64,000 nucleotides of DNA, from assembly GCF_900220975.1 (NCBI RefSeq), contig NZ_OBQD01000004.1:307234-371233 (forward strand), given 5' to 3'. Below, piece after piece: positions 1-64,000 of this stretch. Both the position numbers and the translations under genes were made by a program. The first letter of the stretch is position 1; every line of letters begins with the position of its first letter. This DNA comes from Rhizobium subbaraonis. GTDB taxonomy: Bacteria; Pseudomonadota; Alphaproteobacteria; Rhizobiales; Rhizobiaceae. Below the pieces are notes generated by a model. The model was not told where the DNA came from. It was given only the letters and a program-made list of their open reading frames with translations, and ran no database searches.

Positions 1-167
1 AGGCCCTGAACCCCGCCGAACCCGCCCGTTCGGGTCGGAGCCGGCTGGGGCGCGGGATCGAGCGTGCGGCCGGCGAGCGACAGCGTCACCTGAAGCGCGT
101 CGCGTGGCGCCAGTCGCTCTGCCAGTTCGCGCGCTTCCGCCGTACCGCCCAGAATGAGGATGCGCAT
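1..167 (-). CDS. cobK: Precorrin-6A reductase, N-terminal part (runs off the window)
   Basis: Only the first 55 or so codons are present; the gene continues beyond base 1. Translation from the ATG at 167-165 begins MRILILGGTAEARELAERLA and continues through LSLAGRT, the nucleotide-binding N-terminus typical of CobK/CbiJ. The family reduces precorrin-6A with NADPH in the aerobic cobalamin pathway. It is divergent from cobL, and the two start regions touch or overlap, so no separate promoter spacer exists. Identity is supported by the motif and by the adjacent cobL-cobM; the rest of the protein cannot be judged. Confidence 0.88.
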   Translation of the reverse strand, partial: MRILILGGTAEARELAERLAPRDALQVTLSLAGRTLDPAPQPAPTRTGGFGGVQG

Positions 168-1416
168 CTTGTCCACGCCTGATCCGTCCGCCCTTTCCGC
201 CGCCTCCGCGCCCTGGCTCACCATCGTCGGGATCGGCGAGGATGGTCTAGCCGGTCTTTCCGACACCGCCAAGGCGGCAATTGCGCGGGCCGAGATCGTC
301 TTCGGCGGCGCACGGCATCTGGAGCTTGCGGCGGAAGCGATCGCCGGCGAAGGCAGGACATGGCTGAGCCCGTTCGAGCGCTCCGTCGAAGCGGTGCTTT
401 CCGCCCGGGGGCGGCCGGTCGCGGTGCTCGCCTCGGGCGATCCGTTCTTCTTCGGCGTCGGCGTGACGCTGTCACGGAAAATCCAGCGCACCGAAATGAC
501 GGTGCTGCCGGCTCCCTCGGCCTTCAGTCTTGCGGCGTCGCGCATGGGCTGGGCGCTGCAGGACACCGCCTGCCTTTCGCTGCATGGCCGGCCGGTCGAT
601 CTGATCCGTCCGCACCTGCATCCGGGCATGCGCATCCTGGCGCTGACGTCGGACAGCCACGGTCCGCATGCGCTTGCGGCGCTGCTTTCCGAAGCCGGCT
701 TCGGCGGATCGCGGCTGACGGTGCTGGAAGCGCTAGGCGGCCCGCGGGAGCGGGTCAGTTCGCACCTTGCGCAACGTCCTGAGTTCGGCGAAATCGACAT
801 GCTGAACGTCTGCGCCGTCGAAGTCGAAGCCGCTGCGGGCGCGCGCGTCCTGCCTTATACGGCCGGTCTGGACGATGGGCTTTTCGAGCACGACGGGCAG
901 ATCACCAAGCGCGAAGTGCGTGCGCTGACGCTGTCGGCGCTGGCGCCGCGGCACGGCGAGCTTTTGTGGGATATCGGTGCGGGTTCGGGGTCGATTGGGG
1001 TCGAATGGATGCTCGCCGATCCCTCGTTGCGCGCGATCGCGATCGAGGCTGTGCCTGAGCGGGCGGCACGCATCCGCAGCAACGCTGCCCGTTTCGGCGT
1101 CCCGGGCTTGTCGGTTACAGAGGGCACCGCGCCGACGGCATTGGTCGGTCTGCCAACTCCCGACGCGATCTTCATCGGTGGCGGCGGCAGCGAGGACGGG
1201 GTCTTCGACGCTGCGCTTGCGGCGTTGAAGCCGGGCGGGCGGCTGGTCGCAAATGCCGTGACGACCGAGATGGAGGCGGTGCTGCTAACCGCCCATGGCC
1301 GTCGCGGCGGTTCGCTGATCCGGATCGACATCGCGCGGGCAGCTCCGGTGGGACAGATGACAGGCTGGCGACCGGCGATGCCGGTGACCCAATGGAGCTG
1401 GGTGAAGCCGAAATGA
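154..1416 (+). CDS. cobL: Precorrin-6Y C5,15-methyltransferase (decarboxylating)
   Basis: A bifunctional enzyme of aerobic cobalamin synthesis: it methylates precorrin-6Y at C5 and C15 and decarboxylates the C12 acetate side chain. The N-terminal half (about residues 20-215, from WLTIVGIGEDGL) is a tetrapyrrole methylase like CbiE. The C-terminal half (about 240-420) is CbiT-like, with the SAM-binding glycine loop WDIGAGSGSIGVEW near residue 271. At about 420 residues it is the usual fused length. The start is uncertain: ATGs at 154 and 160 lack a good ribosome-binding site, whereas a TTG at 169 has GAGG nine bases upstream. All are in frame and lie at the divergent cobK start. cobM follows 99 bp downstream. 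Confidence 0.93.
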   Translation: MRMRILSTPDPSALSAASAPWLTIVGIGEDGLAGLSDTAKAAIARAEIVFGGARHLELAAEAIAGEGRTWLSPFERSVEAVLSARGRPVAVLASGDPFFFGVGVTLSRKIQRTEMTVLPAPSAFSLAASRMGWALQDTACLSLHGRPVDLIRPHLHPGMRILALTSDSHGPHALAALLSEAGFGGSRLTVLEALGGPRERVSSHLAQRPEFGEIDMLNVCAVEVEAAAGARVLPYTAGLDDGLFEHDGQITKREVRALTLSALAPRHGELLWDIGAGSGSIGVEWMLADPSLRAIAIEAVPERAARIRSNAARFGVPGLSVTEGTAPTALVGLPTPDAIFIGGGGSEDGVFDAALAALKPGGRLVANAVTTEMEAVLLTAHGRRGGSLIRIDIARAAPVGQMTGWRPAMPVTQWSWVKPK

Positions 1417-1515
1417 TGGGACCGAAGGCAGCCGAGGGCAGACCGGTACGGCGACATAGCCGCTTCGGTTCGGTTATTGGGCCCGCGATGCGCCAACATT
1501 GAGGAAAGAGACAGA

Positions 1516-2277
1516 ATGACCGTTCATTTCATTGGCGCCGGACCGGGGGCCGCCGACCTGATAACCGTCCGTGGGCGCGACCTGATCGGCCGCTGCCCTG
1601 TCTGCCTTTACGCCGGATCGATCGTCTCGCCGGAACTTCTCCAGTATTGCCCGTCGGGCGCGCGCATCGTCGATACGGCGCCGATGTCGCTGGACGAGAT
1701 CGAGGCGGAATATGTCCGCGCCGCGGACGCGGGCGAGGACGTGGCGCGGCTGCATTCCGGCGATCTTTCGGTGTGGAGTGCGGTAGCCGAGCAGATCCGC
1801 CGGCTGGAGAAGCACGGCATCGCCTATACGCTGACGCCGGGTGTGCCGTCCTTCGCGGCGGCCGCAGCCGCGCTGAAGCGCGAGCTGACGATCCCGGCCG
1901 TGGCGCAGAGCCTCGTGCTCACCCGTGTCTCCGGCCGTGCTTCCCCTATGCCGAACCGCGAGACGCTGCAGGGCTTCGGCGCCACGGGCGCCACACTTGC
2001 GATCCATCTTGCGATCCACGCGCTAGAGCAGGTCGTTGCCGAACTTGTGCCGCTCTACGGCGAAGAGTGCCCCGTGGCGATCGTCGTCAAGGCATCCTGG
2101 CCGGACGAGCGCGTCGTGCGCGGCACGCTTGCCGACATCGTCGCCAAGGTCGCAGAGGAGCCGATCGAACGAACGGCGCTGATCTTCGTCGGACCGACCC
2201 TTGCGGCAGAGGATTTCCGTGAGAGCTCGCTCTACGACCCGGCCTACCAGCGGCGGTTCCGGGGACGGGGGGAGTAG
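1516..2277 (+). CDS. cobM: Precorrin-4 C11-methyltransferase
   Basis: SAM-dependent methylation of precorrin-4 at C11 in the aerobic cobalamin pathway. The protein has 253 residues, normal for CobM/CbiF, and opens with the tetrapyrrole-methylase motif [16 protein letters not shown], followed by [14 protein letters not shown] and the HSGD/TPGVPS segments of the SAM site. The start at 1516 is chosen because GAGGAAAG lies just upstream; an in-frame ATG at 1477 has no such site and adds 13 residues. It follows cobL by 99 bp on the same strand, probably in one transcript, and converges on a hydrolase gene 15 bp further on. Confidence 0.95.
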
Positions 2278-2278
2278 G

Positions 2279-2300
2279 CCGGCTGGCCGCTCTCAGCCGG
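2279..2300. terminator. Possible hairpin between convergent cobM and hydrolase genes
   Basis: CCGGCTG at 2279-2285 pairs with CAGCCGG at 2294-2300 across an eight-base loop, exactly where the two convergent genes meet. No T-run follows on either strand, so terminator function is only a guess. Confidence 0.3.
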
Positions 2301-3075
2301 TCAAGGCAAGGAAGCGGTCGATCATGGCATTGACCTGGCCGGGCACTTCCAGCTGACAGAAGTGACCCGAGCCGACCGTCTGACCGACCATCAGGGCCGG
2401 GACGAGTTCCTTCAGTCGCGCGATGTCGCTACGAGGGGAGGGTTCGTTGGCGGCGATGTAGAGACTCGGCGTTGAGACCGGGACGTGGGCGATCGTTGGG
2501 TCGAAATCCCCAAGTCCGAGATAAGCCGACACCATCACGTGCTGTGGCGCCGCCGTCATCGCCTTGAGGATCTGCTCGCGGCGGTCTGCATCGTCTGTTG
2601 CGAGGAAGAAGGCGGAGGTCATCAGCTCGCGCAGTTCGTCGCGGTAGTCGGGCCCCCTCAGGCGTTCGGCGATCGGGCCGATCATCTTTTGGGCCGCGGC
2701 GGGCCGCGCGACGGCCGAATCGATCATGACGATGGCGCCGGGCAGGTCCGGTCGGCGGGCGGCGATGTCGTAGGCGACGATACCGCCCATGCTGTGGCCG
2801 AGGAGAACGGGGCGTTTCAGCCCCAGTTCCGCACAGATCCAGATCACGTCGTCGGAAAAGGCGGAGATCGGGTAAGGCTGTTGCGGTGCGTCGCTGCGTC
2901 CGTGTCCCCGAAGATCAAGCGACAATATGGCGTGGCCGGCGCGGGCGAGATGCGCGCGCTGCGGGGCGAGGAAGCTGTGATCACAGCACCAGCCGTGCAG
3001 GAGGACGACGGGCGGGGCGCCGCCGTCGTCCCATTCGTAGTAGAGCGCGACGCCGTCACGGTGCAGATAGGGCAT
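2293..3075 (-). CDS. Alpha/beta-fold hydrolase
   Basis: A 260-residue soluble protein with the alpha/beta-hydrolase layout: HGWCCD oxyanion region near residue 27, the DLRGHGRSD strand-turn, the nucleophile elbow GHSMGG near residue 93 and a late histidine in SGHFCQLE that completes the triad. No signal peptide is visible. The substrate cannot be inferred; relatives include esterases, haloperoxidases and C-C hydrolases. It lies downstream of metH on the same strand with a 137-bp gap and converges on cobM, and neither neighbour suggests a role. Confidence 0.85.
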   Translation of the reverse strand: MPYLHRDGVALYYEWDDGGAPPVVLLHGWCCDHSFLAPQRAHLARAGHAILSLDLRGHGRSDAPQQPYPISAFSDDVIWICAELGLKRPVLLGHSMGGIVAYDIAARRPDLPGAIVMIDSAVARPAAAQKMIGPIAERLRGPDYRDELRELMTSAFFLATDDADRREQILKAMTAAPQHVMVSAYLGLGDFDPTIAHVPVSTPSLYIAANEPSPRSDIARLKELVPALMVGQTVGSGHFCQLEVPGQVNAMIDRFLALTG

Positions 3076-3212
3076 GTGGCGAGTTTCAGCGGAGCGGGGC
3101 GTATTGTCAAATCAGGTGGCCGGCCAAGCCACCCGCAGCCGCGCACGATGCCGACCCGATATCCGGGCCCGGTATCGTCGGAGACGTCGGTCGTTGGCTG
3201 CGACCGCGCTGC

Positions 3213-7004
<3,792 letters not shown>

Positions 7005-7043
7005 GGCAAAGCCCTCCGATGCAGCATGTCTGCATCGGAGATC

Positions 7044-7063
7044 ACATAAAGATATGTTTATGT
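7044..7063 (-). promoter_or_regulatory. Palindromic operator candidate upstream of metH
   Basis: ACATAAA at 7044-7050 and TTTATGT at 7057-7063 are perfect inverted arms around a central ATAT; only the bases flanking that centre (7051 and 7056) break symmetry, so 18 of 20 positions match. A further TTTATG half-site lies at 7073-7078. The palindrome is 40 bp before the metH start, a typical repressor position. An ArsR-family regulator of methionine genes (SahR class) is a reasonable candidate, but that assignment is inference. Confidence 0.65.
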
Positions 7064-7087
7064 CAATATGCGTTTATGCGATTATGG

Positions 7088-7303
7088 CTAGTGCGGTCTG
7101 CCTCTCCGCCCGGCGAGCTGTTCGAAAAACGACCGCAGCCGGACGATATCCGGATCCCGATCCTTGTAGGGCGCGAGTTTTGTCAGTTCCTTCATGGCTT
7201 CGGCAGCGAGATCGGCACCACGCGGCTGCCACAGCAGCCAGGAAATGAAGACGGATTCGGGCCTGCTGGACCCGGACGGATTTGGTTCGACGGTGGCAAG
7301 CAT
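7088..7303 (-). CDS. Unknown 71-residue protein under a cobalamin riboswitch
   Basis: I do not recognise this family. The protein starts MLATVEPNPSG and has no signal peptide or membrane segment. After a Pro/Ser-rich head it contains ESVFISWLLWQPRGADLAAE, a helical AMKELTKLAPYKDRD stretch, a second helix IVRLRSFFEQL and a basic tail. Support for real coding: the ATG at 7303 has GGGG six bases upstream, that site is buried in a perfect hairpin, and a well-formed B12 riboswitch lies 85 nt further upstream on the same strand. metH follows 83 bp downstream. A longer in-frame start at 7399 would run through the leader and is unlikely. Function is unknown; the context implies a role when B12 is scarce. 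Confidence 0.6.
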   Translation of the reverse strand: MLATVEPNPSGSSRPESVFISWLLWQPRGADLAAEAMKELTKLAPYKDRDPDIVRLRSFFEQLAGRRGRPH

Positions 7304-7309
7304 TGATGT

Positions 7310-7329
7310 CCCCAATCTTTGAATTGGGG
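7310..7329 (-). promoter_or_regulatory. Hairpin sequestering the ribosome-binding site of the 71-residue gene
   Basis: In the minus-strand transcript CCCCAAT pairs perfectly with ATTGGGG across a six-base loop. The GGGG of the 3' arm is the only ribosome-binding sequence for the ATG at 7303, six bases away. With the cobalamin aptamer upstream it is the natural expression platform for translational control. Confidence 0.7.
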
Positions 7330-7413
7330 GATGACCGGACGCACGCAGGCTGATTGTCGCATCATGCGAAGCCGCGCACCCTTGGGACACCCCGCCCATG
7401 GACGTTAGGTATT

Positions 7414-7611
7414 CATCAGGGCAGGTCTCCTGGCTTGCGGGTCGTTGCGGCTGTCTGGCCTTCCCGGCACGGTCGATGTGCCAGTGGCTTGGGCGACAGC
7501 AGCTCGTCGCTTACAGTTGCGGGGGCAGCGCCGGCATGGATGCGTCTGAAGGCATCGCACCGGCTTCCCTCTTAGCTCCCGGACCGCAATCGATCCGAAA
7601 GAACCCTGATG
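7414..7611 (-). ncRNA. Cobalamin (AdoCbl) riboswitch aptamer
   Basis: Read on the minus strand the element contains the conserved core GCCCCCGCAACTGTAAGC (about 7509-7526) and the 3' B12 box AGCCAGGAGACCTGCC (7435-7420). Closing stem P1 is CATCAGGG (7611-7604) with CCCTGATG (7421-7414), eight perfect pairs. Aptamer length is about 198 nt, normal for the class. It points toward the 71-residue gene and then metH, not toward the cob genes. The family usually lowers expression when adenosylcobalamin binds. Confidence 0.95.
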
Positions 7612-7616
7612 GCCGA

Positions 7617-7645
7617 AACTGCCCCGGAGCGGGGAGGCGTGTCAA
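7617..7645 (-). promoter_or_regulatory. Candidate promoter of the cobalamin riboswitch transcript
   Basis: A perfect TTGACA (minus strand 7645-7640) is followed after 17 bases by a poor -10 (GCAGTT, 7622-7617). The start predicted from this spacing falls at about 7611-7610, exactly where the riboswitch P1 stem begins. The spacing supports it; the weak -10 limits confidence. Confidence 0.45.
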
Positions 7646-8067
7646 CGCGGCAGAAGAGGATTTCGACCAGAAAGTTGGTCGTCCGGGAACCGGAGATGCT
7701 GCATGTGCGTTCAGGCCCGGTTCACCCCCGTTCGCGTAGGGCGAAGGCCGATTTTCATAGTTTACCAATTCACGGAGCAGAGCGGCCCTTGTCTTCCAGT
7801 CTTGTTGCAACTGCCTGTCAATGCGGCTAAAAATGCCGTTTTCATGCACCACGCGGCAACGATGCACATGAGCGTGTCGCCTGAGCCATCGCGCGCCTTG
7901 TCGAAGGCGCAACCTCTCGCATGTCCGCCCGGAGGAGGGGCCGATGACGCGGAGGAAGACGCATGAAGTCGTCTTGGCGCAATGGCGGCGCACCGATGAA
8001 CTCGCCCGCCTAATGCAGGCCGGCCCGTGCCGGATCCCTAATTCTTGCTCGAACCCAGAAAAAGCTG
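7646..8067. other. Non-coding stretch between the riboswitch promoter and ndvB
   Basis: About 420 bp containing the divergent upstream regions of the riboswitch transcript and ndvB. I see no gene, RNA or convincing repeat here. The open frames crossing it have no ribosome-binding site and one also runs antisense through the riboswitch. Confidence 0.6.
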
Positions 8068-11000
8068 ATGTCTCTTCACAACCGACCACAGACTTCGTCG
8101 CGCGAGGCGGAATCCAAGCAGATCGACTACAACGATTCGATCCGGGATACGTATTTTACACTCGAGGAACTGAGCGCTTGCGGTGAGGAACTGGCGCGCA
8201 ACGGCGCGAATACGCTGCCGGGCTATGCTCCGTTCGACTTCCGCGCGCGCCACCGGGAGAACGAGAAGGAGATCTTCCGCGTCTTCCAGACGACGGCGCG
8301 CGACGTCGAGGCTGGCATGACGATCACGCCGGCGGCCGAATGGCTGCTCGACAATTATTATGTGGTCGAGGAAGCCGTCCAGGAAGTCCGCCGCGATTTT
8401 CCGCGCCGCTTCTATCGGCAGCTGCCGACGATGAAGATCGGCGATACCGAGATCCCCCGGACGCTGGCGCTCGGCTGGCTCTACGTCGCCCACACTCAGA
8501 GCAGCGTGTCGCGCGAGAGCCTCACCGCGATCGTGGAAGGCTTCCAGAAAGTGGAGGCTTTCAAGATCGGTGAACTCTGGGCGATGCCGTCCATCATCCG
8601 TTTCATCCTGATCGAGAACCTGCGCCGCATTTCCAGTCGCGTCGAGCGGTCGCGTTCGATGCGCCGCAAGGCCAACGAGATCGCCGACGAACTCATTCGG
8701 CAGAACGATCCGGAAAAAAGCGTCGTCATCCTGCGGGAGGTCGAAAACCTCGTCGCCGACAACACCTTTGTCGCCCAGTTGCTCTACCGCCTGCGTGACG
8801 GTCTTCAGGCATCCGGTGCCGCGATCCAGTGGCTGGAGCGCCAGATCGAGGCGCGCGGCACCGATCTGGAAGAGGTGCTCGTCGCCGAGCAGAACCGGCT
8901 TTCTTCCGGCAACGTCACGATGAGCAACCTGATCAAGGGACTGCGGTCGATCGACGATACCGAGTGGCCGGTCTGGGTGGAAAGCGTCAGCCGGCTGGAC
9001 GCGGCGCTGCGCGAGGGGTCGGACTATACCGACCTCGATTTCGGCTCGCGCAATGCCTATCGCGACACGATCGAGAAGATGGCGCGCCGTTCCGGCAAGA
9101 CGGAATTGGAGGTCACGCAGATCGCGCTCGCCATGACCGCAGAGGACATGGCTGCCGGCAACGTCGAGGGCGCCCACGAGGCCAATGTGGGCAGCTATCT
9201 CGTCGGCAAGAAGCGCAAGCTTCTCGAAGAGCGAATCAGCTTCCGTCCCTCCATCCTGCAGCGCATCGTCCGCTTCGGCCGTTCGCTCGACTGGTTTGCG
9301 ATCGCCGGGCCTGCGATCCTGCTGACGCTGATGGCGATGGTAGGGGTCTACTATTTCCTTGACCAGATGGATATTCCGGACGGCGCCTGGCTGATCATGC
9401 TGATCCTGTTCGCGCTGCCGGCCTCGGAAGGCGCGCTCGGGCTCTACAACACGCTCGTCACCCTTTGCGTGAAGCCGACCCGGCTGGTCGGCTACGAGTT
9501 CCGCGAGGGCATTCCGGAGGAAGCCCGCACACTCGTCGCCGTCCCCTGCCTGATCTCCAAGCGCGACCATGTCGATGAACTGGTGCGCAACCTTGAGGTT
9601 CACTACCTCGCAAACCCGCGGGGCGAGATCTATTTCGCCCTCGTCAGCGATTGGGTCGACAGCAAGGTCGAGGAGACGCCGGAAGATCTGGAGGTGCTGG
9701 AATACGCCAAGCGCGAGATCGCGCTGCTATCGGCCCGCTATGCCTATGACGGCCGCACCCGCTTCTATCTCCTGCATCGCCGTCGGCTGTTCAATCCGCA
9801 GGAAGGCGTGTGGATGGGCTGGGAGCGCAAGCGCGGCAAGCTTCACGAACTGAACCTTCTCCTGCGCGGTGACGGCGACACGAGCTTCCTGCCGGGCGCC
9901 AATACGGTGCCCGACAATGTCCAGTATGTGCTGACGCTGGATTCCGACACCAGGCTGATGCGCGATGCGGCGACCAAGCTCGTCGGCAAGCTGTTCCACC
10001 CGATCAACAGGCCGCAGATCGACCCCAAGACCCAGCGGGTCGTGGCCGGCTACAGCATCCTGCAGCCGCGCGTCACGCCGTCGCTGACGACCGGCGACGA
10101 CGCTTCGACCTTCCAGCGCATCTTTTCGGCCAACCGCGGCGTCGATCCCTATGTCTTCACCGTTTCGGACGTCTATCAGGACCTTGCCGACGAGGGCACC
10201 TTTACCGGCAAGGGTCTCTACCACGTCGATGCCTTCGAAGCGGCCCTGAAGGGGCGCATCGAGGAAAACACGGTCCTTTCGCACGACCTCCTCGAAGGAT
10301 CGTATGCGCGCTGTGCTCTGGTCACAGACGTGGAGTTCATCGAGGATTTCCCGATCCGCTACGAGGTCGAGACGTCGCGCCAGCATCGCTGGGCGCGCGG
10401 CGATTGGCAGCTCCTGCCCTATATCTTCAAGCCGTCCAGCGGCGTTTCCATGCTCGGCCGCTGGAAGATGTACGACAATCTTCGCCGCTGCCTGATCCCC
10501 ATCTGCTGGCTCGTAGCCTCGGTCATGGGCTGGTACTACATGGAGCCGCGCCAGGCGTTGATCTGGCAGCTGGTGCTGATCTTCCTCTTGTTCGTCGCAC
10601 CCACGCTGTCGCTCTTCACCGGGGCGATCCCGCGCCGCAGCGACATCGTTGCGCGGGCACATCTGCAGACGATCCTTTCCGACATCCGTGCCGCGAACGC
10701 CCAGGTCGCGCTTCGCATCGTCTTCATCGCGCACCAGGCGGCGCTCATGGCGGACGCGACGGTGCGTTCGCTCTACCGCATGTTCTTCAGCCGCAAGCAT
10801 ATGCTGGAATGGCGGACGGCCGCGCAGGTTCACAGTTCTGCCGGCGGCGGCATCGGCTCCTATTACATCGACATGTGGCAGGCGCCTGCGCTTGCCGTCG
10901 CCGCGGTCGCGCTTGCCCTGTTCTCCAAGACGGGCGTCCCTTTCATCGCGCTTCCCTTCGTGGCCATCTGGATCCTGTCGCCGGCGATCGCGTGGTATGT

Positions 11001-14000
11001 GAGCCAGTCGGCGGAAACCGAGGACCGGCTGATGGTTCCGGATGACGTCGTGGTTGAGCTTCGCAAGTACGCCCGCCGCACCTGGCGCTACTTCGAGGAA
11101 TTCGTCACCGCCGAGCAGCACTTCCTGCCGCCGGACAATTTCCAGGAAACGCCGCATCCCGTTTTGGCTGAGCGAACCTCGCCGACGAATATCGGCGTCT
11201 ATCTGCTGTCGGTGATTTCGGCACGCGATTTCGGCTGGATCGGCTTCGAGGAAACCGTGCGCCGGCTCGAGGAAACAGTTTCCACGATCGACAGCATGCC
11301 GAAGTTCCGTGGGCACCTCTACAACTGGTACCGCACGAACACGCTCGAGACGCTGGGACCGCGTTATGTCTCGGCGGTCGACAGCGGCAATCTCGCCGGC
11401 CACCTGATCGCCGTGTCCTCGATGTGCCGCGAATGGGCGGAAGCGCCCTCGGCGCACCTGCACGGCAATCTCGACGGCATCGGCGACGCGGCCTCGATCC
11501 TCTCCGAGACGCTGGCCGAACTGCCCGACGACCGCAAGACGGTGCGGCCGCTGCGCCGCCTGATCGAGGAGCGGATCTCCGGGTTCCACAATGCGCTGGC
11601 CGCGGTCAAGCGCGAGCACGAGTTTGCCTCGATCCGCGTGATCAACCTTGCGGTGCTCGCGCGCGACGTCAACAAGCTGATCGCCAACCTCGACCACGAG
11701 ATCAAGAGCCCGCAGAGCGGCGAAGTGGTCAAATGGGCCAATGCCCTGGTCGCCAACTGCGAGGCACACATCGCTGACAGCGTGTTCGATCTCGGCAGTA
11801 TCGAGGCCCTGCGCCAGCGGCTGATCGTCCTGCGCGACCGCACCCGCGACATCGCGTTCTCGATGGATTTCGGCTTCCTGTTCCGTCCCGAGCGCCGGCT
11901 GCTGTCGATCGGCTACCGCGTCGAGACGAACGAACTGGACGAGGCGTGCTACGACCTGCTGGCCTCGGAAGCGCGCCTGACCAGCCTCTTCGCCATCGCC
12001 AAGGGCGATCTGCCCACGGAACACTGGTACAAGCTCGGCCGCCCGGTCGTTCCGATCGGCGCGCGCGGCGCGCTGGTCTCCTGGTCGGGCTCGATGTTCG
12101 AGTACCTGATGCCGCCGCTCGTCATGCAGGAGCCACAGGGCGGCATCCTGAACCAGACCAACAATCTCATTGTCCGGGAGCAGCAGAACCACGGCAAGCG
12201 GCTCGGCACGCCTTGGGGCATCTCCGAGGCGGCGTTCAATGCCCGCGACCACGAGATGAACTACCAGTACACCAACTTCGGCGTGCCGACGCTGGGGCTG
12301 AAGCGTGGCCTCGGTCAGAATGCGGTGATCGCGCCCTATGCCTCGCTGCTGGCCACGCAGTACGATCCGAAGGCGTCGCTGGAAAACCTCAACGAGCTGC
12401 GCGCTCTCGGCGCTCTCGGCGTCTATGGCTTCCACGATGCGGTCGACTTCACGCCCACCCGCGTGCCGGAGGGCAAGCGTTGCGCGGTGGTACGCAACTA
12501 CATGGCGCATCACCACGGCATGTCGATCGCGGCCGTCGCCAACGTGGCGTTCAATGGCGCGCTGAGGGCCCGGTTCCATTCGGATCCGGTGATCGAGGCT
12601 GCAGAACTCCTGTTGCAGGAGAAGGCGCCGCGTGACATCCCGATCATCAATACCAAGCGGGAGCCGGAAACGGTCGGCAGCACGCAGGCCGATCTGCTGC
12701 GCCCGGAAGTACGGGTCATAGAAGATCCGATGAGCGAGGATCGCGAGGCGGTCTTCCTGACTAACGGCCACTATTCGGTGATGCTGACTGCGACGGGCTC
12801 GGGCTACTCGCACTGGAACGGCCAGTCGGTGACGCGCTTCAAGCCGGACCCGGTGGAGGACCGTTGGGGTACTTTCATCTTCCTGCGCGACACCGCCACA
12901 AACGACTGGTGGTCGGTGACCGCAGAGCCGAAACGGGCGGACGGCGAAGAAACCAAGACGCAGTTCAGCGACGACAAGGCGGAGTATTTCAAGACGGTCG
13001 GCACGCTCTCGAGCGAGGTCGAGTGCATCGTGGCGACCGAGCACGACGCCGAGGGGCGCCGGCTGACCCTGCTGAACACGGGCCCCGAGGATCGCTTCAT
13101 CGAAGTCACCTCCTACATGGAGCCCGTGGTCACGACCGACGATACCGACAACGCGCATCCGCTCTTTGCGCGCATGTTCGTCAAGACGGAAATCGGTCGC
13201 CGTGGCGACGTGGTCCGCGTCGAGCGCAACAAGCGCACGCCGAGCGAGCCCGACATGTGCGTCGCTCACCTGATCGTCGACAATGCCGGTTCGCGCCGAA
13301 CGGAGATCGAGACCGATCGACGCAACTTCATCGGCCGCGGCCGCAGCCTTTCGACGGCGGCTGCCTTCGACCCGGGCGTGCAGCTGTCCGGCACCGACGG
13401 CTTTACGCTCGATCCGATCGTGGCGCTGCGCCGCGTGGTGCGCGTCCCCGCCGGCAAGAAGGTCAAGGTGATCTTCTGGACCGTCGCGGCGCCGAACCGC
13501 GAGGAACTCGACCGCGCGATCGACCGCTACAGGCATCCGGACGCGTTCAACCACGAGCTCATTCACGCCTGGACGCGCTCGCAGGTGCACTTGCGTCACA
13601 TCGGCGTCAGTTCGCAGGAGGCCGCAAGCTTCCAGGCGCTCGGCCGCTATCTCATCTATCCCGACATGCACCTGCGGGCGGATGCGGCGACCGTGCAGGC
13701 GGGGCTTGCCTCGCAGTCGGCGCTGTGGCCGCTCGCGATCTCCGGCGACTTCCCGATCTACGTCCTTCGCATCAACGACGAGGTGGATCTCGAAATCGCC
13801 CGCGAGGCCCTGCGTGCGCAGGAATACCTGCGCCATCGCGGCGTGCTGGCCGATCTCGTCATCCTCAACGAAAAGGCCTCGTCCTACGCGCAAGACATGC
13901 AGCACACGCTCGAGCAGATGTGCGAGAACCTGCGCATGCGCGGCCAGTCGGACGGCATGCGCCAGCACATATTCGCTGTGCGGCGCGATCTGATGGAGGT

Positions 14001-16557
14001 GTCGACCTGGCAGACGCTGCTGGCCACCGCGCGCGCCGTCTTCCACGCCCGCAACGGCCGGCTTGCCGACCAGATCGAGCGCGCCGTCTCGATCTTCGCC
14101 ACGCCGTCGACATCGGAGCAGCCGGAGGTGCACCATGCGGCGCCGATCCCGGCTGCCGCACGCAAGAGCGAGCCGGTGGCGCTCGACGGCAGCGAGCTCG
14201 CCTTCTGGAACGGCTATGGCGGCTTCAACGTTGAACGCCGCGAATACGTCATCAAGCTCCGGGGCGGCGAGGGAACGCCGCATCCGTGGATCAACGTGAT
14301 TTCCAACGAGCGTTTCGGCTTTCATGTGGCCGCCGAGGGCGGCGCCTATACCTGGAGCAAGAACTCGCGCGACTATCAGATCACCCATTGGACGAACGAC
14401 CCGGTGATCAACCGGCCCGGCGAAGCCTTCTATGTCAAGGATCGCGAGAGCGGGGCGGTGTTTGCACCGTTCGCAGGGCTGTCGCGCGATCCGTCGGTGC
14501 TTTTCGAGGCCTGGCATGGCCTCGGCTACTCGGCGTTCCGTACGGCCTCCGGCGGCCTGGAACTCGATCTTGTACAGACGGTGGATTCCGAGCGACCGGT
14601 CAAGTATTCGCGCCTGATCGTGCGCAATACCGGATCTGCCGAACGAAACCTGTCGGCATACGGCTACGTCGAGTGGGTCCTCGGCAACGCACCGGCGAAG
14701 ACTGCGCCCTTCGTGCTCTGCAGCCAGGACGAGGAGACGGGCGCGATCCTTGCGACCAACCCCTACAGCCTCGACTTCTCCGGTCGTACCGCCTTCTTCG
14801 CCGCCAACCACAAGCTGGATGGCGTGACGACGAACCGCCGCGAGTTCATCGGCCGGGAAGGCGACATCGTCATGCCGGCGATCCTTGCCAGCGGCGCGAA
14901 GCTATCGGGCACGATGGAGAGCAATGGCGCGCCCTGCGCGGCACTCGTGTCGGACTTCACGCTGGCTGCCGGCGAGGCGCGGGAGTTCCTCTTCGTGCTG
15001 GGCGACGGCGATGATGCGGATGCGGCCAAGGCGCTCGTGAAGCAGGTCCAGTCCGTCGTATTCGACGACGAGCTTGCGAAGGTGCGCAATTTCTGGCGCG
15101 ATTTCACCGGCACGCTGCAGGTCGATACGCCGGATCCGGCCCTCAACCTGATGATCAACACGTGGCTGCCCTATCAGAGCCTCGGCTGCCGTGTCATGGC
15201 GCGGTCGGCATTCTACCAGGCAAGCGGCGCCTTTGGCTTCCGCGACCAGTTGCAGGACACGCTCGCCTTCCTGACGCATCGTCCGGAACTTGCGCGCAAG
15301 CAGATCCTGAATGCGGCGTCGCGCCAGTTCCACGAAGGTGACGTGCAGCATTGGTGGCTGCCGGATTCCGGCGCGGGCGTGCGCACGATGATCTCCGACG
15401 ACGTCGTCTGGCTCGCCTATGCGGTGACGCAATATTGCGGGTCGACGGGAGAACTCGCAATCCTGGACGAGAAGCTGACCTTCATCGAAGGCCCGCCGCT
15501 TGCAGAAGGCCAGCACGATGCGTTCTTCAAGCCCGGCCGATCGGTCGACGCCATCGCTCTCTACGAACACTGCGCCCGTGCACTGGACCTCGCGATTCAG
15601 CGCACCGGCGAGAACGGGCTGCCGCTGATGCTCGGCGGCGACTGGAACGACGGCATGAACCGCGTCGGCGAAGCCGGGCGGGGAACGAGCGTCTGGCTCG
15701 GCTGGTTCCTGGCTGGCACCCTGCGGGCGTTTGCGCCGATTGCGCGCAAACGCGGCGACAACCACCGTGCCGATGCCTGGCTTGCCCATCTCGAGCGGCT
15801 CAAGGCGGCGCTGGAGAGCGCAGGCTGGGATGGCGCCTACTATCGCCGGGGGTACTTCGACGACGGCAGCCCGCTCGGCGCGAACGGCGCCAGCGAATGC
15901 AGGATCGATTCGATCGCGCAGTCGTGGAGCGTGATGTCGGGCGAGGGCGACAAGGAGCGTGCGCGGCTCGCCATGGATGCAGTCCTTGCCGAGCTCACCG
16001 ACGAGGAGGACGGCATCATCAAGCTGTTCACGCCGCCCTTCATCGACGGCGCCCAGGATCCCGGCTACATCAAGGCTTATCCGCCGGGCGTGCGCGAGAA
16101 CGGCGGGCAGTATACTCATGCGGCGACCTGGGTCGTCATGGCGCTTGCCATGCAGGGCAGGGCCGATGATGCCTGGAAGTGCCTCGGTCTGCTCAACCCG
16201 ATCAACCACGGTGCAACGCGCGAGGCGATCGAGACCTATCGCGTGGAACCCTATGTCGTTGCGGCCGACGTCTACGGCGAGGGCAATCGCAAGGGGAGAG
16301 GCGGCTGGACCTGGTATACGGGATCTGCCGGCTGGCTCTACCGCGCTGCGGTCGAGGGTATCCTGGGCATCCGCAAGGAGGCGGGCCGCCTGAAGGTCGA
16401 TCCGGTGATGCCGAGCGGCTGGGAAGGCTTCTCGGCGGTTGTGACCTTGGATGGGGTTGCACACTCGATCCGCGCAAATCGGTCGGGCAACGGGGAAATT
16501 GTCGTGAACATTGATGAAACTGTCATAAAGGTTCCGCAAGAAGAGTATTCGCTCTAA
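8068..16557 (+). CDS. ndvB: Cyclic beta-1,2-glucan synthase
   Basis: A 2829-residue inner-membrane enzyme that starts, elongates, cyclises and releases periplasmic cyclic beta-1,2-glucan. The N-terminal part carries membrane segments near residues 410-470, 810-850 and 935-980. Between them is a GT84 glycosyltransferase with the DSD motif (TLDSDTRL, about 624) and the RQHRW motif (about 771). The C-terminal half is the glycoamylase-like plus GH94 phosphorylase-type region, which in this family controls ring size, with GGDWNDGMNRVG near residue 2524. Length matches NdvB/ChvB. In rhizobia loss of the glucan impairs hypo-osmotic adaptation and nodule invasion. The OpgC-type gene follows after 37 bp; exporter ndvA is close by on the opposite strand. 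Confidence 0.98.
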   Translation: MSLHNRPQTSSREAESKQIDYNDSIRDTYFTLEELSACGEELARNGANTLPGYAPFDFRARHRENEKEIFRVFQTTARDVEAGMTITPAAEWLLDNYYVVEEAVQEVRRDFPRRFYRQLPTMKIGDTEIPRTLALGWLYVAHTQSSVSRESLTAIVEGFQKVEAFKIGELWAMPSIIRFILIENLRRISSRVERSRSMRRKANEIADELIRQNDPEKSVVILREVENLVADNTFVAQLLYRLRDGLQASGAAIQWLERQIEARGTDLEEVLVAEQNRLSSGNVTMSNLIKGLRSIDDTEWPVWVESVSRLDAALREGSDYTDLDFGSRNAYRDTIEKMARRSGKTELEVTQIALAMTAEDMAAGNVEGAHEANVGSYLVGKKRKLLEERISFRPSILQRIVRFGRSLDWFAIAGPAILLTLMAMVGVYYFLDQMDIPDGAWLIMLILFALPASEGALGLYNTLVTLCVKPTRLVGYEFREGIPEEARTLVAVPCLISKRDHVDELVRNLEVHYLANPRGEIYFALVSDWVDSKVEETPEDLEVLEYAKREIALLSARYAYDGRTRFYLLHRRRLFNPQEGVWMGWERKRGKLHELNLLLRGDGDTSFLPGANTVPDNVQYVLTLDSDTRLMRDAATKLVGKLFHPINRPQIDPKTQRVVAGYSILQPRVTPSLTTGDDASTFQRIFSANRGVDPYVFTVSDVYQDLADEGTFTGKGLYHVDAFEAALKGRIEENTVLSHDLLEGSYARCALVTDVEFIEDFPIRYEVETSRQHRWARGDWQLLPYIFKPSSGVSMLGRWKMYDNLRRCLIPICWLVASVMGWYYMEPRQALIWQLVLIFLLFVAPTLSLFTGAIPRRSDIVARAHLQTILSDIRAANAQVALRIVFIAHQAALMADATVRSLYRMFFSRKHMLEWRTAAQVHSSAGGGIGSYYIDMWQAPALAVAAVALALFSKTGVPFIALPFVAIWILSPAIAWYVSQSAETEDRLMVPDDVVVELRKYARRTWRYFEEFVTAEQHFLPPDNFQETPHPVLAERTSPTNIGVYLLSVISARDFGWIGFEETVRRLEETVSTIDSMPKFRGHLYNWYRTNTLETLGPRYVSAVDSGNLAGHLIAVSSMCREWAEAPSAHLHGNLDGIGDAASILSETLAELPDDRKTVRPLRRLIEERISGFHNALAAVKREHEFASIRVINLAVLARDVNKLIANLDHEIKSPQSGEVVKWANALVANCEAHIADSVFDLGSIEALRQRLIVLRDRTRDIAFSMDFGFLFRPERRLLSIGYRVETNELDEACYDLLASEARLTSLFAIAKGDLPTEHWYKLGRPVVPIGARGALVSWSGSMFEYLMPPLVMQEPQGGILNQTNNLIVREQQNHGKRLGTPWGISEAAFNARDHEMNYQYTNFGVPTLGLKRGLGQNAVIAPYASLLATQYDPKASLENLNELRALGALGVYGFHDAVDFTPTRVPEGKRCAVVRNYMAHHHGMSIAAVANVAFNGALRARFHSDPVIEAAELLLQEKAPRDIPIINTKREPETVGSTQADLLRPEVRVIEDPMSEDREAVFLTNGHYSVMLTATGSGYSHWNGQSVTRFKPDPVEDRWGTFIFLRDTATNDWWSVTAEPKRADGEETKTQFSDDKAEYFKTVGTLSSEVECIVATEHDAEGRRLTLLNTGPEDRFIEVTSYMEPVVTTDDTDNAHPLFARMFVKTEIGRRGDVVRVERNKRTPSEPDMCVAHLIVDNAGSRRTEIETDRRNFIGRGRSLSTAAAFDPGVQLSGTDGFTLDPIVALRRVVRVPAGKKVKVIFWTVAAPNREELDRAIDRYRHPDAFNHELIHAWTRSQVHLRHIGVSSQEAASFQALGRYLIYPDMHLRADAATVQAGLASQSALWPLAISGDFPIYVLRINDEVDLEIAREALRAQEYLRHRGVLADLVILNEKASSYAQDMQHTLEQMCENLRMRGQSDGMRQHIFAVRRDLMEVSTWQTLLATARAVFHARNGRLADQIERAVSIFATPSTSEQPEVHHAAPIPAAARKSEPVALDGSELAFWNGYGGFNVERREYVIKLRGGEGTPHPWINVISNERFGFHVAAEGGAYTWSKNSRDYQITHWTNDPVINRPGEAFYVKDRESGAVFAPFAGLSRDPSVLFEAWHGLGYSAFRTASGGLELDLVQTVDSERPVKYSRLIVRNTGSAERNLSAYGYVEWVLGNAPAKTAPFVLCSQDEETGAILATNPYSLDFSGRTAFFAANHKLDGVTTNRREFIGREGDIVMPAILASGAKLSGTMESNGAPCAALVSDFTLAAGEAREFLFVLGDGDDADAAKALVKQVQSVVFDDELAKVRNFWRDFTGTLQVDTPDPALNLMINTWLPYQSLGCRVMARSAFYQASGAFGFRDQLQDTLAFLTHRPELARKQILNAASRQFHEGDVQHWWLPDSGAGVRTMISDDVVWLAYAVTQYCGSTGELAILDEKLTFIEGPPLAEGQHDAFFKPGRSVDAIALYEHCARALDLAIQRTGENGLPLMLGGDWNDGMNRVGEAGRGTSVWLGWFLAGTLRAFAPIARKRGDNHRADAWLAHLERLKAALESAGWDGAYYRRGYFDDGSPLGANGASECRIDSIAQSWSVMSGEGDKERARLAMDAVLAELTDEEDGIIKLFTPPFIDGAQDPGYIKAYPPGVRENGGQYTHAATWVVMALAMQGRADDAWKCLGLLNPINHGATREAIETYRVEPYVVAADVYGEGNRKGRGGWTWYTGSAGWLYRAAVEGILGIRKEAGRLKVDPVMPSGWEGFSAVVTLDGVAHSIRANRSGNGEIVVNIDETVIKVPQEEYSL

Positions 16558-16594
16558 CTCGGATTCGGACATTGGGGCATTTCGGTTCCGGCAC

Positions 16595-17809
16595 ATGAGG
16601 CGGGGCCGCGATGCCCCGTTTCATGTCCAGCGTTCGGGAAGACATGCATTGACCTGGAAGACTGAAACGGCACCGGCTGCGACTGTCCCTGCAGCAAAGA
16701 GCCCACGGGATACGCGAATTGATGTTCTGCGCGCCCTTGCGTTGATCACGATCTTCATCAACCACGTTCCCGGCAATTTTCTCGAGCATCTGACGCTCAA
16801 GAACTTCGGCTTTTCCGATTCGGCGGAAGCCTTCGTGCTCATTTCCGGGGTTTCCGTGGGGCTGGCCTACCGAACCCGCTTCGCGGTCGGCCAGAGAATT
16901 GCCGCGAGCGCAAAAATCCTGCGGCGTGCGTTCACGCTGTATGTGGCGCATGTGATGACGAGCGTCGTCACCTTCGCGATCTTCGCCGGGGGCGCCCTGT
17001 GGTTCGCACGCCCCGATCTCCTCTCGGAGATCAACCTGCGTGCCGTCGTCGACCGCACCGAGCAGGGTCTCCCGAGCATGGTGCTGCTCGGACACCAGTT
17101 CGGCTACAACAACATCCTGTCCATGTATGCGGTGCTGATGCTGATGCTTCCGGGCATGCTCTGGCTAAATGCACGCAACCCCATCGCACTGCTGGGTGCT
17201 TCAGGCATTCTCTGGCTGGCGGCGGGCATATGGAACATTGCGCCGTCGAACTTCCTCGATGACGGCTACTGGTTCCTTAGTCCGTTCTCCTGGCAGTTCC
17301 TGTTTGCGATCGGCATCGTCGCCTCGTCCAAAGCCGCAACGACGTCCTGGCCACCGAAGAGCGCGGTCCTGACGGGGCTCTGCTGGGCCTATCTCGCCAT
17401 ATCGCTGGTCTGGGTGGTCCTTTCCCTCTGGTCGATCGATACGTCGCTGGGGCTGCCGGTGGTACTGACTGGCTTCGACAAGACCTTCCTGTCGGCGCCG
17501 CGGCTGCTGCACGTGCTGGCGTTCGCCTATCTGATTGTGACCATTCCGGGGATTTCCCGCCTGTTCGTCCTGCCGTCCTCTCATCCGCTGACGGCGGTCG
17601 GACGCCATGGCCTGGCGATCTTCATCTTCGGCACCATCCTTGCCATGATCGGCCAGGTGCTGATGTTCGTGACCGGCAAGAACCCCTGGTTCGGCACACT
17701 CTACGTGGCCTGCGGCATCGGGGTTCTGTTGGCCTATGCGCGCTACCTCGACTGGTTTGCCGGGCTCGGGCGGACAGGCGCACCCAAGGTGGAAAAGCAG
17801 GCGGCCTGA
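16595..17809 (+). CDS. OpgC-family glucan succinyltransferase, probable cyclic-glucan modifier
   Basis: A polytopic membrane protein of about 404 residues with RIDVLRALALITIFINHVPG at the first membrane helix and roughly ten hydrophobic segments, the pattern of the OpgC family (acyltransferase 3-like). Members add succinyl groups to periplasmic glucans; Brucella Cgm, encoded near its cyclic glucan synthase, is the closest functional parallel. It lies 37 bp after ndvB on the same strand, so co-expression with glucan synthesis is likely. The start is unsure: ATG 16595 has no clear ribosome-binding site, while an in-frame TTG at 16649 has GGGAAG upstream and would remove 18 residues. A strong bidirectional hairpin ends the unit. 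Confidence 0.85.
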   Translation: MRRGRDAPFHVQRSGRHALTWKTETAPAATVPAAKSPRDTRIDVLRALALITIFINHVPGNFLEHLTLKNFGFSDSAEAFVLISGVSVGLAYRTRFAVGQRIAASAKILRRAFTLYVAHVMTSVVTFAIFAGGALWFARPDLLSEINLRAVVDRTEQGLPSMVLLGHQFGYNNILSMYAVLMLMLPGMLWLNARNPIALLGASGILWLAAGIWNIAPSNFLDDGYWFLSPFSWQFLFAIGIVASSKAATTSWPPKSAVLTGLCWAYLAISLVWVVLSLWSIDTSLGLPVVLTGFDKTFLSAPRLLHVLAFAYLIVTIPGISRLFVLPSSHPLTAVGRHGLAIFIFGTILAMIGQVLMFVTGKNPWFGTLYVACGIGVLLAYARYLDWFAGLGRTGAPKVEKQAA

Positions 17810-17948
17810 AGAGTGCTTGCCGATCCGTCGGCACATGCGGTTGAGACCGGTCTGGCCTGGTCGCGGGCGACGCCCGGATAACCGGCCTGCCTAGTGAGAG
17901 ACCCAAGGTCATCGATAACGGGTGTCCGGGCAGCATGCCTTAAACGAA

Positions 17949-17981
17949 AAACGCCGCGCTGGGATGCTCCGCGCGGCGTTT
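17949..17981. terminator. Bidirectional terminator between the OpgC gene and ndvA
   Basis: AAACGCCGCGC (17949-17959) pairs perfectly with GCGCGGCGTTT (17971-17981) across an 11-base loop. A-rich and T-rich flanks on both sides fit termination of both convergent transcripts. Confidence 0.88.
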
Positions 17982-18004
17982 CTTGCTTGATGGTTGCCGT
18001 TGTG

Positions 18005-19765
18005 TCAGGCGGCGGTTGTGTGGCTCTTGCGGACATCCTCGTCGGTCAGGATGCCGCTTGCACGGAGCAGCGCGGCAAAGCGGCCGTTGCTCTGGCTGAG
18101 TTCGTGGAACGTGCCCATCTCGGCGATACGGCCATGGTCGAGGAAGAGCACCTTGTCCGCCTCGCGCACCGTCGAAAGGCGGTGGGCGATGATGAAGGTC
18201 GTGCGGTTCTTGCGCAGATTGTCGATCGCAGCCTTCACGCGTGCCTCGGTCTCGACGTCGAGCGCGCTGGTCGCCTCGTCGAGGACGAGGATCGGCGCGT
18301 CCTTTAGGATGGCGCGGGCGATGGCGATACGCTGGCGCTCACCGCCCGACAGCCGGTTGCCCCGTTCGCCGACATGGGTGTCGTAGCCATTCTGGCGCGA
18401 CCGGATGAAGTCATCAGCGGCCGCAGCCTCGGCCGCGCTCATGATCTCGTCCAGCGTGGCGCCGTCGCGACCCAGGCGAATGTTGTCGCCGATCGAGCGG
18501 TTCAGCAGGCCGGCATCCTGGAAAACGGTGGCGATGGAGCGACGCAGCGATTTGCGCGTCACGGTGGAGATGTCGACGCCGTCGATCAGTATCTGGCCCC
18601 GGCTCGGCTCGTACACGCGCTGCAGCAGGTTCACCAGCGTGGTCTTGCCGGCACCGGTCGGGCCGACGATCGCGACGGTCTCGCCGGCCTCCGCCGTGAA
18701 CGAGACGTCACGAACGCCTTGCGTGGCGTTGGCGAAGTCGAAGCTGACGTCGCGGAATTCGACCTTGCCGCGCACGTCGGTCAATTCGGCGGCATCGCTC
18801 GGCTCTTCACGGTCCTTGACGGCGTCTTCGAGCGTGAAGAAATCCTCAAGCTTGGCGCGCGCCTCGAAAATCTGCGTAGCGAACGCCTTCATCTGGTCGA
18901 GGCGGCCGATCAGCAGCCCGGCAAAGCCGATGAAGGCGATGACGTCGCCGACCCGCAGTTCGCCGCGCTGGACGAGAACGGTGCCGATCACCAGGATGGT
19001 CATCATCGAGATCGTCGAGGCGATGCGGTTCAGTGCGCTGGCCAGCGCCCACCAGTCGAGGACCGGATACTGCGCGTTGATTAACTGCTGGGCGAACTGC
19101 TTCAGCTGACGGGTCTCGGCCTCGATGCGATTGTAGCTGTGCACGACCGAAACGTTGCTGATCGAGTCGGAGACGTGGGAAAAGACGGTGTGATAATGCC
19201 CCTCCACCGATGCCTGGCCATCGCGGGTCTTGTTCATCACCACCTTGCCGATGATGACATAGGCGATACCCAGAACCAGCAGCACGATGGAAAGACGATA
19301 GTCCATCGCAAAGGCGGTCGGCACGAGAAGCACCAAGGCGATCGCCGTCGCCAGATGCGTGCGCATGAATTCGAGCCAGAGGCCGAACAGCGTTTCGCAG
19401 GCGCGCAGCAGCGTGTGCAACGCATTGGAGGTGCCGCGCTGGCTGTGCCAGGAGAGCGGCATCGAAATGATCCGGCCGAAGGCTTCGGTGATCAGGCTGG
19501 CGCGGCGGCCGTGCGCCAGCCGGTCGGCCTCGCGGGCGACCAGGACGAAGGCGACGGTGTTGAACACGCCGAAGCCGGCCCACATCAGCAGCATGGGGGT
19601 GACGGAGCTGCTGGACGAGATGGCATCGATGATTTTCCCGAAAAGGATCGGCTCCGCAATCGTGATGACGGCGAGGACGACGTTTGCGACGACGATCGAC
19701 GAGACGCGCATTCGGTAGACCGAAAGGTAGCTCAACGCCCGCGCATAAACCTGGAACAACGACAC
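18005..19765 (-). CDS. ndvA: Cyclic beta-1,2-glucan ABC exporter
   Basis: A 586-residue half-transporter with an N-terminal six-helix membrane domain (residues 1-310) fused to an ABC ATPase. Walker A GPTGAGKT is near residue 368, the signature LSGGERQR near 473, and Walker B ILVLDEATS near 493. Length and sequence (start MSLFQVYARALSYLSVYRMR) fit NdvA/ChvA, which exports cyclic beta-1,2-glucan to the periplasm as a homodimer. It is convergent with ndvB and the OpgC gene, so synthesis and export genes share one locus but not one transcript. A 295-bp region separates its start from the LuxR-type gene. Confidence 0.97.
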   Translation of the reverse strand: MSLFQVYARALSYLSVYRMRVSSIVVANVVLAVITIAEPILFGKIIDAISSSSSVTPMLLMWAGFGVFNTVAFVLVAREADRLAHGRRASLITEAFGRIISMPLSWHSQRGTSNALHTLLRACETLFGLWLEFMRTHLATAIALVLLVPTAFAMDYRLSIVLLVLGIAYVIIGKVVMNKTRDGQASVEGHYHTVFSHVSDSISNVSVVHSYNRIEAETRQLKQFAQQLINAQYPVLDWWALASALNRIASTISMMTILVIGTVLVQRGELRVGDVIAFIGFAGLLIGRLDQMKAFATQIFEARAKLEDFFTLEDAVKDREEPSDAAELTDVRGKVEFRDVSFDFANATQGVRDVSFTAEAGETVAIVGPTGAGKTTLVNLLQRVYEPSRGQILIDGVDISTVTRKSLRRSIATVFQDAGLLNRSIGDNIRLGRDGATLDEIMSAAEAAAADDFIRSRQNGYDTHVGERGNRLSGGERQRIAIARAILKDAPILVLDEATSALDVETEARVKAAIDNLRKNRTTFIIAHRLSTVREADKVLFLDHGRIAEMGTFHELSQSNGRFAALLRASGILTDEDVRKSHTTAA

Positions 19766-20060
19766 TTCAAAACCCTTTCGCGGTCCTGCATTGTGCGCCG
19801 CATCAATGTCATTCGTCTGACGCGGGCAACGCGGTAAAGTTCCGCCCCGTGGGCGACGTAAGGCCGCAGCGGGGCGTTTCCAGCGATGAGGGAATGCTAT
19901 TCACCTGTCGATGAATGGACGCTGAACAGTCCGTTGCCAAATCGGCTCAAATTGCTAAACGGAACTGTGACGCGTGTTTTGTTCACGACGCGCGCGTTGC
20001 GCGCAATGATATTTTCAAGCTATTACGTATAGAGGGGCCGCGTGTTCGGTCGATTTTATA

Positions 20061-20801
20061 ATGAACATCAACCTGCTCGCCCAGTTTACGGGGTTGCTCG
20101 ACGAATTATCCGAGCGTGACGAGATCGTTGCGGAATTCGAACGATTGCTCGATCTTTACGGCTTTCAGCATTACGGGGTCGTGCGACAGCCAAAGCCCCA
20201 TGAGGATCCGCTGAGCCTGGTTCTCGTCGGCCGGTGGCCGGACGGGTGGCCGGAAAACTACATCCGCAAGAGATACATCGTCATTGATCCGACCATCGTC
20301 TACCTGAACCACGCCCAGGCGGGATTTCGCTGGCGGGACTCATTCACGGCCATGCGCTCCAACCCCCATCGCAAGCGTATGGAGCGCATGATGGTGGAGG
20401 CACGCCAGCATGGTCTCGAAGACGGCTATATCTTTCCGGTTCACGGCAGGCGTGGGCTTTTGGGGGTCATGACGGTCGGAGGCAAGGTCGTGGACCTTCA
20501 TCCCGCCGAGATGGGGCTGTTCGAGAACGTCGCCAAGAAGCTCTTCTGGAAGCTGCTCGGCATTCAGGAGCCGCAGATATCGGAGGCGCTCGCAGCCGAG
20601 GTGAACCTGCATCTGACGCGTCGAGAGATGGAGGCGCTGAGCTATCTGGCGGACGGTATGACCTCGCACGAGATCGCGCGCAAGCTGTCGATCTCCAACC
20701 ACACCGTCGACTGGTACATGAACGGCATACAGGCGAAACTGAAGGCGAAGAACCGCCATCACGCGGTCTCGCTGTCGTTTCGACTGGGGCTGATCTCCTG
20801 A
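20061..20801 (+). CDS. LuxR-family transcriptional regulator, autoinducer-binding type, no luxI nearby
   Basis: A 246-residue regulator. The N-terminal domain keeps the acyl-homoserine-lactone pocket pattern of TraR/LuxR: W63 and Y67 (WPENYIRKRY), D76-P77 and W91. The C-terminal domain (about 185-246) is a LuxR helix-turn-helix with LTRREMEALSYLADGMTSHE and ISNHTVDWYMNGIQAKL. It should therefore bind DNA in response to an acyl-HSL-like signal, but no synthase gene occurs in the window, making it an orphan. Divergent from ndvA and upstream of pyc on the same strand with its own spacer. Targets cannot be read from the sequence. Confidence 0.9.
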   Translation: MNINLLAQFTGLLDELSERDEIVAEFERLLDLYGFQHYGVVRQPKPHEDPLSLVLVGRWPDGWPENYIRKRYIVIDPTIVYLNHAQAGFRWRDSFTAMRSNPHRKRMERMMVEARQHGLEDGYIFPVHGRRGLLGVMTVGGKVVDLHPAEMGLFENVAKKLFWKLLGIQEPQISEALAAEVNLHLTRREMEALSYLADGMTSHEIARKLSISNHTVDWYMNGIQAKLKAKNRHHAVSLSFRLGLIS

Positions 20802-20836
20802 CGGCGCAATTCGCGCAAAAGCGCCGTTTGAGGAAA

Positions 20837-20865
20837 TTGAACTTCCTATTTTGACTCGCTAAAGT
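20837..20865 (+). promoter_or_regulatory. Candidate pyc promoter
   Basis: TTGAAC (20837-20842) and TAAAGT (20860-20865) are separated by 17 bases, giving a start near 20872 and a leader of about 43 nt before the TTG start codon of pyc. Each hexamer matches the consensus at four of six bases. Confidence 0.4.
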
Positions 20866-20914
20866 CTCTTCGCGGGTGCAGCATTCCCGCGTTCAAGTCC
20901 ATGAGGAGTTCGAC

Positions 20915-23900
20915 TTGCCCATTTCCAAAATCCTTGTCGCCAACCGTTCCGAAATTGCGATCCGCGTGTTCCGCGCGGCCAACGAGTTGGGTCTCAAAAC
21001 GGTTGCGATATGGGCTGAAGAGGACAAGCTGGCGCTGCATCGCTTCAAGGCGGACGAGAGCTATCAGGTCGGCCGGGGGCCGCATCTGCAAAAGGATCTC
21101 GGGCCAATCGAAAGCTATCTGTCGATCGATGAAGTGATCCGCGTGGCCAAGCTTTCGGGCGCGGACGCCATCCACCCGGGGTATGGCCTGCTGTCGGAGA
21201 GCCCGGAATTTGCCGAGGCCTGCGCTGTCGCCGGCATCACCTTCATCGGTCCAAAGCCGGAGACGATGCGCCAGCTCGGCAACAAGGTGGCGGCGCGCAA
21301 CCTCGCAATCTCGATCGGCGTGCCGGTCGTGCCGGCGACAGATCCGCTGCCGGACGACATGGCAGAAGTGGCGCGGATGGCCGAGCAGATCGGCTATCCG
21401 GTGATGCTGAAGGCGTCCTGGGGCGGCGGCGGGCGCGGCATGCGCGCGATCCGCGATCCGAAGGATCTTGCCCGCGAGGTGACGGAAGCCAAGCGCGAGG
21501 CGAAGGCCGCCTTCGGCAAGGACGAGGTCTATCTGGAAAAGCTGGTCGAGCGCGCCCGCCACGTCGAAAGCCAGATCCTCGGCGACACGCATGGCAATGC
21601 GGTGCATCTGTTCGAACGCGACTGCTCGATCCAGCGTCGCAACCAGAAGGTGGTCGAGCGCGCGCCGGCGCCCTACCTCACCGAGGCGCAGCGCCAGGAA
21701 CTGGCCGACTACTCGCTGAAGATCGCCCGGGCAACGAACTATGTCGGTGCGGGCACCGTCGAGTATCTGATGGATGCCGACACCGGCAAGTTCTACTTCA
21801 TCGAGGTCAATCCGCGCATCCAGGTCGAGCACACGGTCACCGAGGAGGTGACCGGCATCGACATCGTCAAGGCGCAGATCCATATCCTCGACGGCTTTGC
21901 GATCGGCACGCCGGAATCGGGCGTGCCAGCACAGGCGGACATCCGTCTCAACGGGCACGCGCTGCAGTGCCGCATCACGACCGAGGATCCCGAGCAGAAC
22001 TTCATCCCCGACTACGGGCGGATTACCGCCTATCGCGGCGCGACCGGCTTCGGCATCCGCCTCGATGGCGGCACGGCCTATTCGGGTGCGGTGATCACGC
22101 GCTTCTACGATCCGCTTTTGGAGAAGGTGACCGCCTGGGCGCCGACGCCGGAGGAGGCGATCCGTCGGATGGACCGGGCGCTGCGGGAGTTCCGCATCCG
22201 CGGGGTTGCGACCAACCTGACCTTCCTGGAAGCGATCATCGGGCATGAAAAGTTCCACGACAACAGCTACACGACCCGCTTCATCGATTCCACGCCGGAA
22301 CTCTTTGCCCAGGTCAAGCGCCAGGACCGTGCGACCAAGCTCCTGACCTATCTTGCCGACGTCACGGTCAACGGTCATCCGGAGGCGAAGGGCCGGCCGA
22401 AGCCGTCCGACGACATCGCTCCGCCGGTCGTGCCCTATTCTGAAGGACCGATTGCGGCGGGTACAAAGCAGAAGCTCGACCAACTCGGGCCGCAGAAGTT
22501 TGCCGAATGGATTCGCGGACAGAAGCAGGTGCTGCTCACCGACACGACCATGCGCGACGGGCACCAGTCGTTGCTGGCGACGCGCATGCGCACATACGAT
22601 ATCGCCCGCATCGCCGAGACCTATGCCCGCACCTTGCCGCAGCTGTTCTCGCTGGAATGCTGGGGCGGGGCGACGTTCGACGTGTCGATGCGCTTCCTGA
22701 CCGAGGATCCCTGGGAACGGCTCGCCATGATCCGCGAGGGCGCGCCGAACCTGCTCCTGCAGATGTTGCTGCGCGGCGCCAACGGCGTTGGGTACAAGAA
22801 CTACCCGGACAATGTGGTGAAGTACTTCGTCCGCCAGGCGGCAAGGGGCGGCATCGACGTGTTCCGCGTGTTTGACTGCCTGAACTGGGTGGAGAACATG
22901 CGCGTGTCGATGGACGCGGTGGCAGAGGAGAACAGGATCTGCGAGGCGGCGATCTGCTACACCGGCGACATCCTCAACGCCGCCCGCCCGAAATACGACC
23001 TGAAGTATTATGCCGCGCTTGCTTCCGAGCTGGAAGGGGCCGGGGCGCACATGATCGCGGTCAAGGACATGGCAGGTCTTCTCAAGCCGGCCGCTGCCCG
23101 CGTACTGTTCAAGGCGCTGCGCGAGGCGACAGACCTGCCGATCCACTTCCACACCCATGACACCTCGGGCATTGCGGCTGCTACCGTGCTCGCCGCGGTC
23201 GAGAGCGGCGTCGATGTCGTCGATGCGGCGATGGACGCGCTGTCCGGCAACACCTCGCAGCCCTGCCTCGGGTCGATCGTCGAGGCGCTGCGCGGTTCGG
23301 ATCGCGATCCCGGGCTCGACCCGGAATGGATCCGCCGCATCTCGTTCTACTGGGAGGCGGTTCGCCACCAGTACGCCGCCTTCGAGAGCGATCTCAAGGG
23401 GCCGGCATCGGAAGTCTACCTGCACGAGATGCCGGGCGGCCAGTTCACAAACCTCAAGGAGCAGGCGCGCTCGCTGGGGCTGGAGACGCGCTGGCATGAG
23501 GTGGCGCAGGCCTATGCTGACGCCAACCGCATGTTCGGCGACATCGTCAAGGTGACGCCGTCGTCGAAGGTCGTCGGCGACATGGCGCTGATGATGGTGA
23601 GCCAGGACCTGACCGTCGCCGACGTCGAGAACCCGGATAAGGACGTGTCCTTCCCTGAATCGGTCGTTTCGATGCTCAGGGGCGACCTCGGCCAGCCTCC
23701 GGGCGGATGGCCGAAGGCGCTGCAGGAGAAGGTGCTCAAGGGCGAGGCGTCCTATACCGCAGTACCGGGCTCGCTGCTGCCGCCGGCCGATCTCGAGGCC
23801 GAGCGCAAGGCGATCGAGACAAAGCTGGATCGCAAGGTCGACGATTTCGAATTCGCCTCCTACCTGATGTATCCCAAGGTCTTCACTGACTATGCGCAGG

Positions 23901-24370
23901 CTCACGAGACCTACGGGCCTGTCAGCGTGCTGCCGACACATGCCTATTTCTACGGGATCGCCCCGGGCGAGGAACTGTTCGCCGACATCGAAAAGGGCAA
24001 GACGCTGGTCGTGCTCAACCAGGCGCAGAGCGAGGCCGACGACAAGGGCATGGTCAAGGTGTTCTTCGAACTGAACGGCCAGCCGCGCCCCATCAAGGTG
24101 CCGGACCGCAACCGCGGGGCTTCCAGCGCCATCCGCCGCAAGGCGGAGGCCGGCAACGCCGCCCATCTCGGTGCGCCGATGCCCGGCGTCGTCTCGACCG
24201 TTGCGGTCGCTGCGGGACAGGCGGTCAAGGCCGGCGACGTTCTGCTCTCCATCGAAGCGATGAAGATGGAGACGGCCCTGCATGCCGAGAAGGACGGTAC
24301 GATCGCCGAGGTGCTGGTGCGCGCCGGCGACCAGATCGACGCTAAGGACCTGCTCATCGTTTTTGGCTGA
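20915..24370 (+). CDS. pyc: Pyruvate carboxylase
   Basis: Biotin- and ATP-dependent carboxylation of pyruvate to oxaloacetate, an anaplerotic step. The 1151-residue single chain has the full domain order: biotin carboxylase (1-450), carboxyltransferase beginning at DTTMRDGHQSLLATR (about 545), and C-terminal biotinyl domain with the acceptor lysine in EAMKMET (about 1113). I choose the TTG at 20915 because GAGGAG lies six bases upstream and translation then begins PISKILVANRSEIAIRV, as in rhizobial Pyc. A GTG at 20876 would add 13 residues without a ribosome-binding site. A strong terminator follows at 24415. Confidence 0.97.
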   Translation: MPISKILVANRSEIAIRVFRAANELGLKTVAIWAEEDKLALHRFKADESYQVGRGPHLQKDLGPIESYLSIDEVIRVAKLSGADAIHPGYGLLSESPEFAEACAVAGITFIGPKPETMRQLGNKVAARNLAISIGVPVVPATDPLPDDMAEVARMAEQIGYPVMLKASWGGGGRGMRAIRDPKDLAREVTEAKREAKAAFGKDEVYLEKLVERARHVESQILGDTHGNAVHLFERDCSIQRRNQKVVERAPAPYLTEAQRQELADYSLKIARATNYVGAGTVEYLMDADTGKFYFIEVNPRIQVEHTVTEEVTGIDIVKAQIHILDGFAIGTPESGVPAQADIRLNGHALQCRITTEDPEQNFIPDYGRITAYRGATGFGIRLDGGTAYSGAVITRFYDPLLEKVTAWAPTPEEAIRRMDRALREFRIRGVATNLTFLEAIIGHEKFHDNSYTTRFIDSTPELFAQVKRQDRATKLLTYLADVTVNGHPEAKGRPKPSDDIAPPVVPYSEGPIAAGTKQKLDQLGPQKFAEWIRGQKQVLLTDTTMRDGHQSLLATRMRTYDIARIAETYARTLPQLFSLECWGGATFDVSMRFLTEDPWERLAMIREGAPNLLLQMLLRGANGVGYKNYPDNVVKYFVRQAARGGIDVFRVFDCLNWVENMRVSMDAVAEENRICEAAICYTGDILNAARPKYDLKYYAALASELEGAGAHMIAVKDMAGLLKPAAARVLFKALREATDLPIHFHTHDTSGIAAATVLAAVESGVDVVDAAMDALSGNTSQPCLGSIVEALRGSDRDPGLDPEWIRRISFYWEAVRHQYAAFESDLKGPASEVYLHEMPGGQFTNLKEQARSLGLETRWHEVAQAYADANRMFGDIVKVTPSSKVVGDMALMMVSQDLTVADVENPDKDVSFPESVVSMLRGDLGQPPGGWPKALQEKVLKGEASYTAVPGSLLPPADLEAERKAIETKLDRKVDDFEFASYLMYPKVFTDYAQAHETYGPVSVLPTHAYFYGIAPGEELFADIEKGKTLVVLNQAQSEADDKGMVKVFFELNGQPRPIKVPDRNRGASSAIRRKAEAGNAAHLGAPMPGVVSTVAVAAGQAVKAGDVLLSIEAMKMETALHAEKDGTIAEVLVRAGDQIDAKDLLIVFG

Positions 24371-24414
24371 TGGCAGCATCTTCGCCGGCCGATCGAGGCT
24401 GCGCCCCGAAATGG

Positions 24415-24440
24415 AAAATCCCTCCTAATGAGGGATTTTT
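24415..24440 (+). terminator. Rho-independent terminator after pyc
   Basis: AAAATCCCTC (24415-24424) pairs perfectly with GAGGGATTTT (24430-24439) around a five-base loop and ends in a run of T residues, 45 bp after the pyc stop. Confidence 0.9.
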
Positions 24441-24556
24441 GCCGCATTGGCTCCGGCTGCGAGGCTCGCTCGCGGCGTTGGGACCGTTTTTCGATCGCGA
24501 GCAGCCGGCCTGGCCCTCGCCGATGCCTTTTGGTTGATTCTGTGGTAGCTGCGACA

Positions 24557-25111
24557 ATGCCCTATGCCATTCGTACCGCCGAAGCCGGCGATGTTCCCGC
24601 CATTGCCGGTATCTACCGGGAGTCCGTTCTGCACGGCGTCGCCTCCTACGAGATCGAGCCGCCAACGCTTGCGGAGATGCACGATCGCTTTTCGGCGATC
24701 TCGTCGGCCGGATACCCTTACATTGCTGCCGTCGACAGGGGCGGGATAGTGCTGGGCTATGCCTATGCGTCCGCATTCCGCACCCGTCCGGCCTATCGCT
24801 GGCTGGTGGAGGACTCGATCTACCTGGCGCCCGAGGCGCGGGGCCGCGGCATCGGCGGGGCGTTGCTCTCCGAACTGATCACACGCTGCACTGTCCTCGG
24901 TTTCCGGCAGATGGTGGCGGTCATCGGCGGGGCGCACCCTGCTTCGGTGGCGGTTCACCGCGCGGCGGGTTTCGAGCATGGCGGGCTGATGAAGGCGACC
25001 GGTTTCAAGCACGGCCGCTGGCTCGATACCGTGATCATGCAGCGGGCGCTTGGCGAGGGAGCCAGCACCGATCCGGTGCCTGACGTTCCCTTGGCGCCTG
25101 CCAAAAGCTGA
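24557..25111 (+). CDS. GNAT N-acetyltransferase, phosphinothricin-acetyltransferase-like
   Basis: A 184-residue cytosolic acetyl-CoA-dependent acetyltransferase. IRTAEAGDVPAIAGIYRESV at the N-terminus and the acetyl-CoA loop ARGRGIGGALLSELI (about residues 95-110), followed by VIGGAHPASVAVHRAAGFEHGG, match the Pat/Bar-like branch of GNATs, whose members acetylate phosphinothricin, methionine sulfone or related amino acids. The ATG at 24557 is preferred; an in-frame ATG at 24428 lies inside the pyc terminator and would add 43 unrelated residues. The natural substrate is unknown, and no neighbour indicates one. Confidence 0.82.
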   Translation: MPYAIRTAEAGDVPAIAGIYRESVLHGVASYEIEPPTLAEMHDRFSAISSAGYPYIAAVDRGGIVLGYAYASAFRTRPAYRWLVEDSIYLAPEARGRGIGGALLSELITRCTVLGFRQMVAVIGGAHPASVAVHRAAGFEHGGLMKATGFKHGRWLDTVIMQRALGEGASTDPVPDVPLAPAKS

Positions 25112-25223
25112 GGGCATGGACGTCCGGCGCAACGCTCGGCAATCGCCCCCCGCAATTGCGAAACTTGGCAAGCGGGCGTGAAGGCCTTATCCATCCGCAG
25201 CAAGCCGCCGTTACGGCCTTTGG

Positions 25224-26387
25224 ATGGAAACGATGACGATCGACGTGCAACTGAGTTTCGTGAAGGTGGCCGAGGATTGCGGCATCGTGCGCGACGCGCC
25301 GCTGCCGCCGGCGTTCAGGGACAAGGCCTACAACGCCCTCTACGACTTCGAGACGCTGTTTTACGACGTCTACCGCTGCGGGGAGTACACCGTCCTTCAG
25401 GGGCCGCCGCTGTTCAACCTCCAGGACCATCTGGCGGCGACGGAGTTTTACGCCGATTTCACCAGAAGCGGCGGGTCTTTCATGGACAGGTCGTCAGGGG
25501 TGGAGTTTTGGCTGAAGGGCGATCGGCGCGATATCATGATCGACGGTCGCCTCGGCCGGCTGACGGCGAGGGTGCAGCCGGATCTCGGTCATGTCTTTCG
25601 CAAGAAGCGCGTTCTCTTCACCCTGTCCAAGGACAACGACGTGCAGTGGATCAAGGACTGGGTGCAGTTCCATGTCCGCATTCACGGTGCTGATGCCGTG
25701 CTGCTCTACGACAATGCGTCCACCGCCTACGGCGCGCAGGAACTGGAAGCAGAGCTCCAGCGGACCTTTCCCGGCGTCACCGTCTGTGTCGTCAACTGGA
25801 ACTTCAAGTTCGGCCCGCGTGTGTGGCGCAGGCGCGATGCGAGCGGCAACGAGGTGCGAATCAGCTCGAAGTTCTGTCAGGCGGGCGCCCTGCAGCACGC
25901 CCGGTTCCGCTTTCTGCAAAAGGCCAGGAGTGTTCTTAACTGCGATATCGACGAACTGGTGTTGCCGTCGCGGGCCGGCGGGTCGGTCTTCAAGGCGGCG
26001 GAAACGTCGCTGCTCGGCGCCGTTCATTTTCGCGGCCGGTGGATTGGCGATGCCGGCGCCGGTCGTGGCCAGGAGGTCCCGCGCCACGGGGATTTCGCCC
26101 GCTACGATGCCGGGGACAAGGTCGGATGCCCGCAGAAATGGGCCGTCGTGCCGTGGCGATGCACCAGGGCGATGACGTGGTCTGCCCACCGGGTCAAGGG
26201 GCTGGAAAACTACTTCACCCGTTCAAATCGATTCGCCTACGGCCATTTCAGTGAAATCACCACGAACTGGAAATACAACAGGACCGCGCGCAAGGCGCCG
26301 GCCGATATCTCCCGCTATCAGGTGGACGATGCGCTCCTGCAAGCGATGCGAACGGCCGGTCTTCGGGGCGCGCTTCTCCCGGCGTGA
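25224..26387 (+). CDS. Putative glycosyltransferase of the GT92/GT2-like group
   Basis: A 387-residue protein without signal peptide or membrane segments. Residues around 130-175 (LFTLSKDNDVQWIKDWVQFH, then LLYDNAS) and the acidic NCDIDELVLP near residue 240, a DXD-like metal/nucleotide-sugar site, match the glycosyltransferase group annotated as GT92-like or Glyco_tranf_2_4, often found in rhizobial surface-polysaccharide loci. The late segment RSNRFAYGHFSEITTNWKY is also typical. The first 100 residues show nothing I recognise. An ATG at 25233 has the better ribosome-binding site (GGAAA) and may be the true start. No other polysaccharide gene is adjacent, so the acceptor is unknown. Confidence 0.68.
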   Translation: METMTIDVQLSFVKVAEDCGIVRDAPLPPAFRDKAYNALYDFETLFYDVYRCGEYTVLQGPPLFNLQDHLAATEFYADFTRSGGSFMDRSSGVEFWLKGDRRDIMIDGRLGRLTARVQPDLGHVFRKKRVLFTLSKDNDVQWIKDWVQFHVRIHGADAVLLYDNASTAYGAQELEAELQRTFPGVTVCVVNWNFKFGPRVWRRRDASGNEVRISSKFCQAGALQHARFRFLQKARSVLNCDIDELVLPSRAGGSVFKAAETSLLGAVHFRGRWIGDAGAGRGQEVPRHGDFARYDAGDKVGCPQKWAVVPWRCTRAMTWSAHRVKGLENYFTRSNRFAYGHFSEITTNWKYNRTARKAPADISRYQVDDALLQAMRTAGLRGALLPA

Positions 26388-26404
26388 ACCGCCGGCCGAG
26401 ATCG

Positions 26405-26800
26405 TTACGTTTCGACCAGCTTCAGGACCTTGTCGAAGACCTTCAGCACCTGCTGCAATTCACGGCCCCGCTTGAGGATCAGGCCGTGGGTGTTGACGAC
26501 GCTGTAGGCGCCCTGCCTGGTGGCGAGCTTGGGGTTCTTCTCGACGCGGTAGAGCGGCATTTCGCCCGAGCGCTTGAAAATCGAGAACACTGCCTTTTCG
26601 GGGCTATGGTCGATCGCGTAGTCACGCCACTCGCCTTCCCCGACCATCCGTCCGTAGATCCTCAGGATCAGGTCCAGTTCCTTGCGGTGGAATGTGACCG
26701 GAAGCGGGTCCTTGTTGCTGCGATAGTCCCGGAGATCGACGACCACGTTCGACCTCTGGGCGGCAGCTTCTCCCGGCGGCAAATCCGGCTGGTCTGTCAT
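26405..26800 (-). CDS. DUF2794 conserved protein
   Basis: A 131-residue protein from the ATG at 26800, which has GGAGAA upstream; an ATG at 26827 has none. It matches the DUF2794 family of Alphaproteobacteria: VVVDLRDYRSNKDPLPVTFHRKEL, the central LILRIYGRMVGEGEWRDYAID, and the basic C-terminal KRGRELQQVLKVFDKVLKL. No signal peptide or membrane helix. Function is unknown for the whole family. It is convergent with the glycosyltransferase gene (17 bp apart). Confidence 0.85.
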   Translation of the reverse strand: MTDQPDLPPGEAAAQRSNVVVDLRDYRSNKDPLPVTFHRKELDLILRIYGRMVGEGEWRDYAIDHSPEKAVFSIFKRSGEMPLYRVEKNPKLATRQGAYSVVNTHGLILKRGRELQQVLKVFDKVLKLVET

Positions 26801-27287
26801 CGATTCTCCGCACTTCGTCGATGTCATTTCGATGACAGTGTGCCCTAGCTGGGCGGAAATGCAAGCATGGAGACCGGCCGTCAGAGGGCGCGGCGACGGC
26901 GGTTCGCGGCAAGCGGTTCAATTTTCCAGTGGAATTTTTTCGCTGGCGGACGAAGCGGTTCGCGTCGCGATTTCGTGCATATCGGGCACTGTGTGCGGTT
27001 TCGAAACAGGCCGAGCGTACCGTTGTTAACCACTACGGCACGGCAAAAAGCGAACTTGCCCCATTTCAGACAAATCCGCGCCCCATTTTTCAGAGAAAGT
27101 TTCTTCGCTGTCCCGCAGCCGACCGCTTTGCATGTGCGGGAAATCGGTCGGCCTTAGGGGATTTGCGTCGAAGCTTTTCCTGTATTCCGTTGCCGGATGC
27201 TTCGTCAAGGTCCGGTCCGGCGTGTCTTCGAACCCTCAAGCCCCAGCCCCTCGAAGATCCCGGTCCGGACCCCTCCATCCTTGACAA
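26801..27287. other. 487-bp non-coding gap with short direct repeats and a hairpin
   Basis: No credible gene: the open frame at 26929-27498 on the plus strand overlaps the DUF1223 gene and has no recognisable sequence. The stretch includes a direct repeat of GCCCCATTTCAGA (27058-27070) with GCCCCATTTTTCAGA (27080-27094), and an inverted repeat GCCGACCG (27118-27125) with CGGTCGGC (27145-27152). It lies upstream of the DUF2794 gene and downstream of the DUF1223 gene, so it may contain the DUF2794 promoter and leader. Confidence 0.5.
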
Positions 27288-28058
27288 TCACTTTCGGTTC
27301 GCTGTCTGCGGCAGCTTCGGCGTCATGACGGTCGCCCCCAAAATGGCGCCCGGCGTGTCTGCCGCCTTCATCCGCTGCAGGAGGATTGCGCATCCACCCG
27401 TTCCCTTCTGGTGCAGGATGCTTGCGGGCAGTACCAGGGTCGTCTCCTTGCCTTCCCACATGCCGATCGTCTCCATGTCGGTGACGGCGTGCCAGTAGGA
27501 AACCCTCCGTCCGCGATTTTCGCCTTCCTTGATCTCCACCGACTGCGGGTCGTTGAAGTAGGCGACCATCACATTGGCCTTGCCGTGGCCGCTGCCGATC
27601 CGGATGCGGATTTCGTCCTGAACGATGTCTGCGGATACGTCCACCGATAGCCCCCGCCCTTGCGTGCTCAGGGTCTCGATCTGGTCGCGGATCTGGCCCA
27701 GTTCACCGCCGTTGACGTGTTCGCGCCCGTTGATCACCGCCTGAGGCGTGTAGACGCTGCTGCGGCCGAACATGCGCGCATAGGAATACTGGCGCTCCGT
27801 GTTCTCCTTGCTGGAGAGCGTGTCGGCCCAGCCGAGATAGTTCCAGTAGTCGACGTGATAGGCCAGGGCGACGACGTCGCCGTCGCGGATCAATGTTTCC
27901 AGCGCCTGGTCTGCCTTGGGACAGGACGAGCATCCCTGGCTGGTGAACAGTTCGACGATGCCCTTCGGCTGCTTCGGTTCCTGTGCCAGCGCGCCGGTGG
28001 CCGACGGCAGGGCCGCCAGCAAGCTCGTAACACAACCTATGATCAGCAGTCGGGGCAT
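27288..28058 (-). CDS. Secreted DUF1223 thioredoxin-like protein
   Basis: A 256-residue exported protein. Residues 1-25 form a signal peptide ending ALA-QE. The mature part begins KGIVELFTSQGCSSCPKAD, with a CxxC pair at C43/C46 in the position of a thioredoxin active site, followed by VVALAYHVDYWNYLGW, which is characteristic of DUF1223. The likely location is the periplasm and a redox role is plausible, but no substrate is known. It precedes nothing on its own strand for 487 bp and sits downstream of acnA, separated by the acnA terminator. Confidence 0.85.
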   Translation of the reverse strand: MPRLLIIGCVTSLLAALPSATGALAQEPKQPKGIVELFTSQGCSSCPKADQALETLIRDGDVVALAYHVDYWNYLGWADTLSSKENTERQYSYARMFGRSSVYTPQAVINGREHVNGGELGQIRDQIETLSTQGRGLSVDVSADIVQDEIRIRIGSGHGKANVMVAYFNDPQSVEIKEGENRGRRVSYWHAVTDMETIGMWEGKETTLVLPASILHQKGTGGCAILLQRMKAADTPGAILGATVMTPKLPQTANRK

Positions 28059-28172
28059 GTGTTGTTCCGGGAAATTCAGGCGAAGTGCCTGTTGTCGGCA
28101 ATCGTCATACCCGCTCGGACAGTCAACAGGAAGTCACGATGGAGTGAGACTCAAGGTCTCGGAAGTATGGCC

Positions 28173-28205
28173 CAAAAAGAAATGCCGGGGCAACTGCCCC
28201 GGCAT
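28173..28205 (-). terminator. Rho-independent terminator of acnA
   Basis: On the minus strand ATGCCGGGGCA (28205-28195) pairs perfectly with TGCCCCGGCAT (28192-28182) around a two-base loop and is followed by TTTCTTTTT. It lies 26 bp past the acnA stop. Confidence 0.92.
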
Positions 28206-28231
28206 CTCATCGCCCAGTCATCCTGTCGAAA

Positions 28232-30925
<2,694 letters not shown>

Positions 30926-31012
30926 TTTGTACCCCGTTCCGTCTGGTCGCCAAAAGCTGACGTACGAACGCCCGTGCGCCTGGGAAGCGCGAAATGGGAT
31001 GCGGGTGCGGCC

Positions 31013-31037
31013 ATTTCCGCTGTCCGTACGCGGAAAT
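31013..31037 (-). promoter_or_regulatory. Inverted repeat in the acnA upstream region
   Basis: ATTTCCGC (31013-31020) and GCGGAAAT (31030-31037) are perfect eight-base arms with a nine-base spacer, 88 bp before the acnA start. It could be a leader hairpin or a protein site; the sequence does not decide. Confidence 0.4.
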
Positions 31038-31095
31038 CATTCCGGGTTCGGCGCTTGGATGAAAATCACGCCGACCGCTGGCGTGTTGCCGGCCT

Positions 31096-31112
31096 TATAG
31101 ATAATTTCTAAG
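31096..31112. promoter_or_regulatory. Irr-box (iron control element)-like sequence between acnA and ccmA
   Basis: TATAGATAATTTCTAAG matches 11 of 14 specified positions of the rhizobial Irr box as I recall it (TTTAGAA-N3-TTCTAAA). It lies in the divergent region of acnA and the ccm operon, 82 bp before ccmA. Irr controls iron- and haem-related genes in Rhizobiales, and both flanking units are of that kind. Confidence 0.5.
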
Positions 31113-31193
31113 GAACGATCCAGAGCGCCGATGTATGGATCGGGAGAATTTTTTTGCAGTGCGACCAAGGTCGTAAAGGGAAAGTGAAAGCCG

Positions 31194-31841
31194 ATGCGCC
31201 TCGTTGCCGAGGGCCTGAGTGCGAGACGGGGCGAAGACCTGATCTTCCGGGATGTGTCGTTTGACATCGGCGTCGGCGAGACGCTGGTTGTGAAGGGGCC
31301 GAACGGGTCCGGCAAGTCGACCCTGCTGCGGGTGGTCGCCGGCCTGCTGCCGCGCGAATCCGGCAAGATCATGCTTGCCGGCGGCGAGGGGCAAGGCTTC
31401 GACACCGTTGCCGGCGCCTGCCACTATCTCGGCCATCGCAACGCGATGAAACGGGAGCTGACGGTCGAGGAGAACCTGCGCTTCTGGAAGGACTTCCTCG
31501 GTGATTCGGACGGCGGCGCCGGCGTCGCGATCGATGAGGCGGCAGACGCCGTCGGCCTCGGCAGCATCCTGCACCTGCCCTTCGGTTACCTCTCCGCCGG
31601 CCAGCAGCGGCGCATGGCCATGGCGAAGCTGCTCGTCGCCTGGCGGCCGGTGTGGATCCTCGACGAGCCGACCGCGGCGCTGGACGCCGCAGCCGAGGCA
31701 ATGTTCGCGGGGCTGGTCAAGGGGCATCTCTCGCGCGGCGGGCTGGCCCTGGCCGCGACGCACCAGCCGCTGGGGCTGGGGGCGGTAAACGAGCTGCACA
31801 TGAAGGGCTTTGCCGTGGATTCCGCGGAGGCCTGGGCGTGA
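31194..31841 (+). CDS. ccmA: Cytochrome c maturation ABC exporter, ATP-binding subunit
   Basis: A 215-residue ABC ATPase that works with CcmB/CcmC in the inner membrane to release haem-loaded CcmE during cytochrome c maturation. It has Walker A GPNGSGKS at residues 35-42, signature LSAGQQRRMAMAKLL and Walker B WILDEPTAALD, and the short length typical of CcmA. It is the first gene of a plus-strand ccmABCDG cluster, divergent from acnA. Unusually, 193 bp of palindromic non-coding DNA separate it from ccmB. Confidence 0.95.
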   Translation: MRLVAEGLSARRGEDLIFRDVSFDIGVGETLVVKGPNGSGKSTLLRVVAGLLPRESGKIMLAGGEGQGFDTVAGACHYLGHRNAMKRELTVEENLRFWKDFLGDSDGGAGVAIDEAADAVGLGSILHLPFGYLSAGQQRRMAMAKLLVAWRPVWILDEPTAALDAAAEAMFAGLVKGHLSRGGLALAATHQPLGLGAVNELHMKGFAVDSAEAWA

Positions 31842-32034
31842 GGACTGTCTTATTTGGCGCATCGGCCGGCAAAAGGAATTTGACCCTGACCGCGACCCGC
31901 GTCCCGAAGGGGGGGAGAGGGGGTAGCGAATACGCCGCCGGCAGTCGCTTTTTTCGCCGCTGGCGGGGAAAATGTGCCGGCGGTCGGATAAAGGGCCGGT
32001 GCGGCTCAGTGCGGATTCGCGAAAGGACGCGGGC
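31842..32034. repeat. Palindromic spacer between ccmA and ccmB, possible intergenic repeat element
   Basis: A 193-bp gap inside an otherwise tight operon. CCGCCGGCA (31935-31943) and TGCCGGCGG (31975-31983) are perfect nine-base arms, and the region between contains the smaller inverted motif CGCCGCTGGCG. A G-rich AGGGGGGAGAGGGGGT tract precedes it. This looks like a REP- or RIME-type intergenic palindrome that entered the operon; no second copy is obvious in the window, so repeat status is unproven. Confidence 0.4.
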
Positions 32035-32694
32035 ATGACCGCGCTCCTCTTCCGTGACCTCAAGCTTGCCGTGCGCGCCGGGGGCGGCGCGATGATCGGG
32101 GTCTTGTTCTTCATGACCGTGGTGGCCGTCATCCCCTTCGGCGTCGGGCCGGATCTCAACCTGCTCGCCCGCATCGGCCCGGCGATCCTGTGGATCGGGG
32201 CACTGCTCGCCGCCCTTCTCGGCCTCGACCGGCTGTTCCAGGCGGAGCGCGAGGACGGGTCTCTCGACCTGCTCCTGATGCAGGAGACGCCGCTGGTGCT
32301 GACGGTGCTGGTGAAGTGCCTGGCGCACTGGCTCGCGACCGGCCTGCCGCTGGTGCTCGCCTCTCCGCTTCTGTCGCTCTTCATGAACATGGACGCGGCG
32401 GCGATCGGGGCGACTATGCTGACGCTGCTTGTGGGAACGCCGGCGATCACGTTCATCGGGGCTGCGGGGGCGGCGATCGCCGTCGCCCTGCCGCGCGGCG
32501 GGCTGCTTGTTTCGATCCTCGTGCTGCCGCTGGCGATCCCGGTGCTGATCTTCGGCGTCAGCGCCGTCTATGCCGCCGTTCAGGAGCCGGCGCCGTTCTT
32601 GCCGCCGTTTCTGTTTTTGACCGCGCTGACGCTGGTCTTCGCCGTCATCGGGCCGGTGGCTGCGGCCGCGGCGCTTCGCGCGTCGACGGATTGA
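32035..32694 (+). CDS. ccmB: Cytochrome c maturation ABC exporter, permease subunit
   Basis: A 219-residue integral membrane protein with about six helices and the CcmB N-terminal pattern LLFRDLKLAVRAGGG, followed by FFMTVVAVIPFGVGPDLNLLARIGPAILWIGALLA in family register. It partners CcmA in the haem-handling ABC complex. The start at 32035 matches the family N-terminus; an in-frame ATG at 31972 would translate the palindromic spacer. ccmC follows after 60 bp containing a FixK/FNR-like box. Confidence 0.94.
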   Translation: MTALLFRDLKLAVRAGGGAMIGVLFFMTVVAVIPFGVGPDLNLLARIGPAILWIGALLAALLGLDRLFQAEREDGSLDLLLMQETPLVLTVLVKCLAHWLATGLPLVLASPLLSLFMNMDAAAIGATMLTLLVGTPAITFIGAAGAAIAVALPRGGLLVSILVLPLAIPVLIFGVSAVYAAVQEPAPFLPPFLFLTALTLVFAVIGPVAAAAALRASTD

Positions 32695-32705
32695 CGCAAA
32701 TGTGA

Positions 32706-32719
32706 TTGATTCCGGTCAA
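32706..32719 (+). promoter_or_regulatory. FixK/FNR-like box between ccmB and ccmC
   Basis: TTGATTCCGGTCAA agrees with TTGAT-N4-ATCAA at nine of ten specified positions. It is centred about 42 bp before the ccmC ATG. For a classical class II activator site that would place the transcript start almost at the start codon, so the position is awkward and the site may be fortuitous or repressive. Confidence 0.35.
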
Positions 32720-32754
32720 TTGAAGCCTGGCGGGTAACGCGGTAAACAAGGCCC

Positions 32755-33555
32755 ATGAGCGAACAGAGCCTGGCCATCCGCAAGTTTTCCGACCTCGCCA
32801 ACCCGACGCGGTTTCTGGCGCTGAGCGGCGCCGTCTGGCCGTGGATGGCGGCGGCGACCGCGCTGTTTTTCGCCGTCGGCCTCTATCTCTGTTTTGCCAC
32901 CGTCGGCGATTACCAGCAGGGCGAGACGGTCAGAATCATGTATGTGCACGTACCGGCCGCCTGGCTGTCGATGATGTGCTATTCGGTGATGGCGCTCTCC
33001 GCACTCGGCACGCTCGTCTGGCGGCATCCGCTGGCCGACGTCTCGGCCAAGACCGCAGCACCGATCGGCGCCTGTTTCACCTTCATCGCACTTGTCACCG
33101 GTTCGCTCTGGGGCAAGCCGATGTGGGGCACATGGTGGGTGTGGGACGCGCGGCTGACGTCGGTCTTCGTGCTGTTTTTGATGTATCTCGGGCTGATTGC
33201 GCTGAACCGCGCCGTCGACGACCCGGCGCGCGCGGCCAAGGTCGGCGCCATCCTGATCCTCGTCGGCTTCGTCAACATCCCGATCATCAAGTTCTCGGTC
33301 GACTGGTGGAACACGCTGCACCAGCCGGCGAGCGTGATCCGGCTCGACGGCCCGGCGATCGATCCTGAATTCCTGCGGCCCCTGCTGGTGATGGCAATCG
33401 CCTTCACGCTGCTTTTCTTCACGCTGCACATTGTGGCGATGCGCAACGAGATCCTGCGCCGCCGCGTCTCCACGCTAAGGCGTCTTGCGGCGCGCTCCGC
33501 CGGTCGGGGAACGTCCGGGCCGGTTCCGGCCGGCGTGGGGGAGGGGCATCCATGA
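32755..33555 (+). CDS. ccmC: Haem-handling membrane protein of cytochrome c maturation
   Basis: A 266-residue inner-membrane protein with six helices that loads haem onto CcmE. The tryptophan-rich periplasmic haem motif WGTWWVWDARLTS is present, together with the conserved VHVPAAWLSM before it and WWNTLHQPASV after it. The ATG has AAGG five bases upstream. It overlaps ccmD by four bases (ATGA), so translation is coupled. Confidence 0.97.
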   Translation: MSEQSLAIRKFSDLANPTRFLALSGAVWPWMAAATALFFAVGLYLCFATVGDYQQGETVRIMYVHVPAAWLSMMCYSVMALSALGTLVWRHPLADVSAKTAAPIGACFTFIALVTGSLWGKPMWGTWWVWDARLTSVFVLFLMYLGLIALNRAVDDPARAAKVGAILILVGFVNIPIIKFSVDWWNTLHQPASVIRLDGPAIDPEFLRPLLVMAIAFTLLFFTLHIVAMRNEILRRRVSTLRRLAARSAGRGTSGPVPAGVGEGHP

Positions 33556-33713
33556 CCCATCTCGCCTATGTCGCAGCCGCCTACGCGGCGGCCTTCCTGA
33601 CCGTTGCGGGCCTTGTTCTCTGGGTCTGGCTTGACGGACGCGCGCGTCGCCGGGAATTGGCCATTCTGGAAGCTGCCGGCATCCGCAGGCGCTCGGCCGG
33701 AGAGGCCAAATGA
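33552..33713 (+). CDS. ccmD: Small haem exporter subunit CcmD
   Basis: A 53-residue protein encoded between ccmC and ccmG. It starts MTHLAYVAAAYAAAF, has one membrane helix (about residues 7-27, ending LVLWVWLD) and a basic cytoplasmic tail with RARRRELAILEAAG, the form of CcmD in Alphaproteobacteria. CcmD stabilises the CcmABC-CcmE complex. It overlaps both neighbours by four bases (ATGA junctions at 33552 and 33710), which confirms the reading frame. Confidence 0.93.
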   Translation: MTHLAYVAAAYAAAFLTVAGLVLWVWLDGRARRRELAILEAAGIRRRSAGEAK

Positions 33714-34321
33714 GCGTGCCTGCTCAGGAAAAGCCGGCCGGTTCGCGCATGAGGCTGCTTCTGGCGCTTCTGCCGCTCGTGATTTTTGCCACCCTGGCGG
33801 CGATCTTCTTCTTCCAGCTGCGTTCGGGGCGGGACGCGTCCGAAATTCCCTCCGCGCTCATCGGCACGCCTGCGCCGTTCCGCGACCTGGAGCCGCTTGC
33901 CGGTGCCATGCGCGACGGCGTGCCGGTGCCGGCGCTGACGGCGGAGACTGCAAAGGGCAAGCTCACCCTCGTCAACTTCTGGGCATCCTGGTGTGTGCCC
34001 TGCCGGCAGGAACACCCCGCGATCATGGCGCTGGCGCAGGATCCGCGGCTGACGGTCCTCGGCGTCAACTACAAGGACGGCAACGAGAATGCGCTGCGCT
34101 TCCTTGGCGAACTCGGTAATCCCTTCGCGGCGATCGGGCTCGATCCGAACGGCAAGATGGCAATCGACTTTGGCGTCTACGGGATCCCCGAATCCTATCT
34201 CGTCGGGGCCGACGGCACGATCCTCTACAAGAAGGTCGGCCCGTTCGACGAGGACAGCATTCGAAACGGGCTGATGCCGGCGATCGAAAAGGCGCAGGGG
34301 CGGCCGGCACCCGCGGGCTGA
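33710..34321 (+). CDS. ccmG: Thiol:disulfide interchange protein of cytochrome c maturation (DsbE/CycY)
   Basis: A 203-residue membrane-anchored periplasmic thioredoxin that reduces apocytochrome c cysteines before haem attachment. A signal-anchor occupies residues 15-36; the active site is WCVPC (C95, C98) in VNFWASWCVPCRQEHP; YGIPESYLV holds the cis-proline segment typical of CcmG. It ends the ccmABCDG cluster. The remaining maturation genes (ccmE, ccmF, ccmH) are not in this window, as in rhizobia where they form the separate cyc operon. The convergent LysE gene begins 30 bp further on. Confidence 0.95.
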   Translation: MSVPAQEKPAGSRMRLLLALLPLVIFATLAAIFFFQLRSGRDASEIPSALIGTPAPFRDLEPLAGAMRDGVPVPALTAETAKGKLTLVNFWASWCVPCRQEHPAIMALAQDPRLTVLGVNYKDGNENALRFLGELGNPFAAIGLDPNGKMAIDFGVYGIPESYLVGADGTILYKKVGPFDEDSIRNGLMPAIEKAQGRPAPAG

Positions 34322-34351
34322 GACTTTTCCAGCCCCGTTCTCGTTCTGCTG

Positions 34352-35047
34352 TTATGCCCGGCGCCAGCCGGCAAGCCCCGGCGCTGCATGCCAGATCGCC
34401 TGTACGGCAAAGCCCATGAACAGCAGGCCGGACATGCGTACGATCGCAAGCTCATGGCGCTTGTAGAAGCGGCGGACGATCGATGCGCCGATGATCGCGA
34501 TCAGGATGATGTCGGCGATCAGGAAGCCGAAGAAGGACACGGCCAGCAGCATCGGCAACGCCGAAAAATCCAGCGCGTTCGAGGAACTGGCGAGCAGGGC
34601 GGTGAACGTCGCCAGCGCGACGGGATAGCCCTTGGGGTTTGTCAGGCCGAAGATCAGCCCGCGCCGCAGCGGCCGCTCCACGGCCAGCAGCGGCTGGTCC
34701 GTGCCGCGCGGCTTCGCCCGCAGCGCCGTCCATCCGATCCAGGCAAGATAGAGGCCGCAAAACAAGCCCAGCACGTCGAAGACCAGGGTGCCGACGGTCT
34801 TTGCGCCGACGATCGCCACAAGTGCAAGCGTCGACCAGACGAGATCGCCGGCGAGATGGCCTCCCATGAACATGGCGCCCGCCTTCCTGCCCTGACCGGC
34901 CCCGATGCCGAGCAGCGCCAGGAAGGCCGGCCCGGGAATGAGCACGTAGAAGAGAGCGGCCAGAAAGGCGCCGAAGAGCATGGATCCGGTCATGCGAAAC
35001 TCCGCGAGGAAAGAGCCGATCTGATCCTGCAATCGATCGTCCGTCAA
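34352..35047 (-). CDS. LysE/RhtB-family exporter
   Basis: A polytopic membrane protein of up to 231 residues, six predicted helices, with the family motif IPGPAFLALLGIGAGQGRKAG near the N-terminus and TNPKGYPVALATF in the middle. Family members export amino acids or related metabolites. A start at M19 (MTGSMLFGAFLAALFYVL, ATG near 34993) gives the usual family length and may be the true one. The exported compound is not predictable. It is convergent with ccmG and divergent from the MFS gene. Confidence 0.85.
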   Translation of the reverse strand: MTDDRLQDQIGSFLAEFRMTGSMLFGAFLAALFYVLIPGPAFLALLGIGAGQGRKAGAMFMGGHLAGDLVWSTLALVAIVGAKTVGTLVFDVLGLFCGLYLAWIGWTALRAKPRGTDQPLLAVERPLRRGLIFGLTNPKGYPVALATFTALLASSSNALDFSALPMLLAVSFFGFLIADIILIAIIGASIVRRFYKRHELAIVRMSGLLFMGFAVQAIWHAAPGLAGWRRA

Positions 35048-35219
35048 GCGAGAAGGCGTTCGTGCCGATGTGCCAGCCCCGGTTCATCCCCGCTCCAATC
35101 AGACTTTGCCGGACACCGGCTCCAGCCTCGCTCGATGGACGCGGGTTGCTTTGCGACGGGTGAGGTCTGTAAGACGAAACGCACGGGTCCGAGATTTTCG
35201 GGAACGCCAGGGAAGTTCG

Positions 35220-36422
35220 ATGACGCCTATGAAGATGACCGAGCGCCGCACCACCCTGATCGGCGCGCTCTTGACTGCGCTCGGTCCGGTCTCGATGGCG
35301 CTGTATACGCCGGCCATGCCGACGCTCGTGCATGCGTTCGACACGAGCGACGCCACGATCAAGATGACGCTGTCGCTCTATTTCGGCGGTTTTGCCTTCG
35401 CCCAACTCGTTGCCGGCCCTCTCGCCGACGCCTTCGGCAGGCGCGCGGCGACAATCCTGTTCCTGGGCATCTACCTCGCCGGCAGCGTGATCGCCGCCTT
35501 TGCCCCGAGCGTCGAGTGGCTGCTGGCGGGCCGGCTGGTTCAGGGCATCGGGGCATCCGTCGGCGTGACGGTGTCCCGGGCGATCGTGCGCGACCAGTTC
35601 GTAGGCCACGAGGCCGCCCGCATCATGAACATGATCGGCATCATGCTGGCGGTCGCGCCGGCCACGGCGCCGACGCTTGGCGGCCTTGCGCTCGCCGCGT
35701 TCGGCTGGAACTCGGTCTTCTTCCTCATGGTCGGCTTCGGCATCGCCGCCTGCCTGGTCGCCATCCTGTTGCTGCATGAGACCGTCGTTCCCGAGCCCCG
35801 CCGGGCCGCCCCCGGGCCGCTCATGCGGGCCTATCTCGAGCTTGCGCGCGACACCCGGTTTGTTTCAGCCGCCTTCGTCATGGGCGGCGCCATCGGCGCG
35901 CTCTATGCGCAGGCGACCATGCTGCCCTTTATCCTGATCGGCGAGGCGGGGCTGACCCCGACGCAGTTCGGCTTGAGCATGATCATGCAATCGGGGTCCT
36001 ATTTCCTCGGTTCCGTCGCGCTCCGACACTTCTCGCGCCGGCGCGAGGGATTGGCGGCGGTCAAGGTCGGGCTGGTCTTCATCGGGCTCGGCGCGGTGAT
36101 GATGACGGGATCGTCCTTCTTCCTGCATCCGAGCTTCTGGACGATCATGGTGCCGGTCGCGATCTATACGATCGGTATCGCCTTCGTAGGGCCGCAGATG
36201 ACCACGGCCGGTATGTTTCCCTTCCCGCATATCGCCGGCTCAGCCTCCGCCCTGATGGGCTTCATCCAGATGGGTTTCGGCCTGCTCGGCGGCATCACAG
36301 CGGCTGCGATCGGCATGCCCGTGATAGCCTTTGGCGTCGTCGTGCCCTTCATGGGGGCGGTCGCCATCCTGTCCTTTCTGTGTTTCGTCGGGGCAGCGGA
36401 GCGCGCCGGCCCGGATCGCTAG
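35220..36422 (+). CDS. Bcr/CflA-type MFS multidrug efflux transporter
   Basis: A 400-residue, 12-helix proton-driven exporter. Motif A appears as GPLADAFGRRA after helix 2 and the family's GRLVQGIGASVGVTVSRAIVRDQF follows, which marks the Bcr/CflA drug-resistance branch. The ATG at 35220 is preferred because it begins MTPMKMTERRTTLIGALLTALGPVS in family register; the open frame upstream adds 50 residues of non-membrane sequence. Actual substrates are unknown. Confidence 0.87.
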   Translation: MTPMKMTERRTTLIGALLTALGPVSMALYTPAMPTLVHAFDTSDATIKMTLSLYFGGFAFAQLVAGPLADAFGRRAATILFLGIYLAGSVIAAFAPSVEWLLAGRLVQGIGASVGVTVSRAIVRDQFVGHEAARIMNMIGIMLAVAPATAPTLGGLALAAFGWNSVFFLMVGFGIAACLVAILLLHETVVPEPRRAAPGPLMRAYLELARDTRFVSAAFVMGGAIGALYAQATMLPFILIGEAGLTPTQFGLSMIMQSGSYFLGSVALRHFSRRREGLAAVKVGLVFIGLGAVMMTGSSFFLHPSFWTIMVPVAIYTIGIAFVGPQMTTAGMFPFPHIAGSASALMGFIQMGFGLLGGITAAAIGMPVIAFGVVVPFMGAVAILSFLCFVGAAERAGPDR

Positions 36423-36424
36423 CG

Positions 36425-36458
36425 CAGAAAAAACCCGCCGAAGCTGTCTCCGGCGGGT
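36425..36458 (-). terminator. Rho-independent terminator of argG
   Basis: On the minus strand ACCCGCCGGAG pairs with CTTCGGCGGGT (one G-T pair) around a four-base loop and is followed by six T residues and CTG. It lies 40 bp past the argG stop and, on the other strand, just after the MFS gene stop. Confidence 0.88.
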
Positions 36459-36497
36459 CCATGTTCTGCTCCTGGGCGTGACAGGCGCGAAAGCGCG

Positions 36498-37721
36498 TCA
36501 GGCCTTGCGGTTTCTGGCTGCCAACGTGCGCAGTCTCAGCGCATTCAGCTTGATGAAGCCGGCCGCATCCTTCTGGTCGTAGGCGCCCTGGTCGTCCTCG
36601 AAGGTGACGAGCTTGTCGGAATAGAGCGACTTTTCCGATTCGCGGCCGATGACCATGACATTGCCCTTGTAGAGCTTCAGCGTCACTTCGCCTTCGACAT
36701 GCTCCTGGCTCTTGTCGATCAGTGCCTGCAGCATCTCCCGCTCCGGGGAGAACCAGAAGCCGTAGTAGATCAGCTCCGCATAGCGCGGCATCAGCTCGTC
36801 CTTGAGATGCGCGGCACCACGGTCGAGCGTGATCGATTCGATCGCCCGATGCGCGGCCAGCAGGATCGTGCCGCCGGGGGTCTCGTAGACGCCGCGCGAC
36901 TTCATGCCGACGAAGCGGTTTTCCACGAGGTCGAGACGACCGATGCCGTTGTCGCGGCCGTAATTGTTGAGGGTCGCCAGCAGCGTTGCCGGCGACATGC
37001 GCACGCCGTTGATCGACACCGCATCGCCACGCTCGAAGCCGACCTTGATGACGGTCGCCTGGTCGGGGGCGCTTTCCGGCGAAATCGTGCGCATGTGCAC
37101 GTATTCAGGCGCCTCGACGGCCGGGTCTTCCAGAACCTTGCCCTCGGAGGAGGAGTGCAGCAGGTTGGCGTCGACGGAGAACGGCGCTTCGCCCTTCTTG
37201 TCCTTGGCGACCGGGATCTGGTGCTGTTCGGCGAATTCGAGCAGATGCGTGCGGCTCTTGAAAGCCCAGTCGCGCCACGGCGCGATGATCTTGATGTCAG
37301 GGTTCAGCGCATAGGCCGAAAGCTCGAAGCGAACCTGATCATTGCCCTTGCCGGTCGCGCCATGGGCGATTGCGTCGGCGCCGGTCTTCTTGGCGATCTC
37401 GATCAGGTGCTTGGAGATTAGCGGACGGGCAATCGAGGTGCCGAGCAGGTAGACGCCTTCGTAGACGGCATTGGCGCGGAACATCGGGAAGACGAAATCG
37501 CGTACGAATTCCTCGCGCACGTCCTCGATGAAGATCTCCTTGATGCCGAGCATCTCCGCCTTCTTGCGGGCAGGTTCAAGCTCCTCGCCCTGGCCGAGGT
37601 CGGCGGTAAAGGTGACGACTTCAGCACCGAGCTCGGTCTGCAGCCACTTCAGGATGATGGAGGTGTCCAGGCCGCCCGAATAGGCGAGGACGACTTTCTT
37701 GACGTCTTTGGGAAGTGCCAT
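36498..37721 (-). CDS. argG: Argininosuccinate synthase
   Basis: Condenses citrulline and aspartate with ATP to give argininosuccinate, the penultimate step of arginine synthesis. The 407-residue protein has the N-type ATP pyrophosphatase P-loop AYSGGLDTS at residues 13-21, [11 protein letters not shown] and the [12 protein letters not shown] segment. It is the bacterial type I form of normal length. The ATG at 37721 gives the family start [17 protein letters not shown]; an in-frame ATG at 37811 would add 30 unconserved residues. A strong terminator follows. Confidence 0.97.
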
Positions 37722-37845
37722 GTCAATGTGATCCGTACGCATGGGCGGCCGCAAGCCGCCTGTTCTTCGAGAAATTCGGGGCACTCTTAGCGAGTTTTGC
37801 GGCCGGCGCAAGGTTTGGCCGCGGCGCCGCAGAGCCTATTGCGCC

Positions 37846-38505
37846 TCAGGCGAGGTCGAGGCCCATCTGCCAGAAATCCGCCTCCAGCCGGGTCGCATCG
37901 CGAAAGACGCCTGAGAGAGTGTCGATGCGTGCATCATCCACCCGCGAAAGCCTGTTGTCGAGCCAATCGATCTCGGCTTTGACGAGGGTCTGGTATTCCG
38001 CCCCAGCATACATCTCGATCCAGCCGCGGTAGGGATTGCCCTCAAGCCGCGTGAAGGGTTGCTCCATGATCCACCGGGCGATGTCGCCATAGCCGACGAT
38101 GCAGGGGGCAAGCGCGACATGCAGATCCAGCAGGTCGCCGCTCATTCCGGCGTCGAGCACGTAGCGGGTATAGGCCAGGGTCGCGCGCGACTCCGGCAAT
38201 GTCTCCAGCTCTTTTTCCCCGATACCCCAGCTCGCGCAGAAGGCGACGTGAAGCCCGATCTCGACATCGACAATGGCCCTGAGGCTCGCGAGCCCCTGTC
38301 GGATCTCGGACAGGTTCCGGCTCTTGTAGACGGCAAGCCCCCAGGCTCGGGCGAACTGGATGAGGAACAGGTAGTCCTGCTTCAGGTAATGACGGAAGGC
38401 TTCCTCGCGAAGCGTGCCGTCGGCGAGAGCGCGTACGAACGCATGTTCGCAATAGGACTTCCATTCGGCAGTGTTGCGGGCCTTGAGGGTTTCGAAGTTT
38501 GCCAA
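37846..38505 (-). CDS. tenA: TenA-family aminopyrimidine aminohydrolase (thiaminase II)
   Basis: Salvages thiamine degradation products by hydrolysing aminomethylpyrimidines to HMP. From the TTG at 38505, which has GGAG seven bases upstream, the protein is 219 residues. Key TenA features are FRHYLKQDYLFL, catalytic cysteine C135 in ALAPCIVGYGDIARW (same number as in B. subtilis TenA) and the C-terminal glutamate E208 in RLEADFW. An open frame reaching 38778 exists but its extra N-terminus is not TenA-like. No thiamine riboswitch precedes it, and no other thiamine gene is adjacent. Confidence 0.88.
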   Translation of the reverse strand: MANFETLKARNTAEWKSYCEHAFVRALADGTLREEAFRHYLKQDYLFLIQFARAWGLAVYKSRNLSEIRQGLASLRAIVDVEIGLHVAFCASWGIGEKELETLPESRATLAYTRYVLDAGMSGDLLDLHVALAPCIVGYGDIARWIMEQPFTRLEGNPYRGWIEMYAGAEYQTLVKAEIDWLDNRLSRVDDARIDTLSGVFRDATRLEADFWQMGLDLA

Positions 38506-38607
38506 AGGGGGTCTCCATTTTTCTCGCGACCAAGGCAGCAAAAAGCGGCCATTGGCCGACGATGGCAAGGGAGGTATAAGCAAGTCATGCATCCTTGGGA
38601 ACCGATC

Positions 38608-39258
38608 ATGGAATATCTGCCCTCGCTGGCGACGTTCATCGCCTTCACCGCCGCAAGCCTGCTTCTGGCGGCAACGCCGGGACCCGACATGACGCTTTCG
38701 ATCAGCCGGGCTCTGTCGCAGGGTCGCGGGCCGGCGCTCTGGGTGGTGTTCGGCACCAGCATGGGCATTATCGTGCACACGCTGCTCGTCGCCTTCGGCA
38801 TCTCGGCGCTGATTACCGCATCGCCGACCGCGTTCGCGATCCTCAAGACCGGCGGCGCGGGCTATCTGCTCTGGCTCGCGATCCAGGCGATCCGCTACGG
38901 TTCCAGCTTTTCGGACACGCAGGGCGAGGCCGTCGCAACGCCGAGGGCATCCGCGCTTGCCAACATCTCCACCGGCTTCTGGGTCAATCTGCTGAATCCG
39001 AAGGTCATTATCTTCTTCATGACCTTCCTGCCGCAGTTCGTCTCGGCCGGCGACCCCGATGTCACCGGGAAGCTGATCGTGCTGGGGCTGCTGTTCATCG
39101 CGATCGGCATGCCGGTCAACACGATCGTCGTGCTGGCGGCCGACAAGCTCTCCGCATGGCTGCGCAACAACAAGGGCGTGCTGCGCGGGCTCGACTATAC
39201 GTTTGCCGGCGTCTTTTCGATCTTCGCCGTCAAGATCTTCCTGACCCAGTCGCGCTGA
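38608..39258 (+). CDS. LysE/RhtB-family exporter
   Basis: A 216-residue, six-helix membrane protein with ATPGPDMTLSISRALSQGRG in the first loop and LLNPKVIIFFMTFLPQFV in the middle, both diagnostic of the RhtB branch that exports amino acids such as homoserine/threonine or their analogues. The ATG at 38608 has GGGA at good spacing; the in-frame ATG at 38587 adds seven residues and cannot be excluded. It is divergent from tenA by about 100 bp and ends at a strong hairpin shared with the ABC operon. Confidence 0.87.
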   Translation: MEYLPSLATFIAFTAASLLLAATPGPDMTLSISRALSQGRGPALWVVFGTSMGIIVHTLLVAFGISALITASPTAFAILKTGGAGYLLWLAIQAIRYGSSFSDTQGEAVATPRASALANISTGFWVNLLNPKVIIFFMTFLPQFVSAGDPDVTGKLIVLGLLFIAIGMPVNTIVVLAADKLSAWLRNNKGVLRGLDYTFAGVFSIFAVKIFLTQSR

Positions 39259-39271
39259 CCGAAGAGCGACA

Positions 39272-39299
39272 TCAGGAAAAGCGTCGGCGCTTTTCCTGA
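39272..39299. terminator. Hairpin between convergent lysE-type gene and ABC importer operon
   Basis: TCAGGAAAAGCG (39272-39283) pairs perfectly with CGCTTTTCCTGA (39288-39299) around TCGG. No long T-run follows on either strand, but the stability and the convergent position argue for a bidirectional terminator. Confidence 0.7.
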
Positions 39300-39309
39300 C
39301 CGTTCCGTC

Positions 39310-40104
39310 TCAGCCGATCAGCAATGCGTCGTCGTCCAGCGTCTGGCCGCGCATCTTGCGGAACATCGCGATCAGGTCCTCCACCTGCAGGTTCTTGCGG
39401 TTATCGCCTGCAACGTCGAGGACGATCTCGCCGCCGTGCAGCATGACGGTGCGGTGACCGTAGTCGAGCGCCTGGCGCATCGAGTGAGTGACCATCAGCG
39501 TCGTCAGCTTGCGCTCCGACACGATCTTCTGCGTCAGGGTCATGATGAATTCGGCCATGCCCGGATCAAGCGCCGCGGTATGTTCGTCGAGCAGCAGCAC
39601 GTCGGAGCCGGCAAGCGTCGCCATCACCAGCGAAACCGCCTGGCGCTGGCCACCCGAAAGCAGGTCCATGCGGTCGCGCATGCGGTTTTCAAGCCCGAGG
39701 TTCAGCTCGGCGATCCGCTCGCGGAAATGTTCCCGGCGGCTCGTCCCGAGTGCCGGCGCAAGGCCGCGCCGTTCGCCGCGCCGTGCGGCGAGCGCCAGGT
39801 TTTCCTCGATCGACAGCGCCCCGCAGCTACCCGTCAGCGGGTCCTGGAACACGCGGGCGACCCGTCCGGCGCGCGCGGCCGTCCCCTGTCGTGTCACGTC
39901 CGCCGTCCCAATTTTTACCTGCCCCTCCGTCGCGATCACGTCGCCGGCGAGGACGCCGAGCAGCGTCGACTTGCCCGCGCCGTTCGAGCCGATGACGGTG
40001 ACGAAGGAGCCCTCGTCGATCGTCAGGTCCACGCCGTTGAGCGCCTGCTTTTCCAGCGGCGTGCCGCGGCCGAAGACTACCTTGATTTTGGAGAGCGAGA
40101 TCAC
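39310..40104 (-). CDS. ABC importer ATP-binding subunit (TrpXYZ/LIV-type system)
   Basis: A 264-residue ABC ATPase with Walker A GSNGAGKS (about 38-45), signature LLSGGQRQAVSLVMA, Walker B DVLLLDEHTAALDP and the switch histidine in VTHSMRQAL. The unusual DEHTAALDP Walker B/D-loop is typical of the ATPases paired with PF04392-type binding proteins. It overlaps the permease gene by four bases and is the last gene of a binding protein-permease-ATPase operon. Confidence 0.92.
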   Translation of the reverse strand: MISLSKIKVVFGRGTPLEKQALNGVDLTIDEGSFVTVIGSNGAGKSTLLGVLAGDVIATEGQVKIGTADVTRQGTAARAGRVARVFQDPLTGSCGALSIEENLALAARRGERRGLAPALGTSRREHFRERIAELNLGLENRMRDRMDLLSGGQRQAVSLVMATLAGSDVLLLDEHTAALDPGMAEFIMTLTQKIVSERKLTTLMVTHSMRQALDYGHRTVMLHGGEIVLDVAGDNRKNLQVEDLIAMFRKMRGQTLDDDALLIG

Positions 40105-40976
40105 GATGCGGCTCCTCCGCGGCGAAGACGCGGCAGAACCAGCGCCACGGTGACGAGGACCGCCGTCACGAGGTTAAGGTCGGACGCCTGCAGGCCGAGC
40201 ACGTCGGAGGAAAGCGCAAGCTGGATGGCAATGCGGTAGAGGATCGAGCCGAGAACGCAACCGATCAGTGCCATCAGGATGCCGCGTGCGCCAAACAGCG
40301 TCTCGCCGATGATGACGGCAGCAAGGCCGACCACGATCGTGCCGACGCCGGACGTCACGTCGGCAAATCCATTGGTCTGGGCGAAGAGTGCGCCGCCCAG
40401 CGCGACCAGCGCGTTCGAAAGCGCGATGCCAAGGTAGATCTGCCGGTCGGTGTTGACGCCCTGCGCCCGCGCCATCCGCGCATTGGCGCCGGTCGCCCGC
40501 ATCGAAAGCCCCGCGTCGCTCTCGAGGAAGCGCCAGACGAGGAAGACGGCGACGATCACCAGCACGCCGACGAAGAGCGGGCGCACATAGAAATCGCGCA
40601 GGCCATGGCCGAAGAACGGGCTCAGCATCGTGTCCGCATTGATCAGCGCGACGTTAGGCTTGCCCATCACGCGCAGGTTGACGGAGAACAGCGCGATCAT
40701 CGTCAGGATCGAGGCCAGCAGGTTCAGGATCCGGAAGCGAACGTTCAGCATCGCCGTGACGAGGCCGGCGCCTGCACCGGCGACCATCGCCACCGCCGCT
40801 GCCAGCCACGGATTGACGCCTGCGATGATCAGCACCGCCGTCACCGCGGCACCCAGCGGGAACGATCCGTCTACGGTCAGGTCGGGGAAATCCAGCACAC
40901 GGAAGGCGAGGTAGACGCCGATCGCGACGAAGGCATAGACCAGCCCCAGTTCGACGGCACCCCAGAAGGCAATCAT
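40101..40976 (-). CDS. ABC importer permease (BPD_transp_2 type)
   Basis: A membrane protein of about 291 residues, with eight or more helices and the branched-chain-amino-acid/sugar permease pattern (VYAFVAIGVYLAFRVLDFPDLTVDGS early, MRATGANARMARAQGVNTD in the EAA-like loop). The ATG at 40976 is chosen because the frame upstream to 41036 is polar and unlike the family; a GTG two codons earlier is equally possible. It lies between the binding-protein and ATPase genes. Confidence 0.9.
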   Translation of the reverse strand: MIAFWGAVELGLVYAFVAIGVYLAFRVLDFPDLTVDGSFPLGAAVTAVLIIAGVNPWLAAAVAMVAGAGAGLVTAMLNVRFRILNLLASILTMIALFSVNLRVMGKPNVALINADTMLSPFFGHGLRDFYVRPLFVGVLVIVAVFLVWRFLESDAGLSMRATGANARMARAQGVNTDRQIYLGIALSNALVALGGALFAQTNGFADVTSGVGTIVVGLAAVIIGETLFGARGILMALIGCVLGSILYRIAIQLALSSDVLGLQASDLNLVTAVLVTVALVLPRLRRGGAAS

Positions 40977-41106
40977 GCTCACTGCAACGGTTCTCTCTTC
41001 TTGTCCCTCCCGCGAGGACGCGGGACGGGCACTCAACGTATCAACCGCCGTCGGTCTGCCCGGCGGCGGTTGATAACGTCCAAAGCGCCTGGTTCAGCGC
41101 GCTAAC

Positions 41107-42060
41107 TCATTCGATGACGTGCGTTGCACGTCCAACGACGGCCTCCGGCAGCGACACGCCCATCTTGGCTGCTGCGGCCTTGTTGACGACCAGATCGGTC
41201 CCGGCTGCGACCTTGACCGCGATGTCTCCCGGGTTCTCGCCCTTGAGGATGCGGACCACGATCTCGCCGGTCTGCTTGCCGACGTCCTTGTAGTTGAAGC
41301 CGAGTGCGGCGATCGCACCGCGCGACACCGAATCCGTGTCGGCCGTGAACAGCGGCAGCTTGGCTTCTTCGGCAACGGCGACGGCACCTTCCAGCGCCGA
41401 AATGATGGTGTTGTCCGTCGGAATGTAGATCGCGTCGGCGCGGCCGACCAGTGCACGGGCGGCACCCTGGACTTCGGCGGACTTCGTGGCTGCGGATTCG
41501 ACGACCGTCAGGCCGGCCTTCTCCGCTTCGCTCTTCAGCACTGCGAGCAGGGAAACCGAGTTCGCTTCGCCGGAATTGTAGAGATAGCCGATCGTCTTGG
41601 CATTCGGCAGGATTTCCTTGATCAGCGCCAGGTGCTCGGCCACCGGCGACATGTCGGAAAGGCCGGTGACATTGCCGCCCGGCTTGTCCATGTCCCTCAC
41701 CAGCTGCGCGCCGAGCGGATCGGAAACAGCCGTGAAGACGACCGGGATGTCACGGGTCGAGGACACCACTGCCTGCGCGGAAGGCGTGGAGATCGGGACG
41801 ATGACGTTCGGGCCGTCGCCGGCGAACTGGCGGGCGATCTGCGCAGCGGTCGCCGGATTGCCCTGGGCAGACTGATAGACGAAGGTCAGGTTCTCGCCTT
41901 CCTTGTAGCCTGCGGCGGCAAGGGCTTCCTTGACGCCGTCGCGAGCGGCGTCGAGCGCCGGATGCTCGACGATCGCCGTGACGGCAACCGTCACGTCTTC
42001 TGCACGGGCAGGAAGTGAAATTGCAACCGTTGCCGCCAACGCAAGCAGAAGTGCGCGCAT
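41107..42060 (-). CDS. ABC importer substrate-binding protein (PF04392, TrpX-like)
   Basis: A 317-residue periplasmic binding protein with signal peptide MRALLLALAATVAISLPARA. The mature part has VAVTAIVEHPALDAARDGVKEAL and IARQFAGDGPNVIVPISTPSAQAV, the hallmark of the ABC_sub_bind family that includes streptococcal TrpX. The family has been linked to tryptophan/tyrosine or other small aromatic or amino-acid ligands; the ligand here is unknown. The ATG at 42060 has GAGGAG upstream, partly inside a small hairpin (42072-42088). First gene of the three-gene importer operon. Confidence 0.93.
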   Translation of the reverse strand: MRALLLALAATVAISLPARAEDVTVAVTAIVEHPALDAARDGVKEALAAAGYKEGENLTFVYQSAQGNPATAAQIARQFAGDGPNVIVPISTPSAQAVVSSTRDIPVVFTAVSDPLGAQLVRDMDKPGGNVTGLSDMSPVAEHLALIKEILPNAKTIGYLYNSGEANSVSLLAVLKSEAEKAGLTVVESAATKSAEVQGAARALVGRADAIYIPTDNTIISALEGAVAVAEEAKLPLFTADTDSVSRGAIAALGFNYKDVGKQTGEIVVRILKGENPGDIAVKVAAGTDLVVNKAAAAKMGVSLPEAVVGRATHVIE

Positions 42061-42071
42061 GAATTGATCTC

Positions 42072-42088
42072 CTCGAATAATTTTCGAG
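42072..42088 (-). promoter_or_regulatory. Hairpin overlapping the ribosome-binding site of the ABC binding protein
   Basis: On the minus strand CTCGAA pairs with TTCGAG across AATTA. The final GAG of the stem is the first half of the GAGGAG ribosome-binding site for the ATG at 42060, so folding would partly hide it. Confidence 0.4.
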
Positions 42089-42210
42089 CAGTTTTTAGGC
42101 AATGCAGCCCGCGGAATCAATTCGCGCTCGCTACTACATCAATCAAATTTGTTGACCTGAGTATCTCTTCATCGGTCCGGCACACTAAACATGCGGCAAC
42201 GGCACGGGCG

Positions 42211-43449
42211 TCAGTCGTCCTCGCCGTGGCCGGCAATCATCATGGCCTCGTAGGCCATGCGGTCGACCTTGCGCATCCGCTCGGATTCGGACTTCAGCTG
42301 GCCGCAGGCTGCAAGAATGTCGCGGCCGCGCGGCGTGCGGATCGGCGAGGCATAGCCTGCCTGGTTGATGAAATCGGCAAACTTCTCGATCTGTTCCCAG
42401 TCCGAGCATTGATAGTTCGTGCCGGGCCAGGGGTTGAAGGGAATCAGGTTGATCTTGGCGGGAATGCCCTTCAGGAGCTGCACGAGCAGCTTGGCGTCTT
42501 CGAGCGTATCGTTGACGTCCTTCAGCATCACGTATTCGAAGGTGATGCGGCGCGCGTTCGAAAGGCTCGGATAGGCGCGGCAGGCTTCCAGAAGCTCCTT
42601 CAGCGGGTACTTCTTGTTGATCGGCACCAGCATGTCGCGCAATTCGTCGCGTACGGCGTGGAGCGAAATCGCCAGCATCACGCCGATCTCCTCGCCGGTG
42701 CGATAGATTTCGGGCACGATGCCGGAGGTGGACAGGGTGACGCGCCGCTTCGACAGCGACAGGCCGTCCCCGTCCGTTGCAATCAAAAGCGCCTGCTTGA
42801 CGTTTTCAAAGTTGTAGAGCGGCTCGCCCATGCCCATCATCACGATGTTGGACACCTTGCGCCCCTCGTTCGGCACGATCGCGCCAGCCGGCGTCTCGCG
42901 GTCCGGGAAATCGCCGAGACGGTCGCGAGCGAGAAGCAGCTGGGAGAGGATTTCTTCCGCAGTCAGGTTGCGCACCAGCTTCTGTGTGCCGGTGTGACAG
43001 AAGGAACAGGTCAGCGTGCAGCCGACCTGGCTGGAGATGCATAGGGTGCCGCGGCCCTCTTCAGGAATATACACCGTCTCGACTTCGACCGGTCGGCCGG
43101 CGCCGCGCGCGGGATAGCGCAGCAGCCATTTGCGCGTGCCGTCGTTGGAGACCTGCTCCTCGACGATCTCGGGACGCGCGATGGTGAAGTGCTGCTTCAG
43201 CATCTCTCGCATGTCCTTGGAGACATTGAGCATATGGTCGAAATCGGAAACGCCGCGCACGTAAAGCCAGTGCCAGAGCTGGCTCACCCGCATTTTCACT
43301 TGCCGCTCCGAGACGCCTCTCTCGATGAGCGCCCTACCCATGTCTTCCCGGGAAAGGCCGATCAGCGACGGCTTCTCCAAAAGCATCGCGTTGCGCGGCG
43401 GCTTCGCGGTCGCAGGCTCCGAGCCGTTCAGAAAATCCAAGGTCGCCAT
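42211..43449 (-). CDS. rlmN: 23S rRNA (A2503-C2) / tRNA (A37-C2) methyltransferase
   Basis: A 412-residue radical-SAM enzyme that methylates C2 of A2503 in 23S rRNA and A37 of some tRNAs. The cluster motif CTLTCSFC (CxxxCxxC, about residue 143) is in [26 protein letters not shown] and [12 protein letters not shown] follow; the methyl-carrying second cysteine is in ILAACGQLK near the C-terminus. Length is somewhat above the E. coli protein, as usual in Alphaproteobacteria. It stands alone, 274 bp upstream of the rpmF stop on the same strand. Confidence 0.96.
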
Positions 43450-43661
43450 GGCTGCAATCCCGTTACGGCAGGCGTCCCACGTCGCCCTCGGGCCCGCAGT
43501 CGCGCCGTCTCTCTATCGTGAAGTCTTCCGAGCCTCCGGCGCAGCAGTTGGCGCGCGGCTCCTTGCGTTGCGTGCGCGTTTAGCATCGTTCGGCGGCAAA
43601 GTCACGCGCGGCGCGCCGCATCGCCCGTCCGGCACTGGCGGGGACGATAAGGAAGGCTGCC

Positions 43662-43694
43662 AAAAAAAGAAAAGGGCCGGTCGAAACCAGCCCT
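43662..43694 (-). terminator. Rho-independent terminator of rpmF
   Basis: On the minus strand AGGGCTGGT pairs with ACCGGCCCT (one T-G pair) around a TTCG tetraloop and is followed by TTTTCTTTTTTT. It begins 30 bp after the rpmF stop. Confidence 0.93.
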
Positions 43695-43723
43695 CTCTAC
43701 ATGCGTTTTCAACGCGAAGGCGG

Positions 43724-43909
43724 TTATGCGCTTTCCTTCGGCGTCAGAACCTGGCGACCGCGGTACATGCCGGTCTTGAGGTCGATATGGTGCGGGCGGC
43801 GCAGCTCGCCCGAGTTCTTGTCTTCGATGTAGCTCGGAGCCTTCAGGGCGTCGGCGGAGCGGCGCATGCCACGCTTGGACGGGCTCGTTTTTCTTTTCGG
43901 TACAGCCAT
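43724..43909 (-). CDS. rpmF: Large ribosomal subunit protein bL32
   Basis: A 61-residue basic ribosomal protein starting [20 protein letters not shown], the unmistakable bL32 N-terminus, and ending [11 protein letters not shown]. The zinc cysteines present in some L32 proteins are absent, as in other rhizobial copies. The ATG at 43909 has GGAG seven bases upstream; the frame extending to 43978 is leader sequence. The leader holds two consecutive hairpins (43926-43960). Single-gene unit with its own strong terminator. Confidence 0.98.
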
Positions 43910-43925
43910 TTCACTACTCCACTGA

Positions 43926-43960
43926 ACGTGCGAACACGTCAAAGGCCATCTAAAATGGCC
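43926..43960 (-). promoter_or_regulatory. Two tandem hairpins upstream of rpmF
   Basis: On the minus strand GGCCAT-TTTAG-ATGGCC (43960-43944) is followed by ACGTG-TTCG-CACGT (43939-43926), the latter closed by a UUCG tetraloop. Both stems are perfect and lie 17-51 nt before the rpmF start, in the probable mRNA leader. They may control bL32 translation, or the first may be a weak terminator of the upstream GST transcript. Confidence 0.5.
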
Positions 43961-44098
43961 GAAAAGACGTGCATCCATCTCGGAAATTTGGCGGGCTTAT
44001 ACATGGCAAATTCCCGCTTGACCAGTCCCTGCGGGGATTTTTTCATTGCCGGTGACGCGGGCGCCTTGCGGCGGAAGGCGTTGCGAGGGCCGGGTCTG

Positions 44099-44758
44099 TC
44101 AGGCCTCGTCTTCCGGCACGATCCAGGTTTCGGCAAGTGCCGCCTCCTGCCACTTCTTCCAGGCCGGGTGCGCCATGACGCGGTCCATGTAGGCGAGCGT
44201 GCCCGGATCGCTGGTCAGGAGATAGGCGTGCAAGCGGTTGACGACCGGGGCATACATCGCGTCAGCGGCCGAAAACGCGCCGAACAGGTAGGGGCCGCCG
44301 GATCGCTCCAGCGCCTCGCGCCAGATCGCCTCGATGCGGGCGACGTCTTCCATCACCCCCTCCGGAAGCTCGATCGCGCGCTGCGGCCGGCGAATGTTCA
44401 TCGGGCAGGCGTTGCGAAGTGAACGGAAGCCCGCAAGCATCTCCATCGATATCGAGCGGGCATGCGCGCGCGCTTCGCGGTCCGCTGGCCAGATCCCGGC
44501 GCTGGGAAAGAGCTCGGCCACATATTCGATGATGGCCAGCGATTCCCAGATCCGCAGCTTGCCGTGATGCAGCACCGGTACGCGCCCTGTGGGCGAAAGC
44601 TCCTTGAAGGCCGGATTGCCGGCCGCGAAATCGAATGGAACGACCCTGTCGGAGAAGGGAATGCCTGCCGCCTCCATGGCGATCCAGGGACGGAACGACC
44701 AGGACGAGTAATTCTTGTTGCCGATGTGGAGGACGAGATCGGAGGTGGGGTCTGACAT
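44099..44758 (-). CDS. Glutathione S-transferase family protein
   Basis: A 219-residue cytosolic protein with the GST fold: an N-terminal thioredoxin-like domain starting LVLHIGNKNYSSWSFRPWIAMEAAGI, whose serine pair SSWS is the likely glutathione-activating site, the SPTGRVPVLHHG cis-proline turn and the SLAIIEYVAELFP helix, then an all-helical C-terminal domain. The SSWS form is common in the branch of bacterial GSTs related to maleylacetoacetate isomerase. No specific substrate can be given. mtgA lies 79 bp upstream on the same strand. Confidence 0.87.
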   Translation of the reverse strand: MSDPTSDLVLHIGNKNYSSWSFRPWIAMEAAGIPFSDRVVPFDFAAGNPAFKELSPTGRVPVLHHGKLRIWESLAIIEYVAELFPSAGIWPADREARAHARSISMEMLAGFRSLRNACPMNIRRPQRAIELPEGVMEDVARIEAIWREALERSGGPYLFGAFSAADAMYAPVVNRLHAYLLTSDPGTLAYMDRVMAHPAWKKWQEAALAETWIVPEDEA

Positions 44759-44837
44759 GGCGTGCGGTTCCCTGCGGCTCTATTCGCCGGCAACCGTAAA
44801 GACGCTGCTCGGCCGGCGCCAATGAAAAGACATGAAC

Positions 44838-45659
44838 TCACTCATAAAGGCACTTGATATATTCGCCCGACCGGCTGGCGCGCCGTTCGATAACCACGGC
44901 GAGACGCTGCAGGCCGCGCCCCGGCTTGCCGGCGTTTCGGTCGATCGGGTTGGGCAGAGACACGGCGAGCAGGGCGGCCTGGCGCCTTGAAAGCTTGCTG
45001 GCGGGCACGTCGAAGTGATGCTGCGCGGCCGCCTCGATGCCATAGATCCCGGGCCCCCATTCGGCGACGTTGAGGTAGATCTCCATCAGCCTGCGCTTGC
45101 TCCAGATCGTGTCGGCCGCCATCGCAAGCGGCAGCTCCAGCGCCTTTCTCACGAACGATCGGCCGTTCCAGAGGTACAGGTTCTTGACGGTCTGCATCGG
45201 AATGGTGCTCGCGCCGCGCGTCGGAGACCCTTCCAGCGCATCGTTGACCACGCCACGCATCTCGCCCCAGTCGACGCCGCCGTGGCGACAGAATTGGCCG
45301 TCCTCCGACATCATGACGGACTGGACGAGCACCGGGGCGATGTCCTCGAAGTCGACCCAGCGACGATCGTAGCCCTGCAATGTCACGAGATCGCGCAGCA
45401 TGAGCGTGGAGACGGGATGAACGAAGCCGATCGCGTAGACGGGTATCAGCAGGTAGGGAAGCACCAGCAGGGCGAGCGCGACGAGCAACGCCTTGCGCCA
45501 GCCGCGCCGCAGCCGCCGGCTCACAGTCTCTTTTCCGTCAGCTCCCAGCCCGCCGGCTCCCGGCCCGGCAGCGCCGAGCGTGCCAGTACCGAGCCGGCTG
45601 GCGTCGTTGTGCCTGGCATCGAGCCCCGCCTCTGCGCGTCTTTCGGGTGAAATCTCCAA
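44838..45659 (-). CDS. mtgA: Monofunctional biosynthetic peptidoglycan transglycosylase
   Basis: Polymerises lipid II into glycan strands at the inner membrane. The 273-residue protein has a Gly/Ala-rich cytoplasmic head, one membrane anchor (about 57-80, [19 protein letters not shown]) and a GT51 domain with catalytic glutamate in [49 protein letters not shown] and the LLAVSLPNP segment. It has no transpeptidase domain, and length agrees with MtgA. The ATG choice is unsure, since the poorly conserved head allows later starts. Divergent from the ispA gene by about 150 bp. Confidence 0.95.
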
Positions 45660-45807
45660 GGGCGGTGTCCGTCCTTTCGCCGTCGTGGGTTTTCATAGCG
45701 TCATGCCGCCCGGTTTGCCAGTGGTTGCGGCCAAACTTTGCTGCCTTTGCGGCGGCTATCCAACCTTCGCCGTTGCCTATCATCGCGCCGCATGCCAAAG
45801 AGCGGCA

Positions 45808-46725
45808 ATGACCAGCCCTTCAGCCCTTTTCCGCCAGCGCCTGCAATCGAATGCCGTGGCCGTGGAGGCAATGCTTGCGGCCCTTTTGTCCGCCGATACC
45901 CAGGCCGGCGAAATCGCGCGGCCCGAACGCCTGCTTTCGGCGATCCGCCATGGCGTGCTGAACGGCGGCAAGCGGCTGCGTCCGTTCCTGGTGATGGAGA
46001 CGGCGGCCTTGTTCGGCGAAGGTTTTACCGCGCCGGCGCTGCGGGTCGGGGCCGCGCTCGAGTGCATTCATTGCTATTCGCTGGTGCACGACGATCTGCC
46101 GGCGATGGACGACGACGACCTCAGGCGCGGCCAGCCAACGGTGCATATCGCCTATGACGAGGCAACGGCGATCCTCGCCGGCGACAGCCTGCTGACGCTG
46201 GCATTCGACATCGTTGCCGCACCGGAAACAATGCTGGCCGACCGGCTCAAGACGGCGCTCGTGCTGTCGCTCGCGCGCGCTGCCGGCATCGGCGGCATGG
46301 CGGGCGGGCAGGCGCTGGACCTGGCGGCCGAACAGAAGACGCCGGATGCCGAGGGCATCGTGACCCTGCAGGCGATGAAGACCGGCGCGCTGATCCGGTT
46401 TGCCTGCGAGGCCGGTGCCATCGTCGCGGATGCGGACGTGGAGGCGCGCAGCCTGTTGCGGCGCTACGGCGAGACCATCGGCCTGGCCTTCCAGCTGGCC
46501 GACGACCTGCTCGACCTGACGTCGGACGCTGCGACCATGGGCAAGGCCACCGGCAAGGACGCAGCCCGCGGCAAGGGCACGCTTGTTGCCCTCTACGGGC
46601 AGGACTGGGCCGAGGAGCGGCTGAACGAGCTGGTCGGAGCAGCGGAGGCCCTGCTTGCGCCGTTCGGAGAGCGCGGCGCGATCCTGGTCGAGACCGCCCG
46701 GTTCGTCGCCAATCGCAGGAGCTGA
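45808..46725 (+). CDS. ispA: Polyprenyl synthetase, probable farnesyl diphosphate synthase
   Basis: Condenses isopentenyl diphosphate with allylic diphosphates to make farnesyl (possibly geranylgeranyl) diphosphate. The 305-residue protein has the first aspartate-rich motif [14 protein letters not shown] near residue 93, the second DDLLD near 231, GGKRLRP and [13 protein letters not shown], all in the IspA pattern. The ATG at 45808 gives the family start; the frame extends to 45493 but the extra part is not conserved. hisC begins four bases after the stop, so the two are co-transcribed. With ispG in the same window this supplies isoprenoid precursors. Confidence 0.92.
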
Positions 46726-46729
46726 CAGC

Positions 46730-47785
46730 ATGAGCAAATTCTGGTCGCCGATCGTCGCTACGCTGAAACCCTACGTGGCCGGCGAGCAACCGCGCATCGC
46801 CGATCTCGTCAAGCTGAACACCAACGAGAACCCCTACGGTCCGTCGCCGAAGGCGATCGCGGCGATGCAGGAGGCCGTGTCGGACAGCCTGCGGCTTTAT
46901 CCCGACCCGACCGCGCTCGCCCTGCGGCAGGCAATCGCGCGGACCTATGCGGTGGAGCCGGATGAGGTCTTCGTCGGTAACGGGTCCGACGAGGTGCTGG
47001 CGCACGCCTTTGCGGCGCTCCTCAAGCACGACAAGCCGCTGCTCTATCCCGACATCACCTACAGCTTCTATCCGACCTATTGCGGCCTGTTCGGCATCGA
47101 AGCCGTCGAGGTGCCGCTCAAGGACGATTTTACGATCGACCTGGCCGACTATGACCGGCCCTGCGGCGCGATCATCCTGCCCAACCCGAATGCGCCGACG
47201 GGGATCGGCCTGCCAATCGCCGCGATCGAGGCGCTGGTGGCGGTGCATCCCGATCAGCCCGTCGTGATCGACGAGGCCTATATCGACTTCGGCGGCGAGA
47301 GCGCGATCCCGTTGACGCGCAAGTACGACAACCTGCTGGTCGTCCACACGCTGTCGAAGTCCCGCTCGCTCGCCGGCCTGCGGGTCGGCTACGCCATCGG
47401 CCAGCGGCCGCTGATCGAGGCGTTGGAACGGGTGAAGGACAGTTTCAACTCCTATCCCCTGGATCGCGTGGCGCAGGCGGGTGCTGCAGCGGCGATCGAG
47501 GATGTCGCCTGGTTCGACGACACGCGGGGCAAGGTGATCGAGCAGCGTGAGCGCGTCACCGGCGCGCTGCGTCAGCGCGGCTTCGAAGTGCTGCCCTCGC
47601 AGGCGAACTTCGTCTTCGCCAGACATCCCGATCATGGCGGTGCGGACATCGCGAAAGGGTTGCGCGAGCGCGCCGTCCTGGTGCGGCACTTCGCCAAGCC
47701 GCGCATCTCCGATTTCCTGCGTATCACGATCGGCACGCCTGAGGAATGCGACAGGCTGGTGGCCGCTCTCGACGAGATCGTCTAA
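46730..47785 (+). CDS. hisC: Histidinol-phosphate aminotransferase
   Basis: PLP-dependent transamination in histidine synthesis; some homologues also act on aromatic amino acids. The 351-residue protein contains [13 protein letters not shown], the PNPNAPTG cofactor turn, DEAYIDFGG and the Schiff-base lysine in [15 protein letters not shown] near residue 209, followed by [11 protein letters not shown] at the end. The ATG at 46730 has AGGAG at good spacing. It is coupled to the ispA gene, an unusual operon partner with no metabolic link that I know of. Rhizobia often hold several hisC copies, so this may not be the dedicated histidine enzyme. Confidence 0.9.
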
Positions 47786-47893
47786 GGGCGGGCCGGCAGC
47801 CTGATGTGACCGTGCAGTCGCCGCCTCGTCGCCGATGTTGCGCTGAGCGTCGGCGGTGAATTATGCCGAACGAGGATTGCGGAGGTTCAAACG

Positions 47894-48535
47894 GTGCAAG
47901 AGATCCTGCCCTTTTTGCCGCAGCTTGCTGTCGGCTGGACGGCCTATCTGATCGCCACGGCTTCCCCCGGCCCGGCGATCCTTGCGATCATCGCGACATC
48001 GGTCGGCCAGGGTGGTAAGGCGGGTTTGGCGCTGGCATTCGGCGTGCTGACCGGTTCCTACTTCTGGGCGATGCTGACTGCATCGGGACTGTCCGCGCTC
48101 GTGCGGGCCTACGGGCATGCGATCATCGTGCTGAAGATCGCGGGCGGGCTCTATCTGCTCTGGCTTGCCTGGAATGCCATGCGATCGGCGATGCGCGACG
48201 GCGCGGCCTATAATGCACGGCAGGTCCTGGCTACACTTTCATTGCGCAAGCAATATCTGAAGGGGCTCGGCATCCACCTGACCAATCCGAAGGCGATTTT
48301 CAGCTGGATCATGCTGACCTCGCTCGGCATGCCGGCCGGCGCGCCGTCTTGGACCATGGCCGTCTTCATCGGCGGCTGCATGATGATCGGGCTTGTGACC
48401 TTCATCGGGTTTGCGCTGGTGTTCTCGCTGGCGCCGGTGCACCGTGCCTACCTGCGCTCGCGCCGGGTGATCGAGGGCGCGATGGCGGCGTTCTTCGCCT
48501 TTGCCGGGTTCAAGCTTCTGACGGCGCGGATCTGA
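47894..48535 (+). CDS. LysE/RhtB-family exporter
   Basis: A 213-residue, six-helix membrane protein with ASPGPAILAIIATSVGQGGKAG after the first helix and LTNPKAIFSWIMLTSLGMP in the central part, both family hallmarks. It starts with GTG at 47894, supported by GGAGG eight bases upstream. This is the third LysE-type protein in the window, and each is in a separate transcription unit. Its stop codon directly abuts the stop codon of ispG on the other strand. Confidence 0.88.
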   Translation: MQEILPFLPQLAVGWTAYLIATASPGPAILAIIATSVGQGGKAGLALAFGVLTGSYFWAMLTASGLSALVRAYGHAIIVLKIAGGLYLLWLAWNAMRSAMRDGAAYNARQVLATLSLRKQYLKGLGIHLTNPKAIFSWIMLTSLGMPAGAPSWTMAVFIGGCMMIGLVTFIGFALVFSLAPVHRAYLRSRRVIEGAMAAFFAFAGFKLLTARI

Positions 48536-49789
48536 CTATTCCGCCGCCGCCTGGCCCTTGCCGAAGCGCTGCTCGATATAGTCGGTGACGAGCGCTTCGA
48601 AATCGCCGGCGATATTGGTGCCGCGCAGCGTCATCGCCTTCTTGCCGTCGATGTAGACGGGTGCGGCCGGCAGTTCGCCGGTACCGGGCAGCGAGATGCC
48701 GATGTCGGCGTGCTTGCTCTCGCCCGGGCCGTTGACGATGCAACCCATCACGGCGACCTTCAGCGCTTCCACGCCCGGATATTTCTCGCGCCAGACCGGC
48801 ATGTTCTTGCGGATGTCGTCCTGGATCTTCTGGGCGAGCTCCTGGAACACCGTCGAAGTCGTGCGGCCGCAACCGGGACATGCGGCAACGACCGGCACAA
48901 ACTGGCGAAAACCCATCACCTGCAGCAGTTCCTGCGCCACCTGCACCTCGCGGGTGCGGTCGCCGCCCGGCTCGGGGGTCAGCGAGATGCGGATCGTGTC
49001 GCCGATCCCCTGCTGCATCAGGATGCCGAGCGAGGCCGACGAGGCGACGATGCCCTTGGTGCCCATGCCGGCCTCGGTCAGGCCGAGATGCAGCGCATGG
49101 TCGGAACGGGCCGAAAGCATGGCGTAAACGGCGATCAGGTCCTGGACGTTGCTGACCTTGGCCGACAGGATGATGCGGTGGCGCGGCAGGCCGATCTCCT
49201 CGGCAAGCTCGGCGGAGAGAAGCGCAGACGCGCAGATCGCCTCGCGCATGACCTGCTGGGCGGTGAGCGGAAAGCCCTTGGCCTGGTTGTCGTCCATCAT
49301 CCGGGTCAGCAGTTCCTGGTCCAGCGAACCCCAGTTGACGCCGATGCGCACCGGCTTGTCGTAGCGGATCGCGGTCTCCACGATCGCGCCGAACTGCTTG
49401 TCCTTCTTGTCCTTGAAGCCGACATTGCCGGGGTTGATGCGATACTTGGCCAGCGCCTCGGCGCAGGCGGGGTGATCGGCGAGCAGCTTGTGGCCGATAT
49501 AGTGGAAGTCGCCGACGAGCGGCACGTCCATGCCCAGTCGCAAGAGACGCTCGCGGATCTTCGGCACGGCGGCTGCGCTCTCGTCTCGATCGACGGTGAT
49601 GCGGACGATCTCCGAGCCCGCGCGGTAAAGAGCTGCGACCTGTGCCACCGTGGCGTCCACGTCGGCCGTATCGGTGTTGGTCATCGATTGGACGACAACA
49701 GGTGCCCCGCCGCCGACCATGACGCCACCGACGTCGACGCCGACGGACTGGCGGCGCGGTTTTGGCTCGAAATCGAAGGAGAAGGACAT
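48536..49789 (-). CDS. ispG: 4-hydroxy-3-methylbut-2-enyl-diphosphate synthase
   Basis: The penultimate enzyme of the MEP isoprenoid pathway: it reduces methylerythritol cyclodiphosphate to HMBPP with a [4Fe-4S] cluster. The 417-residue protein has the TIM-barrel start [17 protein letters not shown], cluster cysteines in CPGCGRT (about 301) and [16 protein letters not shown] (about 350), and the [10 protein letters not shown] region. Length fits the bacterial type. Monocistronic as far as the sequence shows, convergent and abutting with the LysE gene. Confidence 0.97.
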
Positions 49790-49932
49790 GGCTGCCTCGT
49801 CGTGGCCTTGCTGCTCGCCCGTCAGCGGACGACGGCAACGGAATCCGGGATTGTCACCATTCAGGTGGAGCAGGAAATGTGGCTTGTCAACTGCCGCGCC
49901 GGCATTGACGGCGAGTTGATGGCGGGCGATCC

Positions 49933-50538
49933 CTACCGCTCGACGGCTGCCGCCACGAGCCGGCCGAGATCCGTGATCGCCCGTTCTGCGTCACCGAGCG
50001 AGACCATACGCATCTTGATCCCCTCCATGGTGTCGATGATCAGGCGTGCGAGGCTTTCCGGATCAAGGCTGCTCGCCGTGAAATCGATTCGCCCTGCTTG
50101 TGCCTCCGCGGCGAAGGCTGTTGAGAACGCCGCCTCCGCTCCCTGCATCCAGTCGGCAAAGAGATCGGATGCGATCTCCTTGTTGACGCCCAGCAGTTCA
50201 TCCCCGTGGGGAGAATCGCTGATCAGGCGGTGGGGGGAAAGAAAGGCGCCGTCGAGGGCGGTGGCGAGCTTGTCCTTGAACGCGCCCTCGCCGGCGAAGG
50301 CGGTTTCGATCGCCTTCAGCGTCGTCTGCTTCATCAGGGCCACATAGGCGCGGAATATGTCGGCCTTGCTGTCGAAGTGCTGGTACAGGCCGGGGCGGGA
50401 AAGCCCAGCGGCGTTGGCAATGTCGCTCATGCTGGTGCGACGGAAGCCGTAGGTGACGAAGACCTTGAAGGCGGCCTGCAGGATGACGTCGCGGCGCGGA
50501 TCTTCGTTCTTCGCTTCCATGTTTTGACGTTCTGACAT
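49933..50538 (-). CDS. TetR-family transcriptional regulator
   Basis: A 201-residue repressor-type protein. Residues 15-62 form the TetR helix-turn-helix ([42 protein letters not shown] in family register); the rest is a helical ligand domain with no recognisable ligand. Two starts are possible, ATG 50538 and ATG 50520; the second leaves the large palindrome at 50523-50557 wholly upstream. It is divergent from the iorA-iorB-cytochrome operon, so it most likely represses that operon and itself. Confidence 0.9.
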
Positions 50539-50557
50539 TTTCTGTTATTTTGTCAAA
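50523..50557. promoter_or_regulatory. Large palindrome between the TetR gene and iorA, likely operator
   Basis: Arms TTTGAC (50523-50528) and GTCAAA (50552-50557) are perfect, and inside them TGACA (50533-50537) faces TGTTA (50543-50547). The whole is symmetric about 50540 with two TGAC-like half-sites per side, which would suit two TetR dimers. It covers the start of the TetR gene and lies about 90 bp before iorA. Confidence 0.65.
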
Positions 50558-50645
50558 GGGTATCGAATTCCGGCAAAAACCTATCACATACAAAGACACG
50601 CGGAAAAGCCGGTATACTGTCTGCAAAGCTTGCGAGGATGCGACG

Positions 50646-51104
50646 ATGAAGCTGAACGTCAATGGCAGGGACCACGATATCGAGGTCGAGCCCGAAATGC
50701 CGCTGCTCTGGGTCTTGCGTGACAAGCTTTCCATCCTCGGCCCCAAATTCGGTTGCGGCATCGCCCAATGCGGGGCGTGCACGGTCTTTCTGGACGGTGA
50801 GCCGGTACGCTCCTGTTCGGTAACGGTCGGCGAGGTGTCCGGCGCGGTGACGACCATCGAGGGGCTGATGCCCGATGGCCGGATGCATCCTGTCCAGCAG
50901 GCATGGATCGACGAACAGGTCGCCCAGTGCGGATACTGTCAGGCGGGCCAGATCATGACCGCCGTGGCGCTGCTCGAGGCGATTCCAAATCCGAGCGACG
51001 AGGAGATCGATAACGCCATGTCCGGCAATCTCTGTCGTTGCGGCACCTATCCGCGCATTCGCGCAGCCATCAAGCGCGCGGCCAGCGCCAATGCGGGAGC
51101 GTGA
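50646..51104 (+). CDS. (2Fe-2S) small subunit of an isoquinoline 1-oxidoreductase-like molybdenum hydroxylase
   Basis: A 152-residue electron-transfer subunit with two [2Fe-2S] sites: plant-ferredoxin-type cysteines C37, C42, C45 and C57 ([11 protein letters not shown]) and the C-terminal four-helix site C95, C98, C130 and C132 ([20 protein letters not shown]). This is the IorA/CoxS pattern. The ATG at 50646 gives the normal length; the frame continues upstream to 50550 through the operator. It is followed after two bases by the large subunit gene. Confidence 0.92.
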
Positions 51105-51106
51105 CC

Positions 51107-53383
51107 ATGGGAACGCTCGGAAAGATCGCGCGGCGCACCTTCCTGATCGGAACCGGTCTCGTCGCCGGTGGACTGGCCGTCGGCTATTACTATTATCGCC
51201 GTCCCTATCCGAATCCGCTCGAGGGCGAGCTGACGGACGGCGAGGTGACCTTCAATCCCTACGTCAAGATCGCGCCCGACAATTCCATCACCCTTGTCGC
51301 CCCGCGCGCCGAGATGGGGCAGGGGGTTTCCACGACACTGGCCGCCCTCGTCGCCGAGGAGCTGGACGTCCGCCTGGACCAGGTGACCGTCGAGCATGGG
51401 CCGGCGGGCCACGCCTATGCGAACACGACGATGCTGGAGGAGGGGGTGCCGTTCCCGCACTTCGACGAATCGACCATCGCCGAGCTGATGCGGTCGGGGA
51501 TGGCGGTTGCCGGCAAGTTCCTGGGCCTGCAAGGAACGGGCGGGTCCACCTCGATCGTCGACGGCTATTACAGGATGCGGCAGGCGGGTGCGGCAGCGCG
51601 TGAGGTATTGAAGCTTGCGGCGGCGAAGCGGCTCGGCGTGGAGCCCGGCACGCTCTGGACGTCCGACGGCGTGATCACCGATCCTGCGTCCGGCAAGATC
51701 CTCACCTACGGCGAGGTGGCTGCCGAGGCGGCAGCCCTTGCGCCGCCATCTGAGATCCGGTTGCGCGACAAGGCAGACTGGAAGATCCTCGGCAAGCCGC
51801 AGAAGCGGATCGACATGCGCGCCAAGGTGACCGGGGCGCCGATCTTTGGCATCGACGTGCGCCTGCCGGAGATGCTGTTTGCGACGTTGCGCATGAACCC
51901 CTACCGCGGCGGCCCGATTGTGGGGCTCGATGCGGGTGCGGCCGAAAAGATGCGCGGCGTGGTCAAGGTGATCAGGCTGGAAACCGGCATCGCCAACGGT
52001 TTCGCGGTGATTGCGGACAATACCTGGCGGGCGTTTCAGGCGGCGGACGCGGTTCAGGCCGAATGGGGCAAGGGCGCCTACCCCCCTGATGATGCCGGCA
52101 TTTTCGATGCGTTCGACCAGGCGCTCCGGAGCGGCGACGCCAGCTACGGGCGCGACGACGGCAATGTCGAGACGGCATTCGCCGATGCGCCGCGCGAGCG
52201 GATCGTCGAAGCGGAGTACCGCGTGCCCTATCTTGCGCACGCGACGATGGAGCCGATGAATGCTACCGCGCAGCTGAAGGACGGCCGGCTCGACATCTGG
52301 GCACCGAACCAGATGCCGACGCTGATCCGCCAGCTCGCCGCGAAGGCCGTCGGGATCGAGACGGAGAACTGTTTCGTCCACACCACCTATCTCGGCGGCG
52401 GCTTCGGCCGGCGCAGCGACGTCGACTATGCAATCTACGCGGCGCTGGTGGCAAAGGAGACGGAAGGCAGGCCGGTTCAGGTCACGTGGACACGGGAAGA
52501 GGACACGCAGCAGGACATGTACCGTCCGGCGGCCGTCGGTCGCTTCCGCGCCCGCCTGGGTGAGGACGGCCTTCCGGTTGCCATCGACATGCGCATCGCC
52601 GCGCCGTCCATCATCGCCAGCATCCTGCCGCGCTACTTTCCGAGCCTCTCGCCCATCGGGCCGGACAAGTCGATCACCGACGGTTCGGCGAACCAGCCCT
52701 ATACGATCGCCAACTATCGCGTGGGCGGCGTCAAGGCGCCGGTCGCGATCCCGGTCGGCTTCTGGCGCTCGGTCGGCAACTCCTTCAACGGCTTCTTCCA
52801 CGAAGGTTTTCTCGACGAGATCGCCGTGGCCGGGAAGCTGGATCCGCTGGACATGCGCCGCAAGCTGATGGCGGCCTATCCGACCGCCATCAACGTCGTC
52901 GACAAGGTCGCGGCGATGTCCCGCTGGGGCGAGACGCTGCCTGCGGGCAAGGCGAAGGGCTTTGCCTTCACGCTTTCCTTCGGCACCTGGGTCGCCCAGG
53001 TGGTGCAGGTCGCCGACGTCGGCGGCAGGATCAGGATCGAAAAGGTCTGGTGCGCCGCCGATCCCGGCCAGGTCATGGATCCCGCGATCTTCGAGGCGCA
53101 GATGATGTCCGGGATCGTCTATGGCCTGTCGTCGGCGATCGGCGAGGAGATCACCTTTGCCGACGGCGCCGCCCAGCAGTCGAACTTTCATGACTACGGG
53201 CCGATGCGGATGTTCCAGTGTCCGCAGATCGAAGTCGGTCTGCTTGAGACGGCGCATCGCATGGGCGGAGCGGGCGAACCCGGCACGCCGCCGGCGATCG
53301 CGGCGCTTGCGAATGCCGTCCATGCCCTGACCGGAAAGCGCATCCGCTCGATGCCGCTGTCGAAGGAAGTGGAGTTCGTATGA
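51107..53383 (+). CDS. Molybdopterin large subunit, isoquinoline 1-oxidoreductase beta-like
   Basis: A 758-residue xanthine-oxidase-family catalytic subunit of the IorB type. It has a twin-arginine signal (ARRTFLIGTG) followed by a hydrophobic stretch, so it is exported to the periplasm. Molybdenum-cofactor motifs include APRAEMGQGVSTTLAALVAEEL, TTYLGGGFGRRSD and GFWRSVGNS, and the catalytic glutamate is in GGAGEPGTPPAI (about 723). IorB-type enzymes hydroxylate N-heteroaromatics or oxidise aldehydes; the substrate here is unknown. It overlaps the dihaem cytochrome gene by four bases, which is the probable electron acceptor. Confidence 0.92.
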   Translation: MGTLGKIARRTFLIGTGLVAGGLAVGYYYYRRPYPNPLEGELTDGEVTFNPYVKIAPDNSITLVAPRAEMGQGVSTTLAALVAEELDVRLDQVTVEHGPAGHAYANTTMLEEGVPFPHFDESTIAELMRSGMAVAGKFLGLQGTGGSTSIVDGYYRMRQAGAAAREVLKLAAAKRLGVEPGTLWTSDGVITDPASGKILTYGEVAAEAAALAPPSEIRLRDKADWKILGKPQKRIDMRAKVTGAPIFGIDVRLPEMLFATLRMNPYRGGPIVGLDAGAAEKMRGVVKVIRLETGIANGFAVIADNTWRAFQAADAVQAEWGKGAYPPDDAGIFDAFDQALRSGDASYGRDDGNVETAFADAPRERIVEAEYRVPYLAHATMEPMNATAQLKDGRLDIWAPNQMPTLIRQLAAKAVGIETENCFVHTTYLGGGFGRRSDVDYAIYAALVAKETEGRPVQVTWTREEDTQQDMYRPAAVGRFRARLGEDGLPVAIDMRIAAPSIIASILPRYFPSLSPIGPDKSITDGSANQPYTIANYRVGGVKAPVAIPVGFWRSVGNSFNGFFHEGFLDEIAVAGKLDPLDMRRKLMAAYPTAINVVDKVAAMSRWGETLPAGKAKGFAFTLSFGTWVAQVVQVADVGGRIRIEKVWCAADPGQVMDPAIFEAQMMSGIVYGLSSAIGEEITFADGAAQQSNFHDYGPMRMFQCPQIEVGLLETAHRMGGAGEPGTPPAIAALANAVHALTGKRIRSMPLSKEVEFV

Positions 53384-53949
53384 TACGCAGGCACGTCTAC
53401 GTTATAGGCCTTGCAGCCGCGACCCTGTGTCTCCCCACCGCCACCGCCGGCGCACAGGATGCAGGGCTCGAAGCCTGGCAGAAGATCTACAGCGTCTTTT
53501 CGCACCCCCGCTGCGCCAACTGCCATGTCGAGGACGAGCGTCCGCGCTGGTCCGGCGCTCACTATGGCGCAACCCGCGTTCACGGCATGAATGTTCAGCG
53601 CGGTCCTGATGGCTTCGGCAATGCCGGCATGCGCTGCGTCACCTGTCATCAGCAGGACAATGCCGCTCAGCTGCATGGACCGCCGGGCGCGCATGGTTGG
53701 CATCTGGCGCCGAAGGAGATGGTCTGGTGGCAGAAATCCTCGCAGGAGATCTGCGAGCAGGTGAAGGATCCCGCGCGCAACGGCAACCGCACCCTGGAAG
53801 AAATCGCAACCCATGTGCGCGACGACGGGCTCGTCGCCTGGGGCTGGGCGCCCGGCAACGGACGCGAGCCTGCGCCGGGATCGGCACAGGAGACCTACCT
53901 GCTACTGCAGCAGTGGGCCGCCGCCGGAGCACCCTGCCCGGCGGAGTGA
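53380..53949 (+). CDS. Dihaem cytochrome c-like subunit of the molybdenum hydroxylase
   Basis: A 189-residue exported protein with signal peptide (residues 1-25, ending AGAQ) and two CxxCH haem sites, CANCH (45-49) and CVTCH (86-90). Conserved flanks such as WQKIYSVFSHPRCANCH and HGWHLAPKEMVWW match proteins annotated as isoquinoline 1-oxidoreductase subunits. It overlaps iorB by ATGA and should pass electrons from the periplasmic molybdoenzyme to the respiratory chain. Maturation would use the Ccm system encoded elsewhere in this window. Confidence 0.87.
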   Translation: MIRRHVYVIGLAAATLCLPTATAGAQDAGLEAWQKIYSVFSHPRCANCHVEDERPRWSGAHYGATRVHGMNVQRGPDGFGNAGMRCVTCHQQDNAAQLHGPPGAHGWHLAPKEMVWWQKSSQEICEQVKDPARNGNRTLEEIATHVRDDGLVAWGWAPGNGREPAPGSAQETYLLLQQWAAAGAPCPAE

Positions 53950-53976
53950 TCGCGCGAAGCCGGCAACCGCCCGGGG

Positions 53977-55170
53977 TCAGTCCTTCTGCCGGACGTCGGC
54001 GTGGACGGCATGGCGGGAAAGAAACAGCACAACCAGGAGCAGGACGGGCAGGGTTGAGAATACCCAGGCGAAGCTCGTATGCTCGGCGATGAAGCCGATG
54101 GTGGAAGGGGCGAAGAGCGAACCGGAGTAGCCCATCACGGTCGCCACCGACAACGCCACGCCCTGGGCGAAGCCCGGCAGGTTACCGGCCGCGGAGAAGG
54201 CGATCGGGACCATGTTGGAAATCCCGATGCCGCAGACGGCGAAACCCGCCATTGCAACATAGGCGTTCGGTGCGAAGCCCGCGATCACCATTCCGACGAT
54301 CGCAAGTAACGTGGAGACGCGCAGCGTCGTCACCGCACCGAACCGGTCGCGCACGTGATCGCCGGCAAAGCGCATGATCGCCATGGTGGCCGAGAATGCG
54401 CCGAAGGCGAAGCCGGAGAGCGCCAGCGATGCGCCGAGTTCGTCGCGCATGTAGAGCGCGCCCCAGTCGAGGATGGAGCCTTCCGGGACCATGCTGAAAA
54501 GCGCCATCAGGCCGATCAGCCAGGGCAATGGCGTCAAGGGCAGGCGCGCCTTCTGACGGCCTTCGGCGGCATGGGGCTTGTCCGGCAGGATCGAGGTCCA
54601 GACGGCGGCGAGGGCGGCAAGGGCGATCACCGTCAGCAGGAGGGCGTGACCGAAGGTGCCGATCGTCTCGATCAGGAAGCCGCCGGTGGTGGCCCCGAAA
54701 AACGCACCGAGGCTCCAGAAGGCGTGACACGAGGACATGATCGCGCGCCGCATCGATTTTTCCACCTCGACGGCGTTCGCATTCATCGCGATATCCATCG
54801 CGCCGGTCAGCCCGCCGAATAGGAAGAGGGCGCCCGCCCCGGTCCAGATGTTTGGGGCGACCGACAGGAGAATGAGGGTTGGCAGGAACACAAGCGTCGC
54901 CGCCTTCAGCGAGCGCGACGCGCCCAGATGGGCGATCAGAATTCCGGCAAGCGGCATGAGAATGAGGGAGCCGATGCCGAAGCCGACGATCATCAGGCCG
55001 AGCTGGGTTTCGCTGAGCGAAAGGCGGCTGGCGAATTCGGGTATCTTCGTCGACCAGGCGCCCATGTAGGTGCCGTTCAGCAGGAACAGCGCCGAGACGG
55101 CGATCCGTGCGGCGGGAAAATAGGTCGAACGGGGTGCGGTCGAGGTCGCGGCGTTGTCTTGAATGCTCAT
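53977..55170 (-). CDS. MFS transporter
   Basis: A 397-residue membrane protein with about twelve helices, starting at the ATG at 55170 (GGAAA upstream). It shows SLSETQLGLMIVGFGIGSLILMPLAG near helix 2 and two similar halves, in the branch of MFS proteins often placed near sugar regulators. It lies 65 bp downstream of a DeoR-type regulator gene on the same strand and is probably in its operon, which suggests sugar or polyol transport, but no substrate motif is visible. Confidence 0.85.
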   Translation of the reverse strand: MSIQDNAATSTAPRSTYFPAARIAVSALFLLNGTYMGAWSTKIPEFASRLSLSETQLGLMIVGFGIGSLILMPLAGILIAHLGASRSLKAATLVFLPTLILLSVAPNIWTGAGALFLFGGLTGAMDIAMNANAVEVEKSMRRAIMSSCHAFWSLGAFFGATTGGFLIETIGTFGHALLLTVIALAALAAVWTSILPDKPHAAEGRQKARLPLTPLPWLIGLMALFSMVPEGSILDWGALYMRDELGASLALSGFAFGAFSATMAIMRFAGDHVRDRFGAVTTLRVSTLLAIVGMVIAGFAPNAYVAMAGFAVCGIGISNMVPIAFSAAGNLPGFAQGVALSVATVMGYSGSLFAPSTIGFIAEHTSFAWVFSTLPVLLLVVLFLSRHAVHADVRQKD

Positions 55171-55235
55171 CGTGATTTCCAGTTTCCCAGGCGCCGTCTT
55201 GATGCGCCGCATACGGTATCGTTCCGGCGTGAAAG

Positions 55236-56054
55236 CTATGAAGCGGCGTTGTTTCTCGTACGCCTGACGGGGCGTGCGGCCGGGGGACCAGCTTGCGTGA
55301 TCCGTAAACCGGCCGCGGCAAATTCATCGGCCTCCCGCCCGTCCGCGTCCGCTTCGAACACGGCATGGTCAAGGCGGGAGAGCGCGACGACGGAGTAGGG
55401 GGCGGCCATGGCCAGCTTGTCGTTGGTGACGGCAGTCAGGACCGTCCGGCTGCGAAGCGCCACGAACCGCTTGAATTCGGCCTCTTCGAAACTGAAGGCC
55501 GTGACGCCCGCGTCGGGATGCAGGCCGCAGGCCCCGAGAATGCAGAGGTCCGGGCGCAGCGCCTCGGCATCGAGCAGGGCCTTGGCACCGGCCGCCGCGC
55601 CGGTCTTCCTGTCGATCGGTCCGCCGATCTGAATGACGTCAATCCCTGTGTTTTCGATCAGCGCCGCCGCGATCGCCGGCGCATTCGTCGCGACGGTCAG
55701 TTGCCGGTCTGCCGGAAGCGCCCGGGCGATCGCGAGGTTGGTGCTGCCGGAATCGAGGAAGATGGCGGAGCCTGCGGCCACGAACGGCACGACGGCGCGC
55801 GCCAGCGCATCCTTGCGCTCGGCGTCGCTGCCTGCGCGTTCGCTGAATGGGGTTTCCGCGGCCGGCGGCAGTGCGCCGCCATAGACCCGGCGGCAAAGAC
55901 CGGCTGCGGCCATCTCGCGCAGGTCGCGGCGGATCGTGTCTTCCGAGACGCCAAGTTCGGCGGCAAGGTCTGCGGCGATAACGCGACCGTGCAGGGCAAG
56001 CCGTTTCTCAATAAGGGTCTGGCGCTCCCCGAGCAGCAAATCCAGAACTGACAT
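55236..56054 (-). CDS. DeoR/GlpR-family transcriptional regulator
   Basis: A 272-residue regulator. The N-terminal DeoR helix-turn-helix (ADLAAELGVSEDTIRRDLREMAAAGLCRRVYGGA, about 29-62) is followed by a phosphosugar-isomerase-like effector domain with FLDSGSTNLAIARAL and IGGPIDRKTGAAAG. Family members are usually repressors released by phosphorylated sugars. The MFS gene follows on the same strand. Direct and inverted AT-rich repeats lie just upstream of its start (56064-56100), the natural place for an autoregulatory site. Confidence 0.93.
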   Translation of the reverse strand: MSVLDLLLGERQTLIEKRLALHGRVIAADLAAELGVSEDTIRRDLREMAAAGLCRRVYGGALPPAAETPFSERAGSDAERKDALARAVVPFVAAGSAIFLDSGSTNLAIARALPADRQLTVATNAPAIAAALIENTGIDVIQIGGPIDRKTGAAAGAKALLDAEALRPDLCILGACGLHPDAGVTAFSFEEAEFKRFVALRSRTVLTAVTNDKLAMAAPYSVVALSRLDHAVFEADADGREADEFAAAGLRITQAGPPAARPVRRTRNNAAS

Positions 56055-56063
56055 CGCCCCTCC

Positions 56064-56100
56064 AATCGTGCATCAATATGCGCAAATATGCACAATCGTG
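56064..56100. promoter_or_regulatory. Repeated motifs upstream of the DeoR gene
   Basis: AATCGTG occurs at 56064-56070 and again at 56094-56100, exactly 30 bp apart. Between them are ATATGCGCAA (56077-56086) and ATATGCACAA (56087-56096), a tandem ten-base repeat with one change. One helical turn spacing suits cooperative binding by a regulator, most simply the adjacent DeoR-type protein. Confidence 0.45.
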
Positions 56101-56179
56101 TATACGGATCAAGAAGAGATTTGCCTGCTGCATGGGCTGTGTTCCGGAAAGCGCGATCCTCCGTGCCCGTGCCGCAACG

Positions 56180-56205
56180 AAAAACCCCGCCGGAACCGGC
56201 GGGGT
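56180..56205 (-). terminator. Rho-independent terminator of the Bax-inhibitor-like gene
   Basis: On the minus strand ACCCCGCCGG pairs perfectly with CCGGCGGGGT around a two-base loop and is followed by a T-run, 40 bp after the stop codon at 56246. Confidence 0.9.
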
Positions 56206-56245
56206 CCAATGCCTCACAGTGCTGTTCGATCGAACCGAAGCCTGC

Positions 56246-56992
56246 TTACTCGTTGCGGTTTCCGAGGAAGCGCAGCATGAACAGGAACAGGTTGATGAAG
56301 TCGAGGTAGAGCGTCAGGGCGCCCATGATCGCCTTGCGACCGGCAACCGCTACCTCGTCTGCTTCGTAGTACATTTCCTTGATCTTCTGCGTATCCCAGG
56401 CCGTCAGGCCGGCGAAGACGAGAACGCCGATCGCGGAGATCGCGAAATCGAGAGCCGAAGACTGCAGGAAGATATTGACGAGCGAGGCGATGATCAGGCC
56501 GAACAGACCCATCACCATGAACGAGCCCATGGCGGAGAGATCGCGTTTCGTCGTGTAGCCGTACAGCGACAGGGCGCCGAAGGCCGCAGCCGTTACGAAG
56601 AAGGTCTGCGCGATGCTGGCACTGGTGTAGATCATGAAGATCGACGACAGCGACAGGCCCATCAGGCCGGCATAGACCCAGAAGGTCATCTGTGCGGCGG
56701 CAACGCTCATCGTATGGATGCGGAAGCTCAGGAAGAACACCAGCGCCAGCGGAGCGAGCATTACGACCCACTTCAGCGGGCTGACGTAGATCGCCTGACC
56801 GAACGCGGTCAGCTGGCCGCCCGAGAAGGCAGCCTGCGATGCGAAGAACGCGACGACGCCGGTGATCGCAAGCCCCAATGCCATCAGGTTGTAAACCTTC
56901 AGCATATAGGCGCGAAGCCCCTCGTCGACGACCGCACCGGCCTGTGCGCCGGCGTTCGTCATTCGCGTCTGGTAATTGCGAAAATCAGCCAT
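56246..56992 (-). CDS. Bax inhibitor-1/YccA-like membrane protein
   Basis: A 248-residue inner-membrane protein with seven hydrophobic helices and the BI-1 signatures YNLMALGLAITGVVAFFAS, GLMGLSLSSIFMIYTSASIAQTFF and the C-terminal FAGLTAWDTQKIKEMYYE, whose acidic residues are conserved in the family's pH-dependent calcium-leak channel. E. coli YccA/YbhL are homologues; a YccA-like role with FtsH is possible, but no partner is encoded nearby. Single gene with its own terminator and a 248-bp upstream spacer. Confidence 0.94.
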   Translation of the reverse strand: MADFRNYQTRMTNAGAQAGAVVDEGLRAYMLKVYNLMALGLAITGVVAFFASQAAFSGGQLTAFGQAIYVSPLKWVVMLAPLALVFFLSFRIHTMSVAAAQMTFWVYAGLMGLSLSSIFMIYTSASIAQTFFVTAAAFGALSLYGYTTKRDLSAMGSFMVMGLFGLIIASLVNIFLQSSALDFAISAIGVLVFAGLTAWDTQKIKEMYYEADEVAVAGRKAIMGALTLYLDFINLFLFMLRFLGNRNE

Positions 56993-57240
56993 TTTTTCCT
57001 CTCAAAAGCCCCGTTAGTTGCTACGGTGTCGGGTATCCCGCCTTATCCACTCAGGATCGCGGTATCTTTCGGACTGATCGGTCCAGGACCAGACTCAGCC
57101 CGCACACCCAGGCGCCGCTGCGGGGCTCCAGCATGCCTGTCGACAATATGAGGATGAACACGGCCGACTACAAGTGGCAATAGGCCGCTACCGATCAAAT
57201 TCATGCGAGGTGACGGCCTGAAACCGGGCGATTTCCAACG

Positions 57241-59799
57241 CTAGAGTTCGCGCAATACGGGTGCCGCCTTCTGTCCGAGAACGCGCCAGGTGCCCGCCAG
57301 GCCGATGCCGACCGTCATCACCAGCGCGATCACCACCGTCATGACGGCAACGTCGGGCAGGAAGCTCGACGGCAGCGTCATGATCCGGCTCACGACGAAC
57401 CAGGCAGCGATGCCGCCGGAGAAGAGCGCGAAGACGGCGGTGGCGAGGCCCAGCATCATGTATTCGTAACTGAAGGCGCGGATCAGCGTCGTGCGCGTGG
57501 CGCCGAGCGTCTTCAGCACCACCGCATCATGCGTCCGCGCCCGGTTTCCGGCCGCGAGCGCGCCGGCAAGGACAAGCACCGAGGCGACCAGCGCCACGGC
57601 GGCGGCGGCGCGTATCGCCGTGGCGAGCTGGCCCATCAGCTCGTTGACGATGTCGAGCGCATCCTTCACCCGCACGCTGGTGATCGTCGGATAGGCGTTT
57701 GTAATCGCCCGCAGCGTATTGGCCTCCTGCTCTGCGGTGGCCCTCGGGTCGATCATCGTCGCCAGCCAGGCATGCGGTGCGCCCGCGAATGTGTTGGGCG
57801 AGAAGACCATGACGAAGTTGATCGACAGCGATTCCCATTCGACATTGCGGAAGTTCGCGATGCGGGCGGTGATGTTGCGGCCCAGCACATTGACGGTGAC
57901 GGTGTCGCCGACCTTCAGCCCAAGTTCGCCGCCTTCCTCCGCGGAGAAGGAGACGAGAGGTTCTCCGGAATAGTCTGCCGGCCACCACTCCCCAGAAGCC
58001 AGAGTGGAGTTCTCCGGCAGGTTCTTCGCATAGGTGACGCCACGGTCGCCCTGCAGGACCCAGCGGCCGGATGCGGGCACGTTGCGCCGCGAGACGTCTT
58101 CGCCGTTGAAGGCGGTGATCCTGCCGCGCAGCATGGGCACCTCGACGATCTTGCCGCCGGGCATGTTGTCCGACAGCACCTTGCGGAAGCCGTCGAGGTC
58201 GTTTCGCTGGATGTCGATGAAGAAGAAGTTCGGCGCGCGTTCGGGCAGGCTGCCGGTCAGCTCGCGGCGCAGATTGCCGTCGATTAACGTCAGGGTGACG
58301 AGCAGCGCGAGGCCAAGTCCAAGAGACAGCACCACGGAGGGCGTCAGCGCGCCGGGCCGGTGGATGTTGCCGATCGCGAGCCTGAGTGCCGGCGAATTGA
58401 CCCGCGGCGCGCGCCGTGCAAGCACGGTCACCAGATAGGCGACGAACCGCAGCACCACGAAGGCAAATGCAATCGCGCCCAAAAACACGAAGGCGATGTA
58501 GCGGTCGTAGGCCGTCCAGACGGCGAGCCCGGCCAGAGCCGCCAGGAACAGCCCGGCGCCGGCGATATAGGGCCACGCCGGCAGGCGGGTGCGCTCGAAG
58601 CCCTGCTCGCGGAACAGCGCGGTTGCGGGCACTTCGCGTGCGTGGCCGAGCGGCATGACGGCAAAGGCAAGGGCCGTGATGATGCCGAAAGCCGCCGCCA
58701 GCGCCAGCGCGCCGGGGTAAAGCGTGATCTGCGAGGGTATCGGGAGGACACCCTCAAGGAAACGCGTTGCGACGAGCGGAATGATCGCACCGAGCACGAG
58801 GCCAACGGCGATGCCGATCACGGCGATCAGAACGATCTGGATAAGATAGATCGCCGAAATCAGGCGCGCTGGAGCGCCAAGGCACTTGAAGGTCGCGATC
58901 ACGCCGCGTTTGGTCTCGAGATAGGCGCGCACCGCATTGGCGACGCCGACCCCGCCGACGATCAGCGCCGTGAGGCCGACCAGCGTCAGGAACTGGGAAA
59001 AGCGCGTGATGTTGTTGGTCAGCGACGGCGTCGCGTTGTTGCTGGCGCGGATGGACCAGCCGGCAGACGGAAACGCCTTTTCCGCGGCCTTGCGGATGTC
59101 GGAGAGCTTTTTCGCATTCGGCTGGTCGAGGCGGATCTTGTACTGGTTCTCCACGAGGCTGCCCGTCTGCACGAGGCCGCTTGCGGCAAGCGCTTCGCCG
59201 GACACCATCAGGCGTGGCGCAAGGCCGAAGCCGTCGGAGAGGGCGTCGGGTTCGCTGTCGATCGTGGCCGTGATCCTGACGCGCGCATTGCCGAGTAGCA
59301 GGTCGTCGCCCACGCGGATTCCGAGGCGCTCCAGCAGCAGGGGGGCTGCGAGGGCGCCGAACCTCTCGCCATCCCTGGCAAGCAGATCGGCGGTGCGGGC
59401 GGCGGGCGTGGTTTCGAGCGTTCCGTAGAGAGGATAGGCCCCGTCGACGGCCTTGAGCTCCACCAACGCCTGATCGGATCCATCCGGCAGGCGCGCCATC
59501 GAGCGCAGTCCGGCCGACACCGCAACCTCGCCGAGCCCGTCGAAATAGGCGCGCTCCTCGGCCGTTGCGACCCGGTTTCGCAGCTGGAAGCGGAGATCAC
59601 CTGCAAGAAGCGACTGCCCCTGCGTCTCGATCGATCCGCTGATCGCGCTCGACACCGAGTTCACGCCTGCAATCGCCGCCGTCCCCAGAGCGATGCAGGC
59701 GAGAAAAATGTAGAAGCCGCGAAGCCCGCCGCGCATCTCGCGCAGGGCCAGGCGAAAGGCCAGCGGCAGCCAGACTGCGCGGGAGGATGCCCCGCTCAT
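57241..59799 (-). CDS. FtsX-like ABC transporter permease (YbbP type)
   Basis: An 852-residue membrane protein with the MacB/FtsX permease architecture duplicated: an N-terminal helix, a large periplasmic domain, three helices (about 255-390), more membrane segments (about 400-500), a second periplasmic domain and three C-terminal helices (about 730-840). The length and arrangement match E. coli YbbP. It overlaps the ATPase gene by four bases. With the ATPase and divergent tesA it reproduces the conserved tesA-ybbA-ybbP block, whose cargo is undefined; lipids or lipoproteins have been suggested for the class. Confidence 0.92.
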
Positions 59800-60512
59800 G
59801 CCGTCACCCGTTTGCCTGCGGGAGCGTCCGATGTTTCCACGGCATCGACGATCTGCCCGGACCGCATGCGGACCTGTCGGCCGCAGCGGGCGGCGAGGGC
59901 CGGATCGTGGGTGACGAGCACGAGCGTCATGCCGCGTCGCGCCTGTTCGGCAAAGAGCAGGTCGGAGATCTGGCGGCCGGTGTCTCCGTCGAGGTTGCCG
60001 GTCGGCTCGTCGGCGATCAGCAGCCTCGGTTGTGGCGCAAGGGCGCGTGCGATCGCGACGCGCTGCTGCTCGCCACCCGAAAGCTGGCCGGGATAGTGTG
60101 ACAGGCGCTGGCCCAGGCCCACGGCCTCGAGCTCCTTGCGGGCAATGTCGAAGGCATCGCGCACATTGGCGAGTTCGAGCGGGACGGCTACGTTTTCAAG
60201 CGCGGTCATATTGGGAATGAGATGGAAGGACTGAAAGACGATGCCGATATTGCGGCCGCGGAAATCGGCGACCTGGTCCTCGCTCATCGTGTGCAGGGCG
60301 GCCCCGCCGATCGTGATCTCGCCGGCATCGAGGCGCTCCAGCCCGGCCAGAACCATCAGCAGCGTCGACTTGCCCGATCCCGAGGGGCCGACGATGCCGA
60401 CCGATTCGCCTGCTGCGATCGAAAGGTCGATCTGCTTCAGCACGTGCACCGAAGCGGCGTCCTGCCCCAGCGTGAGGTCGGCCTTTTTGAGATCGATGAT
60501 GGTTTCGCCCAC
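59796..60512 (-). CDS. ABC transporter ATP-binding protein (YbbA/LolD-like)
   Basis: A 238-residue ATPase of the MacB/LolD/YbbA group, with Walker [10 protein letters not shown]-loop [22 protein letters not shown], signature [15 protein letters not shown], Walker [14 protein letters not shown] and the switch histidine in [12 protein letters not shown]. It is coupled to the FtsX-like permease by a four-base overlap and is divergent from tesA across 132 bp. Confidence 0.94.
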
Positions 60513-60644
60513 GAAAATCTATCCTATATCTTGATGCAATGCGGGATCGGCCGGGAACTGCCCGGCCCGCGGACGCCGAATTCACGCACCTTACCCAGGC
60601 GGTTCCGGACTGCGGAGCTGCGCCAGCAACTTAGGATCTGCGAA

Positions 60645-61289
60645 ATGCCGTTTAAAGCCACTCACGGAATTTTCATCGCCATCGCGCTTGCAATGCTGGC
60701 GCTGGTCCGCCCGGCTGCCGCCGAGCCGGCCCAGATCGTCGGCTTCGGTGACAGCCTGATGGCAGGGTATGAGCTTCCGGCGGAGGCGGCCTTTCCGGTG
60801 CAGCTGGAACGGGTGCTGAAGGAGAAGGGGCTGGACGTCGTCATCGCCAATGCCGGCGTATCGGGTGACACGACATCGGGCGGACTCGCGCGGATCGAGT
60901 GGTCGGTGCCGGACGGGACGAAGGCAGTGATCCTGGAACTGGGCGCCAATGATGCACTGCGCGGCATTGCCCCTGAAAAGACGGAACAAAACCTCGATAA
61001 GATGGTTTCCGATCTCAAGAAACGTGGCATTGCCGTCCTGCTCGTCGGCATGCTCGCTCCGCCGAACATGGGAGCGGAGTATGCCGAACGTTTCAACGGC
61101 ATCTACGAGCGCATCGCCGAAAAGCACCAAGTCCCGCTCTATCCGTTCTTTCTCGACGGGGTGGTGACCCAGCCCCATTTGCAGCTCGAGGATGGCATGC
61201 ACCCGAACGAAAAGGGCGTTTCCGTGATGGTCGAGAAGATGCTGCCGACGATTGAGCAGTTTCTAAAAAGCCTGGGGGTAAGCGGCTAG
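60645..61289 (+). CDS. tesA: SGNH-family arylesterase / acyl-CoA thioesterase I
   Basis: A 214-residue exported esterase. The signal peptide (residues 1-26) ends PAAA-EP. The GDSL block holds the nucleophile S37 (GFGDSLMAGYELP), followed by block II NAGVSGDTTSGG, block III ELGANDALRG and block V DGMHPNEKG with the catalytic Asp-His pair near 183-186. These are all features of TesA/TAP. Substrates are acyl thioesters and small aryl esters, in the periplasm. The ATG at 60645 has AGGA upstream; the frame extends to 60222 through the divergent ATPase gene. Confidence 0.93.
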   Translation: MPFKATHGIFIAIALAMLALVRPAAAEPAQIVGFGDSLMAGYELPAEAAFPVQLERVLKEKGLDVVIANAGVSGDTTSGGLARIEWSVPDGTKAVILELGANDALRGIAPEKTEQNLDKMVSDLKKRGIAVLLVGMLAPPNMGAEYAERFNGIYERIAEKHQVPLYPFFLDGVVTQPHLQLEDGMHPNEKGVSVMVEKMLPTIEQFLKSLGVSG

Positions 61290-61376
61290 GGGTTTTCGCG
61301 GGTGCGAAATTGGAGTTGCGCAGAGGGGTAATGCGTGATTCCCTGAGCATACGATCACAGATTCGGGGAGCTCGCC

Positions 61377-61958
61377 ATGCCGAGACTTTTTGTTGCCCTC
61401 GAAGTGCCGCGTAACGCCGCCATGAGCCTCTCGTTGCTCCGTGGGGGCCTTCCGGGAGCCCGCTGGATCGATGTCGAGAACTTCCACATCACATTGCGGT
61501 TCATCGGCGACATCGACGGGCGTACTGCCGATGAGGTGGTCGACCGGCTCGATCGCATCGAAAGGCCCGAGTTCCAGCTATCGCTGTCGGGCGTCGGATC
61601 CTTCGGCTCGAAGAAGCCGCACTCCATCTATGCCGGCGTGACACCTGCTCCGGAAATGTATGCGCTGCAGGCGGAGATAGAGCGGATCTGCCAGAGGCTC
61701 GGCCTTCCCGCCGATCCGCGGAAATTCACTCCGCATGTCACTCTTGCCCGTTTGCGGAACGCTCGTCTCGACGATGTGGTCGGCTATCTTTCCGGACGCG
61801 GCAACTTCTTCTCGTCGCCTTTCATGGTGAACCGCTTCGTGCTGATGTCCTCGAAGGAATCGGTCGGCGGCGGTCCCTATGTGACGGAGGAAGTCTTCCC
61901 GCTCTACGAGAGCGGCTCGTCGCTCGGTCCCTCGACCATGGTCGCGCATCCGCGGTAA
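61377..61958 (+). CDS. thpR: RNA 2',3'-cyclic phosphodiesterase (2H superfamily)
   Basis: A 193-residue member of the LigT/ThpR family with the two HxTx motifs HITL (H37) and HVTL (H120) that define the 2H phosphoesterase active site. The start MPRLFVALEVP is also typical. The family opens 2',3'-cyclic phosphates and can ligate 2'-5' tRNA halves in vitro; the cellular role is unsettled. Its last 55 bp overlap the 3' end of the convergent tyrosine phosphatase gene. Confidence 0.93.
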   Translation: MPRLFVALEVPRNAAMSLSLLRGGLPGARWIDVENFHITLRFIGDIDGRTADEVVDRLDRIERPEFQLSLSGVGSFGSKKPHSIYAGVTPAPEMYALQAEIERICQRLGLPADPRKFTPHVTLARLRNARLDDVVGYLSGRGNFFSSPFMVNRFVLMSSKESVGGGPYVTEEVFPLYESGSSLGPSTMVAHPR

Positions 61959-62383
61959 AGCAGACGATAGACCGCCTCGAAATCGGCATGCCCGCCGAAA
62001 TAGGGGTCCGGCACGTCATCTGCCGCACCCAGCGCATGGCTGCAGAAAAGCGCGATGGTGGCGCGGCTGCCCTCAGGCGCCAGCTCGCGTAGCGTCTTCA
62101 GGTTGCTGCTGTCCAGCGCGAGGATAAGGTCGAAGCGGTCGAAATCGTCTTTCGCAACCTTTCGAGCCTTCAGCTTCGAGATGTCGACGCCATGGCCGGC
62201 GGCGACCGAAATGGCACGCCTGTCCGGCGGATCGCCGATATGCCATGCACCCGTTCCGGCGGAATCGATGACGAAATCGTGATGGCGTCCCACCTTTTCG
62301 ACCAGGTGGCGCAGAATTCCCTCTGCCAGCGGAGAGCGGCAGATGTTGCCGAGGCAGACGAAGAGGATAGAACGCTGGGCCAA
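61904..62383 (-). CDS. Low-molecular-weight protein-tyrosine phosphatase
   Basis: A 159-residue cytosolic phosphatase with the P-loop VCLGNICRSP (nucleophile C10, R16) at the N-terminus, IDSAGTGAWHIGDPPDRRA, and the general-acid aspartate in DVPDPYFGG. This is the eukaryote-like LMW-PTP branch rather than the exopolysaccharide Wzb type, although either could act on a tyrosine kinase; no kinase gene is adjacent. It converges on thpR with a 55-bp tail overlap and is divergent from phhB. Confidence 0.94.
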   Translation of the reverse strand: MAQRSILFVCLGNICRSPLAEGILRHLVEKVGRHHDFVIDSAGTGAWHIGDPPDRRAISVAAGHGVDISKLKARKVAKDDFDRFDLILALDSSNLKTLRELAPEGSRATIALFCSHALGAADDVPDPYFGGHADFEAVYRLLYRGCATMVEGPSDEPLS

Positions 62384-62453
62384 TCGAGCCTCCGAAGATG
62401 AAGGCGGGCAAATTATCTGCTAAGAGAGAGCCCTGCAACGGAGGATGTCGTCG

Positions 62454-62753
62454 ATGAAGCACGAGAAGCTCAGCACCGAAGCCGTCACGTCCAGTCTTGC
62501 CGTTCTCGACGGCTGGAAGCTCGAAGACGATGGGCTGGCCATCGCTAAGTCTTTCAAGTTCAAGAATTTCGGCGCCGCATTCGCCTTCATGACGGAGGTG
62601 GCAAAGGCCGCCGAGCGGCTCGATCATCATCCCGAGTGGTTCAACGTCTACAATCGCGTCGATGTGCGCCTGACGACCCACTCCGCCGGCGGTGTGACCG
62701 CGCTTGATTTCCGGTTGGCTGAAGCGATGGAGAAGGCGGCCCGCATCCATTGA
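62454..62753 (+). CDS. phhB: Pterin-4a-carbinolamine dehydratase
   Basis: A 99-residue protein that dehydrates 4a-hydroxytetrahydropterin, recycling the cofactor of aromatic amino-acid hydroxylases. The family core LDHHPEWFNVYNRVDVRLTTH, with the three catalytic histidines, is intact. The ATG at 62454 is preferred because GGAGG lies nine bases upstream; the ATG at 62445 overlaps that site. The phenylalanine hydroxylase that often accompanies PhhB is not in the window. Confidence 0.93.
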   Translation: MKHEKLSTEAVTSSLAVLDGWKLEDDGLAIAKSFKFKNFGAAFAFMTEVAKAAERLDHHPEWFNVYNRVDVRLTTHSAGGVTALDFRLAEAMEKAARIH

Positions 62754-62856
62754 GAGGCTTGGTCCGGGGGAGATGCTTGCCACACGGAAGCGTCATTCCC
62801 ATATCATCATGCATGGTGCTCATGGACGCGTGCAGTCAGTGTGGCGGAGTGTCGGA

Positions 62857-63240
62857 ATGGACGAAGTGAAGATCGGAGAAATTCTGTTGCCTGGCGACGA
62901 CGAGGAGCAGGAAGGCCAGCGCCAGCGTGTCCGCAAGCGCTTCTGGCCCGTGCTGAAGCGTGCCATCCGGCAGATCCCGTTCAGCCGCGATCTCGTGGCC
63001 GCCTACTTCTGCGCCCTCGACCCGCGTACGCCGGCGCGCGTGCGCGGCATCCTGCTGGCCGCGCTGGCGTATTTCGTCCTGCCGATCGATGGAATCCCGG
63101 ATTTTCTCGCCGTTGTCGGCTTTTCCGACGATATTGCGGTTTTGACGGCGGCGTTTGCCGCCATTCGCGGACATGTCCGCCAGGACCACTACGACTCTGC
63201 CGACCGGGCGATGATGGATGGCCTGCAGGACGCCGTCTGA
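62857..63240 (+). CDS. DUF1232 (YkvA-like) membrane protein
   Basis: A 127-residue protein from the ATG at 62857, which has GGAG seven bases upstream. The C-terminal two-thirds match DUF1232: ALDPRTPARVRGILLAALAYFVLPIDGIPDFL, with the conserved short hydrophobic helix and the PIDxIPDF motif, then GFSDDIAVLTAAF. One or two membrane-associated helices are expected. Function is unknown for the family. It follows phhB by 103 bp and may be co-transcribed. Confidence 0.88.
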   Translation: MDEVKIGEILLPGDDEEQEGQRQRVRKRFWPVLKRAIRQIPFSRDLVAAYFCALDPRTPARVRGILLAALAYFVLPIDGIPDFLAVVGFSDDIAVLTAAFAAIRGHVRQDHYDSADRAMMDGLQDAV

Positions 63241-63579
63241 AGCAGGCAGTCACGTCTGTGTTCCTCGCTTACCAAAGGGGTGCATGCTCCGGGGGACTGC
63301 GATTCCTGCCGTTGGCGACGGCTGTCAAACTCTTGCCCGAATCTTTGTGAACACCATCACGCGATGGGATGGGCTTTTTCACCGGCGACTGGGCGGCCCG
63401 GGCTGTGGATGCAGAGGCAATTTGCATTGTCGAGGCGTTCATAGTAACCGCGGGGTCAACGAAATAAGCATCCGTTGACGTTTTGGTAACCAGAATTAAG
63501 TCAAATTAAATCAAATCGTGGCCATGCGAAGGCCACGTCCGCGTCCGGGCGACGATAGCAAGACAATCGGCAGGGAATC
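63241..63579. other. 339-bp non-coding region upstream of the ialB-type gene
   Basis: No gene is visible. The last 150 bp become AT-rich and hold an inverted repeat (63455-63479) whose right arm overlaps a possible -35 TTGACG at 63475-63480, plus two TTAA sequences (63496-63499, 63506-63509). This is probably the promoter region of the gene that starts at 63580. Confidence 0.5.
63455..63479. promoter_or_regulatory. Inverted repeat upstream of the ialB-type gene
   Basis: GTCAACG (63455-63461) and CGTTGAC (63473-63479) are perfect seven-base arms with an 11-base spacer. The right arm overlaps TTGACG, a candidate -35 element, so a bound protein could block or recruit polymerase. Confidence 0.45.
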
Positions 63580-64000
63580 ATGTTTGTAAGAAAGATCGCA
63601 ACCGCACTCACCTTCGTCGCAGCAACCGCCGGCGTTGCTCTGGCGCAGTCACCGACGCGCATACAGCAATTCAATGCATGGGGCGCCTACTCCTACCAGT
63701 CCAGCAACGGCAAGGTCTGCTACGTCCTGTCCGTGCCGAAGGAAAAGGCCCCGGCCGGCGTCGACCACGGCGATATCTTCTTCCTCGTGTCGCAGCGCCC
63801 GGGCCAGAACATCTCCTACGAGCCGCAGGCGATGATGGGTTATCCGCTGCAGGACAACTCGAAGGTCAACGTCGTCATCGACGGCCGCACCTTCGTCATG
63901 TTCACCAAGGGCAATTCTGCCTGGGTCGAAAACGCTGCCGAAGAACCAGCACTGGTCGCGGCAATGAAGTCGGGCAAGGACATGTCGGTCAAGGCGACCT
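63580..64000 (+). CDS. IalB-family (invasion-associated locus B-like) exported protein, 5' part
   Basis: About 140 codons are present before the window ends. The ATG at 63580 has AGGGAA upstream and opens a signal peptide ending GVALAQ. The mature part, with NAWGAYSYQSSNGKVCYVLSVP and ISYEPQAMMGYPLQ, matches the IalB family of Alphaproteobacteria, named from Bartonella but widespread in free-living rhizobia as periplasmic or envelope proteins of unknown biochemical role. The C-terminus is missing. Confidence 0.87.
   Translation, partial: MFVRKIATALTFVAATAGVALAQSPTRIQQFNAWGAYSYQSSNGKVCYVLSVPKEKAPAGVDHGDIFFLVSQRPGQNISYEPQAMMGYPLQDNSKVNVVIDGRTFVMFTKGNSAWVENAAEEPALVAAMKSGKDMSVKAT

Follow-up and report, generated by a model that had tools for sequence, protein, structure and literature searches.

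The window analysed here is a 64,000-nucleotide stretch of Rhizobium subbaraonis DNA. On its minus strand it carries a cobalamin riboswitch (7623-7403), a short gene for a 71-amino-acid protein that we call p71 (7303-7088) and metH, the gene of cobalamin-dependent methionine synthase (7004-3213). An earlier reading, made from the sequence only and referred to below as the sequence-only reading, had placed metH after the small gene, and the NCBIfam models TIGR02082 (1742.5 bits) and NF007024 (2163.9 bits) confirm this assignment. The window also holds a match to the Rfam ybhL leader (57004-57139, minus strand, 66.1 bits).

The riboswitch and the leader of p71

The riboswitch is assigned by cmscan to RF00174 with a score of 121.1 bits (E 7.6e-30), compared to a gathering score of 31.5, and the match covers the model in full, from position 1 to position 189. 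A complete B12 aptamer with a P1 closed by eight pairs had been proposed earlier and the coordinates agree: on the minus strand the arm CAUCAGGG (7611-7604) pairs with CCCUGAUG (7421-7414) through eight pairs. A kissing loop between L5 and P13 is known for the cobalamin riboswitch class. Here, the aptamer sequence GCCCCCGC (7519-7526, minus strand), which we take to be loop L5, is predicted to pair with the loop of a P13-like hairpin, GGGCGGGGUGUCCC (7384-7397, minus strand), that stands directly 3' of the aptamer and contains GCGGGG, the putative complement of the aptamer sequence. Within this hairpin, GGGCGGGGTGTCC is identical in all 28 leaders selected for alignment. The B12 box AGCCAGGAGACCUGCC is likewise identical in the 28 aligned leaders, which were picked because a B12 box was present.

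The GGGG ahead of the ATG at 7303 sits in a hairpin of 8 bp, CCCCCAAUU..GAUUGGGG (7330-7310, minus strand), which would bury the p71 ribosome-binding site. The earlier claim that the short gene has a hidden ribosome-binding site can be kept in part. Taken alone, the hairpin of the window is no stabler than its dinucleotide shuffles (z -0.32), whereas the GGGG is paired likewise in 30 of the 40 p71 leaders compared, namely those having a B12 box close upstream (28 of the 29 in the first set folded and 2 of the 11 others, L050 and L087). The leader stem varies among genera, with CCCCA/UGGGG compared to CCCCG/CGGGG in several of them. The GGGG-pairing hairpin is absent in the remaining 10 leaders; in two of these (L015 and L122) another hairpin lies close to the start, and the other eight have no clear hairpin, with some of the start positions being uncertain. 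It is this comparison among leaders that argues for a hairpin burying the ribosome-binding site at p71. With its aptamer, its P13-like hairpin and its predicted hairpin over the ribosome-binding site, the switch at 7623-7403 is an ordinary member of RF00174.

p71 is a real gene

The p71 frame opens with the ATG at 7303, has 71 codons and closes with a stop that ends at 7088 (minus strand). Three helices are predicted in the protein (15-25, 32-46 and 51-66). The gene is found in 6 of the 7 genomes of the genus, and the dN/dS values of the p71 of the window against five relatives of the same genus range from 0.03 to 0.20. Among 12 Mycoplana- and Shinella-type p71 sequences, pN was lower than pS in 66 of 66 pairs, and the median dN/dS of the same sequences was 0.325 (65 pairs with finite dS). 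A conserved frame and purifying selection mark p71 as a real gene; a chance open reading frame was rejected on the grounds of the conservation and the low dN/dS. Conserved homologues in relatives, on which the sequence-only reading had depended, thus exist. A longer start at 7399, giving a protein of 103 amino acids, was rejected because conservation in the relatives compared does not reach upstream of 7303, save in the nearest one, L007.

No family of Pfam or NCBIfam matched p71 at E<=10 (0 families), which is consistent with the earlier remark that the first gene was not recognised as one of the kinds normally controlled by B12 riboswitches. When 56 p71 homologues were compared to Pfam and NCBIfam, the matches were common to one or two members only, with a best E of 0.0056. 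The AlphaFold2 model, calculated from a 56-row alignment, consists of three helices with a mean pLDDT of 77.1 and a pTM of 0.60. Searching the PDB by sequence gave two matches (best E 0.22), and searching it by fold with the model gave 11 matches (best E 1.7) and no similar solved structure. Some p71 genes are annotated 'hypothetical protein' and others are missing from gene tables.

Linkage of p71 to cobalamin riboswitches

A profile search of 394 genomes of the family returned 91 p71 matches; at E<=0.01, at least one was found in each of 80 genomes. The neighbourhoods of all 91 matches were searched with a covariance model or with Rfam. The covariance model, derived from 22 riboswitches (those of p71 loci and of the own genome), was built because a regular expression for the B12 box had missed the switches of the GbcAB type. 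A riboswitch was found upstream, on the same strand and within 5 kb, for 79 of the 79 family matches at E<=2.6e-4, although in one of them (G272) no more than 47 nt of it remain, where the contig stops. Near the 12 weaker family matches no riboswitch was found (0 of 12). The split between 79 confident and 12 weak matches (E 2.6e-4 versus 8.2e-4) was set after the list had been seen. In a subset of 25 loci the switch was present in 23, and the upstream sequence of the other two (L061 and L064) is too short to tell. Riboswitch density in 20 genomes of the family (99 matches, 97 of them over the cut-off, in about 104 Mb) corresponds to a chance linkage of about 0.2% per gene. Since the p71 profile was grown from riboswitch-linked members and the homologues are related by descent, the 79 linked cases are not to be taken as 79 independent events. 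The earlier assignment of the riboswitch to the gene of the small protein is supported by 79 of 79 confident family homologues with a switch upstream. Two comparisons, one outside the family and one on plasmids, depend less on how the profile was seeded and on shared descent.

Outside the family and within the same class, two of six p71 matches (L172 and L174) are directly behind a riboswitch. None was found at the other four, including the strongest match, G744 (E 5.8e-13), for which about 5 kb on each side was searched; for L173, another of the four, the sequence covers only about 2.6 kb upstream. The link between p71 and the switch is therefore looser outside the family, and the check suggested earlier, whether homologues always follow a B12 riboswitch, gave a positive answer for the confident family matches but not beyond them. 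Five of the six plasmid records with a p71 match were examined (H3 was left out) and the switch was present in all five, one of which is a Sinorhizobium meliloti plasmid, while a plasmid search with one GbcAB-type p71 homologue gave no match. L169, L170, L171 and L173 encode more distant p71-like proteins, several of which have tails rich in arginine, and no B12 riboswitch was found near them. These would form a wider p71-like superfamily.

Gene contexts of p71

At 33 of the 79 loci p71 is directly behind the switch, at 35 it is behind a GbcAB-like pair, at 10 behind nrdAB, and one locus is a remnant (L095). The 33 direct cases, among which L086 with its remnant of nrdB is counted, have p71 at 98-243 nt past the switch and no enzyme gene between. 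The loci with a GbcAB-like Rieske oxygenase and reductase under a B12 riboswitch (35 of 79) include L062, L059 and L105. The oxygenase and reductase of L062, the one pair tested, score 528.5 and 362 bits against the NCBIfam equivalog cut-offs of 670 bits for GbcA and 500 bits for GbcB; by these scores the pair appears to be related to glycine betaine monooxygenase GbcA/GbcB without being equivalogs of it.

What follows p71 differs among the 12 direct loci other than the 21 that have metH within 1 kb. In L067 and L069 p71 is followed by cobF, which shares 90-91% identity with an annotated cobF. By reading of the open reading frames, what comes next is a set of btuB-btuF-btuCD-like genes in L108, another Rieske oxygenase in L080, L087 and L125 (tested in L125) and a membrane protein in L077. 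Five direct loci (L071, L081, L099, L122 and L126) apparently have no co-directional gene next, less than 1 kb being covered for L122 and L126. The arrangement nrdAB-p71 is followed by cobF in L089, L102, L107 and L117, and Phyllobacterium plasmids carry nrdA-nrdB-p71-metH and nrdA-nrdB-p71-cobF-metH. A tree of p71, prepared without the degenerate second copy of G298 that counts among the 10 loci behind nrdAB, implies a minimum of 13 changes of context; its resolution is poor, however, and the starred branches force only two or three per group.

metH as a probable neighbouring unit

In the window metH starts 84 nt past p71 on the same strand, and the gap between the two genes holds TTGACATAAACATATCTTTATG. 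The gene stands behind an operator/promoter-like palindrome of its own, CATAAAcATATcTTTATG with an overlapping TTGACA (7045-7062), and such a site precedes metH whether or not a riboswitch is present. G001, a genome of the same genus, lacks both p71 and a switch at metH and keeps the same kind of palindrome site. The same kind of site also precedes metH in L137, L138, L141 and L142, and a search of the 1.5 kb upstream in these four showed no B12 box. In alphaproteobacteria, SahR binds a 20-bp palindrome and has metH in its core regulon, as described in the accessible part of PMC4239095. The palindrome at 7045-7062, likened to the SahR site by this published description only, is likely a SahR-like operator together with the metH promoter; the likeness to the SahR regulon concerns metH and not p71. 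Since metH retains this putative operator at loci lacking both the switch and p71, the two genes appear to be adjoining units, with metH under its own SahR-like control, rather than the single operon that the sequence-only reading had implied.

The metH leader contains a hairpin that buries its GGAGG (7014-7040, minus strand, z -5.65). It is kept in Shinella-type relatives with an A-U to G-C exchange in the stem, L139 and L029 of a more distant genus have a metH leader hairpin of different sequence, and none was found in some relatives (L138 and L141). The hairpin at 7014-7040 may add a second, unnamed layer of RNA control to metH.

The sequence-only reading had suggested that the small protein may help MetH or B12 economy. 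As a MetH helper, p71 would be made when B12 is scarce and would bind or reactivate the MetH encoded next. The presence of metH within 1 kb downstream at 26 of the 79 loci (21 direct and 5 behind nrdAB) is consistent with such a role, as are the two Phyllobacterium arrangements that end in metH. Moreover, the Meth_synt_2 (MetE-type) domain was not found in 6 of the 7 genomes of the genus, including the own one, and therefore MetH may be their only methionine synthase. However, no metH was found within 1 kb downstream at 53 of the 79 loci, for 4 of which less than 1 kb of sequence is covered, and metH has its own putative operator, which is kept where p71 is absent. We consider it unlikely that p71 is a helper of MetH. 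B12 economy fits the wide data, but a link specific to MetH, as put forward earlier, is not supported, with metH this close at only 26 of 79 loci and p71 behind a GbcAB-like pair at 35.

p71 in the absence of its partner enzymes

Another explanation would make p71 an accessory subunit of the B12-independent NrdAB or of the GbcAB-like oxygenase, or a factor in their assembly, that is stranded at the locus of the window. It is behind nrdAB or a GbcAB-like pair at 45 of the 79 loci, and its start often overlaps or abuts the end of nrdB or of the reductase gene, with the overlap being annotated in some cases. Furthermore, class I RNR was found in 19 of 40 p71 genomes compared to 6 of 40 p71-negative genomes (Fisher p 0.003, ancestry uncorrected). 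The positive genomes were 40 of the 80 with a match and the negative ones were genomes of the family without a listed match; as at most 15 candidates per genome were scored, some of the latter may hold missed copies. Class I RNR being commoner in p71 genomes leaves room for a tie between p71 and RNR. On the other hand, no class I RNR was matched in 21 of the 40 p71 genomes, and at 33 of the 79 loci p71 is behind the switch without such a gene between.

The loci from which the enzymes have been deleted also argue against a subunit, as p71 is still open in them. In L086, nrdAB is cut down to about the last 12 codons of nrdB and p71 is open with 61 codons; in L095, the oxygenase is reduced to its first 41 codons, which abut the end of the reductase, and p71 is open with 80 codons; in L192, nrdA and nrdB survive as short pieces and p71 is open with 82 codons. 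L192 (4287-5415 of the Sinorhizobium meliloti plasmid CP050560.1) is a decayed B12 locus with a riboswitch and a shortened cobF-like open reading frame, and its p71 is not listed in the incomplete PLSDB gene table. In four genomes of the genus (G002, G004, G005 and G006) a GbcAB-like operon stands behind a B12 switch of its own, yet their sole detected p71 is at metH. In G003, which is of the same genus and has p71, we found no class I RNR small subunit, no Meth_synt_2 domain and no close GbcA-like gene, and in 5 of the 7 genomes of the genus no class I RNR match was found. An accessory role with either enzyme is, by these results, quite improbable. In the own genome, another B12 riboswitch (L157, contig C50) stands before glutaredoxin-like and NrdI-like open reading frames and a class I RNR small subunit.

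That p71 is only a leader open reading frame, through whose translation or readthrough the riboswitch would control metH, can practically be dismissed: p71 is indeed the first open reading frame with metH 84 nt downstream on the same strand, but its protein sequence is under purifying selection, it also stands at operon ends, in some genomes it is not followed by any co-directional gene (by reading of the open reading frames), metH has its own putative operator, and turning off a B12-dependent enzyme at plentiful B12 would be the wrong way round.

Proposed role of p71

The reading that we prefer, with a probability of roughly 0.7, is that p71 belongs to the cobalamin-riboswitch regulon as an independent member, acting in trans in B12 economy and not only as a helper of MetH. 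Relatives of p71 are under a like switch but beside different genes, which suggests that p71 is a part of the B12-shortage response in its own right. Because p71 is under a B12 switch in the family but has no fixed partner enzyme, it most likely acts in trans. Its neighbours (the B12-independent RNR, GbcAB-like genes, btu, cobF and metH) span the B12 regulon and none is constant, and therefore an adaptor or regulator acting in trans is favoured.

Cobalamin riboswitches are usually OFF with B12. From this usual logic of the class we infer the direction of regulation, in agreement with the earlier proposal that the small protein is made when B12 is scarce. With B12 plentiful, the aptamer would close, the regulatory hairpin would dock and the p71 ribosome-binding site would stay in its hairpin; with B12 scarce, p71 would be translated. 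The computations show the switch, the frame and its purifying selection, the linkage and the survival of p71 where partner genes have been lost, while the direction of regulation, the translation of p71 and what it does at the molecular level are deduced. The protein would most likely be a small helical adaptor or regulator that works in trans on cofactor allocation, salvage or use by B12-dependent enzymes, and it would not be a subunit of a B12-independent isozyme. Against this reading is the finding that G001 lives without p71.

A more specific form of action is put forward tentatively. p71 may be a protein-level B12-sparing factor that a shortage of B12 would induce and that would bind B12-dependent enzymes or B12-handling proteins (for instance the class II RNR NrdJ, MetH or a mutase) and would reallocate or protect the cofactor. 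Iron sparing, which is carried out by small RNAs and proteins, offers a parallel. If p71 did spare B12 in this manner, it would to our knowledge be the first dedicated small-protein arm of the cobalamin riboswitch response.

Relation to known systems

Operons of nrdAB and of ardX-frdX controlled by B12 riboswitches were reportedly described by Rodionov in 2003. In B12-controlled nrdAB and oxygenase-reductase operons p71 is often next after nrdB or the reductase gene; unlike these genes, p71 also occurs without them, is intact where they are deleted, and is without a name or family model. The classes of the cobalamin regulon given in the accessible part of PMC3766115 are B12 biosynthesis, transport of B12 or its precursors, cobalt transport, and isozymes of B12-dependent enzymes. 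p71 resembles these RF00174 regulons in the switch itself and differs from them in having no known place among the four classes listed there.

MtrI of Methanosarcina mazei is a stress-responsive protein of less than 100 amino acids that binds a methyltransferase corrinoid protein via the cobamide, according to the accessible part of PMC12774963. MtrI is similar to p71 in size and would show, by analogy, that a protein this small is able to act on a B12 enzyme. However, it is archaeal and oxygen-responsive, and serves here only as an analogy for a possible mechanism. We found no description of the p71 protein in the literature searched, which leaves most subscription papers outside, so that a mention in print elsewhere is possible; the accessible part of a Rhizobium etli paper (PMC2881028) has nothing on p71.

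Of all RNA switches, cobalamin riboswitches are some of the best known; the targets listed for them comprise synthesis, uptake and cobalt transport as well as replacement isozymes. In our best reading the p71 family is a new member of this regulon, while the switch itself is ordinary. Coordinates are now given to genes that had been annotated 'hypothetical protein' or were absent from gene tables. In some of the soil bacteria concerned our searches showed no MetE-type domain and no class I RNR, and these bacteria are therefore probably dependent on B12 for methionine and DNA precursors. With the switch in 79 of 79 confident family matches and with variable neighbours, the p71 family would point to a further target class of the cobalamin riboswitch, a factor that manages B12 in shortage.
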